Below are positions 1-38,213 of a stretch of DNA of 38,213 nt, piece by piece. The stretch is taken from positions 1 to 38,213 of IMG/VR virus record IMGVR_UViG_3300032223_002028; one strand, written 5' to 3'. The stretch comes from a virus. Both the position numbers and the translations under genes were made by a program. The notes beneath the pieces are model-generated. The model did not search any database. It was not told the origin of the DNA and was given only the letters and a program-made list of their open reading frames with translations. The first letter of the stretch is position 1. Every line of letters starts with the position of its first letter.

Positions 1-123
1 AAGATGTTCCCCGGCCAGTTCCCGGCCAACACCGACCAGAGCGCCCCCACCAGAGCCCTTACGGCCCAATACGCGGCCCAGGGCAAGACGCCGGGCATGT
101 TGGGGAACATCGCCGGGGATGCG
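1..123. repeat. Terminal direct repeat, left copy
   Basis: The first 123 bases are identical, base for base, to the last 123 (38091-38213). The repeat lies inside a protein-coding gene whose frame is kept across the join. It therefore looks like the overlap left when a circular or circularly permuted genome is assembled, rather than a regulatory repeat. A genuine short terminal repeat at the virion ends cannot be excluded from sequence alone. Confidence 0.95.
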
Positions 124-1437
124 CTCGGCACGGCCCCAACTATGGCGCTTCCCGGCGGACCCATGGTGCAGGGTGCTGTGAGCGGGATGGCGACCGGGAG
201 CGGAACCACGCCGCAGGCCATCGCCATGGATGCGGGCACCGGGGCCATCGGCGGCTATCTAGGCGGCAAGCTGGTAAGGACGGTTGGCTCTGTCATATCT
301 CCAGAGTTAAAGCCCCCCGTTCGGCGACTTTATGACGCCAACGTAAAGCTGGCTCCGCAGGCGATGGCGGCTAATCAGGGCTTTATCGGCAACGCCAACA
401 AGCTTTCCGGGGGGTTCCCTGTGGCTGGCGAGCTAAAGCGGGCCGCCGACAATGCCTCGCTAGAGTCGTACCCGCTGGCGGTCGCCAACGACGCCTTAAG
501 CCACATTGGCTCTCGCTTGCCGGATAGCACCGCCCTGGCCGACGTTGCGCCCGAAACGCTAAAGGCTGCGAACGCCGCATACAGCAAAGTGGGGGCCGGC
601 AAAGACATACCGCTCGACGACACGTGGAAAGCGGAAATGGCGGGGCACAAGGCATCTATTGCGACCCTGCCTGCCGATCTTAAAACCAGATTCAACAAAT
701 ATGTAATTCCACTGGTTGACAGCTATATTGATCCGGTTACAGGCCAAATTCCGGCTAAAAATATGGCAGCCCTAAAGGTTGACCTAAATAAAGAAATCGC
801 CAATTGGAGCAATCCAGACGGATTTCAAAAAACGTATCTTGATGCCGTTAAAGGAATCCGCAAATCGGTGTTCGGGGCTTTGGGCCGTTCGGCTCCGGGG
901 GCCGACGTTCAACTCGCCAATGCAGATGCGACATGGACAAAATACAAACTTTTGGCTGATGCGACTAAGCGGGCGGCTGGCGCTCCAAACGTACCAGCGG
1001 GGGGATTCACGCCCGCGCATTTGATGTCAGCCATCAAGGCTTGGATGCCTGACCTCATATCCAGTCGGACAGCTCCGCTTCAAGGATTGGCGCAGGATGG
1101 GCTTGACGTTTTGCCAAGGGCCTTCACCGCCCCGGTTAGTGTGGCCCACGCCATCCCCGAAGCTATGGTGACAGCCGGTGTGGGCGCCTCTGACCTTCTG
1201 GGGGGAAATCGTGCGTTGGCGCTCGCCGCGCCCATGCTGGCGGCGTTCATGAACGTAAACCCAGCCCTCACGCGGGCTGCAATGGCTTCCCGTCCGTCAT
1301 GGGCACCTGTCGCGCGCGGATTGTTCAGCAGGTATGCTGGACCTCCGGCCCCAATCTTGGGAGGGGCATTGGCCGCCCAGGGTGCGCAGGCGGCCTCAGC
1401 CGCCGCCGGTTATCCCTACTACGGCGCAGGGCAGTAG
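1..1437 (+). CDS. Ejection/internal virion protein, C-terminal part (continues from 37827)
   Basis: This is the downstream part of a gene that starts at 37827. Joining the ends gives 264 + 1437 bases, an intact protein of 566 residues. The N-terminus carries two short DPYxAF motifs. The rest is Ala/Gly-rich with long predicted helices and hydrophobic Ala/Met stretches near the C-terminus (for example around 1220-1260 and 1360-1420). It is the last of three large genes after the nozzle-like protein. That place in podoviruses is taken by proteins packed inside the head and ejected with the DNA, so I infer an ejection protein. No catalytic motif was seen. The gene has no start codon of its own here; an ATG at position 4 is internal. 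Confidence 0.75.
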   Translation, partial: KMFPGQFPANTDQSAPTRALTAQYAAQGKTPGMLGNIAGDALGTAPTMALPGGPMVQGAVSGMATGSGTTPQAIAMDAGTGAIGGYLGGKLVRTVGSVISPELKPPVRRLYDANVKLAPQAMAANQGFIGNANKLSGGFPVAGELKRAADNASLESYPLAVANDALSHIGSRLPDSTALADVAPETLKAANAAYSKVGAGKDIPLDDTWKAEMAGHKASIATLPADLKTRFNKYVIPLVDSYIDPVTGQIPAKNMAALKVDLNKEIANWSNPDGFQKTYLDAVKGIRKSVFGALGRSAPGADVQLANADATWTKYKLLADATKRAAGAPNVPAGGFTPAHLMSAIKAWMPDLISSRTAPLQGLAQDGLDVLPRAFTAPVSVAHAIPEAMVTAGVGASDLLGGNRALALAAPMLAAFMNVNPALTRAAMASRPSWAPVARGLFSRYAGPPAPILGGALAAQGAQAASAAAGYPYYGAGQ

Positions 1438-1614
1438 CTACCGGATCAGGAACATCGCGGCGAGCAGGCAAAGGCCACAAGCGCCGGGGATTCCGAAGGC
1501 CACGAGGGCGGAGATGTTGGCGAAGTAGCGGTCGCCAAGCCTCAGCGCAAACGCCCGGATCGGACCCCCCGCTGCGCCGATCAAACCCGCCGCGATGAAG
1601 CCTGAAAGCGTCAT
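1438..1614 (-). CDS. Small membrane protein (58 aa), second gene of a leftward pair
   Basis: A 58-residue protein starting MTLSGFIAAGL, with two hydrophobic segments (about residues 3-20 and 35-57) separated by a short basic loop, so probably a two-pass membrane protein. Its ATG overlaps the TGA of the upstream gene (ATGA at 1614-1611), suggesting translational coupling. It lies on the opposite strand to all neighbouring virion genes and its stop touches the stop of the ejection-protein gene. Possible roles are a holin-like protein or a moron product expressed from the prophage; nothing in the sequence decides between them. Confidence 0.6.
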   Translation of the reverse strand: MTLSGFIAAGLIGAAGGPIRAFALRLGDRYFANISALVAFGIPGACGLCLLAAMFLIR

Positions 1615-1796
1615 CGAGCGAAACCCTTGAAGGCCCACACCAGGGCGGCGACCAGCAGGCCAACCGCTACAGGCGGCCCCGCGATGACAGAAAGACAGTC
1701 GTTGAGCGCGTAGCCCATCGACTGAAAAGCCCAGGCCGCAACCGCGACCCAGACGACCGAGCCCACCAGCCAAAGCCGGAACAGTCCCTTTTCCAT
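1611..1796 (-). CDS. Small membrane protein (61 aa), first gene of a leftward pair
   Basis: A 61-residue protein with two clear transmembrane segments (about residues 6-24 and 37-56) and a basic C-terminus. It resembles small two-pass membrane proteins with an RLWLV-type start that I recall from alphaproteobacterial genomes, none with a known function to me. It is the first gene of a leftward pair between the ejection-protein gene and the spike-base gene, with about 75 bases upstream before the divergent + gene. The isolated reverse orientation in a late operon is typical of a moron. A holin role is possible because lysis genes follow nearby on the other strand. Confidence 0.6.
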   Translation of the reverse strand: MEKGLFRLWLVGSVVWVAVAAWAFQSMGYALNDCLSVIAGPPVAVGLLVAALVWAFKGFAR

Positions 1797-1872
1797 AGGG
1801 CAGCTCTACCACAACCGAACGCCAACCCCAACCGCCCGGTTACGCCGCGCGGCCTTTCCGCATGGAGCCACC

Positions 1873-2112
1873 ATGACTCACCGCAGCGACCTTATCCCGA
1901 GCGACGCCGTCGCGGTCACGACCAGCGACACGGCCGCCAACGCCTTCGTCGGTCTCTACGTCGGCGTGGCCGGCGATGTGGCCGTGAAGGGCGCCAGCGG
2001 AACCGCCGTCACCTTCAAGAACTGCCCGGCGGGCCTGATCATCCCCATGGCGACCACGCTCGTCATGGCGACCAACACCACGGCGACCAACATCCTCGGG
2101 TTCCTCGCCTAA
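1873..2112 (+). CDS. Spike/tail-fibre base protein, small conserved (79 aa)
   Basis: A 79-residue protein with the pattern SDTAAN...GLYVGVAGDVAVK...TFKNCPAGLIIPM...TTATNI. This matches a small family I recall as RCAP_rcc01079-type spike base proteins, found next to tail-fibre genes in alphaproteobacterial phages and gene transfer agents. Such proteins are thought to be small beta-rich elements at the base of the fibre. A GGAG ribosome site sits 5 bases before the ATG. Its stop overlaps the start of the next gene (TAATG), so the two are probably translated together. Confidence 0.75.
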   Translation: MTHRSDLIPSDAVAVTTSDTAANAFVGLYVGVAGDVAVKGASGTAVTFKNCPAGLIIPMATTLVMATNTTATNILGFLA

Positions 2113-2915
2113 TGCACGCGCACGCGCTCTCCCTCAGCGCAGTCCGTTGCGGCGGGTTCGATCCGGCGACCGTGTCGCTTCTGGCGGCCATGTCGGTTCA
2201 ACCCGACGCGAAGCACAAGCTCGCCATCGACACCTTTATCAAGGGCCTGAAGGCAGCTGGGCTGTGGTCGACCATCGACTACATGTGCGGCTGGGGCGCA
2301 CTGCACGACGCGCAGGCGTTCCGCATCAACTGGCGCAGTCCTTCTCTGGTCGGCTCGGCGGTCAACAGCCCGACCTTCGCTGCCGACGGCGGCTACACCT
2401 TCGACGGCGCGACCAACTACGTGGACACCGGCTGGATCGCCTCGACCATGGCGCTCAACGTCACCACGTCGGGCGGTACGGTCGGCATCTACCAGGCGAC
2501 GAACGTAGCCTCGAACGGCTTCGCCATGGGCACCGGGACATCGGGCAACAATCGCCTTGCGGTGAGCTCCAAGACCGCCACCAACTTCGCGGGCGCGGCG
2601 GTAATTTCGTCTAACGTGGTGGGAACCGCAGCGGTATCCGACGCCCGGGGCCTGACCACGGCTTCGAGGAACGGGACCACCAGCGTTCCGATATACAAAG
2701 CGGGCGCCCTAGACGAGACGATTACCGTGGTGGCCGGGGTTCTGCCGACCACCTCCGTTTTCCTCGGCGGCACGAACAGCGCGGGCTCCCTATCCACTGG
2801 TCTAGCGGCGCAGCTACGGGGCGCAGTCATCGCCGGGAACTGGAGTTCCACCCAGCAAGCGACGTTCTACGCCCTGGCCCAGGCCTGCATGACCTCCATC
2901 GGGGCGAATGTCTAA
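2112..2915 (+). CDS. Tail fibre/spike protein, LamG-like beta-sandwich (267 aa)
   Basis: The N-terminal 60 residues form a predicted helix (DAKHKLAIDTFIKGLKAAG). They are followed by a beta-rich region with the signature TFAADGGYTFDGATNYVDTGW, which resembles the start of concanavalin-like (LamG-type) carbohydrate-binding folds seen in phage tail proteins. The C-terminal end returns to a helix (STQQATFYALAQACM). It follows the spike base protein with a TAATG overlap. The likely role is a receptor-binding or exposed tail component; the ligand is unknown. Confidence 0.65.
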   Translation: MHAHALSLSAVRCGGFDPATVSLLAAMSVQPDAKHKLAIDTFIKGLKAAGLWSTIDYMCGWGALHDAQAFRINWRSPSLVGSAVNSPTFAADGGYTFDGATNYVDTGWIASTMALNVTTSGGTVGIYQATNVASNGFAMGTGTSGNNRLAVSSKTATNFAGAAVISSNVVGTAAVSDARGLTTASRNGTTSVPIYKAGALDETITVVAGVLPTTSVFLGGTNSAGSLSTGLAAQLRGAVIAGNWSSTQQATFYALAQACMTSIGANV

Positions 2916-2982
2916 CCCATGCGCCGGGCGCTGCGCTGGCTCGCCTACCTCCTCCTGCGCCTCACCAAAGGTGACCACACCC

Positions 2983-3228
2983 ATGATCATCAAGCTTCTG
3001 ATCGTGCCTGCCGCCGACATCATTTGGCTGCAAGGCATGACCTACAATGACAGCGACCCGACCCAGATGCTGAAGCCGCGCGTGATTGAGGCGGGGCCGA
3101 ACACCGGAGACGGCGCCCTCGGCCTCGGCACCATCACCGACCCGGCCAATTCGGCGGTGTCATCCTACCTGATGAGCTGCGACCAGGTGGACATCGACAC
3201 CGACATTGCCTGGCCGCCGGCTGAGTAA
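2983..3228 (+). CDS. Small late protein A of a paralogous pair (81 aa)
   Basis: The chosen ATG at 2983 has a strong ribosome site (AAAGGTGA, 2967-2974); the longer frame from 2908 starts within the previous gene and lacks one. The protein has the core pattern PRVIEAGPNTGDGALG...ITDPANS...DIDTDIAWPP. The next gene repeats this pattern, so the two are paralogs. No function is recognised. The position between tail fibre and endolysin suggests a small virion or tail-tip component. Confidence 0.7.
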   Translation: MIIKLLIVPAADIIWLQGMTYNDSDPTQMLKPRVIEAGPNTGDGALGLGTITDPANSAVSSYLMSCDQVDIDTDIAWPPAE

Positions 3229-3443
3229 TGCTTCTTCTGATCCTCAACACGGCCCAGGCCACGTCGGCTGACGCCAGCCCGCTCCTGGCTCCCCGGCTTA
3301 TCGCTGCGGGGCCGGAATCCGGGAACTACGCCGTCAACCCCGCCGTGATCGACGACCCGGTCCATGCCGCCTACCGCGCCGTCTTGGTGCAGGGGCGGAT
3401 TGTGGATCTGGACGTCGCGGGGGCCTGGCCCTCGGACGATTGA
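3228..3443 (+). CDS. Small late protein B of a paralogous pair (71 aa)
   Basis: This 71-residue protein shares PRLIAAGPESGNYAV...VIDDPVHAAY...DLDVAGAWP with the preceding gene, in the same order and spacing, so it is a tandem paralog. The ATG overlaps the upstream stop (TAATG at 3226-3230). The N-terminus (MLLLILNTAQATSA) is mildly hydrophobic. It could be mistaken for a signal peptide, but its counterpart starts similarly (MIIKLLIVPA), suggesting a buried beta-strand. Function unknown. Confidence 0.7.
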   Translation: MLLLILNTAQATSADASPLLAPRLIAAGPESGNYAVNPAVIDDPVHAAYRAVLVQGRIVDLDVAGAWPSDD

Positions 3444-3449
3444 CCCTTG

Positions 3450-3471
3450 GGCCGCCCTAACCCGGCGGGCC
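3450..3471 (+). terminator. GC-rich hairpin before the lysis genes
   Basis: GG-CCGCC pairs with GGCGG-CC (one bulged G) around a short loop, followed by GCTTTCGTT. The T-run is poor, so this may be a weak terminator or RNA-stabilising hairpin between the tail and lysis genes. Confidence 0.4.
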
Positions 3472-3490
3472 GCTTTCGTTAGGGCACACG

Positions 3491-4225
3491 ATGCGGGAAA
3501 TCCCCCAGGTCGCTATCGACTTCGTCAAGCGCGTCGAGGCGTGCCGCCTGAAATCCTACCAGGATTCCGCCGGGGTCTGGACCATCGGCTATGGTCACGT
3601 TGGGCCTGAGGTTCACGTCGGTGTGCTGTGGACCCAGGCGCAGGCTGACAGCGCCCTTGCGTCCGACCTCTCCACCGCTGCGGCCCGTCTGGCCTCCGTG
3701 GTCAACCGGCCGATCATAGACGACCTGACCGACAACCAATACGCGGCGCTCGTCTCCTTCGTGTTCAACCTCGGTTGCGATCCGAAGTGGACCATCTGGA
3801 AGGTTCTGAACCGGGCGCAATACGATCAGGTTCCGGCCCAGCTCGCGCGCTTCGTCTACGCGGGCAAGGTCAAGCTGAACGGACTGGTCAACCGGCGCAA
3901 CGCTGAAATCGCCCTTTGGTCCACCGCCGAGCCCGGGTCTTCGGATGAGGCCCCGCCGTCCTCGTTCACCCGCGCAGAGCCCACACCCCCTGCGCCTGCT
4001 ACGGGAATACCCCTGCACGCGCAAAAGCCGTTCCTGGCCGTGGCCTCCGCTGCTGTGCTCGGGGCGCCTGCGGGGATCAAGCAGGTCGCGGATGTTGTGG
4101 CGCCCTACGCCGACAAGTCGCACTACGTCGCCAACGCGGTCGAACTCTTGGCGACGGCCGGCGGGGCTGCTGCGGTCGCGGGCGTTGTCGTCCTGTGGCT
4201 TCAGAGCCGACAGGCGAAGCGATGA
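3491..4225 (+). CDS. Endolysin, GH24 lysozyme with C-terminal membrane segments (244 aa)
   Basis: The N-terminal 150 residues are a phage T4-type lysozyme. The catalytic triad spacing E-8x-D-5x-T is visible as Glu16, Asp25 and Thr31 before GYGH (residues 33-36), and the helical core NQYAALVSFVFNLG follows. It cuts the glycan strand of peptidoglycan. After a Pro/Ala-rich linker (about 150-175), two hydrophobic stretches (about 178-200 and 217-237) suggest a membrane-anchored C-terminus, unlike soluble T4 lysozyme at about 164 residues. The spanin gene begins in its stop codon (ATGA). The membrane part could tether the enzyme until the membrane is depolarised, or serve a holin-like role. Confidence 0.9.
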   Translation: MREIPQVAIDFVKRVEACRLKSYQDSAGVWTIGYGHVGPEVHVGVLWTQAQADSALASDLSTAAARLASVVNRPIIDDLTDNQYAALVSFVFNLGCDPKWTIWKVLNRAQYDQVPAQLARFVYAGKVKLNGLVNRRNAEIALWSTAEPGSSDEAPPSSFTRAEPTPPAPATGIPLHAQKPFLAVASAAVLGAPAGIKQVADVVAPYADKSHYVANAVELLATAGGAAAVAGVVVLWLQSRQAKR

Positions 4226-4656
4226 CCGCCGCCTTCGTCCTCTCCTGGATCACCCATCACCTGAAACTGGTCGCATACGGGGTCGCCGTGGCTGCTGTCG
4301 TCTTCCTGTTCGCCGCCTACCATCAAGAGAAGATGACCCGCTTTGCCGCCGAGCATGACCGGGATCAGGCGAGAGCCGCCGCCATCGTTCAGAAGGGCCA
4401 AGCGGACCTGAACCAGACCGCCGCGACCGTGGCCGATTCTGCGGCCTCCAGAGCCGTCAACATCACCGTGAGGGCCGAAGATGCCGCCCATGTCGTCCAA
4501 GCCGCTCCTGGGGCTTCTGAGGCCCTTCCTGCTGGCCTTCGGGCTGCTACCCTTGACGCTATTGCCGGGATGCGCCGGGAAGCCGCCGTTGCCGATGGGG
4601 TTGAAGATCCCGGTGGCGCAAAGCCTGCGGGAACCGTGCCCCCGCCCGGAGGCTGA
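4222..4656 (+). CDS. Rz-like inner-membrane spanin (144 aa)
   Basis: From the ATG that overlaps the endolysin stop, the protein has one N-terminal membrane segment (about residues 13-34). A charged Ala/Gln/Glu-rich region follows, likely periplasmic coiled coil, and then a Pro-rich tail. This is the classical i-spanin build. A lipoprotein gene lies nested inside it in another frame, as in lambda Rz/Rz1. Together the two would fuse inner and outer membranes in the final lysis step. Naming is from architecture and position; spanins are poorly conserved in sequence. Confidence 0.8.
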   Translation: MTAAFVLSWITHHLKLVAYGVAVAAVVFLFAAYHQEKMTRFAAEHDRDQARAAAIVQKGQADLNQTAATVADSAASRAVNITVRAEDAAHVVQAAPGASEALPAGLRAATLDAIAGMRREAAVADGVEDPGGAKPAGTVPPPGG

Positions 4657-4828
4657 GTTCGTCACCGTGGGCGACCTGGCCGCGTTCACCGTGCGTCAGG
4701 AAGCGGCCATCTCGATTTGCGATGCGCGCCGGGGTGCAGCGGTCGCCACCATAGACGCCGCGAACGCCATGCAGGCCCAGTTTGCGAAGGCTCTCAAACC
4801 CAAGCCGTGGTGGCACATATGGCCCTGA
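4481..4828 (+). CDS. Rz1-like outer-membrane spanin lipoprotein (115 aa)
   Basis: A type II signal peptide spans residues 1-30, with lipobox LLPGC and Cys31 as the lipidation site. A Pro-rich segment follows directly (KPPLPMGLKIP), as in Rz1. The gene starts inside the Rz-like gene in a different frame and runs past its end. Met4 (4490) is an alternative start. At 115 residues it is longer than lambda Rz1 (60). It is the predicted outer-membrane partner of the upstream spanin. Confidence 0.85.
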   Translation: MPPMSSKPLLGLLRPFLLAFGLLPLTLLPGCAGKPPLPMGLKIPVAQSLREPCPRPEAEFVTVGDLAAFTVRQEAAISICDARRGAAVATIDAANAMQAQFAKALKPKPWWHIWP

Positions 4829-4932
4829 TCTCAGACGTCTTCGTGGTGCTCGGGCTCGTGGTCTACTGCACCGCGCTTCCGGCCGTCATCCTGTGGCTTG
4901 ATCGGGGGTGGGCTCAGCAGGCTTCGGACTAA
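4819..4932 (+). CDS. Tiny single-pass membrane protein (37 aa)
   Basis: A 37-residue protein with one strong transmembrane segment (about residues 5-25) and a short C-terminus. The ATG at 4819 lies just before the stop of the Rz1-like gene (overlap of 10 bases), and the stop overlaps that of a convergent gene by 4 bases. Size, single membrane span and place in the lysis cassette would fit a small holin or holin regulator. There is no sequence proof. Confidence 0.5.
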   Translation: MALISDVFVVLGLVVYCTALPAVILWLDRGWAQQASD

Positions 4933-5258
4933 ACTGGCGGGTCACGCTCATCACGCTTCCACGCAAATGGGTAACGCGGCATCGGGCCTCTGAAATCGGC
5001 GTCCTCGACCTGAGACGCGACTTCGTCGGCAATGGCGGCCAAAGCCGCTTTGGAAAATTCCCAGTCTAGGGATGGACTGCTTACCCACACGCCGCGATCA
5101 CGGCCTTTACCGCAGCATATGTCCACCTCAACATTTCGAACGGTGAATCCGCCACACGAGCAGCCGTCGAAGAGGCTGAGCCGACAAACGCCGACCTCGC
5201 GGATTAGGTCAATGATCACTTCAGTCTCTCTCGGCCGCAGTTTTGGCTCGGCGCTCAT
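4929..5258 (-). CDS. Leftward hypothetical protein with Cys cluster (109 aa)
   Basis: The start is supported by GAGAGG upstream on the minus strand. A central Cys-rich segment (CSCGGFTVRNVEVDICCGKG, about residues 33-52) might bind a metal or form disulfides. The rest is amphipathic with a charged C-terminus. It opposes the lysis genes, converging on the tiny membrane protein. With the divergent gene at 5367 it leaves about 110 bases that could hold promoters in both directions. This makes it a moron candidate. Function unknown. Confidence 0.6.
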   Translation of the reverse strand: MSAEPKLRPRETEVIIDLIREVGVCRLSLFDGCSCGGFTVRNVEVDICCGKGRDRGVWVSSPSLDWEFSKAALAAIADEVASQVEDADFRGPMPRYPFAWKRDERDPPV

Positions 5259-5366
5259 CTGAACCTCTCGGTTTGTCGCAGCACCCCGGCTAGTGACGGG
5301 GAAGTGCAGCGAAGCGGAACGACTGGATTATAACACGAATCCAACAAATTAACAGGCGGGCCGATC
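5259..5366. promoter_or_regulatory. Divergent intergenic region, possible promoter
   Basis: An AT-richer stretch containing TTATAA inside an inverted repeat (GGATT and AATCC arms separated by 8 bases, about 5323-5342). It lies between a leftward and a rightward gene and resembles a -10 element with a possible regulator site. No convincing -35 was found. Confidence 0.3.
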
Positions 5367-5633
5367 ATGAACGCTGCCGAATGGCTCATGTTGGGCGCGC
5401 TCGCCCTGACGCTCCTCACCACGATTGCCGGGGGCTGCTACATCGCGGGGCGGCACTCGCAACGGATCGACACCCACGATCATGAAATCAGCAACCTCAA
5501 GACCAAGACCGACGCCCACTCCACCGCCATCGCAGACATTACAGGCATGAAGGACCTGTTGCGAGAGGTCCGCGAAGACGTGAAGGCGATGATGGGCCGG
5601 TCACGAACGGGTCGCTCTGGTGGGAGCATCTGA
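5367..5633 (+). CDS. Membrane-anchored coiled-coil protein (88 aa)
   Basis: One N-terminal membrane segment (about residues 6-27) is followed by a heptad-like region (HSQRIDTHDHEISNLKTKTD to LLREVREDVKAMM), so it is a short membrane-anchored coiled coil. Phages often carry such proteins near lysis or packaging genes; a second spanin-like or holin-associated role is possible. The stop overlaps the start of the metallophosphoesterase gene (TGATG). Confidence 0.6.
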   Translation: MNAAEWLMLGALALTLLTTIAGGCYIAGRHSQRIDTHDHEISNLKTKTDAHSTAIADITGMKDLLREVREDVKAMMGRSRTGRSGGSI

Positions 5634-6793
5634 TGAAAGACCGCCGTACCGGAGCCCCGCCGCTCGCCCGAGAAATCTGCCTCAGCCGCATCGAAGCCAT
5701 TCACGAATGTCTGGAGGAAGGCTTTCCGCACGAGTACCCTGGTGGACGGGTCCGCAATGCCTTCGGGGAAGCCGCCCGGCGGCTGGGGATCGACAAGCCC
5801 ACCCTACAGAACTGCCTCAACACCGCTGAGCGCTGCTACGGCCTGAAGGTCGATCCGCAGCGGTTTCAGGCCAAGCCCGTTGTGACCCCGTTCCAATTCG
5901 ATGAACTGCCATTCAACGGCGAGCCTGACGCCGAGGAATTGATCGCGCTCCTCACCGAGCGCCATGCCGTGCGGAAAATCCGCCACGAGGCGACCAAGCT
6001 GCGTCAGGTCGCAATTGGGCTTGATGGCCCTATCGCCCTTGGGCTGTTCGGAGACCCCCACATTGACGATCCCGGGTGCGCCTGGGGCGACCTGGAGCGT
6101 GACGTCCGCATTTGCCGCGACGTTCCAGGCTTCCTGGCGGTGGACGTGGGCGACGACTCGAACAACTGGGTCGGTCGCCTAATGAAGCTCTATGCCGATC
6201 AGGAGGTCACGTCCGGCCAGTCGCTCAAGCTCATCGAGTGGCTGATGACGTCGCTGCCGTGGCTGCTGCGGATCAAGGGCAACCACGACAACTGGAACAC
6301 TGAGAAGGGCGATCCGGCCGACTACATCCACCGGCTGGCGAACTCCATGGGCGCCCTGGAGCCGCACGGAGCGCGGTTGCAGCTCAACCTTCCGGCCGGC
6401 GCCAGCCTACGCATCCACGTCCGTCACGACTTTCCCGGCGGCTCACAATTCAACCCGGCCCACGCCATGGTCCGCGAGACGCTGTTCGGTCACCGCGACC
6501 ACATCCTGGCCTGTGGCCACCGCCACACCGCCGGGTATATCCCGATCTGGCACAACGACCCCCGCCGCCTGTGTCACGGCATGAGGCTCGGCACCTATAA
6601 GGACTTCGACCATTACGCCGCCGAGAAGGGCTTTCAGGATGGCAACTGGGCGCGCTCCATGGCGGCGGTTGTGGATCCAGACTTTGCCGACGATCCAGTC
6701 CGGTTCATCAAGGTGTTCTTCAGTCTGGAGGAAGCGGCTGAGTTCCTGACCTGGCGCCGGGCCAAGTGGGACGTCGGGTCGCGTGCCGCATGA
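5633..6793 (+). CDS. Calcineurin-like metallophosphoesterase with N-terminal helical domain (386 aa)
   Basis: All metal-binding motifs of calcineurin-type phosphoesterases are visible in order: GDPH (Asp141, His143), DVGD (Asp174), GNHD (Asn217, His218, Asp219), H265-D266 and GHRH (His296, His298). The first 130 residues precede the catalytic fold and include a helix-turn-helix-like stretch (NAFGEAARRLGIDKPTLQNCL), suggesting nucleic-acid binding. The substrate may be a nucleotide or nucleic acid. A TGATG overlap links it to the preceding gene. The GGGAG ribosome site supports the ATG at 5633. Confidence 0.85.
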   Translation: MKDRRTGAPPLAREICLSRIEAIHECLEEGFPHEYPGGRVRNAFGEAARRLGIDKPTLQNCLNTAERCYGLKVDPQRFQAKPVVTPFQFDELPFNGEPDAEELIALLTERHAVRKIRHEATKLRQVAIGLDGPIALGLFGDPHIDDPGCAWGDLERDVRICRDVPGFLAVDVGDDSNNWVGRLMKLYADQEVTSGQSLKLIEWLMTSLPWLLRIKGNHDNWNTEKGDPADYIHRLANSMGALEPHGARLQLNLPAGASLRIHVRHDFPGGSQFNPAHAMVRETLFGHRDHILACGHRHTAGYIPIWHNDPRRLCHGMRLGTYKDFDHYAAEKGFQDGNWARSMAAVVDPDFADDPVRFIKVFFSLEEAAEFLTWRRAKWDVGSRAA

Positions 6794-6984
6794 TCTCCGA
6801 TCCCGACCGTTCCGAACTCGACCGCAAGATAGCCCGGGTCTGGGCGTCACCGGCTGGACGGGAATTGCTGGAGGCTATGGACCGGCTTTTCCTGTCGCTT
6901 GATCCAGTAACCATCCGAGCGAGCTTGGCCCGGTCTCGGAAGCTGTGGAGCGGGGATGTAGCCCGGGCGCCACACGATCCATAG
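6790..6984 (+). CDS. Small hypothetical protein (64 aa)
   Basis: The ATG overlaps the stop of the metallophosphoesterase gene (ATGA), which decides the start over a longer frame from 6766. The protein is helical and charged (ELDRKIARVWASPAGRELLEAMDRLF) with no recognisable motif. It is the last gene of the long late block. Confidence 0.55.
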   Translation: MISDPDRSELDRKIARVWASPAGRELLEAMDRLFLSLDPVTIRASLARSRKLWSGDVARAPHDP

Positions 6985-7036
6985 TTCATGCTGCTCTGCT
7001 CCCCCGACTAGCTGGAGACGGGAGGGGGTTGCAGGG
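6984..7036 (+). repeat. Imperfect dispersed repeat, copy A
   Basis: About 53 bases beginning GTTCATGCTGC and containing CCCCCGA, CTGGAGA and GGGTTGC, in the same order and near-equal spacing as 9542-9595. See the matching copy for interpretation. Confidence 0.6.
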
Positions 7037-7390
7037 CGTGGTCGGCAAGCGCCTCACCTACCGCAGGCCTGATCGGGAAGCCGAAGCCCAAGAAGGGCAA
7101 GCGGTATCGGTCGCGGTGGAAGACGAAGGGGCGGCGCTGGGCTAAGCCGAAAAACGAAAGGGGACCTGTGAGGATCCCCTTCGCCAGTCACTCCCTTGCG
7201 GGAAACGGACACCCTCTCGGGGCCGCGAGTGGCCCAAATATACGCATCAGGGCTGTCCTATCAACCCCCGTTGGGCATTGCCGGTTCCGGGAGCTTTGGC
7301 AACCATGCCAGAACCTTGGTGAGGATTTCGTGAAATTCGCCTTCCCCAAGGCGAGGTATACCACCCTTTCGTGAGCCGGAGTACACGCCG
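6985..7390. other. Intergenic region rich in inverted repeats
   Basis: About 400 bases without a convincing gene. A frame open from 7012 to 7374 lacks a start codon before 7168. It encodes a short basic stretch (about 7072-7145) and then turns into poor codon use. Several inverted repeats are present: 7155-7183 (see terminator), GGTTC/GAACC enclosing TGGC/GCCA (7283-7315), ATTTC-GT-GAAAT (7325-7336), and CGCCTT-CCCC-AAGGCG (7338-7353). It could carry a structured RNA or regulatory sites upstream of the gene at 7391. Confidence 0.4.
7151..7183 (-). terminator. Intrinsic terminator for leftward transcription
   Basis: On the minus strand, a stem of CGAAGGGGA and TCCCC-TTTCG (one bulge) around a 10-base loop is followed directly by TTTTT. 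It would stop leftward transcripts coming from the integrase side before they enter the late genes. No T-run exists in the rightward sense. Confidence 0.5.
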
Positions 7391-7627
7391 ATGCAGCCCA
7401 TTCAAGAGCAGGCCCCGCCAGCACCCCCGGCCCATCCGGGCATCGTGGGTGCGCCCGTCAGTATCGGAAGCGGCGAGCGCGAGTGGCTTCGTGGCCCTCT
7501 GTCGCGGGAGGTCAGCTATCGGCTTGTTGTGTCGGGGGACGTTGGCGCTCGGGAGCTGGGTAAGCTGATCAAGTTCCTACAGGCACAGCAGGCCGTGCTA
7601 CAAGACGATGATGACGACATCGCCTAA
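7391..7627 (+). CDS. Small conserved phage protein (78 aa)
   Basis: After a Pro-rich N-terminus, the core REVSYRLVVSGDVGARELGKLIKFL and the acidic end QAVLQDDDDD match a short protein I recall from alphaproteobacterial phages. There it is usually followed by a protein like the next gene. A GGAG sequence lies about 10 bases before the ATG. Function unknown. The next gene starts inside its last codons. Confidence 0.65.
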   Translation: MQPIQEQAPPAPPAHPGIVGAPVSIGSGEREWLRGPLSREVSYRLVVSGDVGARELGKLIKFLQAQQAVLQDDDDDIA

Positions 7628-8021
7628 GGACGATCAGAGGCCCCAAGCCGACAAGTTCCGCGACCTAGCGCGCGAACTCGGCTGCGACGAGGACGAAGCG
7701 CGGTTTGAAGAAACGGTGCGGAAGGTGGCGAAGGCGCCGCCCGCGCCCGCGCCCGCGCCGCATCGCCCCGCAGGGTTGGGGACGATCCAGGGGAGAGGGT
7801 GCGCGAGCCGATCCGGCGGGGTCGATGAAGCCCACGACGGGGATGGTGGGGCGGGCGGGCATAGAGCGACTTCTGCCGCCGGGCCGCCGGAGGAGTCCAG
7901 CCGAAATCGGAACGTCCGGAGAACAAAGCCCGGGAGCCGGCCGGGACTTTTAGTCCCGAACCATTCCGATTGGGTCCGTTTCGTTCCAACTCGCAAGTCG
8001 GTGAAACGGGGTTTTCCCTAG
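7608..8021 (+). CDS. Small conserved phage protein with an unusual C-terminal extension (137 aa)
   Basis: The first 45 residues (KFRDLARELGCDEDEARFEETVRKVAK) match a short helical phage protein that I recall ending soon after this motif. Here the frame goes on through an Ala-Pro repeat and about 80 low-complexity, Arg/Gly-rich residues, across a hairpin at 7942-7958, to a stop 9 bases before attP. The extension may be read-through of non-coding DNA or follow a frameshift in the Ala-Pro repeat (about 7739-7760). ATG 7608 and 7611 are equivalent. It overlaps the previous gene by 20 bases. Confidence 0.5.
   Translation: MMTTSPKDDQRPQADKFRDLARELGCDEDEARFEETVRKVAKAPPAPAPAPHRPAGLGTIQGRGCASRSGGVDEAHDGDGGAGGHRATSAAGPPEESSRNRNVRRTKPGSRPGLLVPNHSDWVRFVPTRKSVKRGFP
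7931..7948 (+). repeat. 18-bp direct repeat left of attP (possible integrase arm site)
   Basis: The 18 bases CGGGAGCCGGCCGGGACT occur here and exactly again at 8163-8180, on either side of the attP core. Tyrosine integrases of this class bind direct-repeat arm sites beside the core. The second copy lies within the 3' end of the integrase gene. Confidence 0.45.
7942..7958. other. Perfect 7-bp hairpin next to attP
   Basis: CGGGACT and AGTCCCG flank a TTT loop. No T-run follows on either strand, so a protein-binding or RNA hairpin role near attP is more likely than termination. Confidence 0.4.
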
Positions 8022-8029
8022 GGGAAGTT

Positions 8030-8073
8030 TGGAGGCCTGGCCCGGAATCGAACCGGGGTGCAAGGATTTGCAG
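8030..8073 (-). other. Phage attachment site attP: 3' half of tRNA-Cys(GCA)
   Basis: Read on the minus strand, this segment is the 3' half of a tRNA gene: an anticodon loop containing CTGCAAA (anticodon GCA, cysteine), variable region, T-arm CCCGG-TTCGATT-CCGGG, acceptor strand CCAGGCC, discriminator T and CCA. The 5' half is absent, so this is not a working tRNA but the core that recombines with the host tRNA-Cys gene and restores its 3' end. The integrase stop codon is 16 bases away. Confidence 0.85.
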
Positions 8074-8088
8074 AAAAGGGCCGCGCTA

Positions 8089-9255
8089 CTACTGGTTGGC
8101 CCGATTAGTCTGTTGATCCAGTTCTTTACCGGCTTCGCCCGTTTCGTCAATCCCGGGAGGTTCGGGAGCCGGCCGGGACTGCTCGTCCAGCGCGGCCCTC
8201 AGATCGTCCTCGAGGACGTGCGCGTAGACCAGGGTCGACTGGATGCTGGCATGGCCCAGGAGGCGCTGGGCGACCCGCAGGTTCTTCGATGAGCGGAGGA
8301 TGTTCGTCCCGGCCGTATGGCGCAGGCTATGCGAGCCGCGGGCATTTTTCGTGGCGCGGAGACCGGCGTCGGCCATGGCCTTGCTGAGCGCCTTGCCGAT
8401 GCCGCGCATGGTGCGCGGGACCAGCCTCACCTTGTCGGTCTTCGGTTCGATCTGCTCCCTGAACCAGACCGTCGCCAGCCTCGCGCGGCGGGCCCGGCCG
8501 ATCCTCGCGGCGAGCATGGCGGCATCGGCCGGCAGGATCGGGATCGTATGGTCGTCGTCGCTCTTCCGCTCGCGCAGCGTGACCCGGCAGCCCTCCACGT
8601 CGACATCATCCAGGGCGAAGAACATCTCGCTGATCCGGCAGCCGTAGCGCGCCTGGAAGCGGACGAAGTCGTGCAGATGATCAGGGAGAAAGCCGAGCAC
8701 CCGCTCGACGTCGTCGGAAGTCAGGCCCTTTGGCTTGGGCTTGGGCTCCTTAAGCGCGAGCTCGCCCCAGTCGATCTCAGGGAAGGGCACCTGGGCGCCG
8801 ACGCCGCTGTTGAGCAGCTTGCGCGCCAGCTTCAGCGTCGGGCGGAGGGTAGCGATCAGATCGCGGTTCACCGTGGCGTTGGCAGGCGGCGTCTTGCTCG
8901 GGGTTAGCATCCCGCGCCGTTTCTGGATCGCACGCTGGATGTCCGCGAAGGTCACCTCGTTGACCGGCTTCGATCCACCCACAAGGTCTACCGCTACGTT
9001 GAGCCGAGACAGGGTCTGGTCGGCCGCCTTGTGATCGGAATTCGCCTGCCACCAGGCTGCCGCGGCCTGGCTCAACGTGGGGATCTCGACGGCGGGCCGA
9101 TCTAGTTCGCCCGCTGCGGCTGCGATCCGCTTCTTTTCTTCGACCCGTTCGGCTTTCGAGCGCGTCGTTGCTCCAGTAGAGCCCGTATATCGACGACCTT
9201 TTTGCTGGAAGTCGTAGTGCCAGAAGCGGCCTTTCTGCGGCTTGTAGACGGACAC
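8089..9255 (-). CDS. int: Tyrosine recombinase integrase (388 aa)
   Basis: The C-terminal catalytic domain shows all expected residues: Arg207 (GCRISE), Lys231 (RERKSDDD), His309 and Arg312 (HSLRH), His335 (LLGHAS) and the nucleophile Tyr344 (TLVYAHV). The N-terminal 60 residues (FWHYDFQQKGRRYTGSTG) resemble an arm-binding domain, followed by a helical core-binding domain (about 60-150). It integrates and, with an excisionase, excises the prophage at the adjacent tRNA-Cys attP. The gene is transcribed toward attP, and its start lies within the upstream excisionase-like gene. Confidence 0.95.
   Translation of the reverse strand: MSVYKPQKGRFWHYDFQQKGRRYTGSTGATTRSKAERVEEKKRIAAAAGELDRPAVEIPTLSQAAAAWWQANSDHKAADQTLSRLNVAVDLVGGSKPVNEVTFADIQRAIQKRRGMLTPSKTPPANATVNRDLIATLRPTLKLARKLLNSGVGAQVPFPEIDWGELALKEPKPKPKGLTSDDVERVLGFLPDHLHDFVRFQARYGCRISEMFFALDDVDVEGCRVTLRERKSDDDHTIPILPADAAMLAARIGRARRARLATVWFREQIEPKTDKVRLVPRTMRGIGKALSKAMADAGLRATKNARGSHSLRHTAGTNILRSSKNLRVAQRLLGHASIQSTLVYAHVLEDDLRAALDEQSRPAPEPPGIDETGEAGKELDQQTNRANQ
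8163..8180 (+). repeat. 18-bp direct repeat right of attP (possible integrase arm site)
   Basis: Exact second copy of the 18-mer at 7931-7948, here inside the last codons of the integrase gene and 90 bases from the attP core. Confidence 0.45.
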
Positions 9256-9509
9256 GATTTCACCTCTCCGAACCGCTCGCCGGCGAGGTAGGCCCGAAGG
9301 TCGGCCTCGGCGTAGCGTCGTGTATTGGCGCCCACGATCACGCTGCGGATCACGCCCGCCTCGGCCATTGCGCGCAAGGTCTTTTCGTTAACACCCACAA
9401 CCGGGGCGGCGGCCTGTGCACTGATCAGCGCCGATTCCGCGAAGGCGCGGGCGATCAGGGCCTCGGTCGCGGCGCCCAGAGCGTGATGGTCTCGGGCTTC
9501 GGCTCTCAT
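9102..9509 (-). CDS. Excisionase-like winged-helix DNA-binding protein (135 aa)
   Basis: Residues about 28-75 form a MerR/excisionase-type helix-turn-helix (ISAQAAAPVVGVNEKTLRAMAEAGVIRSVIVG...RRYAEADLRAYL), which picks a DNA site to bend during excision. The C-terminal 55 residues are basic and Ser/Thr-rich. They overlap the first 154 bases of the integrase gene in another frame. I recall similar C-terminal tails (CPST...VVDI.ALL) in related alphaproteobacterial proteins, so the overlap is probably real. It lies directly upstream of the integrase, as xis genes often do. Confidence 0.7.
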   Translation of the reverse strand: MRAEARDHHALGAATEALIARAFAESALISAQAAAPVVGVNEKTLRAMAEAGVIRSVIVGANTRRYAEADLRAYLAGERFGEVKSCPSTSRRKAASGTTTSSKKVVDIRALLEQRRARKPNGSKKRSGSQPQRAN

Positions 9510-9541
9510 CCGTCCCCCCGATCTGGGGATTTAGGGGGTTG

Positions 9542-9595
9542 GTTCATGCTGCCTCATATCCCCCGATTATCTGGAGAGCGTGCTGGGTTGCGGGG
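9542..9595 (+). repeat. Imperfect dispersed repeat, copy B
   Basis: Shares GTTCATGCTGC, CCCCCGA, T-A-CTGGAGA and GGGTTGC with 6984-7036, aligned with a single 1-base gap. In this copy the right part encodes the C-terminus of the leftward gene 9567-9944. Either sequence duplication or homology to a lost gene would explain it. Confidence 0.6.
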
Positions 9596-9944
9596 AAAGC
9601 ATCGGCTCAGAGCGCTTGAACTTGTAGTCGTACCAGCCGCCGATATGACCCGTGTCACCACGCAAGAAGATCACGCCGCCGCGCACGTTTAAGACGTCGT
9701 ATTTCTTGCCGACTGTCAGGTTGTGGAAGCTGTCCCAAGCATCAACGCACTCGACAGTATCGCCAACGCTGATTGCAATGGAGTCGTTGAGAGCGGCCAC
9801 AAATGCGCGGATCGCTTGGTTGAGGCGCACCATCTCCACATCATTGGGCCGGTGCGTCAGGGCAATCGTCACCTTATCGCGACTGACGTCCCATTTGCGC
9901 AACGCCAGCGGGGCGGTCGGCGGCAGCGAACTATTCTCTTCCAT
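9567..9944 (-). CDS. Early protein with small beta-barrel-like C-terminal domain (125 aa)
   Basis: Start ATG 9944 (MEENSSL) is preferred because AGGGG lies 6 bases upstream; the ATG at 9950 is too close to it. Residues about 25-60 are helical. Residues about 60-115 read as a small beta domain (VGDTVECVDAWDSFHNLTVGKKYDVLNVRGGVIFL), similar in style to SH3-like folds in phage early proteins. No function recognised. It is the last gene before the excisionase/integrase pair. Confidence 0.6.
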   Translation of the reverse strand: MEENSSLPPTAPLALRKWDVSRDKVTIALTHRPNDVEMVRLNQAIRAFVAALNDSIAISVGDTVECVDAWDSFHNLTVGKKYDVLNVRGGVIFLRGDTGHIGGWYDYKFKRSEPMLSPQPSTLSR

Positions 9945-9946
9945 CT

Positions 9947-10366
9947 TCATCCCCTGGAGTTAGCTTGTGGGTTGCGCCGCTTGGTCTCGAAGACCCCGGA
10001 CTGGAGCTTGCGACCCTTGGGCCACGGATCGGGACGCGCCGGGATCGGCCGGTCTGACGGCTCCTTCGGCCTGGTCAGCTTCTCCTGACGCTTGGCCTTG
10101 GCGATGGTCGCGATGTCGCCCTTGGTCTTTGCCGCGGAGCATGGCCTGCGCCATAGCGAGCGGTTGGGCATGGCGTTAGGGCCGTTGAGCCCGAGCGGCT
10201 GGACATGCTCGTCAATCACGCCCTCTCGGATCGCATCGAGCTTGACGCCGCAGCCACAGCCGCAGAGCCCCATTTGCGCGACGGCAAGGTCAATCACCTC
10301 GCGCCGGGTGAGGGCCTTGCGCTTCTCGATCTCCACGCGCTCGCGAGTGCAGAGGGGGTCGATCAC
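9947..10366 (-). CDS. HNH endonuclease-like protein (139 aa)
   Basis: The GTG start at 10366 overlaps the NinB stop (GTGA); the longer frame upstream is a shadow of NinB. The protein has a Cys cluster (CGCGC), then EH (in DEHVQPL), Asn (GPNAMPN) and a Lys-rich end (CSAAKTKGDIATIAKAKRQEK). This is the order H-N-K of HNH nucleases with a zinc-binding Cys pair. Sister proteins are common in the recombination block of alphaproteobacterial temperate phages. Possible roles are DNA recombination, packaging or host-DNA cutting. Confidence 0.75.
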   Translation of the reverse strand: MIDPLCTRERVEIEKRKALTRREVIDLAVAQMGLCGCGCGVKLDAIREGVIDEHVQPLGLNGPNAMPNRSLWRRPCSAAKTKGDIATIAKAKRQEKLTRPKEPSDRPIPARPDPWPKGRKLQSGVFETKRRNPQANSRG

Positions 10367-10791
10367 GCCGCCACCTGTTCGGCTGCATCGAAATGCTTGA
10401 GGACGATCCCCTCTCGCGCACACCATGCCAGCATAACCTCTAGAAGCTCGGAGAACTCGCCCTTGGTGAGCTGTGACGACCGATGGCCGGCGGGGAACAT
10501 CCCGTCTCCGTCCAGCGTGGGGAGGAACACAACCTCGGCTCCCCATGCCTGCATGAAGACGGCCTTGTAGAGTTCCGGCGTCATCCTCACCCCGTTGTGG
10601 ACCGGCCGCTGTTTGGCAATCTGGCCTAGCAGCGACCACAGGGCGGCGTTCTGGTCATCGGACCGCTTGGCCTCCCGCAACTCCATCACCCATGCCCGCT
10701 CGTTCTCGCGGCCGAGTTGGATGGCGCGGTCAACCCAGGCGTGGGCCTCGGCTCGGCGGGATGGGGTGAGGGGCAACAGGTGACGGGCCAT
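10363..10791 (-). CDS. ninB: NinB-like recombination protein (142 aa)
   Basis: The pattern RSDDQNAALWSLLGQIAKQRPVHNG and later QLTKGEFSELLEVMLAWCAREGIVL is that of lambda NinB (Orf), which helps recombinases load on SSB-coated single-stranded DNA. The length fits the family at about 140 residues. The ATG at 10791 overlaps the upstream stop (TGATG); a GTG at 10794 is also possible. It sits with an ERF annealase, as expected for a phage recombination module. Confidence 0.85.
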   Translation of the reverse strand: MARHLLPLTPSRRAEAHAWVDRAIQLGRENERAWVMELREAKRSDDQNAALWSLLGQIAKQRPVHNGVRMTPELYKAVFMQAWGAEVVFLPTLDGDGMFPAGHRSSQLTKGEFSELLEVMLAWCAREGIVLKHFDAAEQVAA

Positions 10792-11111
10792 CACCAGAGG
10801 CTTTCGCTCGTGACGAAGGGGATGGAGTCTGTGTCGTCGGCATCGAACGCGTTACCCGCCGAACCTCCACGCCCGGCCACAGGCGTTCCGCCTCCGCGAT
10901 CAGATCCGCGAAAGTCGTCGGGGCGCTGTTCCTTCGGCTTGATTTGGATCGAGAAGAACTTCTTCCCGTTGGCCTCTTTCAGCCACGCATTGATCCAGGC
11001 GGCCGTACCATCGGGCAGGACGCCGTTGCCGGTGTAGTCGGGATGGGTGTCTTTCTCTTTGCGGTCGTTCTTGAAGAGGCTGAACGATCCGGGCTTGGGC
11101 TCATAGGCCAT
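10791..11111 (-). CDS. Conserved early protein of the recombination module (106 aa)
   Basis: The N-terminal 60 residues (GSFSLFKNDRKEKDTHPDYTGNGVLPDGTAAWINAWLKEANGKKFFSIQIKP) match a small family common in phage and plasmid recombination blocks, with a compact beta fold. The tail is Gly/Asp-rich (GGGTPVAGRGGSAGN...DADDTDSIPF), resembling the acidic C-terminal tip of single-stranded DNA-binding proteins. An SSB-like role beside ERF and NinB is therefore plausible but not shown. Confidence 0.65.
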   Translation of the reverse strand: MAYEPKPGSFSLFKNDRKEKDTHPDYTGNGVLPDGTAAWINAWLKEANGKKFFSIQIKPKEQRPDDFRGSDRGGGTPVAGRGGSAGNAFDADDTDSIPFVTSESLW

Positions 11112-11128
11112 GTGCGGTCTTCCTTGTG

Positions 11129-11854
11129 CTAGGCGGCTTGACGGGTGTTGAGATCGACGCCGAGTTCCTTGGCCTGGTCCTCGGCTTCAGCGCGCAGGAT
11201 CACCCGCCACGCCTTGGGCATCTTCCCGATCTCGGCGGCATTGGCCTTGCACCACGTCCTCCAGTCGGCGCCGGTGGCGAGGGCGCTGATCTCCGACCGC
11301 ATGTCCTCGTGGCGCATGTCCAGGCCGTCTTTCTTGGCCTGATGGGCGCTCATTCCAGGCCCGGCACAGCCCCACCAGTCCGGTCCCTCGGGTGACGGCC
11401 CGGCTCCATTGCGTTCGGGCTGTACGACCGACTGCGGGGCGTTGGCGGGGGCGCTGCCGCGACCGACTGCGGTCTCCCCGTCGTCATCCACAGCCGGCAT
11501 CCCGAGGATGGACATCAGCGAGCCCCGGCGGGCATAGGTGAGGGCGGCCAGGGCGGCTTGCGGGTCTTGCTTGGCAAGCGGGATTTCAAAGTCGCTCTCG
11601 ACCCATTCGCCCGACGTGTGGATGATGCGGGTGGAGACGGTCAGGCAATGCCCAGCGGTGACTTGCCCGGCGCCCTGCATCACGGCCAGCCCATGCCTAG
11701 CGAGGACGGGGCGCGCGGTCTCGACCACGGTCTCAAGGTTGGCGTAGCGGTTGCGGAAGTGCGGGTTGGTCGCGGTCTTGGCGGCCCCCTCGATCTCGGA
11801 GAGCGCAGCCACGAGAGCCGGGGCGATGTTGGCGAGGCTATCGGAGTTCTTCAC
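11129..11854 (-). CDS. erf: ERF-family single-strand annealing recombinase (241 aa)
   Basis: The N-terminal 130 residues are typical ERF: ATNPHFRNRYANLETVVETARPVLARHGL, then DFEIPLAKQDPQAALAALTYARRGSLMSILGM, then DDDGETA. It anneals complementary single strands and probably circularises or repairs the phage DNA after entry. After a Pro/Gly linker, the C-terminal 70 residues are helical and variable, as in the family. The start overlaps the stop of the small gene upstream. It heads the core recombination module ERF - small SSB-like protein - NinB - HNH. Confidence 0.9.
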   Translation of the reverse strand: MKNSDSLANIAPALVAALSEIEGAAKTATNPHFRNRYANLETVVETARPVLARHGLAVMQGAGQVTAGHCLTVSTRIIHTSGEWVESDFEIPLAKQDPQAALAALTYARRGSLMSILGMPAVDDDGETAVGRGSAPANAPQSVVQPERNGAGPSPEGPDWWGCAGPGMSAHQAKKDGLDMRHEDMRSEISALATGADWRTWCKANAAEIGKMPKAWRVILRAEAEDQAKELGVDLNTRQAA

Positions 11855-12036
11855 GCCGCGTTCCTTTCCTGTTGGAGTTGACCGGCCCGGCGATATTCGA
11901 GGGCGAGGGCGAGCATCTGAGCGACCATGCGGCGCTGCATTCCGAAGCGTTCCCGGCGGTAGCTATCGCGGTATTGTCGGGCAGCTTCGAGGGCGCGGAG
12001 GCGAAGGAAGCGCAGGGTTGCGGGGTCGCTCGTCAT
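11851..12036 (-). CDS. Small basic helical protein (61 aa)
   Basis: The ATG at 12036 overlaps the stop of the tiny upstream gene (TGATG), so this start is preferred over a GTG at 12066. The protein is almost all helix and strongly basic (RALEAARQYRDSYRRERFGMQRRM), possibly binding nucleic acid. The stop overlaps the ERF start. Function unknown. Confidence 0.6.
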   Translation of the reverse strand: MTSDPATLRFLRLRALEAARQYRDSYRRERFGMQRRMVAQMLALALEYRRAGQLQQERNAA

Positions 12037-12116
12037 CACCGTCCCCATATCCAGAAAGCCACGCACACCATTCCGAGAGGGATGAAGACAGCGGCGTTGA
12101 GCGTTAGAGTTCTCAT
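12036..12116 (-). CDS. Tiny membrane peptide (26 aa)
   Basis: The 26-residue product MRTLTLNAAVFIPLGMVCVA plus FWIWGR is almost entirely one membrane segment. It is too short for usual gene finders, but both ends are locked into the operon: its ATG overlaps the upstream stop (ATGA) and its TGA overlaps the downstream start (TGATG). This supports real translation. Function unknown; a membrane-acting early peptide is possible. Confidence 0.55.
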   Translation of the reverse strand: MRTLTLNAAVFIPLGMVCVAFWIWGR

Positions 12117-12301
12117 TGGGGCGCTCCCGCTAGGCCGCAATATCCAGGCCCCGCTTCACTGTCGGTCGGTCGCCAAGCCATGCAGGCCGAACCAACGCAT
12201 CGCATCGGCGCATCGTACTGAGTCCCAGCGCGATAGTAGGCCGGGGCAGCGGAGGCGGGTGGACCGCAGCAAATCTTCGTCTTGGCTTCGTCTTCGGTCA
12301 T
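12113..12301 (-). CDS. Small Cys-rich conserved phage protein (62 aa)
   Basis: Starts MTEDEAKTKICC and ends CVGSACMAWR...GYCGLAG. This matches a widespread short phage protein with the same opening and a CxxxxCMAWR plus GYCGL ending, thought to bind a metal. Upstream GGGAG lies 9 bases before the ATG, and the ATG overlaps the previous stop (TGATG), which favours 12301 over a TTG at 12316. Function unknown. Confidence 0.7.
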   Translation of the reverse strand: MTEDEAKTKICCGPPASAAPAYYRAGTQYDAPMRCVGSACMAWRPTDSEAGPGYCGLAGAPQ

Positions 12302-12480
12302 CACAACTGCTCCCAAATCAGCAGGGCGACCGCGACAACGGCGGCCAGGGCAATGGCGAGGGCGATCCCCTTGCCGGATGCTCGTGGGCTCGTAACCTCG
12401 AACGCTGAACCGCTACGGGCTCCAAGGCGTTGGGCGTTGATCCAGATGGGATCGGCGCGAAGGAAGGGGTCGGCGCTCAT
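12301..12480 (-). CDS. Small C-terminally anchored membrane protein (59 aa)
   Basis: A 59-residue protein with a polar N-terminus (ADPFLRADPIWINAQRLGAR) and a C-terminal membrane segment (about residues 38-56) ending LLIWEQL. Its ATG overlaps the upstream stop (ATGA) and its stop overlaps the downstream ATG (TGATG), so it is a true member of the operon despite its size. Function unknown. Confidence 0.6.
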   Translation of the reverse strand: MSADPFLRADPIWINAQRLGARSGSAFEVTSPRASGKGIALAIALAAVVAVALLIWEQL

Positions 12481-12680
12481 GACCGGCCCTCGGCTTTGAG
12501 CCTGACAATCACCGTCTGGCCGTTGGCTAGGGCTACGTGGATCGCCTCGCCAAGCTCAAGCATATCGATGGCGCCGCCATTATCCTCAAACGCCCCCCAC
12601 TTCAGGGTCATTTTCCCAACGCCGCGCCCGTCGTTAAAGTCCCATCGGTAGCTCACAGGATCGTGGGGTTGCGTTTCCAT
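12477..12680 (-). CDS. Small early protein (67 aa)
   Basis: Begins METQPHDPVSYRWDFNDGRG; it has predicted beta-strands and the motif MLELGEAIHVALANGQTVIVRLKAEG, like a small beta-rich domain. The start at 12680 forms TGATG with the upstream stop; a GTG at 12683 is less likely. Conserved-looking, but function unknown. Confidence 0.6.
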   Translation of the reverse strand: METQPHDPVSYRWDFNDGRGVGKMTLKWGAFEDNGGAIDMLELGEAIHVALANGQTVIVRLKAEGRS

Positions 12681-13066
12681 CACGCAGCCCCCGGAGCGTT
12701 ATCGTCATCCACCAGACGGAGGAACGGCCACCCGATCCCCGCTTTGATGGCGCTAGCGATGTTGGGGTTGTTGATGCGGGCTACGCCGGTTTCGCTGTCG
12801 ATGGTTCCGATGACATGCGGCTGGCCGTATTTGTCGTAGATGGTGACGTCCGTGGCGCTGTCCCCATCGGGCTCCGGTACGGCCGGCAAGTCCTCGAGCC
12901 GCCTTGCGACGTCAGCGACCCTTGCCCGTAGCTGGCGAAGGTGGCCGACTGCGACTTGAGGCAGGGCGTTATTCAAGACGGCTTCACGGAGGCAGAGTGC
13001 GGCGTCTGAGGCGAGGTTGGCAGCGTCGGCAAGCTCGCGGACTTGGAGACGGTCGAGGGGCATCAT
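12680..13066 (-). CDS. Early hypothetical protein (128 aa)
   Basis: The first 60 residues form a long charged helix (LQVRELADAANLASDAALCLREAVLNN...HLRQLRARVADVARRLEDL), probably coiled coil. The C-terminal part (DVTIYDKYGQPHVIGTIDSETGVARI) is beta-rich. ATG 13066 and 13063 both overlap the upstream stop. Function unknown. Confidence 0.6.
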   Translation of the reverse strand: MMPLDRLQVRELADAANLASDAALCLREAVLNNALPQVAVGHLRQLRARVADVARRLEDLPAVPEPDGDSATDVTIYDKYGQPHVIGTIDSETGVARINNPNIASAIKAGIGWPFLRLVDDDNAPGAA

Positions 13067-13257
13067 TCGGCTCCGTTGTTGCTATGGCTGGCGGAATGGG
13101 GATCGGCGGCAGCGAGCCAAGAACTCACCAATATTTCCGCCTCCCTCATCGCCCCGAAAGCATGTTGAACAGTCGGGAACTTCCCGAAGGCGTAGTGGTC
13201 AGGGTCAGTGACGAGGCCGTATCCGTCGATGTCAGCGATGATGTGGAAGTGGCTCAC
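13063..13257 (-). CDS. Small early protein (64 aa)
   Basis: The GTG at 13257 overlaps the upstream stop (GTGA). The upstream part of the longer frame (to 13416) is an Arg-rich shadow of the neighbouring gene. The product VSHFHIIADIDGYGLVTDPDHYAFGKFPTV... is compact and Tyr/His-rich with a helical C-terminus. Function unknown. Confidence 0.6.
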   Translation of the reverse strand: MSHFHIIADIDGYGLVTDPDHYAFGKFPTVQHAFGAMREAEILVSSWLAAADPHSASHSNNGAE

Positions 13258-13622
13258 CACGAAGCCTCCCGGCGCTGCTCGGCGCGGTAGTCCATCTCGT
13301 CGGCGTAGTCGGCTGCCGCTTGCTTGCAGGCCGCGACCATCAACTCGTCCATCAGCGCGTCGGAACACTCGATGTGCATCTCCAGCGTCTCGGCTTCGTA
13401 TTTGCCGTAGTCGCAAACGGTCACCGGCACGCCGTCGATGTGCGTGATGGTGATGTCGTCAATCTCGTCAGGGTCGGCCGGTTGGCCGCCGCTGGCGTAG
13501 GACGGCCCCTGTTCGGGCGCGCCCCACGACACGAGGTAGGAGACGGTCGCCTCGCCCTCCCAGGACGGCGTATCGCCGCCAATGGATAGGGACAGGGTGT
13601 GCGTGTAGCGGTGATCGGCCAT
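13254..13622 (-). CDS. Early conserved hypothetical protein (122 aa)
   Basis: Starts MADHRYTHTLSLSIGGDTPSWEGEATVSYLVSWGAPEQGP, a beta-rich N-terminus. Then comes an acidic middle (PDEIDDITITHIDGVPVTV) and a helical C-terminus (ALMDELMVAACKQAAADYADEMDYRAEQRR). I recall similar proteins in many temperate phages of this type, without a known role. It is the second gene of the early-left operon. Confidence 0.65.
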   Translation of the reverse strand: MADHRYTHTLSLSIGGDTPSWEGEATVSYLVSWGAPEQGPSYASGGQPADPDEIDDITITHIDGVPVTVCDYGKYEAETLEMHIECSDALMDELMVAACKQAAADYADEMDYRAEQRREASW

Positions 13623-13624
13623 GA

Positions 13625-13873
13625 CTATGCCGCCTCACTGGAGAGAACCGGAACCCGCTCGATCTCGGCCATGACCTTGGCGAGCGCATGGAAGGCTTGG
13701 CGGATTTCAGAGACCCCGCAGAACGAAACCTCCCCGTCAGGCCCGTAGAGCGTGACAACCGGGGGGCTCATGCTGCCGCCCAGGTACTTGGAGGGAACGG
13801 CCGGGGTGAAGTCGCCACGGACGGCCTCTTCGCTGTCCGGGTATGTGCTGGTGTCGAGGATTTCGCGGGTCAT
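13625..13873 (-). CDS. First gene of the early-left operon (82 aa)
   Basis: ATG 13873 is preferred because GGTGAGG lies 8 bases upstream; the longer frame to 13915 would begin within the operator. The protein has a short polar N-terminus, then VVTLYGPDGEVSFCGVSEIRQAFHALAKVMAEIE, a beta-hairpin plus helix. Function unknown. As the first gene after the OL/PL region it should be among the earliest proteins made on induction. Confidence 0.6.
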   Translation of the reverse strand: MTREILDTSTYPDSEEAVRGDFTPAVPSKYLGGSMSPPVVTLYGPDGEVSFCGVSEIRQAFHALAKVMAEIERVPVLSSEAA

Positions 13874-13905
13874 GTCGTGCCTCACCGGGTGTGTTCCGAT
13901 GACGC

Positions 13906-13934
13906 ATCCTCGCAAAATGCGAGGGTCGTGGCAA
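13906..13934 (-). promoter_or_regulatory. Predicted early-left promoter (PL-like)
   Basis: On the minus strand, TTGCCA (13934-13929), a 17-base spacer and GAGGAT (13911-13906) form a -35/-10 pair of the same make-up as the cro promoter. Operator O1 fills most of the spacer and the start of the -10, so repressor binding would block RNA polymerase. Confidence 0.55.
13908..13924. promoter_or_regulatory. Operator O1 (OL pair)
   Basis: CCTCGCA-AAA-TGCGAGG is a perfect palindrome with 7-bp arms and a 3-bp centre. It is the best copy of a site seen four times in the immunity region. Confidence 0.85.
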
Positions 13935-13942
13935 CCCCTTAT

Positions 13943-13959
13943 CCTCGCAGAATGCGATA
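13943..13959. promoter_or_regulatory. Operator O2 (OL pair)
   Basis: CCTCGCA-GAA-TGCGATA: full left arm and four matching bases of the right arm. Its centre is 35 bp from that of O1, a spacing that could allow cooperative repressor binding. Confidence 0.75.
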
Positions 13960-13974
13960 TTATTTTTTAGGCGC

Positions 13975-14000
13975 AAAAAAGCCCCGGCGAACCGAGGCTT
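13975..14000 (-). terminator. Intrinsic terminator of the repressor operon
   Basis: On the minus strand, AAGCCTCGG, a TTCG tetraloop and CCGGGGCTT form a 9-bp stem (one T-G pair) followed by six T residues. It ends the leftward cI-lipoprotein transcript just before the early-left promoter, keeping the lysogenic and lytic units apart. Confidence 0.9.
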
Positions 14001-14023
14001 GTCGGCGCAGCTCTATCGAGGGG

Positions 14024-14176
14024 TCAGGGAAGGGTCAGCGGGCAAAGCTCCGTTGCGCCGATGGTGATGGCGCGCGGCCCGAAGATGGTGGTGTAGTTAC
14101 AGACTTGGGTGAACGTCGGCGGGGTGGAAGCTGGCTGGGCCGCGGCCGCTTGGGCCGAAGCGCCCGCTTGCTGCAT
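14024..14176 (-). CDS. Small protein at the end of the repressor operon (50 aa)
   Basis: A 50-residue product with an Ala/Gln/Pro-rich N-terminal half and a conserved-looking end FTQVCNYTTIFGPRAITIGA plus TELCPLTLP. I recall similar Cys-bracketed ends in short alphaproteobacterial proteins, usually behind a signal or lipid-anchor sequence that is missing here. The frame is open back to the stop of the lipoprotein gene but has no other start. GGGGCGG lies just before the ATG. The two Cys residues suggest an extracytoplasmic disulfide. It is expressed with the repressor. Confidence 0.5.
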   Translation of the reverse strand: MQQAGASAQAAAAQPASTPPTFTQVCNYTTIFGPRAITIGATELCPLTLP

Positions 14177-14227
14177 AGCCGCCCCAATTGCGTATAGGCG
14201 GGCAGTCGTTAGCCGATCATCAGCCGC

Positions 14228-14383
14228 TCACTGCTCCGCCAGGGCCGCACGACAGCGAGGATAATCGGGGGATCCAGCGGGCGCGCCTTGAGCGCTGCAC
14301 GTCGCGTCGTCGCGTTGGGCAAGCTCTGCGGCTGTGGCGCAACCGCTAAGCATCAGGGCGAGGAGCGAAACCGCCAGCCTCAT
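14228..14383 (-). CDS. Lysogen-expressed small lipoprotein (51 aa)
   Basis: MRLAVSLLALMLSGC is a complete type II signal peptide with lipobox LSGC (Cys15). The mature part is only about 37 residues (DDATC...GAPAGSPDYPRCRAALAEQ) and has two further Cys residues that could form a disulfide. The ATG overlaps the repressor stop (ATGA), so it is translated in step with the repressor and expected in the lysogen. Phages such as T5 and phi80/N15 make small lipoproteins or surface proteins that block receptors against superinfection; a similar exclusion role is inferred here. Confidence 0.65.
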   Translation of the reverse strand: MRLAVSLLALMLSGCATAAELAQRDDATCSAQGAPAGSPDYPRCRAALAEQ

Positions 14384-14706
14384 CCATCGGTTCCCGTCTT
14401 CAACGCGCGGATCACGGAGAGCACAAGCGCCTTGCGCCCCTTGCTGGCCTGAATGACCGTCTCAAGGAACTCGGCGTCAACTTCGTCGGGATCGTGGTCG
14501 AGAAGGTAGCCGGGCGTCGTGCCCAGGTGCGGCGCCAGCTTGCGGAGCCACTTGTCCGACAGCCCGCGTTCACCGGATTCCAGCAAGCCGATGACGTTGC
14601 CGGCCGTGCCGACCAACGCCGCAAGCTGGTCCTGCGTTAGACCGGCCTTCTCCCGCCAGGCGCGCAGATGGTTCGCGGACGGCTTGGATGACTTCTTCTT
14701 CGCCAT
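14380..14706 (-). CDS. CI-like lysogeny repressor, XRE family (108 aa)
   Basis: Residues 12-66 are a helix-turn-helix of the XRE/CI type (LRAWREKAGLTQDQLAALVG...VIGLLESGERGLSDKWLRKLA), followed by a short helical tail. There is no LexA-type self-cleavage domain (no AlaGly/CysGly site or Ser-Lys pair), so induction must work differently from lambda CI. The ATG at 14706 touches operator O3. Upstream frames lack a start, and no ribosome site is correctly placed, so a leaderless mRNA from the predicted PRM is likely. It lies between the operator pairs and runs leftward, as lambda cI does. Confidence 0.85.
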   Translation of the reverse strand: MAKKKSSKPSANHLRAWREKAGLTQDQLAALVGTAGNVIGLLESGERGLSDKWLRKLAPHLGTTPGYLLDHDPDEVDAEFLETVIQASKGRKALVLSVIRALKTGTDG

Positions 14707-14723
14707 CCTCGCAGTATGCGCCG
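14707..14723. promoter_or_regulatory. Operator O3 (OR pair), overlapping the cI promoter
   Basis: CCTCGCA-GTA-TGCGCCG: full left arm, partial right arm. It covers the predicted -10 of the cI promoter and abuts the cI start codon, so binding here should shut off the repressor gene, like lambda OR3. Confidence 0.75.
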
Positions 14724-14741
14724 CGACGCCGGAGCCCTCCA
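14713..14741 (-). promoter_or_regulatory. Predicted repressor-maintenance promoter (PRM-like)
   Basis: On the minus strand, a weak -35 TGGAGG (14741-14736), a 17-base spacer and -10 CATACT (14718-14713) place transcription start at about 14706, the A of the cI ATG. The poor -35 suggests a need for activation. Confidence 0.45.
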
Positions 14742-14765
14742 CGACGTATTTGCGCGGAATGGGGC

Positions 14766-14794
14766 TTGCGTCATTCCTCGCGATTTGCGAGGAT
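14766..14794 (+). promoter_or_regulatory. Predicted early-right promoter (PR-like)
   Basis: TTGCGT (14766-14771), a 17-base spacer and GAGGAT (14789-14794). Start of transcription would fall at 14800-14801, the cro ATG. The spacer and -10 are overlapped by operator O4. Confidence 0.55.
14776..14792. promoter_or_regulatory. Operator O4 (OR pair), overlapping the cro promoter
   Basis: CCTCGCG-ATT-TGCGAGG: one mismatch in the left arm, full right arm. It sits between the -35 and -10 of the rightward promoter and includes the only ribosome-site-like GAGG before cro. A further lone half-site, TGCG followed by CGG, is at 14751-14757. Confidence 0.8.
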
Positions 14795-14799
14795 ATGCC

Positions 14800-15006
14800 A
14801 TGGACCTCGTACAAATCAGGACCGACCTCAACCTCACCCAGGCGGCGCTTGCGGCCAAGATCGGCGTCTCGCCCGGCTATGTGGCAGACATCGAGCGCGG
14901 TCATCGCAAGCTTACCATCCGCGTTGCGGCCCTGCTGGAAGCCGCATGTGAGTGTAAGGGTCTGGTTGACGCCGTGGTCGCCGAAAAGCGGTCCGAGGCC
15001 GCCTGA
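14800..15006 (+). CDS. Cro-like regulator, XRE family (68 aa)
   Basis: The whole protein is a helix-turn-helix domain (IRTDLNLTQAALAAKIGVSPGYVADIERGHRKLTIRVAALLEAA, residues 5-48) with a short helical tail. It is divergent from the repressor gene across the OR operators, the place of cro in lambdoid phages. Its presumed task is to bind the same sites, turn down repressor synthesis and later the early genes. The ATG at 14800 coincides with the predicted transcript start; if transcription starts slightly earlier, GAGG 7 bases upstream could serve as ribosome site. Confidence 0.85.
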   Translation: MDLVQIRTDLNLTQAALAAKIGVSPGYVADIERGHRKLTIRVAALLEAACECKGLVDAVVAEKRSEAA

Positions 15007-15010
15007 TGGC

Positions 15011-15145
15011 CTACCTCGCCACCCTCCGCAACGGCACGACCTTTGGGTCTGAGACCTTGCGCGCCATGGCGAGCAGGGCCTTGGCCCGATCCTTTTTCTT
15101 GATGCCCTTCAGCGCGCGTTCGAGCATGGCAAGTTCTGCTTTCAT
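15011..15145 (-). CDS. Leftward small helical protein (44 aa)
   Basis: A 44-residue basic helical protein (MKAELAMLERALKGIKKKDR...) with an excellent ribosome site AAGGGGG 6 bases before the ATG. It ends 5 bases after the cro stop, on the opposite strand. An overlapping rightward frame (15006-15587) reads as a reverse shadow of it. Function unknown; a possible RNA- or DNA-binding peptide. Confidence 0.55.
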   Translation of the reverse strand: MKAELAMLERALKGIKKKDRAKALLAMARKVSDPKVVPLRRVAR

Positions 15146-15332
15146 GAACGACCCCCTTGGCTCTGATTGCCAAAATTGCAACACCACGCGATGCACGCGC
15201 AAGCGAAGAGTCGTTCGCAACCGAACTGCCGCACGTGTCGGTAAATTCGCTTTCCCTTCGACCGCCAACGCCTCCCCCCAGGTGGTGGTCGGAGCGCGGC
15301 CGGTCGAGCTTCGGTTCCCGGTCGCGATTCAT
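15146..15332. other. Region between two leftward genes
   Basis: A lower-GC stretch. It contains the near-palindrome TTGCCAAAATTGCAA (15168-15182) and a loose leftward promoter-like pair, TTGCGC and TGCAAT. A leftward frame starts MNRDREPKLD right after the stop at 15333, but its codon use decays after about 20 codons. I do not call it a gene. Confidence 0.3.
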
Positions 15333-15545
15333 TCAGCGGAACGCGGCGAGCGTCATCCGCTCAACCGCTTCGCTGCATCCAGGGATGAGGGTTGCCGCCC
15401 TTTTCCGATAGACCTGCGCCATGCCGATCAGCACGGACGCGGTGTCAAAGTCTTCCTCTACCGCCTGACGGGTGCATCTGACCGCCGCCCGCAGGTGTTC
15501 GAACACGCCTCTACAGTCAATCACCGTTCCGCCTTCGCCCTCCAT
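15333..15545 (-). CDS. Leftward hypothetical protein (70 aa)
   Basis: Starts MEGEGGTVIDCRGVFEHLRA and continues as a helical protein (CTRQAVEEDFDTASVLIGMAQVYRKRAATLIPGCSEAVERM). An alternative start at 15575 adds ten low-complexity residues; GGAGG lies about 10 bases before the chosen ATG. It diverges from the gene at 15602 and precedes a second leftward gene. Function unknown. Confidence 0.5.
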   Translation of the reverse strand: MEGEGGTVIDCRGVFEHLRAAVRCTRQAVEEDFDTASVLIGMAQVYRKRAATLIPGCSEAVERMTLAAFR

Positions 15546-15601
15546 CGCCGCCGCGCCTCCAGCGCCTCTGACCATCGAGGCAACTGATGGGGGAAGCGGC
15601 G

Positions 15602-15994
15602 ATGCAATTCCGAGAAGAAATCCGGCCGAAACGGGAAAACGACTACGGGCTCGAGAACGCCCTGGCGCGGTACGTGCGGACCCGCTGGCCTGAGAAGACC
15701 ATCGGCCACGTCCAGCACGAGTTCGGCCTGTCCGAGAGCGAGGCGGCCAAAGTCGTCTACGCCGGGGCGAGCAAGAACACCCTGCGCCGCATCCTACACC
15801 ACAAGTGCGGCGGGTTCGGCCTGTTCGTTGAACTCCTGGCCGACGTAACCGGCGTGAGCCTCGAAAGCTTCATTGCCCAACAAGCAGAGGAGGCCCGTGT
15901 TGAGCGAGCCCAATGGGAGGCGCGGGAACGCAGCCTAGAGACTATGCGCGCTCGGCTTGCTGAGCCTCGTCAGTTCGGCGGGCGCGATGCTTAG
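15602..15994 (+). CDS. Conserved early-right protein, possible regulator (130 aa)
   Basis: ATG 15602 is chosen because GGGGGA lies 8 bases upstream; the ATG at 15587 lacks a ribosome site. The pattern ENALARYVRTRWPEKTIGHVQHEFGLSESEAAKVVYAGASKNTLRRILHHKCGGFGLFVELLADV is one I recall from alphaproteobacterial phages, with a probable helix-turn-helix in the middle and a coiled-coil C-terminus (EEARVERAQWEARERSLETMRAR). A transcription regulator early in the right operon, in the place of lambda CII, is plausible but unproven. Confidence 0.65.
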   Translation: MQFREEIRPKRENDYGLENALARYVRTRWPEKTIGHVQHEFGLSESEAAKVVYAGASKNTLRRILHHKCGGFGLFVELLADVTGVSLESFIAQQAEEARVERAQWEARERSLETMRARLAEPRQFGGRDA

Positions 15995-16061
15995 CCGTCT
16001 CGGGCCGGTGGGTCAGGACATGCGGGCGTGGGCTCTGCGGAAGCGGGGGGAGTGGCTTTGA
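15987..16061 (+). CDS. Tiny ORF linking two genes (24 aa)
   Basis: The ATG at 15987 lies within the last codons of the preceding gene, and its TGA (16059-16061) overlaps the TTG start of RusA (TTGA). The product MLSRLGPVGQDMRAWALRKR plus GEWL is basic. It may be a real peptide or only a coupling device for RusA translation. Confidence 0.35.
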   Translation: MLSRLGPVGQDMRAWALRKRGEWL

Positions 16062-16426
16062 TCGTCCGCCAGATCACCTATCCCCCCAGCGCTAACCGCC
16101 TCTGGAGAGCCGTCAGGGGCCGCCAGATCAAGTCCGCGGAATATCGGCAATGGCTGGAGGCGAACGCCGCCCACGCCCTCGCCTGGCCCCGCGTTGTGGC
16201 GCTCGACGGACACTACGCCCTCCACGTCGTGGCGACCGCCCCCGACAAGCGCAGGCGCGACCTCGACAACCTGCTGAAGCCCATCGGGGATCTAATCCAG
16301 CACCTGGGCCTCGTCACTGACGACAAGAACATGCGCCGTCTGACTGCTGAATGGGGCTCGGCTCCATCTGCCGGCGTCCAGATCACCATAAAGCCAATAG
16401 GCGGAAGTGATGACGTCAACGGCTGA
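16058..16426 (+). CDS. rusA: RusA-like Holliday junction resolvase (122 aa)
   Basis: TYPPSANRLWRAVRGR at the N-terminus and the catalytic acidic cluster Asp68, Asp70 (RRRDLDNLLKP) and Asp88-Asp89 (GLVTDDKNM) identify RusA, a homodimeric nuclease that resolves four-way DNA junctions. The length matches the E. coli enzyme (about 120). The TTG at 16058 is preferred, with GGGGGGAG 6 bases upstream and a tiny ORF ending in it. It would resolve junctions made during ERF-type recombination or replication. Confidence 0.9.
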   Translation: MIVRQITYPPSANRLWRAVRGRQIKSAEYRQWLEANAAHALAWPRVVALDGHYALHVVATAPDKRRRDLDNLLKPIGDLIQHLGLVTDDKNMRRLTAEWGSAPSAGVQITIKPIGGSDDVNG

Positions 16427-17042
16427 TTGCCGACCGTGGAGCGAGGCCGAGACCGCGTATCTGCGCGCTCACCGCGACGATCCCTTTCCTGAATTGTGCG
16501 CCATGCTTCCTGGCCGATCAACCCAGGGCATTCGCAACAAGATCAAGAATATCGGTCTTCAGAGGACTCGCGTTACTCAGACCCTGTGGCCGAAGGAGCG
16601 TCAAGACGCCTTGGCCCGGATGTTCAAGGATGGCTTGTCGGATGAGGCCATCGGCAAGGCCCTGAACGCCACGGAGAAGGCGGTTGCCTGTCGTCGGCGG
16701 GAGATGGGCTATCACCGGGAGCGCGCGTCCTACAGGCTTTCCCGCGAGCAGACTGAGAAGCTGGAGCAGCTTCGCTCGCAGGGCACGGGGTATCTCAAGA
16801 TCGCCCGCTTGATCGGCGCGCCGAGCTACACCGTCGCGCGCTATATCGACCGCAACCGGATTTACTGGGAATGCCCCGAAAGCCCGGAGCACGAGCGGAA
16901 GGACGCTGAGTTCGTCGCCCGCCTGATCGGCGAGGGCGGTATGCCCCGGTTCCGCGAGGACGCGCGCCACAACTTGATGCCGGGCTGGTGCGACGAACAT
17001 GGCCGCCCGTGGGCTGGGCTCTATCGGAGGCTGGCGGCATGA
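16410..17042 (+). CDS. Multi-helix-turn-helix DNA-binding protein (210 aa)
   Basis: Three helix-turn-helix-like units in a row: residues about 8-45 (SANT/Myb-like: WSEAETAYLRAHRDD...STQGIRNKIKNIGLQR), 55-90 (RMFKDGLSDEAIGKALNATEKAVACRRREMG) and 105-140 (LRSQGTGYLKIARLIGAPSYTVARYIDR). The C-terminal third is charged. The middle unit resembles the DNA-binding part of GcrA-type regulators in a general way. Start ATG 16410 is preferred over GTG 16407. It may control early or middle genes. Confidence 0.65.
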   Translation: MTSTADCRPWSEAETAYLRAHRDDPFPELCAMLPGRSTQGIRNKIKNIGLQRTRVTQTLWPKERQDALARMFKDGLSDEAIGKALNATEKAVACRRREMGYHRERASYRLSREQTEKLEQLRSQGTGYLKIARLIGAPSYTVARYIDRNRIYWECPESPEHERKDAEFVARLIGEGGMPRFREDARHNLMPGWCDEHGRPWAGLYRRLAA

Positions 17043-17134
17043 GCATTCATCGAGACATGTTGGCTGTGGATAGGCGCTCTGAGCCGGTGGAAATGGCCTC
17101 AGTGCGTGCATCGGCCTCCCGCAAACCAGAATAG
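17039..17134 (+). CDS. Tiny hypothetical protein (31 aa)
   Basis: The ATG overlaps the stop of the preceding gene (ATGA). The product begins MSIHRDMLAVDRRSEPVEMA and is polar and basic with no membrane segment. Only the overlap supports it. Confidence 0.35.
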   Translation: MSIHRDMLAVDRRSEPVEMASVRASASRKPE

Positions 17135-17143
17135 CCTCTGCAC

Positions 17144-17395
17144 ATGAACCAGATCACGCCCATCAAAGTCAGTGACGCGGACGACATCGCGCAAGTCGCG
17201 GCGGTCGCCCTCCGACGTTTCTTGAGGCAACCAGCTTCCCGCCACTTGTCGGCCAAGCTGTTGATGATCAGCGCGCTTGCCCTCTATGCCGAAGTCACTT
17301 CGGATGTTGAGGCTGTGGCGGTGACGAACGAACTGCTGCCGACCCTGGCCGCCCCGCAAGCCGCGCTCTCCGATGGAGGGGCGGGTGGCCTATGA
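17144..17395 (+). CDS. Small helical protein, paralog of the gene at 19455 (83 aa)
   Basis: The core AVALRRFLRQPASRHLSAKLLMISALALYAEVTSDVEA matches AVAFRRYSREPETRPLSSRMLLLSALALHAEETSAGEA in the gene at 19455, with the same spacing. The two are clearly paralogs, though diverged at the DNA level. All-helical, with no recognised function. It is immediately upstream of the methyltransferase: its TGA lies between the ATG codons of the two overlapping frames there. Confidence 0.65.
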   Translation: MNQITPIKVSDADDIAQVAAVALRRFLRQPASRHLSAKLLMISALALYAEVTSDVEAVAVTNELLPTLAAPQAALSDGGAGGL

Positions 17396-18786
17396 CATGG
17401 ATCTACGTTTCGACAGCCTCAACGTCATCAGCCTCTGCACCGGAGGCGGCGGCCTTGATCGGGCCCTTGAGCTGGCAATCCCATCTGCTCGCCCGGTCTT
17501 GTGCGTGGAGAGGGAAGCCTTCTCCGTCGCTAATCTGGTCGCGCAGATGCAACGCGGCGTCATGGCTGCGTCGCCTATTTGGAGCGATGTGCGAACCGTC
17601 CCTGGCCGACGCTTCCGTGGACGCGTGGATGGCGTCATTGGGGGTATCCCCTGCCAGCCTCACAGCCTTGCCGGAAAGCGTCTTGGGCGAGAGGACGAGC
17701 GCGACCTCTGGGCTCCGGCGCGGCGGATATTCGTTCAGTCCGGCGCCTGGTTCATCCTCATCGAGAACGTCGGCGGGATGCTCTCCAGCGGCGGCGCCGA
17801 ACGAGTCTACCGAGACCTTCTCCGACTGGGCTGCAAGGTTGAGGGAGGCATCTTCCGCGCGTCGGAAGTCGGCGCGAACCATGAGCGCGAACGCCTCTTC
17901 ATCCTCGGCGTGGCCGACGCCTCAGGCGCGGGACGGCAAGGGGGTGGATCGGACGGAGATCGACCGGGGCAACACGCGACCGCTGAACGAGGTGGTGGCG
18001 CAATGGCCGACGCCGACGTCCCTCAGCTTTGCCGACAGCCATCAGCCGGGGAACAGCTACTTGTACAACAAGACCATGGCGCTAACAGCGGACATCTGGT
18101 CCACGCCGCGAGCATCGGACGGGGAGAAGGGCGGCCCGAACCAGAGCTTCGGCGCGGGCGGGATTCCGCTGGCATCGCAATCTGCGAATTGGCCGACTCC
18201 TACCGCCCTGGATCGCCCTCGCAACGACGAGACGCTGGCGAAGTCGGCTGCTTTCCGGAAGCGCAACGCCAATCAGAATACGGTGCCGCTCTATCTGCGC
18301 GAGGTAGCGCAGAAGTGGTCGACTCCTTCGGTGGCGGACGTGACCGGCGGCCATGCGAGCCGCAGTGGACCGCGGAAGAACGAGCCGCTGTTGAATGGGC
18401 AAGCCAAGGCCCTCTCTTCGCCCCCGGCCCCGGAGACGCCGAGTCCTGGCGCCGGATCGCACAACAGCACCCTGAGCGCCTACCTGCGGTGTCGCGCTAC
18501 GACCTGTTCCGAATTGCGTGCAGAAAGGCGGGCGTTGATCCGGATGAGCATCCGCGTCCACGGCAAGAAGTGGGCGCACGCCAAGCCCAAGCCGTTCGTG
18601 CGTCCATCATTCAGGAGGTCGCTCAATCCACGCTTCGTCGGGGATCTGATGGGCTGGCCACCCGGATTGACGAGCTTCGAATGCTCGGAAACGGCGTCAG
18701 CGATCTTCAGGGCGCGTATGCGGTCCGCTCTCTCGCAACTGACCTTGCGCCCCGCTCCGCCGGCGCAGCTCTCCTTGTTCGGCTGA
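17392..18786 (+). CDS. Overprinted open frame over the methyltransferase, W-P/S-T-P repeat protein (464 codons)
   Basis: A second frame is open for nearly the whole methyltransferase gene. Its ATG overlaps the stop of the previous gene (ATGA). The middle has five W(P/S)TP motifs, with Trp at codons 174, 205, 236, 267 and 309, three of them exactly 31 codons apart. The C-terminus reads LNPRFVGDLMGWPPGLTSF, codons about 411-429. I recall both motifs from phage and bacterial proteins linked to cytosine methyltransferases. In 17911-18027 this frame ends 35 of 39 codons in G/C, the methyltransferase frame only 23 of 39. The N-terminal 100 codons look less gene-like, so the true start may be further in. 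Function unknown; a methyltransferase partner or target-recognition protein is possible. Confidence 0.5.
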   Translation: MTWIYVSTASTSSASAPEAAALIGPLSWQSHLLARSCAWRGKPSPSLIWSRRCNAASWLRRLFGAMCEPSLADASVDAWMASLGVSPASLTALPESVLGERTSATSGLRRGGYSFSPAPGSSSSRTSAGCSPAAAPNESTETFSDWAARLREASSARRKSARTMSANASSSSAWPTPQARDGKGVDRTEIDRGNTRPLNEVVAQWPTPTSLSFADSHQPGNSYLYNKTMALTADIWSTPRASDGEKGGPNQSFGAGGIPLASQSANWPTPTALDRPRNDETLAKSAAFRKRNANQNTVPLYLREVAQKWSTPSVADVTGGHASRSGPRKNEPLLNGQAKALSSPPAPETPSPGAGSHNSTLSAYLRCRATTCSELRAERRALIRMSIRVHGKKWAHAKPKPFVRPSFRRSLNPRFVGDLMGWPPGLTSFECSETASAIFRARMRSALSQLTLRPAPPAQLSLFG

Positions 18787-18803
18787 TGGAGCAGACCCGA
18801 TGA
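17397..18803 (+). CDS. DNA cytosine-5 methyltransferase (468 aa)
   Basis: All core motifs occur in order: motif I LCTGGGGLD (residues 13-21, AdoMet binding), motif IV GGIPCQPHS with catalytic Cys86, motif VI ENV (Glu123), motif VIII HERERLFILG, and motif X LGNGVS (Asn432). The region between motifs VIII and X, where target recognition lies, is low-complexity with recurring ADA/ADS units and is where the second frame shows better codon use. ATG 17397 has GGTGG 8 bases upstream. No restriction nuclease is beside it, so it is probably an orphan methyltransferase protecting phage DNA or altering host control. Confidence 0.85.
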   Translation: MDLRFDSLNVISLCTGGGGLDRALELAIPSARPVLCVEREAFSVANLVAQMQRGVMAASPIWSDVRTVPGRRFRGRVDGVIGGIPCQPHSLAGKRLGREDERDLWAPARRIFVQSGAWFILIENVGGMLSSGGAERVYRDLLRLGCKVEGGIFRASEVGANHERERLFILGVADASGAGRQGGGSDGDRPGQHATAERGGGAMADADVPQLCRQPSAGEQLLVQQDHGANSGHLVHAASIGRGEGRPEPELRRGRDSAGIAICELADSYRPGSPSQRRDAGEVGCFPEAQRQSEYGAALSARGSAEVVDSFGGGRDRRPCEPQWTAEERAAVEWASQGPLFAPGPGDAESWRRIAQQHPERLPAVSRYDLFRIACRKAGVDPDEHPRPRQEVGARQAQAVRASIIQEVAQSTLRRGSDGLATRIDELRMLGNGVSDLQGAYAVRSLATDLAPRSAGAALLVRLMEQTR

Positions 18804-19001
18804 TCACTCCAACAGCGCCCGCACTTTGGTCAGCCCGATATGCTCGATCAGTCGGAGCATGGCCGCGATCGATGGCGGGATCGGCGTCGCGCCGGATGCC
18901 CAGCGCCGCGCCGTGCGCTGCTCGACACCTATCAGCCGGGACAGCCCGACCTGTGTCAGGCCAAGCCGTTCAAGAGCCTGCCGGAACTCGTCGGGGGTCA
19001 T
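18804..19001 (-). CDS. Small helix-turn-helix regulator (65 aa)
   Basis: MTPDEFRQALERLGLTQVGLSRLIGVEQRTARRWASGATPIPPSIAAMLRLIE is a complete XRE-type helix-turn-helix, closest in style to short Cro/YdaS-like regulators common in alphaproteobacteria. The ATG overlaps the stop of the leftward gene before it (ATGA). Its stop codon lies directly next to that of the methyltransferase. It probably controls its own operon, perhaps through the palindrome at 19337. Confidence 0.75.
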   Translation of the reverse strand: MTPDEFRQALERLGLTQVGLSRLIGVEQRTARRWASGATPIPPSIAAMLRLIEHIGLTKVRALLE

Positions 19002-19285
19002 GCGCGAGCCGTCAGGTGCGGCTTCGCGGTGCTCCAAGCGGCATTCCACAGCGCGACATCGGGGCCTTCGGCGCCATCATCGCGGTCCATCACGTCGGGC
19101 TCTCGGCCAAGCGCCCGGGAGAACGCCGCATCCATCGCCATATTGGCGTCGCAGAAATCATGCGAGGCGCAATCAAGATCAGTGGCCGTGACGTTGCGGC
19201 GCTGCATCTCGGCAAATTCCTCAGGGGTCAGCCACTCGGCCAGGACGGCGACGAACTCGGCCGCCAGCTTCTCGGTCTCGGTCAT
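18998..19285 (-). CDS. Leftward acidic protein paired with the regulator (95 aa)
   Basis: MTETEKLAAEFVAVLAEWLTPEEFAEMQRRN and the rest are helical and acidic (DCASHDFCDANMAMDAAF...DVMDRDDGAEGPDVALWNAAW). GGAG lies 8 bases before the ATG. It is the first gene of a two-gene leftward unit inside the rightward early operon. The pairing with a small helix-turn-helix protein resembles toxin-antitoxin or small control modules in layout, but no toxin fold was recognised. Confidence 0.6.
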   Translation of the reverse strand: MTETEKLAAEFVAVLAEWLTPEEFAEMQRRNVTATDLDCASHDFCDANMAMDAAFSRALGREPDVMDRDDGAEGPDVALWNAAWSTAKPHLTARA

Positions 19286-19336
19286 TTCAGATCTCCACCG
19301 GGCGTGATTGCCCTTGCGAATGACCGATCATATACC

Positions 19337-19349
19337 GGACATAATGTCC
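19337..19349. promoter_or_regulatory. Palindromic operator candidate before the leftward pair
   Basis: GGACAT-A-ATGTCC is a perfect 13-bp palindrome just upstream of a leftward -10 like TATGAT (19332-19327), with TTGCGG a possible -35 19 bases further up. It probably binds the regulator at 18804-19001. Confidence 0.55.
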
Positions 19350-19407
19350 TGCCGCAAGCCTTTGCGATCCTGGTGTCTTCCCCATCGAACACGGGGGCTT
19401 TTGCAGC

Positions 19408-19458
19408 ATGAACAATTCCCCCCAACCCCCAACCCTCACGGGGGATAGAGCCGCATGA
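19408..19458 (+). CDS. Possible 16-residue leader peptide
   Basis: MNNSPQPPTLTGDRAA, with GGGGG about 10 bases upstream and a TGA that overlaps the ATG of the next gene (ATGA). The Pro-rich content could slow ribosomes. It is the only coding candidate between the divergent promoter region and 19455. Confidence 0.3.
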   Translation: MNNSPQPPTLTGDRAA

Positions 19459-19694
19459 GCAAGCCTGTTCCGGTTTCAACAAATGACAAAGCCGATGGGG
19501 TGATGCGGATGCTCGCCGTGGCGTTTCGTCGGTACAGCCGGGAGCCTGAGACGCGGCCTCTGTCATCGAGGATGTTGCTCCTTTCAGCCCTAGCGCTCCA
19601 TGCGGAGGAGACTTCGGCTGGAGAGGCGGCGCTCGTGGCGGCTGAAGGCGTCGCCAATCTCGGCATCGCATCCCGTGCGCGGGGTGAGCGATGA
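19455..19694 (+). CDS. Small helical protein, paralog of the gene at 17144 (79 aa)
   Basis: Shares the helical core RMLAVAFRRYSREPETRPLSSRMLLLSALALHAEETSAGEAALVA with the gene before the methyltransferase. GGGGGAT upstream serves as a ribosome site. Its TGA overlaps the ATG of the DnaB gene. The two paralogs bracket the methyltransferase and the leftward pair. Function unknown; proximity to DnaB hints at replication. Confidence 0.65.
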   Translation: MSKPVPVSTNDKADGVMRMLAVAFRRYSREPETRPLSSRMLLLSALALHAEETSAGEAALVAAEGVANLGIASRARGER

Positions 19695-21103
19695 GCCTTG
19701 CCCACAGCCCGCCCGAGCCGTCAGAATCCACGATCGAGGCTGAACAGGCCGTGATCGGCGGTGCTTTGCACGACATCGCCGCCTGTGCCGAGGCCCTGGA
19801 GCGTCTGCGGCCCGATCACTTCGCCGACCCGGTGCATGGCCGGGTCTGGGACGCGATCCTGACCCGCCAGCGCGCCGAACTGGTGGCCGATCCCGTCGTC
19901 ATATCGGCGGCGCTCCAGTCCGACCCCGGCTTTCAGCAGATGGGTGGGATTACGTGGCTGTGCGACTGCATCGACAACGCCGCGGTCTGGGCGGTCGGCG
20001 CCCATGTCGAGCTGATCTTGGATGCGGCGGCGCGGCGCTGGATCGTCATGCTGGCGCGGGACGCCGCCGACCGGGCCGCAAAGTCCCACCAGGAGACCGC
20101 TGAGGCCATCCTGTCCGATCTGGAGCGCGGATGTGCCGAGATCGCGCGGGAAGGCTCCACCAAGCCCCAGGCCGTGCCGGCTGGCCTGTCGGCGCTCGAT
20201 ACCATCGAGGCGGCATGGCGCGGCGAGTTCGTCGGGACGTCGGTTGGCCTTGAATGCCTGGACCACGTCACCGGGGGCATCCGCCAGGACGACGTCTGGT
20301 TCCTCGGTGGCCGCACGAGTATGGGCAAGTCGGCTGTCGCCCTGGCCTTGGCCCGTGGCATCGCAGAGCAGGGCAGGGGGGTGATGTTCTTCTCCCTCGA
20401 AATGCCGCTCCGTGAGGTTCAGGCCCGGTTGATCTCCGACATCGGCTACGACGCCGAGCGCCGCTATGATCGGGGCTTCGAGAACGTGCGCTATGGCGAT
20501 CTGCTGAAGGGTAGGGGCTCGCCCGAGCAAAAGGAGCGCGTCCGGTATGCGGCCCGGAAACTGGCCGCTCTGCCCCTCGTCGTTTCCGACGTCGGCGGCC
20601 TGACGATTGACGACATCCGCAGCCAAGCCCTGCGCCAGATGCGGGCGTGGGAAAAGGCCGGGGTCGAACGCGGCGCCATCCTGATCGACCATATCGGGCT
20701 GGTGAAGCCGGCCGGGCGGGGCAGAGACGGCAACAAGGCCGCCGAGACCGCCGACATCGTCAACGAGCTGAAGGCCATCGCCAAGCAGCTTCGCGCGCCG
20801 ATCATCGCGCTCTGCCAGGTCAATCGGAACACCGAGAGCCGGAACGACAAGCACCCCACGCTGGCGGACCTGAACTGGTCGGGCGCCATCGAGCAGATCG
20901 CGGACATGATCTGCCTTCTCTACCGCGAGGCTTATTATCTGGAGCGTTCGCCAGAGCATGACGATCAGGACCGCGCCGCCTCGGTGGAGCACGACATCGA
21001 ACTGATGATCCACAAGAACCGCTCCGGGCCGATCTGCACCCTCAAAGCCTTCGTGGACATCGCCAGCAACGTCATCCGTGACTATCCGGAGGCACGCCGT
21101 TGA
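19691..21103 (+). CDS. dnaB: DnaB-like replicative helicase (470 aa)
   Basis: The N-terminal domain (EAEQAVIGGALHD...HFADPVHGRVWDAI, about 15-110) and the RecA-like C-terminal domain of DnaB are both present. Walker A is GGRTSMGKS at 206-214; Walker B is ILIDH at 330-334. A motif-3 like segment (IIALCQVNRNTE) and the arginine-finger region (NRSGPICTLKAF) follow. The length fits the family. It unwinds the phage origin, loaded by the product of the next gene. GGGGTGAG is the ribosome site, and its ATG overlaps the previous stop. Confidence 0.95.
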   Translation: MSLAHSPPEPSESTIEAEQAVIGGALHDIAACAEALERLRPDHFADPVHGRVWDAILTRQRAELVADPVVISAALQSDPGFQQMGGITWLCDCIDNAAVWAVGAHVELILDAAARRWIVMLARDAADRAAKSHQETAEAILSDLERGCAEIAREGSTKPQAVPAGLSALDTIEAAWRGEFVGTSVGLECLDHVTGGIRQDDVWFLGGRTSMGKSAVALALARGIAEQGRGVMFFSLEMPLREVQARLISDIGYDAERRYDRGFENVRYGDLLKGRGSPEQKERVRYAARKLAALPLVVSDVGGLTIDDIRSQALRQMRAWEKAGVERGAILIDHIGLVKPAGRGRDGNKAAETADIVNELKAIAKQLRAPIIALCQVNRNTESRNDKHPTLADLNWSGAIEQIADMICLLYREAYYLERSPEHDDQDRAASVEHDIELMIHKNRSGPICTLKAFVDIASNVIRDYPEARR

Positions 21104-21804
21104 GCCTAACCCCCGCCGCCCTCCGCAAGCTTCAAGAGTTCGGCCTAACGCTCGATCAGGTGATTGAGCTTGCTGAGCTTTTGCCCGAAAAGGTTACGTC
21201 CAAGGGCGCCGAGCGGCAGCGTCGATATCGGGAGCGAAAGGGCGCAAACGTCACAAGTGACGTAACGCGTTACGCGTCACCGGGTGACGCCCCCGCCCCG
21301 GTTCCCCTCTCCCCCACACCCCCTAACCCTTCCAACCCCACCCCCTTTACCCCCCTAAAGGGGGGAGTTTCCCCCTCCCCAGCCGTCTCGGACGACGTGA
21401 AAACCGCCCTGGCCGAGTGGAACGACCTCGCCAAGCGGCTTGGCCTCCCGGAAGCCAAACGCCTGGACAAAACCCGCACGGCAGCAATCCGCGCCAAGCT
21501 GGACGAAGGCGGGTTGACGATCTGGCGGGAAGCTCTGGCCGCCGTCGAGAAAAGCCGGTTCTGCCGTGGCGACAACGACCGGGGATTCCGGGCCGATCTG
21601 GATTTCGTCTGCCAGCCGAAGTCCTGGCGCCGCCTGCTGGAGGGGTTCTACGCCCCGAAGAGCGCTGTCGCCACGAGGCCGTCTGCCGCCGCAACCGGAC
21701 CGCCTTCCGAGCCCGAGCAGCGACGCCGTGAGCGGCATTACCGCGAGACCGGCGAGTGGAAGGATCACTGGGGCGAGAACCCCTTGGCTGGAAGGGCCGC
21801 CTGA
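21100..21804 (+). CDS. Replication protein, helicase-loader/replisome-organiser type (234 aa)
   Basis: TTG start at 21100, set by GGAGG 7 bases upstream and overlap with the DnaB stop (TTGA). The N-terminal part has a short helix-turn-helix-like stretch and a basic region (AERQRRYRERKG), then a Pro-rich linker (about 65-95). The C-terminus carries the pattern WREALAAVEKSRFCRG...GFRADLDFVCQPKSWRRLLEGFY. This is typical of phage replisome organisers, which recruit and load DnaB at the origin. The sequence 21240-21370 contains repeated GTNAC/GTCAC blocks and poly-C tracts that could be part of an origin. Confidence 0.75.
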   Translation: MSLTPAALRKLQEFGLTLDQVIELAELLPEKVTSKGAERQRRYRERKGANVTSDVTRYASPGDAPAPVPLSPTPPNPSNPTPFTPLKGGVSPSPAVSDDVKTALAEWNDLAKRLGLPEAKRLDKTRTAAIRAKLDEGGLTIWREALAAVEKSRFCRGDNDRGFRADLDFVCQPKSWRRLLEGFYAPKSAVATRPSAAATGPPSEPEQRRRERHYRETGEWKDHWGENPLAGRAA

Positions 21805-22391
21805 TGCCCAAGCGCAAGAAGCTCCACCCCCTCCCTCAACGCCGGGGACGTGCCCGCTCCAACGCCCCACGCTATCCCGGTGGAAAGCTGAAGCCCGAGC
21901 CGATCACGCCCAACCCGGTTGTGGTCGCAGCGCGGGAAGTGATGCTCGGTGGCGTGGTCCCAACCGCAACGGCTGTCCTGGCTGAAAACCCCCTGGACCT
22001 CGCCAGGCATCGCAAGTGGATCACCCCCGCCCAGCATTCAGCGGGCGCCAGGCTGATCGAGCTGTACCAGATGGCGGGAATGGACCTGCCCCAGCTTCGC
22101 GTCCAGGACTTCGACCGCAACCCCAAGGGCCACACCGAGCACACCGGGGACGCCAAGGCCATGGGAGAGCTTCGCAAGGTGGCTGTAGCCCTTCGCTCAT
22201 GGCCCAGGGCGAGGGACGCCGTGTTCTCCATGTGCATCCTGAACGAATGGCCCGCGTGGATGATTGCGCGGATTCATGGGCGACCGGAGGGGCCGAGGAT
22301 CGTGGGGCGCGTGCAGCTTGTCACCGGCCTTGCCCTGACCGGCCGGGCGCTTGGGATCGACGGGGCGCTTAGCCTGGAGAGGGCCGCATGA
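21804..22391 (+). CDS. Candidate late-gene regulator, DUF6456-like (195 aa)
   Basis: The ATG overlaps the previous stop (TGATG). After a basic, disordered N-terminus (PKRKKLHPLPQRRGRARSN), the domain ITPAQHSAGARLIELYQMAG...GELRKVAVALRSWPRARDAVFSMCILNEWPAWMIARIHGR...VQLVTGLALTGRAL follows. It resembles DUF6456-type regulators of alphaproteobacteria, with a sigma-like helix pair at the end. As the last early-right gene, just before a terminator and the late genes, it sits where lambda Q sits. The role is inferred. Confidence 0.55.
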   Translation: MPKRKKLHPLPQRRGRARSNAPRYPGGKLKPEPITPNPVVVAAREVMLGGVVPTATAVLAENPLDLARHRKWITPAQHSAGARLIELYQMAGMDLPQLRVQDFDRNPKGHTEHTGDAKAMGELRKVAVALRSWPRARDAVFSMCILNEWPAWMIARIHGRPEGPRIVGRVQLVTGLALTGRALGIDGALSLERAA

Positions 22392-22710
22392 GCGACGCGA
22401 CATTCCGACGCATATCCAAGGTTCCTGTTGCGTTCTAGCGCGAACCGCTCCACCCTACCGAATTAGATGCTCGACTTAGTGCGAGCCTCTAGCTCACCCT
22501 GTGGAGGGTCGGGCATTTGGACCCCGCCGCCGCTGCAACGGTCGGTAGGCATGCTTTTCAACCCCGCCACCTCCCTCGGTCGGCGGGGTTTTGCGTTTCA
22601 GGGCCACGGCCCTCACCCCATCGCGCTCCGACAGTTCCTCACCCCCTGACGCGCCACCGAGCGCCGTCCCATGAAACTGGTCGTGAGCGCGACCCCGCGA
22701 GCGAGTCCCG
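22392..22710. other. Intergenic region between early-right and late operons
   Basis: No convincing gene. A 16-codon frame begins at 22388 (ATGA overlap with the previous stop). An inverted repeat GCTCG/CGAGC is at about 22471-22488, and the rho-independent hairpin at 22560-22592 follows. The region is the natural place for a late promoter and an antitermination site; none could be pinned down by eye. Confidence 0.4.
22560..22592 (+). terminator. Intrinsic terminator after the early-right operon
   Basis: AACCCCGCC and GGCGGGGTT form a perfect 9-bp stem around a 13-base loop, ending in TTTT. It separates early-right from late genes and would be a natural target of an antiterminator. Confidence 0.8.
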
Positions 22711-22917
22711 ATGGACGATGAAGACGGCTGGATCTTCTACGGCCATGGCTCGATGCATGACCTCGACGTCCACCACCCTGAGCCGCGTCTGTGGTTCGCC
22801 AAGTCCGTAAGCCGCAACGCCGCCGAAGCGCTGTCCAGGCGTCCCGAGCCCAAGCGTCACCCCATCGGTTTCCACCATCCTCACCCCGGCAAGCCCGGCA
22901 ATCAAGGAGCCTGCTGA
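22711..22917 (+). CDS. Small hypothetical protein before the terminase genes (68 aa)
   Basis: MDDEDGWIFYGHGSMHDLDVHHPEPRLWFAKSVSRNAAEALSRRPEPKRHPIGFHHPHPG: His-rich and compact. It ends 1 base before the start of the next gene. Codon use is GC-rich at third positions, but the ribosome site is weak. Function unknown. Confidence 0.5.
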   Translation: MDDEDGWIFYGHGSMHDLDVHHPEPRLWFAKSVSRNAAEALSRRPEPKRHPIGFHHPHPGKPGNQGAC

Positions 22918-22918
22918 T

Positions 22919-23431
22919 ATGTCCACTGTCGCCCAGAAGACGGCCCTGACCTCGGGCCGCTCCAAGTTCCAGACCGTCCCTATCGGATTTGTCGCCTATT
23001 CGTCCATGGGCACGAACACCACCACGGTCGCGGGCACTCACCTTCGCGCCGAGCTGTTCGTGAACCGCAACTTCACCGCCACCGGCATCGCGGTCCTGAA
23101 CGGCGCCACGGTCGGCACGGACAAGGGTCAGGTCGCGCTCTACGACTCCAGCGGCAATCTGGTGGCGACTTCGGCTCTGGCCGGCGCGACGACCTCGGGC
23201 GCCAATGCGTTCCAGACCTACGCCTTCACCGCGACGGTCAACCTGTCGCCCGGTCAGTACTGGGCCGTGTACCAGTCCAACGGCACGACCGACACGGTTC
23301 GCACCATCGCGGTCTCCACCTTCATCGAGACCAACACCGGCAGCGCGACCGGCACGTTCGGCACCCCGCTGAACTTCACCCCCCCGACGACCTTCACGGC
23401 CGACAAGGGGCCGATCGCTTACGTGTACTGA
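22919..23431 (+). CDS. Beta-rich virion surface protein (170 aa)
   Basis: Ala/Thr/Gly-rich with alternating hydrophobic residues throughout (QVALYDSSGNLVATSALAGATTSG, NLSPGQYWAVYQSNGTTDTVRTI), predicting a beta-sandwich like those of capsid decoration or tail-fibre proteins. I recall similar proteins near terminase genes in alphaproteobacterial phages. GGAG is 8 bases upstream of the ATG. The likely role is an exposed virion protein. Confidence 0.6.
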   Translation: MSTVAQKTALTSGRSKFQTVPIGFVAYSSMGTNTTTVAGTHLRAELFVNRNFTATGIAVLNGATVGTDKGQVALYDSSGNLVATSALAGATTSGANAFQTYAFTATVNLSPGQYWAVYQSNGTTDTVRTIAVSTFIETNTGSATGTFGTPLNFTPPTTFTADKGPIAYVY

Positions 23432-23455
23432 GCCCAATAAACAATTGAGTGGATA

Positions 23456-23749
23456 ATGGGCGTTCGCACGGGAAATCCGAAGGGCAGGCCGAAAGGCTCA
23501 CCCAACAAGGCGAGCGTCGCTCGACAGGCTGAGGTCGAAGCCACTGGCCTCACGCCCCTGGCCTTCATGCTGAGCCTGCTGAGGGATGAGGGGCGCTCCG
23601 ACGCTGAGCGGTTCGAAGCTGCCAAGCACGCGGCTCCCTACGTCCACCCGAAGCTGTCCAGTGTGCAGGCCGAGGTCGAGGCCAACGTGAACGCCAAGGT
23701 ATCGGCCGTCGAATGGACTGTCGTTGATCCTCCAGCCAAGGGCGCCTAG
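23456..23749 (+). CDS. terS: Terminase small subunit-like protein (97 aa)
   Basis: The start GNPKGRPKGSPNK is the DNA-binding opening typical of many small-terminase proteins (DUF5681-like). Helices follow (TPLAFMLSLLRDEGRSDAERFEAAKHAAPYVHPKLSSV), with a short acidic/hydrophobic tail. It would recognise the packaging site and load the large subunit, whose gene overlaps its 3' end by 26 bases. A pac or cos site is expected nearby; none was recognised. Confidence 0.8.
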   Translation: MGVRTGNPKGRPKGSPNKASVARQAEVEATGLTPLAFMLSLLRDEGRSDAERFEAAKHAAPYVHPKLSSVQAEVEANVNAKVSAVEWTVVDPPAKGA

Positions 23750-24995
23750 AGCGCTCGCGCCGCTTCTCGCCCCAGCCCGCTACAAGGGTGCGTGGGGCGG
23801 CCGGGGATCGGGCAAGAGCCACTTCTTTGCCGAGCTACTGGTCGCCAGGTGCGTTCGGTCCAAGACCGATGCGGTTTGCGTCCGTGAGATCCAGAAGTCC
23901 CTAAAGCAGTCGGTCAAGAAGCTGATCGAGAACAAGATCGCGGCGCTGGGCGTGTCGCATCTGTTCGAGGCTCTGGAGGCTGAGATACGCGTCGCCAATG
24001 GCGGCGTAATCATCTTCCAGGGGATGCAGGACCACACGGCGGAGTCGATCAAGTCCCTTGAGGACTTCGACATTGCATGGGTGGAAGAGGCGCAGTCGCT
24101 ATCGCAGACCAGCTTGACGCTGCTGCGACCGACCATCCGCCGTCCAGGGTCGGAGTTGTGGTTCAGTTGGAATCCTCGGCGCAAGAACGACCCGGTTGAT
24201 AAGCTGCTGCGTGGCCCTTCCCAGCCGACCGGCGCTGTCGTGGTGCGGGCCAACTGGGCGGACAATCCATGGTTCCCGCCAGAGCTTGAACAGGAACGGG
24301 CCGACGATGCCCGCGACCGCCCAGACCAATACGACCACATCTGGGAAGGAGATTACGCCAAGGTGACGGAAGGCGCGTACTTCGCACAGCCGCTCACCGA
24401 GGCCAAGCTCAAGGGCCGCATTGGCAGAGTCAGCGAAGACCCGCTGATGACCTACCGGGCCTTCTGGGACATCGGGGGCACCGGGGCCAAGGCCGACGCC
24501 TGCGCGATCTGGGTTGCGCAGTTCGTGGGCCGTGAAATCCGCGTGCTGGACTACTACGAGGCGCAGGGCCAGCCGCTGGCCGCGCACGTCAACTGGTTGC
24601 GGGCGAGTGGCTACAAGGCGGCGCTGTGTGTCCTGCCCCATGACGGCGCGACGAACGACAAAGTGTTCGACGTCTCTTACGAGAGCGCGCTGAACGACGC
24701 CGGGTTCGAGACCGAGGTTGTTCCGAACCAGGGCAAGGGCGCGGCCAACCAGCGCATCGAGGCGGCTCGCCGGCTCTTTCCGCGGATCTGGTTCAACGAG
24801 GCCACGACCGAAGCGGGCCGGGACGCCTTGGGCGCCTACCACGAGCGCAAGGACGAAGCGCGCAACGTGGGGCTGGGGCCTGAGCACGACTGGGCGAGCC
24901 ACGGGGCTGACGCCTTCGGCCTGATGTGCGTGGCCTACGAAGAACCCAAGAAGCACATGGACCGGCTCGAACAGCCGAATTTCGGGGTGGTCTAG
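23724..24995 (+). CDS. terL: Terminase large subunit (423 aa)
   Basis: An ATPase-nuclease packaging motor. Walker A is GGRGSGKS at 25-32, the Walker B-like DFDIAWVEEAQ is around 112-122, and the coupling motif region includes LWFSWNPRRKNDP. IWEGDY marks the end of the ATPase domain. The nuclease domain begins FWDIGGTGAKADACAIW with its metal-binding Asp, and ends HDWASHGADAFGL. This arrangement is the Terminase_3/PBSX-type. The TTG at 23724 is the only start that leaves a complete ATPase domain; it overlaps the small subunit gene. Confidence 0.95.
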   Translation: MILQPRAPRALAPLLAPARYKGAWGGRGSGKSHFFAELLVARCVRSKTDAVCVREIQKSLKQSVKKLIENKIAALGVSHLFEALEAEIRVANGGVIIFQGMQDHTAESIKSLEDFDIAWVEEAQSLSQTSLTLLRPTIRRPGSELWFSWNPRRKNDPVDKLLRGPSQPTGAVVVRANWADNPWFPPELEQERADDARDRPDQYDHIWEGDYAKVTEGAYFAQPLTEAKLKGRIGRVSEDPLMTYRAFWDIGGTGAKADACAIWVAQFVGREIRVLDYYEAQGQPLAAHVNWLRASGYKAALCVLPHDGATNDKVFDVSYESALNDAGFETEVVPNQGKGAANQRIEAARRLFPRIWFNEATTEAGRDALGAYHERKDEARNVGLGPEHDWASHGADAFGLMCVAYEEPKKHMDRLEQPNFGVV

Positions 24996-27193
24996 TGGCA
25001 AAACGCAAGGTCACGATCGACGACGATGAACTCCTGCGGATCGTCGGTGACGAGCGCAAGATTTCCATCGGCTTCGAGTACGACCACAGCTTGCTCCACG
25101 AGCGGGAACTCGCGCTGAACTACGCCAAGGGCCAGATGCCGGATGTGCCGGCCTTGCCCAACCGCTCCAAGGCCGTGTCCACCGACGTCGCGGACGCCAT
25201 CAACACGGCGTTGCCCGATCTGGTGGACATCTTCATCGGTGGAGATGACGTCGCCACGTTCCAGGCCCTCGGTGAGCAGGACGAGGAGCAGGCGAAGCTT
25301 GAGACCGAATATGTCTCGCACGTCATCTTCGACAAGAACCCCGGCTTTATGGCGTTCTACACGCTGATTAAGGACGCCCTGGAATCCAAGCTCGGCATCT
25401 GCAAGTTCTGGTGGTCCGAGCACGAGGAGCTTGATGAGAACGACTACACGGTCCCGCCCGATCAGTTCGAGATGGTCAAGGCCATTGCCGAGCAGCAGGG
25501 CGCCGAGGTCGATGATGTCGAGACCGAGGAAGACGGCCAAGTCTCGTTCACGGTCAGGACCAAGAAGCAGGTCGGCTGCGTCAAGATCAAGCCGGTTCCG
25601 CCCGAGGACTTCTCGTTCGCCCGGGATACGGTCTATCTGCGTGACGGCACCTACTGCAACATGCGCTCGCGGCCTCGCGCCCAGCAGTTGATCGAGGACG
25701 GCTACGATCCCGACCTTGTGGACCGGCTGCCCGAATATGGGATGCCATCACAGGTGGAGGTGTTGGCCCAGGCGCGCGACACAGCCAACGAGTCGGTGTT
25801 CCGGCCGGCCGGATCGACCCGCCAGCTTCGCACCGTGGAGGTGATGGAGCACTACATCCGCCTGGACCGCAACGGGGACGGCAAGACCGAACTCTGGCGC
25901 GTGGTGACCGGCGGGAACGAGACGATACTGCTGGAGGCCGAAGAGGTCGATATGGTGCCGTTCGCGGCCATCACGCCTTACCCGGTCACGCACAGGTTCA
26001 TAGGTCAATCCCTGGCCGACCTGATGATCGAGATTCAGCGCATCAAGACCGCGCTGCTGCGGATGCTGCTGGACTCGGGCTACTTCGCGCTCAACCAGCG
26101 CAATGAAGTCGCCATGTCGGGCGCCAACGAGTGGACGATCAGCGACCTGCTGCGGAACGAGCCGGGCCTGCCGGTCAGGTCGAAGACAGGAGAGGCGGTT
26201 CGGCCGATCCAGTCGGGGGCGCTGACCTTCGACGTCACCGGGGCGCTTGAGTACGTCAACACGGTGGCCGAACAGCGGACCGGCATCGTCAGGAACGCGC
26301 AAGGGCTCAACCCCGACACGCTGCACGACACGGCGGACGGGGCGCGCCAACTGATCGCGGCGGCGCAGAAGCGTATCCGCATGATGGCCCGCATCTTCGC
26401 TGAGACGGGCATCAAGGATTTGTTCCTCGGCGTGCATCATCTGGTGCGCACCCACGCCCAGGAGGTCCAGGCTTACGTTGGCGGCAACTGGGCGAACCTG
26501 AACCCGAAGCAGTGGCCCAAGCGCGACCAGCTCAACATCGAGATCGGGGTTGGCTCGGGTGGGCACGAGCATGACATCATCGCCGGCAACCAACTCATGG
26601 GGATGCTGGAGAAGGCCGTACAGGCCCAAGGCGGGCCGGATGGAGCCCTGACCAACTCCAAGGCCATCGTGACGGCTGCCGTGCGCCTGACGGAGACGCT
26701 GGGCTTCAAAAACGGGGAGCAATACTGGACCGACCCGGCCACGTACAAGCCGCCCCCGCCCCAGGCCGACCCGAAGACCGCGACCGATCAGGCCAAGGTG
26801 CAGAACGACCAGCAGAAGCTCCAGGTGGACGCGCAATCGTCGGACGCCGCCCATCAGTTGGCTATCCAGAAGTTCCAGTTCGAGACCCAGGCCCATCAGG
26901 ACAAGACCGGCCTGGAGAGCCGCAGGCTGGACATCGAAGCCGAGAAGGTGCGCCAGGACGCGCTTGACCGCGAGCACGCCCGGCAACTGAAGGAAGTCGA
27001 GACCCACGCCCGTATCGCCCTGGACGCCCGCAAGAACGACCAGACCTATGACGTGGGGATGACGGGGATTCAGGAGCGCCACGCCACGGCCATCCAGACC
27101 ACGGCCATGAAAGGTCACGTCGAACTGGCGGTTCAGGCTTCAGAGGCTCGCGACGAGCAGATGGAGCAAGACACTGACGGCGACGGCCAGTGA
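24995..27193 (+). CDS. Portal protein (732 aa)
   Basis: The GTG at 24995 overlaps the terminase stop (TAGTG) and has GGGGTGG 5 bases upstream. At 732 residues it is long, as in P22-like podoviruses. Features include an N-terminal acidic region, the KFWW segment, a beta-rich wing, GFMAFYTLIKDALESKLG, and the stem-like ALLRMLLDSGYFALNQRNEVAM. The C-terminal 130 residues are Gln/Lys-rich coiled coil, corresponding to a portal barrel. It forms the dodecameric ring through which DNA is packaged and released. Confidence 0.9.
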   Translation: MAKRKVTIDDDELLRIVGDERKISIGFEYDHSLLHERELALNYAKGQMPDVPALPNRSKAVSTDVADAINTALPDLVDIFIGGDDVATFQALGEQDEEQAKLETEYVSHVIFDKNPGFMAFYTLIKDALESKLGICKFWWSEHEELDENDYTVPPDQFEMVKAIAEQQGAEVDDVETEEDGQVSFTVRTKKQVGCVKIKPVPPEDFSFARDTVYLRDGTYCNMRSRPRAQQLIEDGYDPDLVDRLPEYGMPSQVEVLAQARDTANESVFRPAGSTRQLRTVEVMEHYIRLDRNGDGKTELWRVVTGGNETILLEAEEVDMVPFAAITPYPVTHRFIGQSLADLMIEIQRIKTALLRMLLDSGYFALNQRNEVAMSGANEWTISDLLRNEPGLPVRSKTGEAVRPIQSGALTFDVTGALEYVNTVAEQRTGIVRNAQGLNPDTLHDTADGARQLIAAAQKRIRMMARIFAETGIKDLFLGVHHLVRTHAQEVQAYVGGNWANLNPKQWPKRDQLNIEIGVGSGGHEHDIIAGNQLMGMLEKAVQAQGGPDGALTNSKAIVTAAVRLTETLGFKNGEQYWTDPATYKPPPPQADPKTATDQAKVQNDQQKLQVDAQSSDAAHQLAIQKFQFETQAHQDKTGLESRRLDIEAEKVRQDALDREHARQLKEVETHARIALDARKNDQTYDVGMTGIQERHATAIQTTAMKGHVELAVQASEARDEQMEQDTDGDGQ

Positions 27194-27456
27194 GCGAAGA
27201 CACCGACTTCGAGACCGCCCAGCGTGGCTATCAGGCCGAACAGGAACTCGCGTTTACCAAAGCCGCCTTCGACAAGGTTCGGACAGCGGCCCTTGAGGAA
27301 CTGGTGAGGACCGGGGCGGGGCAGGAAGCCAAGCGCGAGCGGTTGATCGTGCTCTGTCAGATCCTCGACGCTGTTCGGGGCGCTGTGACCGAGGTTGCCA
27401 ATTCAGGCGCCATCGCCCGAGAGGCCTTGGCCCAGCGAGACCTTCTGCGGCCCTAG
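27190..27456 (+). CDS. Small helical protein after portal (88 aa)
   Basis: GTG start overlapping the portal stop (GTGA). The protein is all-helical with a coiled-coil look (FETAQRGYQAEQELAFTKAAFDKVRTAALEELVRTG). Its place between portal and scaffold is kept in related podoviruses, where it is an uncharacterised head protein. Function unknown. Confidence 0.6.
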   Translation: MSEDTDFETAQRGYQAEQELAFTKAAFDKVRTAALEELVRTGAGQEAKRERLIVLCQILDAVRGAVTEVANSGAIAREALAQRDLLRP

Positions 27457-27480
27457 CGCCGCGCCAATCCAAGGTGATTC

Positions 27481-28482
27481 ATGTCCGAAGCCAACGCGGA
27501 AGCGGTGGATAGCGGCGCGCTGTCCATCGACCAGGCTATTGCGGCGATTATCGAGCCCGAGGCTGAACCCGCAGGTGCGGACACCCAACCCGACAACCAA
27601 GAACTTGACGCCCCGTCCCCGGGCGATGAGGACGCCAGCGAGCCCGTAGAGGCCGCCGCTGACGAAGACGCGGAAACGCAAGAGCCGGAAGCCCCGGCCG
27701 TCGATGCGCCGCATTGGTGGACAGCCGACAAGAAGGCGAAGTTCGCGGAACTCTCACCCGAGCTGCAAGCGATTGTAGCGGAGGAAGAGGCCAACCGGGA
27801 ACGAGCCGTCTCCAGGCTGAAGCAGGAGGCCGCCGAGAGCCGCAAGCAAGCCGACGCAGAACTGGCGAAGATGGGGGACATTACGTCCCGGCTGACCCAG
27901 ACGCTGACCCAGGCCGAACAGGTGTTTGCCGGCAAGTGGCCTGCCGAGATTGATTGGGTCGCCACGGCCCAGCAGTACGGCGTCGAGCAGGCTCAGATGC
28001 TCAAGCTGGAGTGGGAACGTGACACGCAGCTCCTTGGTCGGCTCGACGCCGAACGGAAGGAAGCTGAGGGCCGCGCATTCCAAAGCTTCGTGCAGGCTGA
28101 GTTCGCCAAGCTCCCCGAAGTCGATCCCGAGTTAGCCGACCCGAAACAAGGTGCTCAGCGGCGTCAGACCGTCACTGAATACCTCGTCAAGCAAGGCATC
28201 CCGGTCGATCAGGTGAAGCACGCGGGCGCGCTCGAATACGCCCTCGCCCACAAGGCTTTCAAGTGGGACCAGCACGTCGCGGAGCAGGCGAAAGCCAAGA
28301 CCGCGCTGGCGAATCCCAAGCCCAAACCCGTCCCTGCTGCCCGCACCGTGGCCCCGGCCGCTGCGGCTCCGCAGGTCTCCTCCCGTGAACGCGCCGTCCA
28401 GCCGATCCGCAATCGCTTCGCCCAGACGCGAGGGATTGACGACGCGGCGGCGCTCATCCTCGCCATGGACACCCGACAATGA
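27481..28482 (+). CDS. Scaffolding protein (333 aa)
   Basis: An acidic, low-complexity N-terminus (about 1-75, rich in Glu/Asp/Pro/Ala), a central coiled coil (about 95-150: EEEANRERAVSRLKQEAAESRKQADAELAKM) and a basic C-terminus (PIRNRFAQTRG). This is the usual build of podovirus scaffolds, whose C-terminus binds the capsid protein. It lies between portal and major capsid, and its stop overlaps the capsid start (ATGA). The assignment is from architecture and position. Confidence 0.8.
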   Translation: MSEANAEAVDSGALSIDQAIAAIIEPEAEPAGADTQPDNQELDAPSPGDEDASEPVEAAADEDAETQEPEAPAVDAPHWWTADKKAKFAELSPELQAIVAEEEANRERAVSRLKQEAAESRKQADAELAKMGDITSRLTQTLTQAEQVFAGKWPAEIDWVATAQQYGVEQAQMLKLEWERDTQLLGRLDAERKEAEGRAFQSFVQAEFAKLPEVDPELADPKQGAQRRQTVTEYLVKQGIPVDQVKHAGALEYALAHKAFKWDQHVAEQAKAKTALANPKPKPVPAARTVAPAAAAPQVSSRERAVQPIRNRFAQTRGIDDAAALILAMDTRQ

Positions 28483-29432
28483 CCGCTCCCACGAACATCT
28501 CCACCACGCTCTCGGCCATCGGCCAGCGTGAAGACCTCACCGACATCATCTATCGCGTCGCTCCCCAGAAGACCCCCTTCATCTCCAACATCGGCAAGTC
28601 CACCGCCAAGGCCCGCTACCACGAGTGGCAGACCGAGACCCTGGCCGCGCCGAGCGCCACCAACGCCCAGCTCGAAGGCGATGACGTCGGCACCCTGGAC
28701 GCCGAGAACCTGACCAGCCGTATCGCCAACTACTGCCAGATCTTCCGCAAGACCACAGGCGTCGCCCGCACCATCGAGGTTGTGGACAAGGCTGGTCGTG
28801 CGTCGGAACTCGCCCGTCAGAAGACCCTCAAGGGGATCGAGATGCGGCGCGACATGGAGACCCGCTTCATCGGCAACTATGCGTCGGTGGCGGAATCCGG
28901 CGGCACCTCGCGTAAGTCGGCGGGCATCCTGGCTTGGCTGACCTCGAACGTGTCGCGCGGCTCGGGCGGTTCCTCGGGCGGCTTCTCCACCGGCATCGTG
29001 GCGGCCGCGACCAACGGCACCCAGCGGACCTGGACCGAGACCCTGCTCAAGTCGGTGCTCGCCACCGCGTTCAACAACGGCGCCGAGCCCAGCCAAATCT
29101 ACATGGGCGCGACCCAGAAGCAGGGCTTCTCCGGCTTCACCGGCATCGCTGACATCCGCAAGGACGCCGGCAGCGGGCAGGCCACCATCATCGCCGGTGC
29201 GGAAATCTACGTCTCCGACTTCGGCCAACTGGTGGCGATCCCGCACCCCTACGGCCTGACCCGCGACGCGGTGCTGGTCGATCCCAACCTCGTGGCGGTG
29301 GCCACGCTGGACGGGTTCAAGGCCCAGGAACTCGCCAAGACCGGCGACTCCACCCGCGTGATGATGACCGCTGAGGCCACCCTGGAGTGCCGCAACGAGA
29401 AGGGTCACGCGGCGGTCGCTGACCTGAGCTGA
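28479..29432 (+). CDS. Major capsid protein, SU10/DUF5309 family (317 aa)
   Basis: The motifs REDLTDIIYRVAPQKTPFISNIGKSTAKARYHEWQTETL, NYCQIFRKTTGVARTIEVVDKAGRASELARQ and METRFIGNYA are typical of the SU10-type (DUF5309) capsid proteins with the HK97 fold. The tail DLNLVAVATLDGFKAQELAKTGDSTRVMMTAEATLECRNEKGHAAV completes the domain. The length (about 320) fits. A hairpin at 29441 follows the gene. Confidence 0.95.
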   Translation: MTAPTNISTTLSAIGQREDLTDIIYRVAPQKTPFISNIGKSTAKARYHEWQTETLAAPSATNAQLEGDDVGTLDAENLTSRIANYCQIFRKTTGVARTIEVVDKAGRASELARQKTLKGIEMRRDMETRFIGNYASVAESGGTSRKSAGILAWLTSNVSRGSGGSSGGFSTGIVAAATNGTQRTWTETLLKSVLATAFNNGAEPSQIYMGATQKQGFSGFTGIADIRKDAGSGQATIIAGAEIYVSDFGQLVAIPHPYGLTRDAVLVDPNLVAVATLDGFKAQELAKTGDSTRVMMTAEATLECRNEKGHAAVADLS

Positions 29433-29440
29433 TTGAACTA

Positions 29441-29466
29441 GGGGCGGCTCAATCGCGGGCCGCCCC
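29441..29466 (+). terminator. Hairpin after the major capsid gene
   Basis: GGGGCGGC and GCCGCCCC form a perfect 8-bp stem around a 10-base loop, followed by GCTTTCC. The T-run is weak. Such hairpins after capsid genes often stop part of the transcripts and protect the capsid message. Confidence 0.55.
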
Positions 29467-29484
29467 GCTTTCCAAGAGGATTCC

Positions 29485-29718
29485 ATGGCCCGCAGGCCCG
29501 TTGCTCTCGCTGACACCACCAAGGTCCAATGCCGCGTCCTCAAGATGGGCGATGGCAAGATTCAGACCGGCGCCCACGCCACAGCCGATCTGCTGCGTGA
29601 TGACGACAGCGGAGACCTGTCCTATCCGACCTATGCGTTCGGGGACGTGTTCGAGGTCGAACGGCCCATTGGCGAAGCGCTCGAAGACCGGGGCTTCGTG
29701 GAAATCCAATCCAAATGA
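29485..29718 (+). CDS. Small virion protein after capsid (77 aa)
   Basis: The protein ARRPVALADTTKVQCRVLKMGDGKIQTGAHATADLLRDDDSGDLSYPTYAFGDVFEVERPIGEALEDRGFVEIQSK reads as a small beta-barrel. It begins just after the capsid hairpin with an AGAGGA ribosome site. Candidate roles are head-completion or decoration. The next gene starts in its stop (ATGA). Confidence 0.6.
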   Translation: MARRPVALADTTKVQCRVLKMGDGKIQTGAHATADLLRDDDSGDLSYPTYAFGDVFEVERPIGEALEDRGFVEIQSK

Positions 29719-30068
29719 GCCTCAAGCCCTTCCTCCCCGCTGAATGGGAGGGCGACGTCAACATGTTCTGGCGCGATGACGGGGACGGCACCGGCTCGGT
29801 CATATCCGTGCAGGACGTCGCCCCGCTCATCGAGGCCAACAAGGCGGCCTACAACCACAACGACGGCTATTCGCCCAGCCGAGAGCTTCGCCGCGCCGCG
29901 TACATCCCCAACATCATCCGCGACAAGTGGCTGAACGAAGAGGGGTGGGACGCCTACCGGCCCGACCTCTACGGCGACAAACTGGTTCAGAAGCTGAACG
30001 ATCCGGAATGGCGGTATCTGCGCACCGCGCCGGGCCGGCTGTCCTACACCAACGGAAGGGTTCGATAG
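29715..30068 (+). CDS. Virion assembly protein, unassigned (117 aa)
   Basis: Opens MSLKPFLPAEWEGDVNMFWRDDGDGTGSV, an early beta region, then a helical stretch (APLIEANKAAYNHNDGYSPSRELRRAAYIPNIIRDKWLNEEG) and ends with LNDPEWRYLRTAPGRLSY. I recall this kind of protein between capsid and adaptor genes in podoviruses with SU10-type capsids. Role unknown. Confidence 0.65.
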   Translation: MSLKPFLPAEWEGDVNMFWRDDGDGTGSVISVQDVAPLIEANKAAYNHNDGYSPSRELRRAAYIPNIIRDKWLNEEGWDAYRPDLYGDKLVQKLNDPEWRYLRTAPGRLSYTNGRVR

Positions 30069-30689
30069 ATGGCCCTGGACGGCACGGCAACGGGTCTCAG
30101 GGCCTCCATCGCGGACTGGCTGCACAGGTCCGACCTGACCAGCCAAATCCCCGACTTCATCGCCATGGCCGAAGCCCAGATGAACCGGCGCCTGCTGGTC
30201 CGTCGCCAGCTTACCCGGCTCACGGTGACGATCTCGGCCGAGACCCTGGCCCTGCCGTCCGACTTCAGCCATGTGCGCTCGTTTCGGATCACCGACGATC
30301 CCATGCCGCACCTGAAGTTCGTTTCCATCGAGAAGATGGCCGAACTGAAGGACAACGACACCTATTCGACCTGTCCCCAGGTCTACACGGTGACGGGCGG
30401 CGAGTTCGAGTTTTACCCGGTTCCTGGGGCCAGCTACGCCGCCAAGCTGGTCTACTACAACAACCTGCCGCCCCTGGCCTCCAACGCCTCAAACTGGCTG
30501 CTGACAAGCCACCCCGACGCCTACCTGTACGGCTCGCTGGTGCAGGCCGCTCCGTACCTGCGGGACGACGAGCGCTTGGCGGTGTGGGGTCAGCTTTTCA
30601 CGACCGTTCTGGACGACATCAACAGCCAGTCGGTGGCTGAAGGCATGGGCGGCGACCTCTCTCCCGGCGGGCAAGGACTGGTGATCTAA
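30069..30689 (+). CDS. Head-tail adaptor protein (206 aa)
   Basis: Two long N-terminal helices (ASIADWLHRSDLTSQIPDFIAMAEAQMNRRL) are followed by a beta region (LALPSDFSHVRSFRITD...CPQVYTVTGGEFEFYPVPGASYAAKLVYYNNLPPL). A helical C-terminus follows (NWLLTSHPDAYLYGSLVQAAPYLRDDERLAVWGQLF). This matches the phage adaptor (gp6/SU10 adaptor-like) family that joins the portal to the tail in podoviruses. Its stop overlaps the fibre start. Confidence 0.85.
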   Translation: MALDGTATGLRASIADWLHRSDLTSQIPDFIAMAEAQMNRRLLVRRQLTRLTVTISAETLALPSDFSHVRSFRITDDPMPHLKFVSIEKMAELKDNDTYSTCPQVYTVTGGEFEFYPVPGASYAAKLVYYNNLPPLASNASNWLLTSHPDAYLYGSLVQAAPYLRDDERLAVWGQLFTTVLDDINSQSVAEGMGGDLSPGGQGLVI

Positions 30690-32563
30690 TGAGCCTCGAA
30701 TCCGGGACCTATATCGCCGACCTGAATACGTCCAACCCGTCAGGGTCGGACCCGAAGGCCCAGGGCGACGATCATCTTCGGCTTATCAAGACGGTCGCTA
30801 AAAACAGCTTCCCGGGCTTTACCGGTGTGGTCATGTCCACCGGCACGGAAACCGGATCGGGCAACGCCTTTGCGGTGACGCTGTCCCCGGCCCCGGCCAG
30901 CTACACGCCATTGCTCAACAGCGTGATCGTGTTTAAGGCCACGCACGCCAACACCGCCGCCTCGACGCTGAACCTGAATGGCCTTGGCACAAAGACCATA
31001 AGGGACATTGACGGCAACGCCCTGACGAGCCCCGAAATCGTCAGCGGGGCCATCGTCGCGCTCTATTTCGACGGGACGGACTTCTTCATCATTTCGGGCA
31101 ATGACCGCGCCCACCGCAATGGAGACGTCTACACCGGCACGCATGACTTCACCGGCGCGACGGCCACCGTCGCAACGGGTGCGGGCGGGACGGCGGACAC
31201 GACTGCGGCCTCTACGGCGTTCGTAGACACGTGGTTCGCCAAGAAGGCGTCACCGGCCCTCACCGGCACGCCCACGGCCCCCACGGCGAGCCTTGGCGAC
31301 AACTCGACCACGCTGGCGACCACGGCCTTCGCGACCCGGCTTGCGTTTCAGGCGGCGTTGCCGGCGCAAGGGGCGGCGACCAATCCATCCTTCCTCTATA
31401 CGAACGGTTCGGCAGCGGCGTGGGCCTATACCATCGCCAGTCAGGCCGAAGCCCAGGCGGGCACGTCGGCTCTGCGCCTGATGACGCCGCAGCGCACCTC
31501 CGACGCCATCGCCCAGCTTTCAAGCCAAGGCCCTATCTTCTTCGGCGACGCCTCGGACGGCAACGTCACCGTGTCGGGCTCGGTCACGCTGTCGCGCGAC
31601 ATGTTTTACAACAACCTGACCATCGCTGCCGGGGCGGCGCTGAACACCAACGGATGGCGCATCTTCGTCGCCAATACGCTGGACATCTCGGCGGCCCCTG
31701 CGGGTGCGATCTATTGCAACGGTGCAGCGGGTGGCGCGGGGTCGGGCATCACGGGCGGGACGGCCGGCGGCGCCTTGTCGGCCCAGGCCCTTGGCGGCTC
31801 CGGTGCGGGGCGTGCGGGCGGGACGGCCGATGGGGCTGGAGGCAATGGCTCCGCGGGAACGACCTCGGCGGCCACGGGCCAGAATGGCGGCAAGGGCGGC
31901 GGCGGGGCCATTGGCGGAACCGGCGCATCTTCGACGCCTGGCGGGGCTGCTGGCGTCACCTCCATCACGGCGAGCCTGGTTCGCCTCGCCCGCACAAATC
32001 TGTTTGTGAGCGAAACGTCTACGACCCCGGCGGTCGGCGGTAATGGCGGCTCTAGCGGCGGCGGAGCCGGCGGCGATAGCGGCAACGGTAATATAGGCGG
32101 CGCTGGCGGCGGAAGCGGCTCCGGTGGCGGCGTGGTCGGCATTTGGACGCGCGTCATCAACCGGGGCGGCTCAACGGCGACCGGCGCGATCCAGGCCCTT
32201 GGCGGTGTGGGTGGCGCGGGCGCTAACAGCGCCGCTGTGAACAATCCGGGCGGCGGTGGCGGCGGCGGCGGTGGCGGTGGGGGGTGGATTTATCTGATCT
32301 GCCAATACCTGACCGGCTCCACGGCCACGAACGCCATCGACGCGACGGGCGGGGCGGGCGGCAAGGGTGGCGACGGCCACGGCTCGGGCAAGGGCGGGGG
32401 CGCGGGAGGCACCGGCGAGGGTGGCCGCATCACCATCGTCAACCTGTCCACCTTGACCTACGCCGAGACCAAGGGCGCCTCGCAGACGGCGGCAACAGCG
32501 GCCAGCGGAACGACGACGGGCGTGGCAAGCCAAGCCGCCTCGACGTTCCAGGCCAGCCTGTAG
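30689..32563 (+). CDS. Tail fibre/adhesin with glycine-rich domain (624 aa)
   Basis: The N-terminus (MSLESGTYIADLNTSNPSG...DDHLRLIKTVAKNSFPG) resembles tail-fibre anchor regions. Residues about 185-225 hold the repeat SPALTGTPTAPTASLGDNSTTLATTAFATR, common in phage fibres. Residues about 340-590 are extremely Gly-rich, with tracts up to 12 Gly in a row, broken by hydrophobic strands (VVGIWTRVI, WIYLICQYL, ITIVNLSTLTY). This resembles the polyglycine-II sandwiches of T-even adhesins, which expose variable loops to bind surface receptors. Likely the host-range determinant. Confidence 0.8.
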   Translation: MSLESGTYIADLNTSNPSGSDPKAQGDDHLRLIKTVAKNSFPGFTGVVMSTGTETGSGNAFAVTLSPAPASYTPLLNSVIVFKATHANTAASTLNLNGLGTKTIRDIDGNALTSPEIVSGAIVALYFDGTDFFIISGNDRAHRNGDVYTGTHDFTGATATVATGAGGTADTTAASTAFVDTWFAKKASPALTGTPTAPTASLGDNSTTLATTAFATRLAFQAALPAQGAATNPSFLYTNGSAAAWAYTIASQAEAQAGTSALRLMTPQRTSDAIAQLSSQGPIFFGDASDGNVTVSGSVTLSRDMFYNNLTIAAGAALNTNGWRIFVANTLDISAAPAGAIYCNGAAGGAGSGITGGTAGGALSAQALGGSGAGRAGGTADGAGGNGSAGTTSAATGQNGGKGGGGAIGGTGASSTPGGAAGVTSITASLVRLARTNLFVSETSTTPAVGGNGGSSGGGAGGDSGNGNIGGAGGGSGSGGGVVGIWTRVINRGGSTATGAIQALGGVGGAGANSAAVNNPGGGGGGGGGGGGWIYLICQYLTGSTATNAIDATGGAGGKGGDGHGSGKGGGAGGTGEGGRITIVNLSTLTYAETKGASQTAATAASGTTTGVASQAASTFQASL

Positions 32564-32573
32564 GGGATCGGAC

Positions 32574-32825
32574 ATGCGCAAGGTCTACATCGTTGACCAC
32601 GACGAGCCGGGCACGGATGAAGACGTGTCTGCGGCGACGGACGCGGGGGCCAGCGAAATCATCTGCGGCATCCCGCCCGCGCTGGCGCAGCTTGGGATTT
32701 CGACCTTCGGCTATCACGAGATTGCCGACCCGGACGCGCCCACGCCCCCGGACAAACATGCGGAACTGGTAGCTGCTGGATTCAGTAGCGCCCAGGCAAC
32801 CGCCATCCTGGCTATCGTCGGTTAA
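32574..32825 (+). CDS. Small late protein after the fibre gene (83 aa)
   Basis: Starts MRKVYIVDHDEPGTDEDVSAATDAGASEIICGIPPALAQLGISTF, an alpha/beta-like small domain. It ends with a UBA/helix-type stretch (HAELVAAGFSSAQATAILAIVG). A GGGGA ribosome site is present before the ATG. It may be a chaperone or tip component of the fibre; function unknown. Confidence 0.6.
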   Translation: MRKVYIVDHDEPGTDEDVSAATDAGASEIICGIPPALAQLGISTFGYHEIADPDAPTPPDKHAELVAAGFSSAQATAILAIVG

Positions 32826-34394
32826 ATGGCCTTCGTCCGCATCCCACAGGCCGGGCAACTCGGCGTCAATGCGGACCTGTCGTCTGCCGAACTGCCTAAC
32901 AACGCCTGGACCGATGCCCGCAACGTCCGATTCCTCGACGGGATGGCGTTCCAGTTTCTCGGCCATGGCGAGGTCTACCCTTCGGCCTCGGTCATCCCCT
33001 ACCACGTCATGCCGGTCTATGTGGGGGCAAACCGCTATTGGCTTTATGCGGGCCTCAGCAAGATTTACTGCGTCTCGGGCTATACCGGATCGACGGTCCA
33101 TACGAACCTGACGCGCCAGACGGCCGGGGTTGACGTCAACTATAGCGGCGCGGCCAACGCCTGGACCTCCACGAGCCTGTCGGGCATCGCGATCCTGAAC
33201 CCCGGCAATACGTCCGACCCGCCGCAGCGCTGGGACCTCGACGTCACCCACAAGTTCGTCGCCCTCGATAACTGGCCTGCCTCCACCTATTGCCGGTCGC
33301 TACGGGCCTATCGCAACTTCCTCGTGGCCCTCAACGTGACCAAGGGGAGCACGAACTACCCGTATATGGTCAAGTGGAGCGCCCCGGCCGTTCCTGGGGC
33401 TGTGCCGAGCTCATGGGACGAGACCGACACGACCAAAGATGCGGGCGAAACCGACCTGGCCGAGGGCGCCGACCCGGTGCAGGACGGCCTACAGCTCGGC
33501 CCGAGCTTCATCATCTACAAGGAACGGTCCATCTGGCGGATGGACTACACGGGCGGGCCTTACGTCTTTTCGTTCACCAAGGTTCTGGGCACCTCGGGCG
33601 CCATGAACCGCAACTGTGTGGTCGAAATCGACGGCTATCACGTCGTTCTGACCAATGACGACGTTTTGGTCCACGACGGGCAATCGTCCAACAGCATCCT
33701 AGACAAGCAGACCCGCCGCAAGCTGTTCCAGTCCATTGACGCGCAGAACACCGGGCTTTGCTTCGTCTTCAAAAACCCGTTCCTGAACGAAGTTTATGTC
33801 TGCTACCCAGAGGCCGGCAACTCGGTCCCCAACCTCGCCCTGGTCTGGAACTTCAAGGACAAGACGGTTGCCTTCCGGGAAATCCCGAGCCTATGGCACG
33901 CCAACTTCGGCCCGGTCGAAAGCAGCGTTTCGCAGCCTTGGGATGCGGATAGCTCCCCCTGGAACTCTGATATTTCGAGCTGGAACACGGCCGAATTCAC
34001 GCCCGACACCGTGCGTGTCCTGATGGCCTCGAACGATCAAAAGCTCTACCTTCTGGACTCCTCCACCACCTTCAACGGCTCGATCCCCACGGCCTATCTG
34101 GAGCGCCGGGGGCTGGCCTTCGACCTTCCCGAGCAACGCAAGCTGGTTCGCGGCATCCGGCCCCGGATCAAGGGCGTGACCGGCGAGACCGTCATCCTGA
34201 AGGTGGGCGCCGCGAACGACGCCTATTCCGACCCGACCTATACCAGCATGACCTACACGTTCGGCCAGTCAAACCCGGCCTGCGATTGCCTGGTGAGCGG
34301 CCGGCACATCGCGGTCAGGGTCGAAGGCGGCACCGCCTATCAATGGCGTTTGGACAGCTTCGACCTCGACGTTGAGCCCGAGGGCTACTGGTGA
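32826..34394 (+). CDS. Tail tube/nozzle-like structural protein (522 aa)
   Basis: Beta-rich throughout, with repeated W/Y-bearing strand motifs that read like a propeller-type barrel (RNVRFLDGMAFQFLG, YWLYAGLSKIYCV, SIWRMDYTGGPYVFSFTKVLG, LALVWNFKDKTVAFREIP). A C-terminal beta domain follows (RGLAFDLPEQRKLVRGIRPRIKG). This resembles the DNA-stabilisation/nozzle proteins of podoviruses (P22 gp10-type) that extend the tail. Position directly after the fibre genes and before the internal proteins agrees. ATG follows the previous stop directly (TAAATG). Confidence 0.75.
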   Translation: MAFVRIPQAGQLGVNADLSSAELPNNAWTDARNVRFLDGMAFQFLGHGEVYPSASVIPYHVMPVYVGANRYWLYAGLSKIYCVSGYTGSTVHTNLTRQTAGVDVNYSGAANAWTSTSLSGIAILNPGNTSDPPQRWDLDVTHKFVALDNWPASTYCRSLRAYRNFLVALNVTKGSTNYPYMVKWSAPAVPGAVPSSWDETDTTKDAGETDLAEGADPVQDGLQLGPSFIIYKERSIWRMDYTGGPYVFSFTKVLGTSGAMNRNCVVEIDGYHVVLTNDDVLVHDGQSSNSILDKQTRRKLFQSIDAQNTGLCFVFKNPFLNEVYVCYPEAGNSVPNLALVWNFKDKTVAFREIPSLWHANFGPVESSVSQPWDADSSPWNSDISSWNTAEFTPDTVRVLMASNDQKLYLLDSSTTFNGSIPTAYLERRGLAFDLPEQRKLVRGIRPRIKGVTGETVILKVGAANDAYSDPTYTSMTYTFGQSNPACDCLVSGRHIAVRVEGGTAYQWRLDSFDLDVEPEGYW

Positions 34395-34660
34395 GGACCG
34401 GCAACCTCGGGACGGCGTCTTACACGCCCACGACGGTCCCGGACGGCCCCGATGCGCTCCCGGCCTATCTGCAGATGGAACTGCAACGGATTTCCGCCGC
34501 CGTCACCGCCCTGGCTTTGGGCCACCTCGATAAGACCTACGTTGCGCCCACCAAGCCGCGCGAAGGGGATATGCGGCTCGCAGACGGGACAAAGTGGAAT
34601 CCGGGGTCCGGTGCGGGGTTCTACGGCTATTACGGCGGGGCCTGGGTCAAGCTCGGATGA
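34391..34660 (+). CDS. Small late protein (89 aa)
   Basis: GTG start overlapping the previous stop (GTGA). Residues 20-50 are helical (DALPAYLQMELQRISAAVTAL). The end is DMRLADGTKWNPGSGAGFYGYYGGAWVKLG, a beta-rich, Gly/Tyr-rich tail that I recall from short phage proteins next to ejection-protein genes. Function unknown; a virion role is likely. Confidence 0.65.
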   Translation: MRTGNLGTASYTPTTVPDGPDALPAYLQMELQRISAAVTALALGHLDKTYVAPTKPREGDMRLADGTKWNPGSGAGFYGYYGGAWVKLG

Positions 34661-35145
34661 ACCTTCCCGAAATGGCGGCTCTGGACGAGAACTGCGCTTC
34701 GATGTTCCGCCGGGCGCTCAAGGACAACGCCTCGGCTATCGACTGCCTTAGCAAGCTTTTCCAGATCGCCCACATCCTTGACGACCTGATCGACAAGGAC
34801 CGCACGCCCACCGATGACGAGATAGCCGCCGCCTTCTGGCTGGCCCTGGTCGATGTGCCGGAAAATGCGTTCTTCCAGGCTCATGCGTCAGTGCTGCGGC
34901 CGATCCTGGCGAGCGCGATGCTGAATTGGCTGACCGCCAACAAGTTGGAATACGGCGCGGACGAGGCCGATCACCGGATCGCCTTCATCCTGCGAAGCTC
35001 TTACGTCGATTTGCTCTCGATGGGCGCGTTCCTTGTGGGCGGCTTTGCGTGGGCGACTGAGATAGGCCCCGAAATCCGTCGCTGGGTACACGACGAGGGC
35101 TTCGACCAATACCTCCTTAACCTTGCCACCGAAAAGGGGGCTTAA
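34657..35145 (+). CDS. Conserved helical late protein (162 aa)
   Basis: ATG 34657 overlaps the previous stop (ATGA), so it is preferred over an ATG at 34594 inside the previous gene. The protein is all-helical (MNLPEMAALDENCASMFRRALKDNASAIDCLSKLFQIAHILDDLID...FWLALVDVPENAFFQAH). A hydrophobic segment occurs at about 120-140. I recall this type from podoviruses and siphoviruses as an uncharacterised protein of the internal-protein block. Confidence 0.7.
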   Translation: MNLPEMAALDENCASMFRRALKDNASAIDCLSKLFQIAHILDDLIDKDRTPTDDEIAAAFWLALVDVPENAFFQAHASVLRPILASAMLNWLTANKLEYGADEADHRIAFILRSSYVDLLSMGAFLVGGFAWATEIGPEIRRWVHDEGFDQYLLNLATEKGA

Positions 35146-35148
35146 GCC

Positions 35149-36207
35149 ATGGCATGCGGCACTACTGCCAGCGCCAAGACCGACACCACGAACGGAAACA
35201 GCGCGTCGAACATGACGCGCACTAATCCGCAGTGGGTCACCGATACGACCCAAGGGCTCGCCGGCCAGATCGGTAATGCGGCGTCGGCCGATCCGCAAAG
35301 CTACGTGGCCGGGCCGAGCGACCTTCAGAACCAGCAGTTCGGCTTGGCCGGGGGTCTCGGAGCAACCGGGGCCGCAAACCTGACCCAGGCCGGGCAGATG
35401 GCCGGGGCGGCGCAGACCCCCAATACGGCCATGTATGGCGGCTACAACCCCGCCATGATGAACGGCGCCACGATCGCCCCGACCGCCATGGCGCAGGGCC
35501 AGACGGCGGCGGGTGGGATCGGCTCGTACCTCAATCCGTACAGCGATTATGTCGCCGGCAACACGCTGAACGAGATGGACCGCGCTCGCCAACTGACGCT
35601 CAATCAGAACGGGCAGGGCGGGGTTCTCGCCGGACAATATGGCGGCTCGCGTCAAGGCGTGCTCGACGCCAACACCAATCGCGACTTCCTCACCACGGCG
35701 GGCAACACGCTGGGGAACATCTATTCGAGCGGGTTCAACACCGCGCTTGACGCCTCCAACAGCGACGCCAACCGGGCGCAGGCAGCCAACCTCCAGAACG
35801 CCCAGGCGCAGAATACCTCGAACCTCACGCAAGCCCAACTGGACCAGCAGGCGTCTGCCGCCAACCAGGGCGCCAACAATCAGGCGTGGCAGTACAACGC
35901 GGGCGTCTACAACGCGGGCAACCAGTTCAACGCGGGGCAGGCGGACAACGCGGCAAATCGTTCGCTGGCGGGCTCGCAAATCCTCGGCGGTCTCGGCAAC
36001 ACGAACCTCAACTATCTTGCCAACGCGGGGTTCACGCAACAGGGGCTCAACCAGGCCCTGGCGGGCGCGCCGCTCTCGGTCCTGCAACAACTTTCGCAGA
36101 CCTACGGCTCCCTGCCGCTCGGCCTTTTCAGCGGCACGAACACCAACAATACCAACCACTCGAACACGACGAGCCTCGGCGCGACGGCCGCCGCCAGTTT
36201 TCCGTAG
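35149..36207 (+). CDS. Internal virion/ejection protein, Asn/Gln/Ala-rich (352 aa)
   Basis: Ala/Asn/Gln/Gly make up most of the sequence. A conserved core YLNPYSDYVAGNTLNEMDRARQLTLNQN...GQYGGSRQGVLDANTNRDFL (about 125-180) is a signature I recall from a widespread podovirus protein near the ejection genes. The C-terminal half has short repeats (NLQNAQAQNTSNLTQAQLDQQ). Low complexity and helix content suit a flexible internal protein. Followed after 9 bases by the M15-containing protein. Confidence 0.7.
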   Translation: MACGTTASAKTDTTNGNSASNMTRTNPQWVTDTTQGLAGQIGNAASADPQSYVAGPSDLQNQQFGLAGGLGATGAANLTQAGQMAGAAQTPNTAMYGGYNPAMMNGATIAPTAMAQGQTAAGGIGSYLNPYSDYVAGNTLNEMDRARQLTLNQNGQGGVLAGQYGGSRQGVLDANTNRDFLTTAGNTLGNIYSSGFNTALDASNSDANRAQAANLQNAQAQNTSNLTQAQLDQQASAANQGANNQAWQYNAGVYNAGNQFNAGQADNAANRSLAGSQILGGLGNTNLNYLANAGFTQQGLNQALAGAPLSVLQQLSQTYGSLPLGLFSGTNTNNTNHSNTTSLGATAAASFP

Positions 36208-36216
36208 GGGAATCGC

Positions 36217-37827
36217 ATGGGCCTTTTTTCTGCCTTCGATCCGACGATTAACTTCAACCCGGCGCCCCCGCCCGCCCAGCCGCCCGTGCCCCAACCGCCG
36301 GTCTGGGGACAGCGTGGGGCCGTGGGGGACATGCTGGACAATATGTTCCTCGGCGGGACCATCCAGGCCACCCGCAAGGAAGAATACCAGCGGGCGATAG
36401 CCGATTATCAGTCCCGCATGCAGCAGCAGATTCTTGCCAGTTTGCCGCCGGAACAGCGGGCGGCCTACATCGCCAACCCGGCTGAGTTCGGCAAGGCCAT
36501 GTCCGAAGGGCTGTTCAAGCCCATCACCGCAGAGGCCAATCAGCGGGTTGTGACCAATGGTGCGACCGTCAATGGTGGCCCCGGCCTCGTGACCATTGAC
36601 GACAATTCCGGCCAGGCCGTCAACAGCATGAACGGGCCGCTCCCGATCCCAGCGTTGGGCGGCGACATCGACCCGACAACCGGCGTCTCGAGGCGCAGCG
36701 GCGTTCAGTTTCCCGTGGCGATCTTCAACAAGGTCGCTCCAGGCGAAACGGGGAAATACACCGCGCCGCCCGGCCTACAGCCCGGCCTACAGCCCGGCCT
36801 ACAGCCCCCCATGGGTCCGAATGGCGCCCCCGGCCCCATGCCTGTCCCGTCGCAAGGTCCGGCTCCGGTCCCCGCCGCTGGACCGCCGGCCATTCCGCAG
36901 GTTCCTGGCGTCCCCGATCCCACGGCGCTGATGCGGGGCCTTCCCGGCGCGCAGATCACGTCAGGCCTTCGCACCCCGGCTCACAACGCGGCTGTGGGCG
37001 GCGTGCCGAACTCCTATCATCTGACCGGGAACGCCTACGACATCACGCCCCCCAAGGGCGTTTCCATGGCCCAACTGGCGACAGCGGCGACGACCGCGTT
37101 CCCTGGCGTCAAGGCGATCAACGAAGGCAACCACGTCCACCTTCAGCCGAACGCCAATGTTCCGCGGCTGCCGTCGAGTTTGCAGGGGGGGATGGTAAGC
37201 CCGCCCATGAGCGTCCCCGGCTTGCCTGGCCTCCAGCAAAGGCAGCCTGACGGCACGTACAAGCACCTGGACGGCACGGGCCTCACCGCCGACGACGCCC
37301 TCAGGATGGGTAAGAACGTGCTGGATGATCCAAGCTATCGGATGGCCCAGGAGTCGGGCGCGGCATTCAAGTCCATGGTCTCGCTGGCTGGGCAGAAGCA
37401 GGGCGGGATGCGCGCCTACGCCTTGCGCGACACCTTCGCCCGCACGATCAACCCGGGGGCCGTGGCGCGCTCGGGGACCATCGAGGCGATCAAGCAGTCG
37501 CAGGGCGTCCCGGCCAACGTGCAGGCTTACCTCCTGAACCTCAAGGGCGACGGCGACGTTCCCCCGCAGATCGTGCAGCAGATCATCGCCGCTGCCGCGC
37601 CGTTCGCTCAATCCCATTGGGACGCGGCCAACGCGCTCAATCAGCATTACGCCGGGATCGCCAAGGGCAGCGGCCTTGATCCGCGCATGGCGACGGCCCC
37701 GCTCGATCAGCGCCCGGCCGTTCCGGCTGCTGCAATCGTGCCGGTCTCCAACCCCGCCCAGGCGATGGCCCTCCCGCCCGGTACCCGCTTCCGCGGGCCA
37801 GACGGCAAGATCAGGATTCGTCACTGA
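36217..37827 (+). CDS. Ejection protein with M15 peptidase-like domain (536 aa)
   Basis: A D-Ala-D-Ala/endopeptidase M15-type zinc site is visible: SYHLTGNAYD (Ser266, His268, Gly271, Ala273, Asp275; pattern SxHxxGxAxD) and NHVH (His306, His308). Such domains cut peptide cross-links in the cell wall, here probably locally during DNA entry. The N-terminus is Pro-rich, and a PGLQ repeat precedes the catalytic domain (see 36772). The C-terminal 200 residues are helical (MRAYALRDTFARTINPG...PPQIVQQIIAAAAPFA). It is the middle of three internal-protein genes; the next gene starts in its stop. Confidence 0.85.
   Translation: MGLFSAFDPTINFNPAPPPAQPPVPQPPVWGQRGAVGDMLDNMFLGGTIQATRKEEYQRAIADYQSRMQQQILASLPPEQRAAYIANPAEFGKAMSEGLFKPITAEANQRVVTNGATVNGGPGLVTIDDNSGQAVNSMNGPLPIPALGGDIDPTTGVSRRSGVQFPVAIFNKVAPGETGKYTAPPGLQPGLQPGLQPPMGPNGAPGPMPVPSQGPAPVPAAGPPAIPQVPGVPDPTALMRGLPGAQITSGLRTPAHNAAVGGVPNSYHLTGNAYDITPPKGVSMAQLATAATTAFPGVKAINEGNHVHLQPNANVPRLPSSLQGGMVSPPMSVPGLPGLQQRQPDGTYKHLDGTGLTADDALRMGKNVLDDPSYRMAQESGAAFKSMVSLAGQKQGGMRAYALRDTFARTINPGAVARSGTIEAIKQSQGVPANVQAYLLNLKGDGDVPPQIVQQIIAAAAPFAQSHWDAANALNQHYAGIAKGSGLDPRMATAPLDQRPAVPAAAIVPVSNPAQAMALPPGTRFRGPDGKIRIRH
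36772..36807 (+). repeat. Three 12-bp tandem repeats
   Basis: GGCCTACAGCCC is repeated three times without change, encoding a PGLQ repeat in the linker before the M15 domain. Exact copies suggest recent expansion, with length varying among relatives. Confidence 0.85.
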
Positions 37828-38213
37828 TGCGCGATCCCTACGACGCCTTCTCGTCTCAGGTGGCCTCGCCCGGCGATGCTGTGGCGCCCGTGGATGTCGT
37901 TGCGCCCAGCCTGAAGGACGCCCCCATGAGCACGGCCGGGGCCGACCCCTACGCCGCGTTCTCGGACGAGTACAACCAGACCGCTCCCAACCAGCAGGGG
38001 ACCGGCGACGAGGTCTTGGGCTTCATCACCCACGCCGACCACGCGTTCCAACGCATGAACGCCGTCAACCCGGTTCGCTGGGGGCTCAACAAGATGTTCC
38101 CCGGCCAGTTCCCGGCCAACACCGACCAGAGCGCCCCCACCAGAGCCCTTACGGCCCAATACGCGGCCCAGGGCAAGACGCCGGGCATGTTGGGGAACAT
38201 CGCCGGGGATGCG
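37827..38213 (+). CDS. Ejection/internal virion protein, N-terminal part (continues at 1)
   Basis: ATG 37827 overlaps the previous stop (TGATG). The first 129 codons reach the end of the window in frame with position 1; after the 123-base repeat the protein continues to 1437. The N-terminus has two DPYxAFS motifs (residues 4-9 and about 42-47) around a Pro/Ala/Val linker, then a charged helix (GFITHADHAFQRMNAVNPVRWGL). See the part at 1-1437 for the rest. Confidence 0.85.
   Translation, partial: MRDPYDAFSSQVASPGDAVAPVDVVAPSLKDAPMSTAGADPYAAFSDEYNQTAPNQQGTGDEVLGFITHADHAFQRMNAVNPVRWGLNKMFPGQFPANTDQSAPTRALTAQYAAQGKTPGMLGNIAGDA
38091..38213. repeat. Terminal direct repeat, right copy
   Basis: Identical to 1-123; see the left copy. 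Joining the two copies gives a circle of 38,090 bases. Confidence 0.95.

What the first reader, a model, noticed from the sequence alone, without database searches (positions are those of the whole stretch)
17392..18803. 464-codon open frame overprinted on a cytosine-5 methyltransferase
Two same-strand frames are open for about 1.4 kb. One holds all methyltransferase motifs at both ends. The other holds five W(P/S)TP repeats, three exactly 31 codons apart, and an LNPRFV..LMGWPPG end. In 17911-18027 the second frame ends 35 of 39 codons in G/C, the methyltransferase frame 23 of 39, so the middle looks shaped by the second frame. Starts of both frames lie at the same junction (ATGACATGG). I recall WPTP proteins next to phage methyltransferases, but have not checked.
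Basis: partly seen in the sequence, partly recalled or inferred. Interest (0 to 1): 0.72.

Follow-up and report, generated by a model that had tools for sequence, protein, structure and literature searches.

The report
Two proteins overprinted on one methyltransferase gene
One stretch of phage DNA encodes two different long proteins in overlapping reading frames, apparently the catalytic half and the missing target-recognition half of one DNA methyltransferase, and the same arrangement recurs in phages and prophages of many bacteria while genome annotations usually show only one of the two proteins.

Summary
A C5-methyltransferase frame (MT, 17397-18803) and a +1 'WPTP' frame (WP, 17392-18786) are both open. 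It is not a GC artefact: all 52 related loci collected keep WP at +1 of MT. Substitutions between homologs follow the MT codon phase in motifs I-VIII, switch to the WP phase in the middle, and return to MT at motif X. In a second subfamily (phages and enterobacterial prophages), +1 stops occur at chance before a candidate internal start (33 seen, 35.4 expected) and vanish after it (0 seen, 23.4 expected). WP carries shuffled ~31-42-codon cassettes and a motif-IX-like end. AlphaFold2 folds MT motifs I-VIII and X confidently and leaves its middle disordered. In actinophages the same cassettes lie in frame with motifs IX-X, sometimes as a separate C-terminal ORF. Best reading: one DNA segment encodes two subunits of one cytosine methyltransferase, MT supplying motifs I-VIII and X, WP the target-recognition array and motif IX. 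This resembles M.EcoHK31I (motif IX on a separate small polypeptide), with a modular cassette array added. Translation of WP is very likely; the subunit role is inferred. No description of this arrangement was found in the papers searched.

The parts
17397..18803 (+). C5-cytosine methyltransferase frame (MT, alpha-like); upstream alternative start 17373
   Evidence: Pfam PF00145 E=4e-20 over residues 17-181 only; TIGR00675 only over profile 1-162 and below cut-off; AF2: residues 1-178 and ~436-466 confident, 179-322 about pLDDT 30
17392..18786 (+). WPTP frame (WP, beta-like), +1 relative to MT, 464 codons
   Evidence: open in homologs, always +1; codon phase of the middle; phrog_27243 and phrog_1008 matches
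17375..17380 (+). GGAGGG, Shine-Dalgarno-like, 11 nt before the WP ATG and 16 nt before the MT ATG
   Evidence: read from sequence
17640..17657 (+). MT motif IV (GGIPCQ)
17757..17771 (+). MT motif VI (LIENV)
17859..17894 (+). MT motif VIII region (ASEVGANHERER); the same DNA in WP encodes the conserved ..SARRKS.. segment
17911..18003 (+). WP cassette 1 (WPTPQARDGKG...RPLNEVVAQ)
18004..18096 (+). WP cassette 2 (WPTPTSLSFADSHQPGNSYLYNKTMALTADI)
18097..18189 (+). WP cassette 3, type E (WSTPRASDGEKGGPNQSF...)
   Evidence: same type in Sphingomonas, Arthrobacter phage and Gordonia phage loci
18190..18315 (+). WP cassette 4, type D (WPTPTALDRPRNDETLAKSAAFRKRNANQNTVPLYLREVA)
   Evidence: 19 loci, mean identity 70% in WP frame, 39% in MT frame
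18316..18414 (+). WP cassette 5, type B (WSTPSVADVTGG...NEPLLNGQAKAL)
   Evidence: also in frame in actinophage MTases
17931..18362 (+). MT-frame middle (VADA...ADA...), predicted disordered and evolving as the off-frame of WP
   Evidence: AF2 pLDDT about 30; substitution phase
18613..18666 (+). WP motif-IX-like end RRSLNPRFVGDLMGWPPG
   Evidence: profile match to the actinophage in-frame LNPAFVEWMMGLPxGH segment before motif X; sub-threshold alignment of that actinophage segment to DRM methyltransferases 4onj/4onq
18687..18722 (+). MT motif X (GNGVSDLQGAYA)
   Evidence: AF2 pLDDT 84-97 near residues 436-460

Best explanation
The locus is a dual-coding phage gene that makes two full-length proteins from one DNA segment. 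The MT frame makes a C5-MTase chain with motifs I-VIII (AdoMet binding and catalysis) and motif X, but no folded target-recognition domain and no recognisable motif IX. The WP frame, started 5 nt upstream of the MT start, makes a second chain whose middle is a modular array of WPTP cassettes occupying the target-recognition position, followed by a motif-IX-like segment. The two chains most likely assemble into one cytosine-5 DNA methyltransferase, WP providing target recognition and motif IX in trans. Each frame is shaped where its own domain is functional and is mostly tolerated where the other is. Shown here: conservation, codon phase, openness of both frames, cassette sharing, predicted disorder of the MT middle. 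Inferred: translation of WP, complex formation, the recognition role of the cassettes, and protection of phage DNA from host restriction.
For: 52 of 52 loci have WP at +1 of MT (loci fetched partly by WP patterns). Mismatch rates at MT codon positions 1/2/3: N-half .225/.178/.363, middle .354/.146/.147, C-tail .194/.168/.337; bootstrap over loci gives P(p1>p3) of 0, 1 and 0. 39 of 43 loci have no MT-frame stop over a mean 593-nt middle, including loci with host GC3 of 0.35-0.50 such as L018, L023 and L019. In the second subfamily +1-frame stops upstream of a candidate internal start are at chance (33 vs 35.4) and absent downstream (0 vs 23.4), and L106 has an SD there (GGAAAGGAGGAAAGTTTGATGAC). 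Synonymous variation in that subfamily is ~0.95 of expectation upstream and 0.35-0.6 in a block after it. Cassette D is 70% identical in the WP frame among pairs whose MT N-halves are 29% identical. Cassettes occur in different orders (window E-D-B; L021 D-B-E). In Float294 and KBurrousTX cassettes plus EWMMG..GNGV form a separate ORF beside the motif I-VIII ORF; in Shauna1, Ritam007 and Derg part of the array is fused in frame. AF2 disorder of the MT middle. Precedents M.AquI and M.EcoHK31I (PMC3404938).
Against: No expression data. AF2 gives the WP protein alone low confidence (mean pLDDT 55) and no fold match. The match of the motif-IX-like segment to solved MTases is sub-threshold (E 0.76). 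L021 and L065 have a broken MT middle. Many B1 loci were fetched with the WP N-terminal pattern, so conservation of MTWLYVP there is partly by construction. The synonymous-constraint clusters are only borderline by column permutation (P 0.045 and 0.065).
Confidence: 0.65

Rival explanations
1. WP is a genuine overprinted protein but not an MTase subunit: a separate phage protein, such as an anti-restriction factor or regulator, that happens to live on the MTase gene.
For: No significant sequence or fold match of WP to solved MTases; WP has conserved N-terminal segments (LSGLT.EPST, ISSL) with no MTase counterpart.
Against: In actinophages the same cassettes are in frame between motif VIII and motifs IX-X of the MTase, or form an ORF ending in motif X; the MT frame lacks a folded middle and a recognisable motif IX.
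Confidence: 0.2
2. One chain is made by ribosomal frameshifting: motifs I-VIII in MT frame, shift +1 into WP, shift back before motif X.
For: The substitution phase along the gene follows exactly this path; actinophages show fused and split versions.
Against: It needs two efficient shifts. It does not explain why WP stays open over motifs I-VIII in the window's subfamily, why stops vanish exactly after an internal start in the second subfamily, or why the MT frame stays open through the middle in 39 of 43 loci.
Confidence: 0.1
3. Chance open frame in GC-rich DNA; WP is not expressed.
For: Long off-frame ORFs are common in 65% GC DNA, and this window has antisense ORFs of 430-468 aa.
Against: the pair also stays open in genes of 44-53% GC (L018, L020, L023, L106, L107).
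Confidence: 0.02

Closest known systems
M.EcoHK31I (two-polypeptide C5-MTase, YGGCCR)
   Same: Large subunit has motifs I-VIII and X, motif IX is in a second smaller polypeptide (PMC3404938). From memory, not checked: the small subunit is encoded within the large one in another frame.
   Different: There the TRD was predicted in the large subunit (PMC3404938); here the MT middle is predicted disordered and the cassette array is in the second frame. In this window WP spans nearly the whole gene (464 codons). No restriction enzyme gene was recognised next to it in the annotated relatives viewed; the context is phage replication and recombination genes.
M.AquI (split C5-MTase)
   Same: Catalytic motifs I-VIII and the distal TRD/IX/X part on separate chains (PMC3404938); the actinophage Float294 and KBurrousTX pairs look like this.
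   Different: In this window motif X is in the catalytic chain, and the two genes overlap almost completely.
Multispecific C5-MTases of Bacillus phages (SPbeta, phi3T; from memory)
   Same: Tandem short recognition modules between motifs VIII and IX, modular exchange.
   Different: Those are single-frame enzymes with established module specificities; cassette specificity here is unknown and homology was not tested.
PHROG 1008 / 27243 / 31772 and PHROG 363
   Same: The WP families (1008 'DNA methyltransferase', 27243 unknown function, 31772 'DNA methyltransferase') and the MT family (363) are catalogued.
   Different: They are listed as separate families; that they can be two frames of the same DNA is not stated there.

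Membership tests
C5-cytosine DNA methyltransferase (MT frame) | Motifs I-VIII: PF00145 N-half, PCQ, ENV, RxR | tested here: met
   (E=4e-20, residues 17-181), Foldseek to M.HaeIII E 2e-11 over ~170 columns
C5-cytosine DNA methyltransferase (MT frame) | Motif X GNxVxxxxA | tested here: met
   GNGVSDLQGAYA at 18687, AF2 confident
C5-cytosine DNA methyltransferase (MT frame) | Folded TRD and motif IX in the same chain | tested here: not met
   pLDDT ~30 over residues 179-322; TIGR00675 only profile 1-162, below cut-off
M.EcoHK31I-type two-polypeptide MTase | Motif IX on a second polypeptide | tested here: inconclusive
   WP has RRSLNPRFVGDLMGWPPG; profile match to the actinophage in-frame segment before motif X (hhalign 96.8%), match of the latter to DRM MTase sub-threshold
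M.EcoHK31I-type two-polypeptide MTase | Second polypeptide in an alternative frame of the first | tested here: met
   for conservation of both frames; that M.EcoHK31I itself has this gene layout is from memory
M.EcoHK31I-type two-polypeptide MTase | Both chains required for activity | not testable with these tools
   needs an assay
M.EcoHK31I-type two-polypeptide MTase | Sequence homology to M.EcoHK31I subunits | not tested
   its sequences and primary paper (PMC306636) were not held
Multispecific MTase with tandem TRDs | Each module specifies a target | not testable with these tools
   modularity and reordering seen; specificity unknown

The most novel reading that the evidence does not exclude
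A widespread phage system encodes the recognition subunit of a cytosine methyltransferase by overprinting it on the catalytic subunit, with exchangeable WPTP cassettes as plug-in target-recognition modules; shuffling cassettes changes the specificity carried by one frame while the other frame merely has to stay open.
Probability: 0.4. Interest if true: 0.85.

Novelty: new variant of a known kind. Interest (0 to 1): 0.72.

Why it matters
It is a long (about 460-codon) same-strand overlap with comparative evidence for coding in both frames, present in phages of Alphaproteobacteria and Actinobacteria and in E. coli and Salmonella prophages or phage-like elements. Current annotation shows one frame or the other: two near-identical Synechococcus phages are annotated in opposite frames, and nearly all enterobacterial records viewed list only the MT frame. 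If WP is the recognition subunit, many phage 'DNA cytosine methyltransferases' tested as single genes would appear inactive, and cassette arrays would give a handle on how phages change methylation specificity to evade restriction.

Tried and rejected
MT-frame protein as query in viral contigs gave nothing. The flanking-gene control for codon positions had only 30 HSPs, too few to use. The '0 of 266.6' middle stop count is by construction (the region was cut to the MT ORF) and is replaced. The synonymous freeze at MT codons ALRP is partly by construction because loci were fetched with the MTWLYVP pattern; invariance of FRKRNANQNT likewise. The null overestimates stops by about a quarter (frame +2: 223 seen, 299 expected). 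AF2 of WP and Foldseek against viral models gave no fold. The PDB profile search with WP found only chance-level ribosomal S11 and MS2 hits. A double programmed frameshift was considered and set aside because both frames stay open throughout. Literature searches for WPTP, overlapping MTase frames and overprinting found no description.

Full report
OBSERVATION. The window is an IMG/VR virus record. The MT frame (17373 or 17397 to 18803) carries C5-MTase motifs I-VIII and X. The WP frame (17392-18786, +1) carries five W(P/S)TP repeats, four at exactly 31-codon spacing, and a C-terminal LNPRFVGDLMGWPPG. VADA in MT and WPTP in WP are the same DNA: GTGGCCGACGCC read in two frames.

IS IT MORE THAN CHANCE? 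Length alone does not settle it at 65% GC. Homologs were fetched from IMG/VR, GTDB genomes, INPHARED, PLSDB and E. coli genomes. In all 52 distinct loci with both ORFs, WP is in frame +1 of MT. Because loci were partly fetched with WP patterns, that count describes the family; it is not a frequency among all MTases. Actinophage loci L024-L026, where WP does not cover the N-half, act as controls: they have 9, 8 and 6 stops in that frame, as many as expected.

WHICH FRAME IS CODING WHERE. Counting mismatches by codon position in DNA alignments of homologs: in the N-half the third MT position varies most (.363 against .225 and .178); in the middle the first MT position, which is the third WP position, varies most (.354 against .146 and .147); in the C-tail the MT pattern returns (.337). 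Bootstrap intervals over loci do not overlap. So selection reads motifs I-VIII and X in the MT frame and the cassettes in the WP frame. Yet the MT frame remains stop-free through the middle in 39 of 43 loci (exceptions L021, L025, L042 and L065, of which L025 is a split actinophage locus and L042's WP ORF runs past the gene).

THE SECOND SUBFAMILY GIVES THE SHARPEST TEST. In loci related to Bordetella phage PHB09 and to E. coli and Salmonella elements, the +1 frame has stops at chance frequency before codon ~92 (33 seen, 35.4 expected from synonymous redraws) and none from there to motif VIII (0 seen, 23.4 expected) over 14 loci. In several that point is an ATG (GATGAC, MTSGTYG), with an SD-like GGAAAGGAGGAAAGTTT in L106. 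Synonymous variation at four-fold sites drops from about 0.95 of expectation to 0.35-0.6 shortly downstream. This is what internal initiation of a second protein would produce. In the window's own subfamily WP starts at ATG/GTG-AC-ATGG, 5 nt before the MT start.

CASSETTES. WP middles are arrays of units of about 31-42 codons. Several types recur across phages of distant hosts and in different orders. Type D is 70% identical at protein level among loci whose MT N-halves are only 29% identical; the same DNA in the MT frame is 38% identical. Part of that stretch was the search pattern, so the invariant core is by construction; the flanks are not.

LINK TO THE METHYLTRANSFERASE. In actinophages the cassettes occupy the place between motif VIII and motifs IX-X of the MTase. 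Float294 and KBurrousTX have one ORF with motifs I-VIII and a second, overlapping ORF with cassettes, EWMMG and GNGV; Shauna1, Ritam007 and Derg have a single ORF in which the first cassettes are off frame and later ones in frame. AF2 of the window MT frame gives a confident motif I-VIII core and motif X and a disordered stretch 179-322. NCBI's dcm model matches only its N-half and below cut-off. WP, folded alone, is low confidence, which is compatible with a subunit needing its partner but is no evidence for it.

MECHANISM. The simplest model that uses all of this is a two-chain C5-MTase: MT supplies cofactor binding, catalysis and motif X; WP supplies target recognition and motif IX. M.EcoHK31I has motif IX on a separate chain and M.AquI is split within the variable region after motif VIII (PMC3404938). 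That the M.EcoHK31I genes overlap in different frames is from memory; the primary paper was not held. The difference is the cassette array and the extent of overprinting. The biological role, most likely protection against host restriction, is inferred from gene type and phage context (RusA upstream, DnaB downstream).

UNCERTAINTY. That WP is a translated protein: about 0.96. That it is the partner subunit of MT: about 0.65. That each cassette is a target-recognition module: about 0.4.

Noticed in passing
window 16407-17042: Protein with weak, below-cutoff GcrA-like and HTH matches (PF07750 E 1.6e-5) directly upstream; GcrA is a methylation-linked regulator in Caulobacter (from memory).
   Followed up: no
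window 17144-17395 and 19455-19694: Two similar small proteins (..AVALRRFLRQPASRHLSAKLLMISALALYAE.. and ..AVAFRRYSREPETRPLSSRMLLLSALALHAE..), one just before the MTase and one just before DnaB; apparent paralogs.
   Followed up: no
L022 2998-4113 and L090 1486-2625: Near-identical Synechococcus phages Ssp-JY39 and Yong-M2-251 are annotated in opposite frames (WP as hypothetical protein, MT as cytosine-specific DNA methyltransferase).
   Followed up: yes
L103 1489-2658 (E. coli Ec1117): RefSeq marks the gene as two incomplete DNA cytosine methyltransferase pseudogenes although the MT frame is open throughout; probably because the middle has no match in that frame.
   Followed up: partly
L108 1851-3243 (Klebsiella aerogenes plasmid): A copy in which both reading frames are interrupted by frame changes, the most clearly decayed copy of the pair seen.
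   Followed up: no
window 19721-21013 (-), 25748-27118 (-), 28209-29558 (-), 34888-36294 (-): Long antisense ORFs (430-468 aa) opposite likely genes; probably GC-rich off-frame ORFs.
   Followed up: no
L018, L019, L023 gene versus contig: The dual-coded gene has higher GC than its contig (0.53 vs 0.42, 0.53 vs 0.47, 0.48 vs 0.41), as expected if stops must be avoided in two frames.
   Followed up: partly
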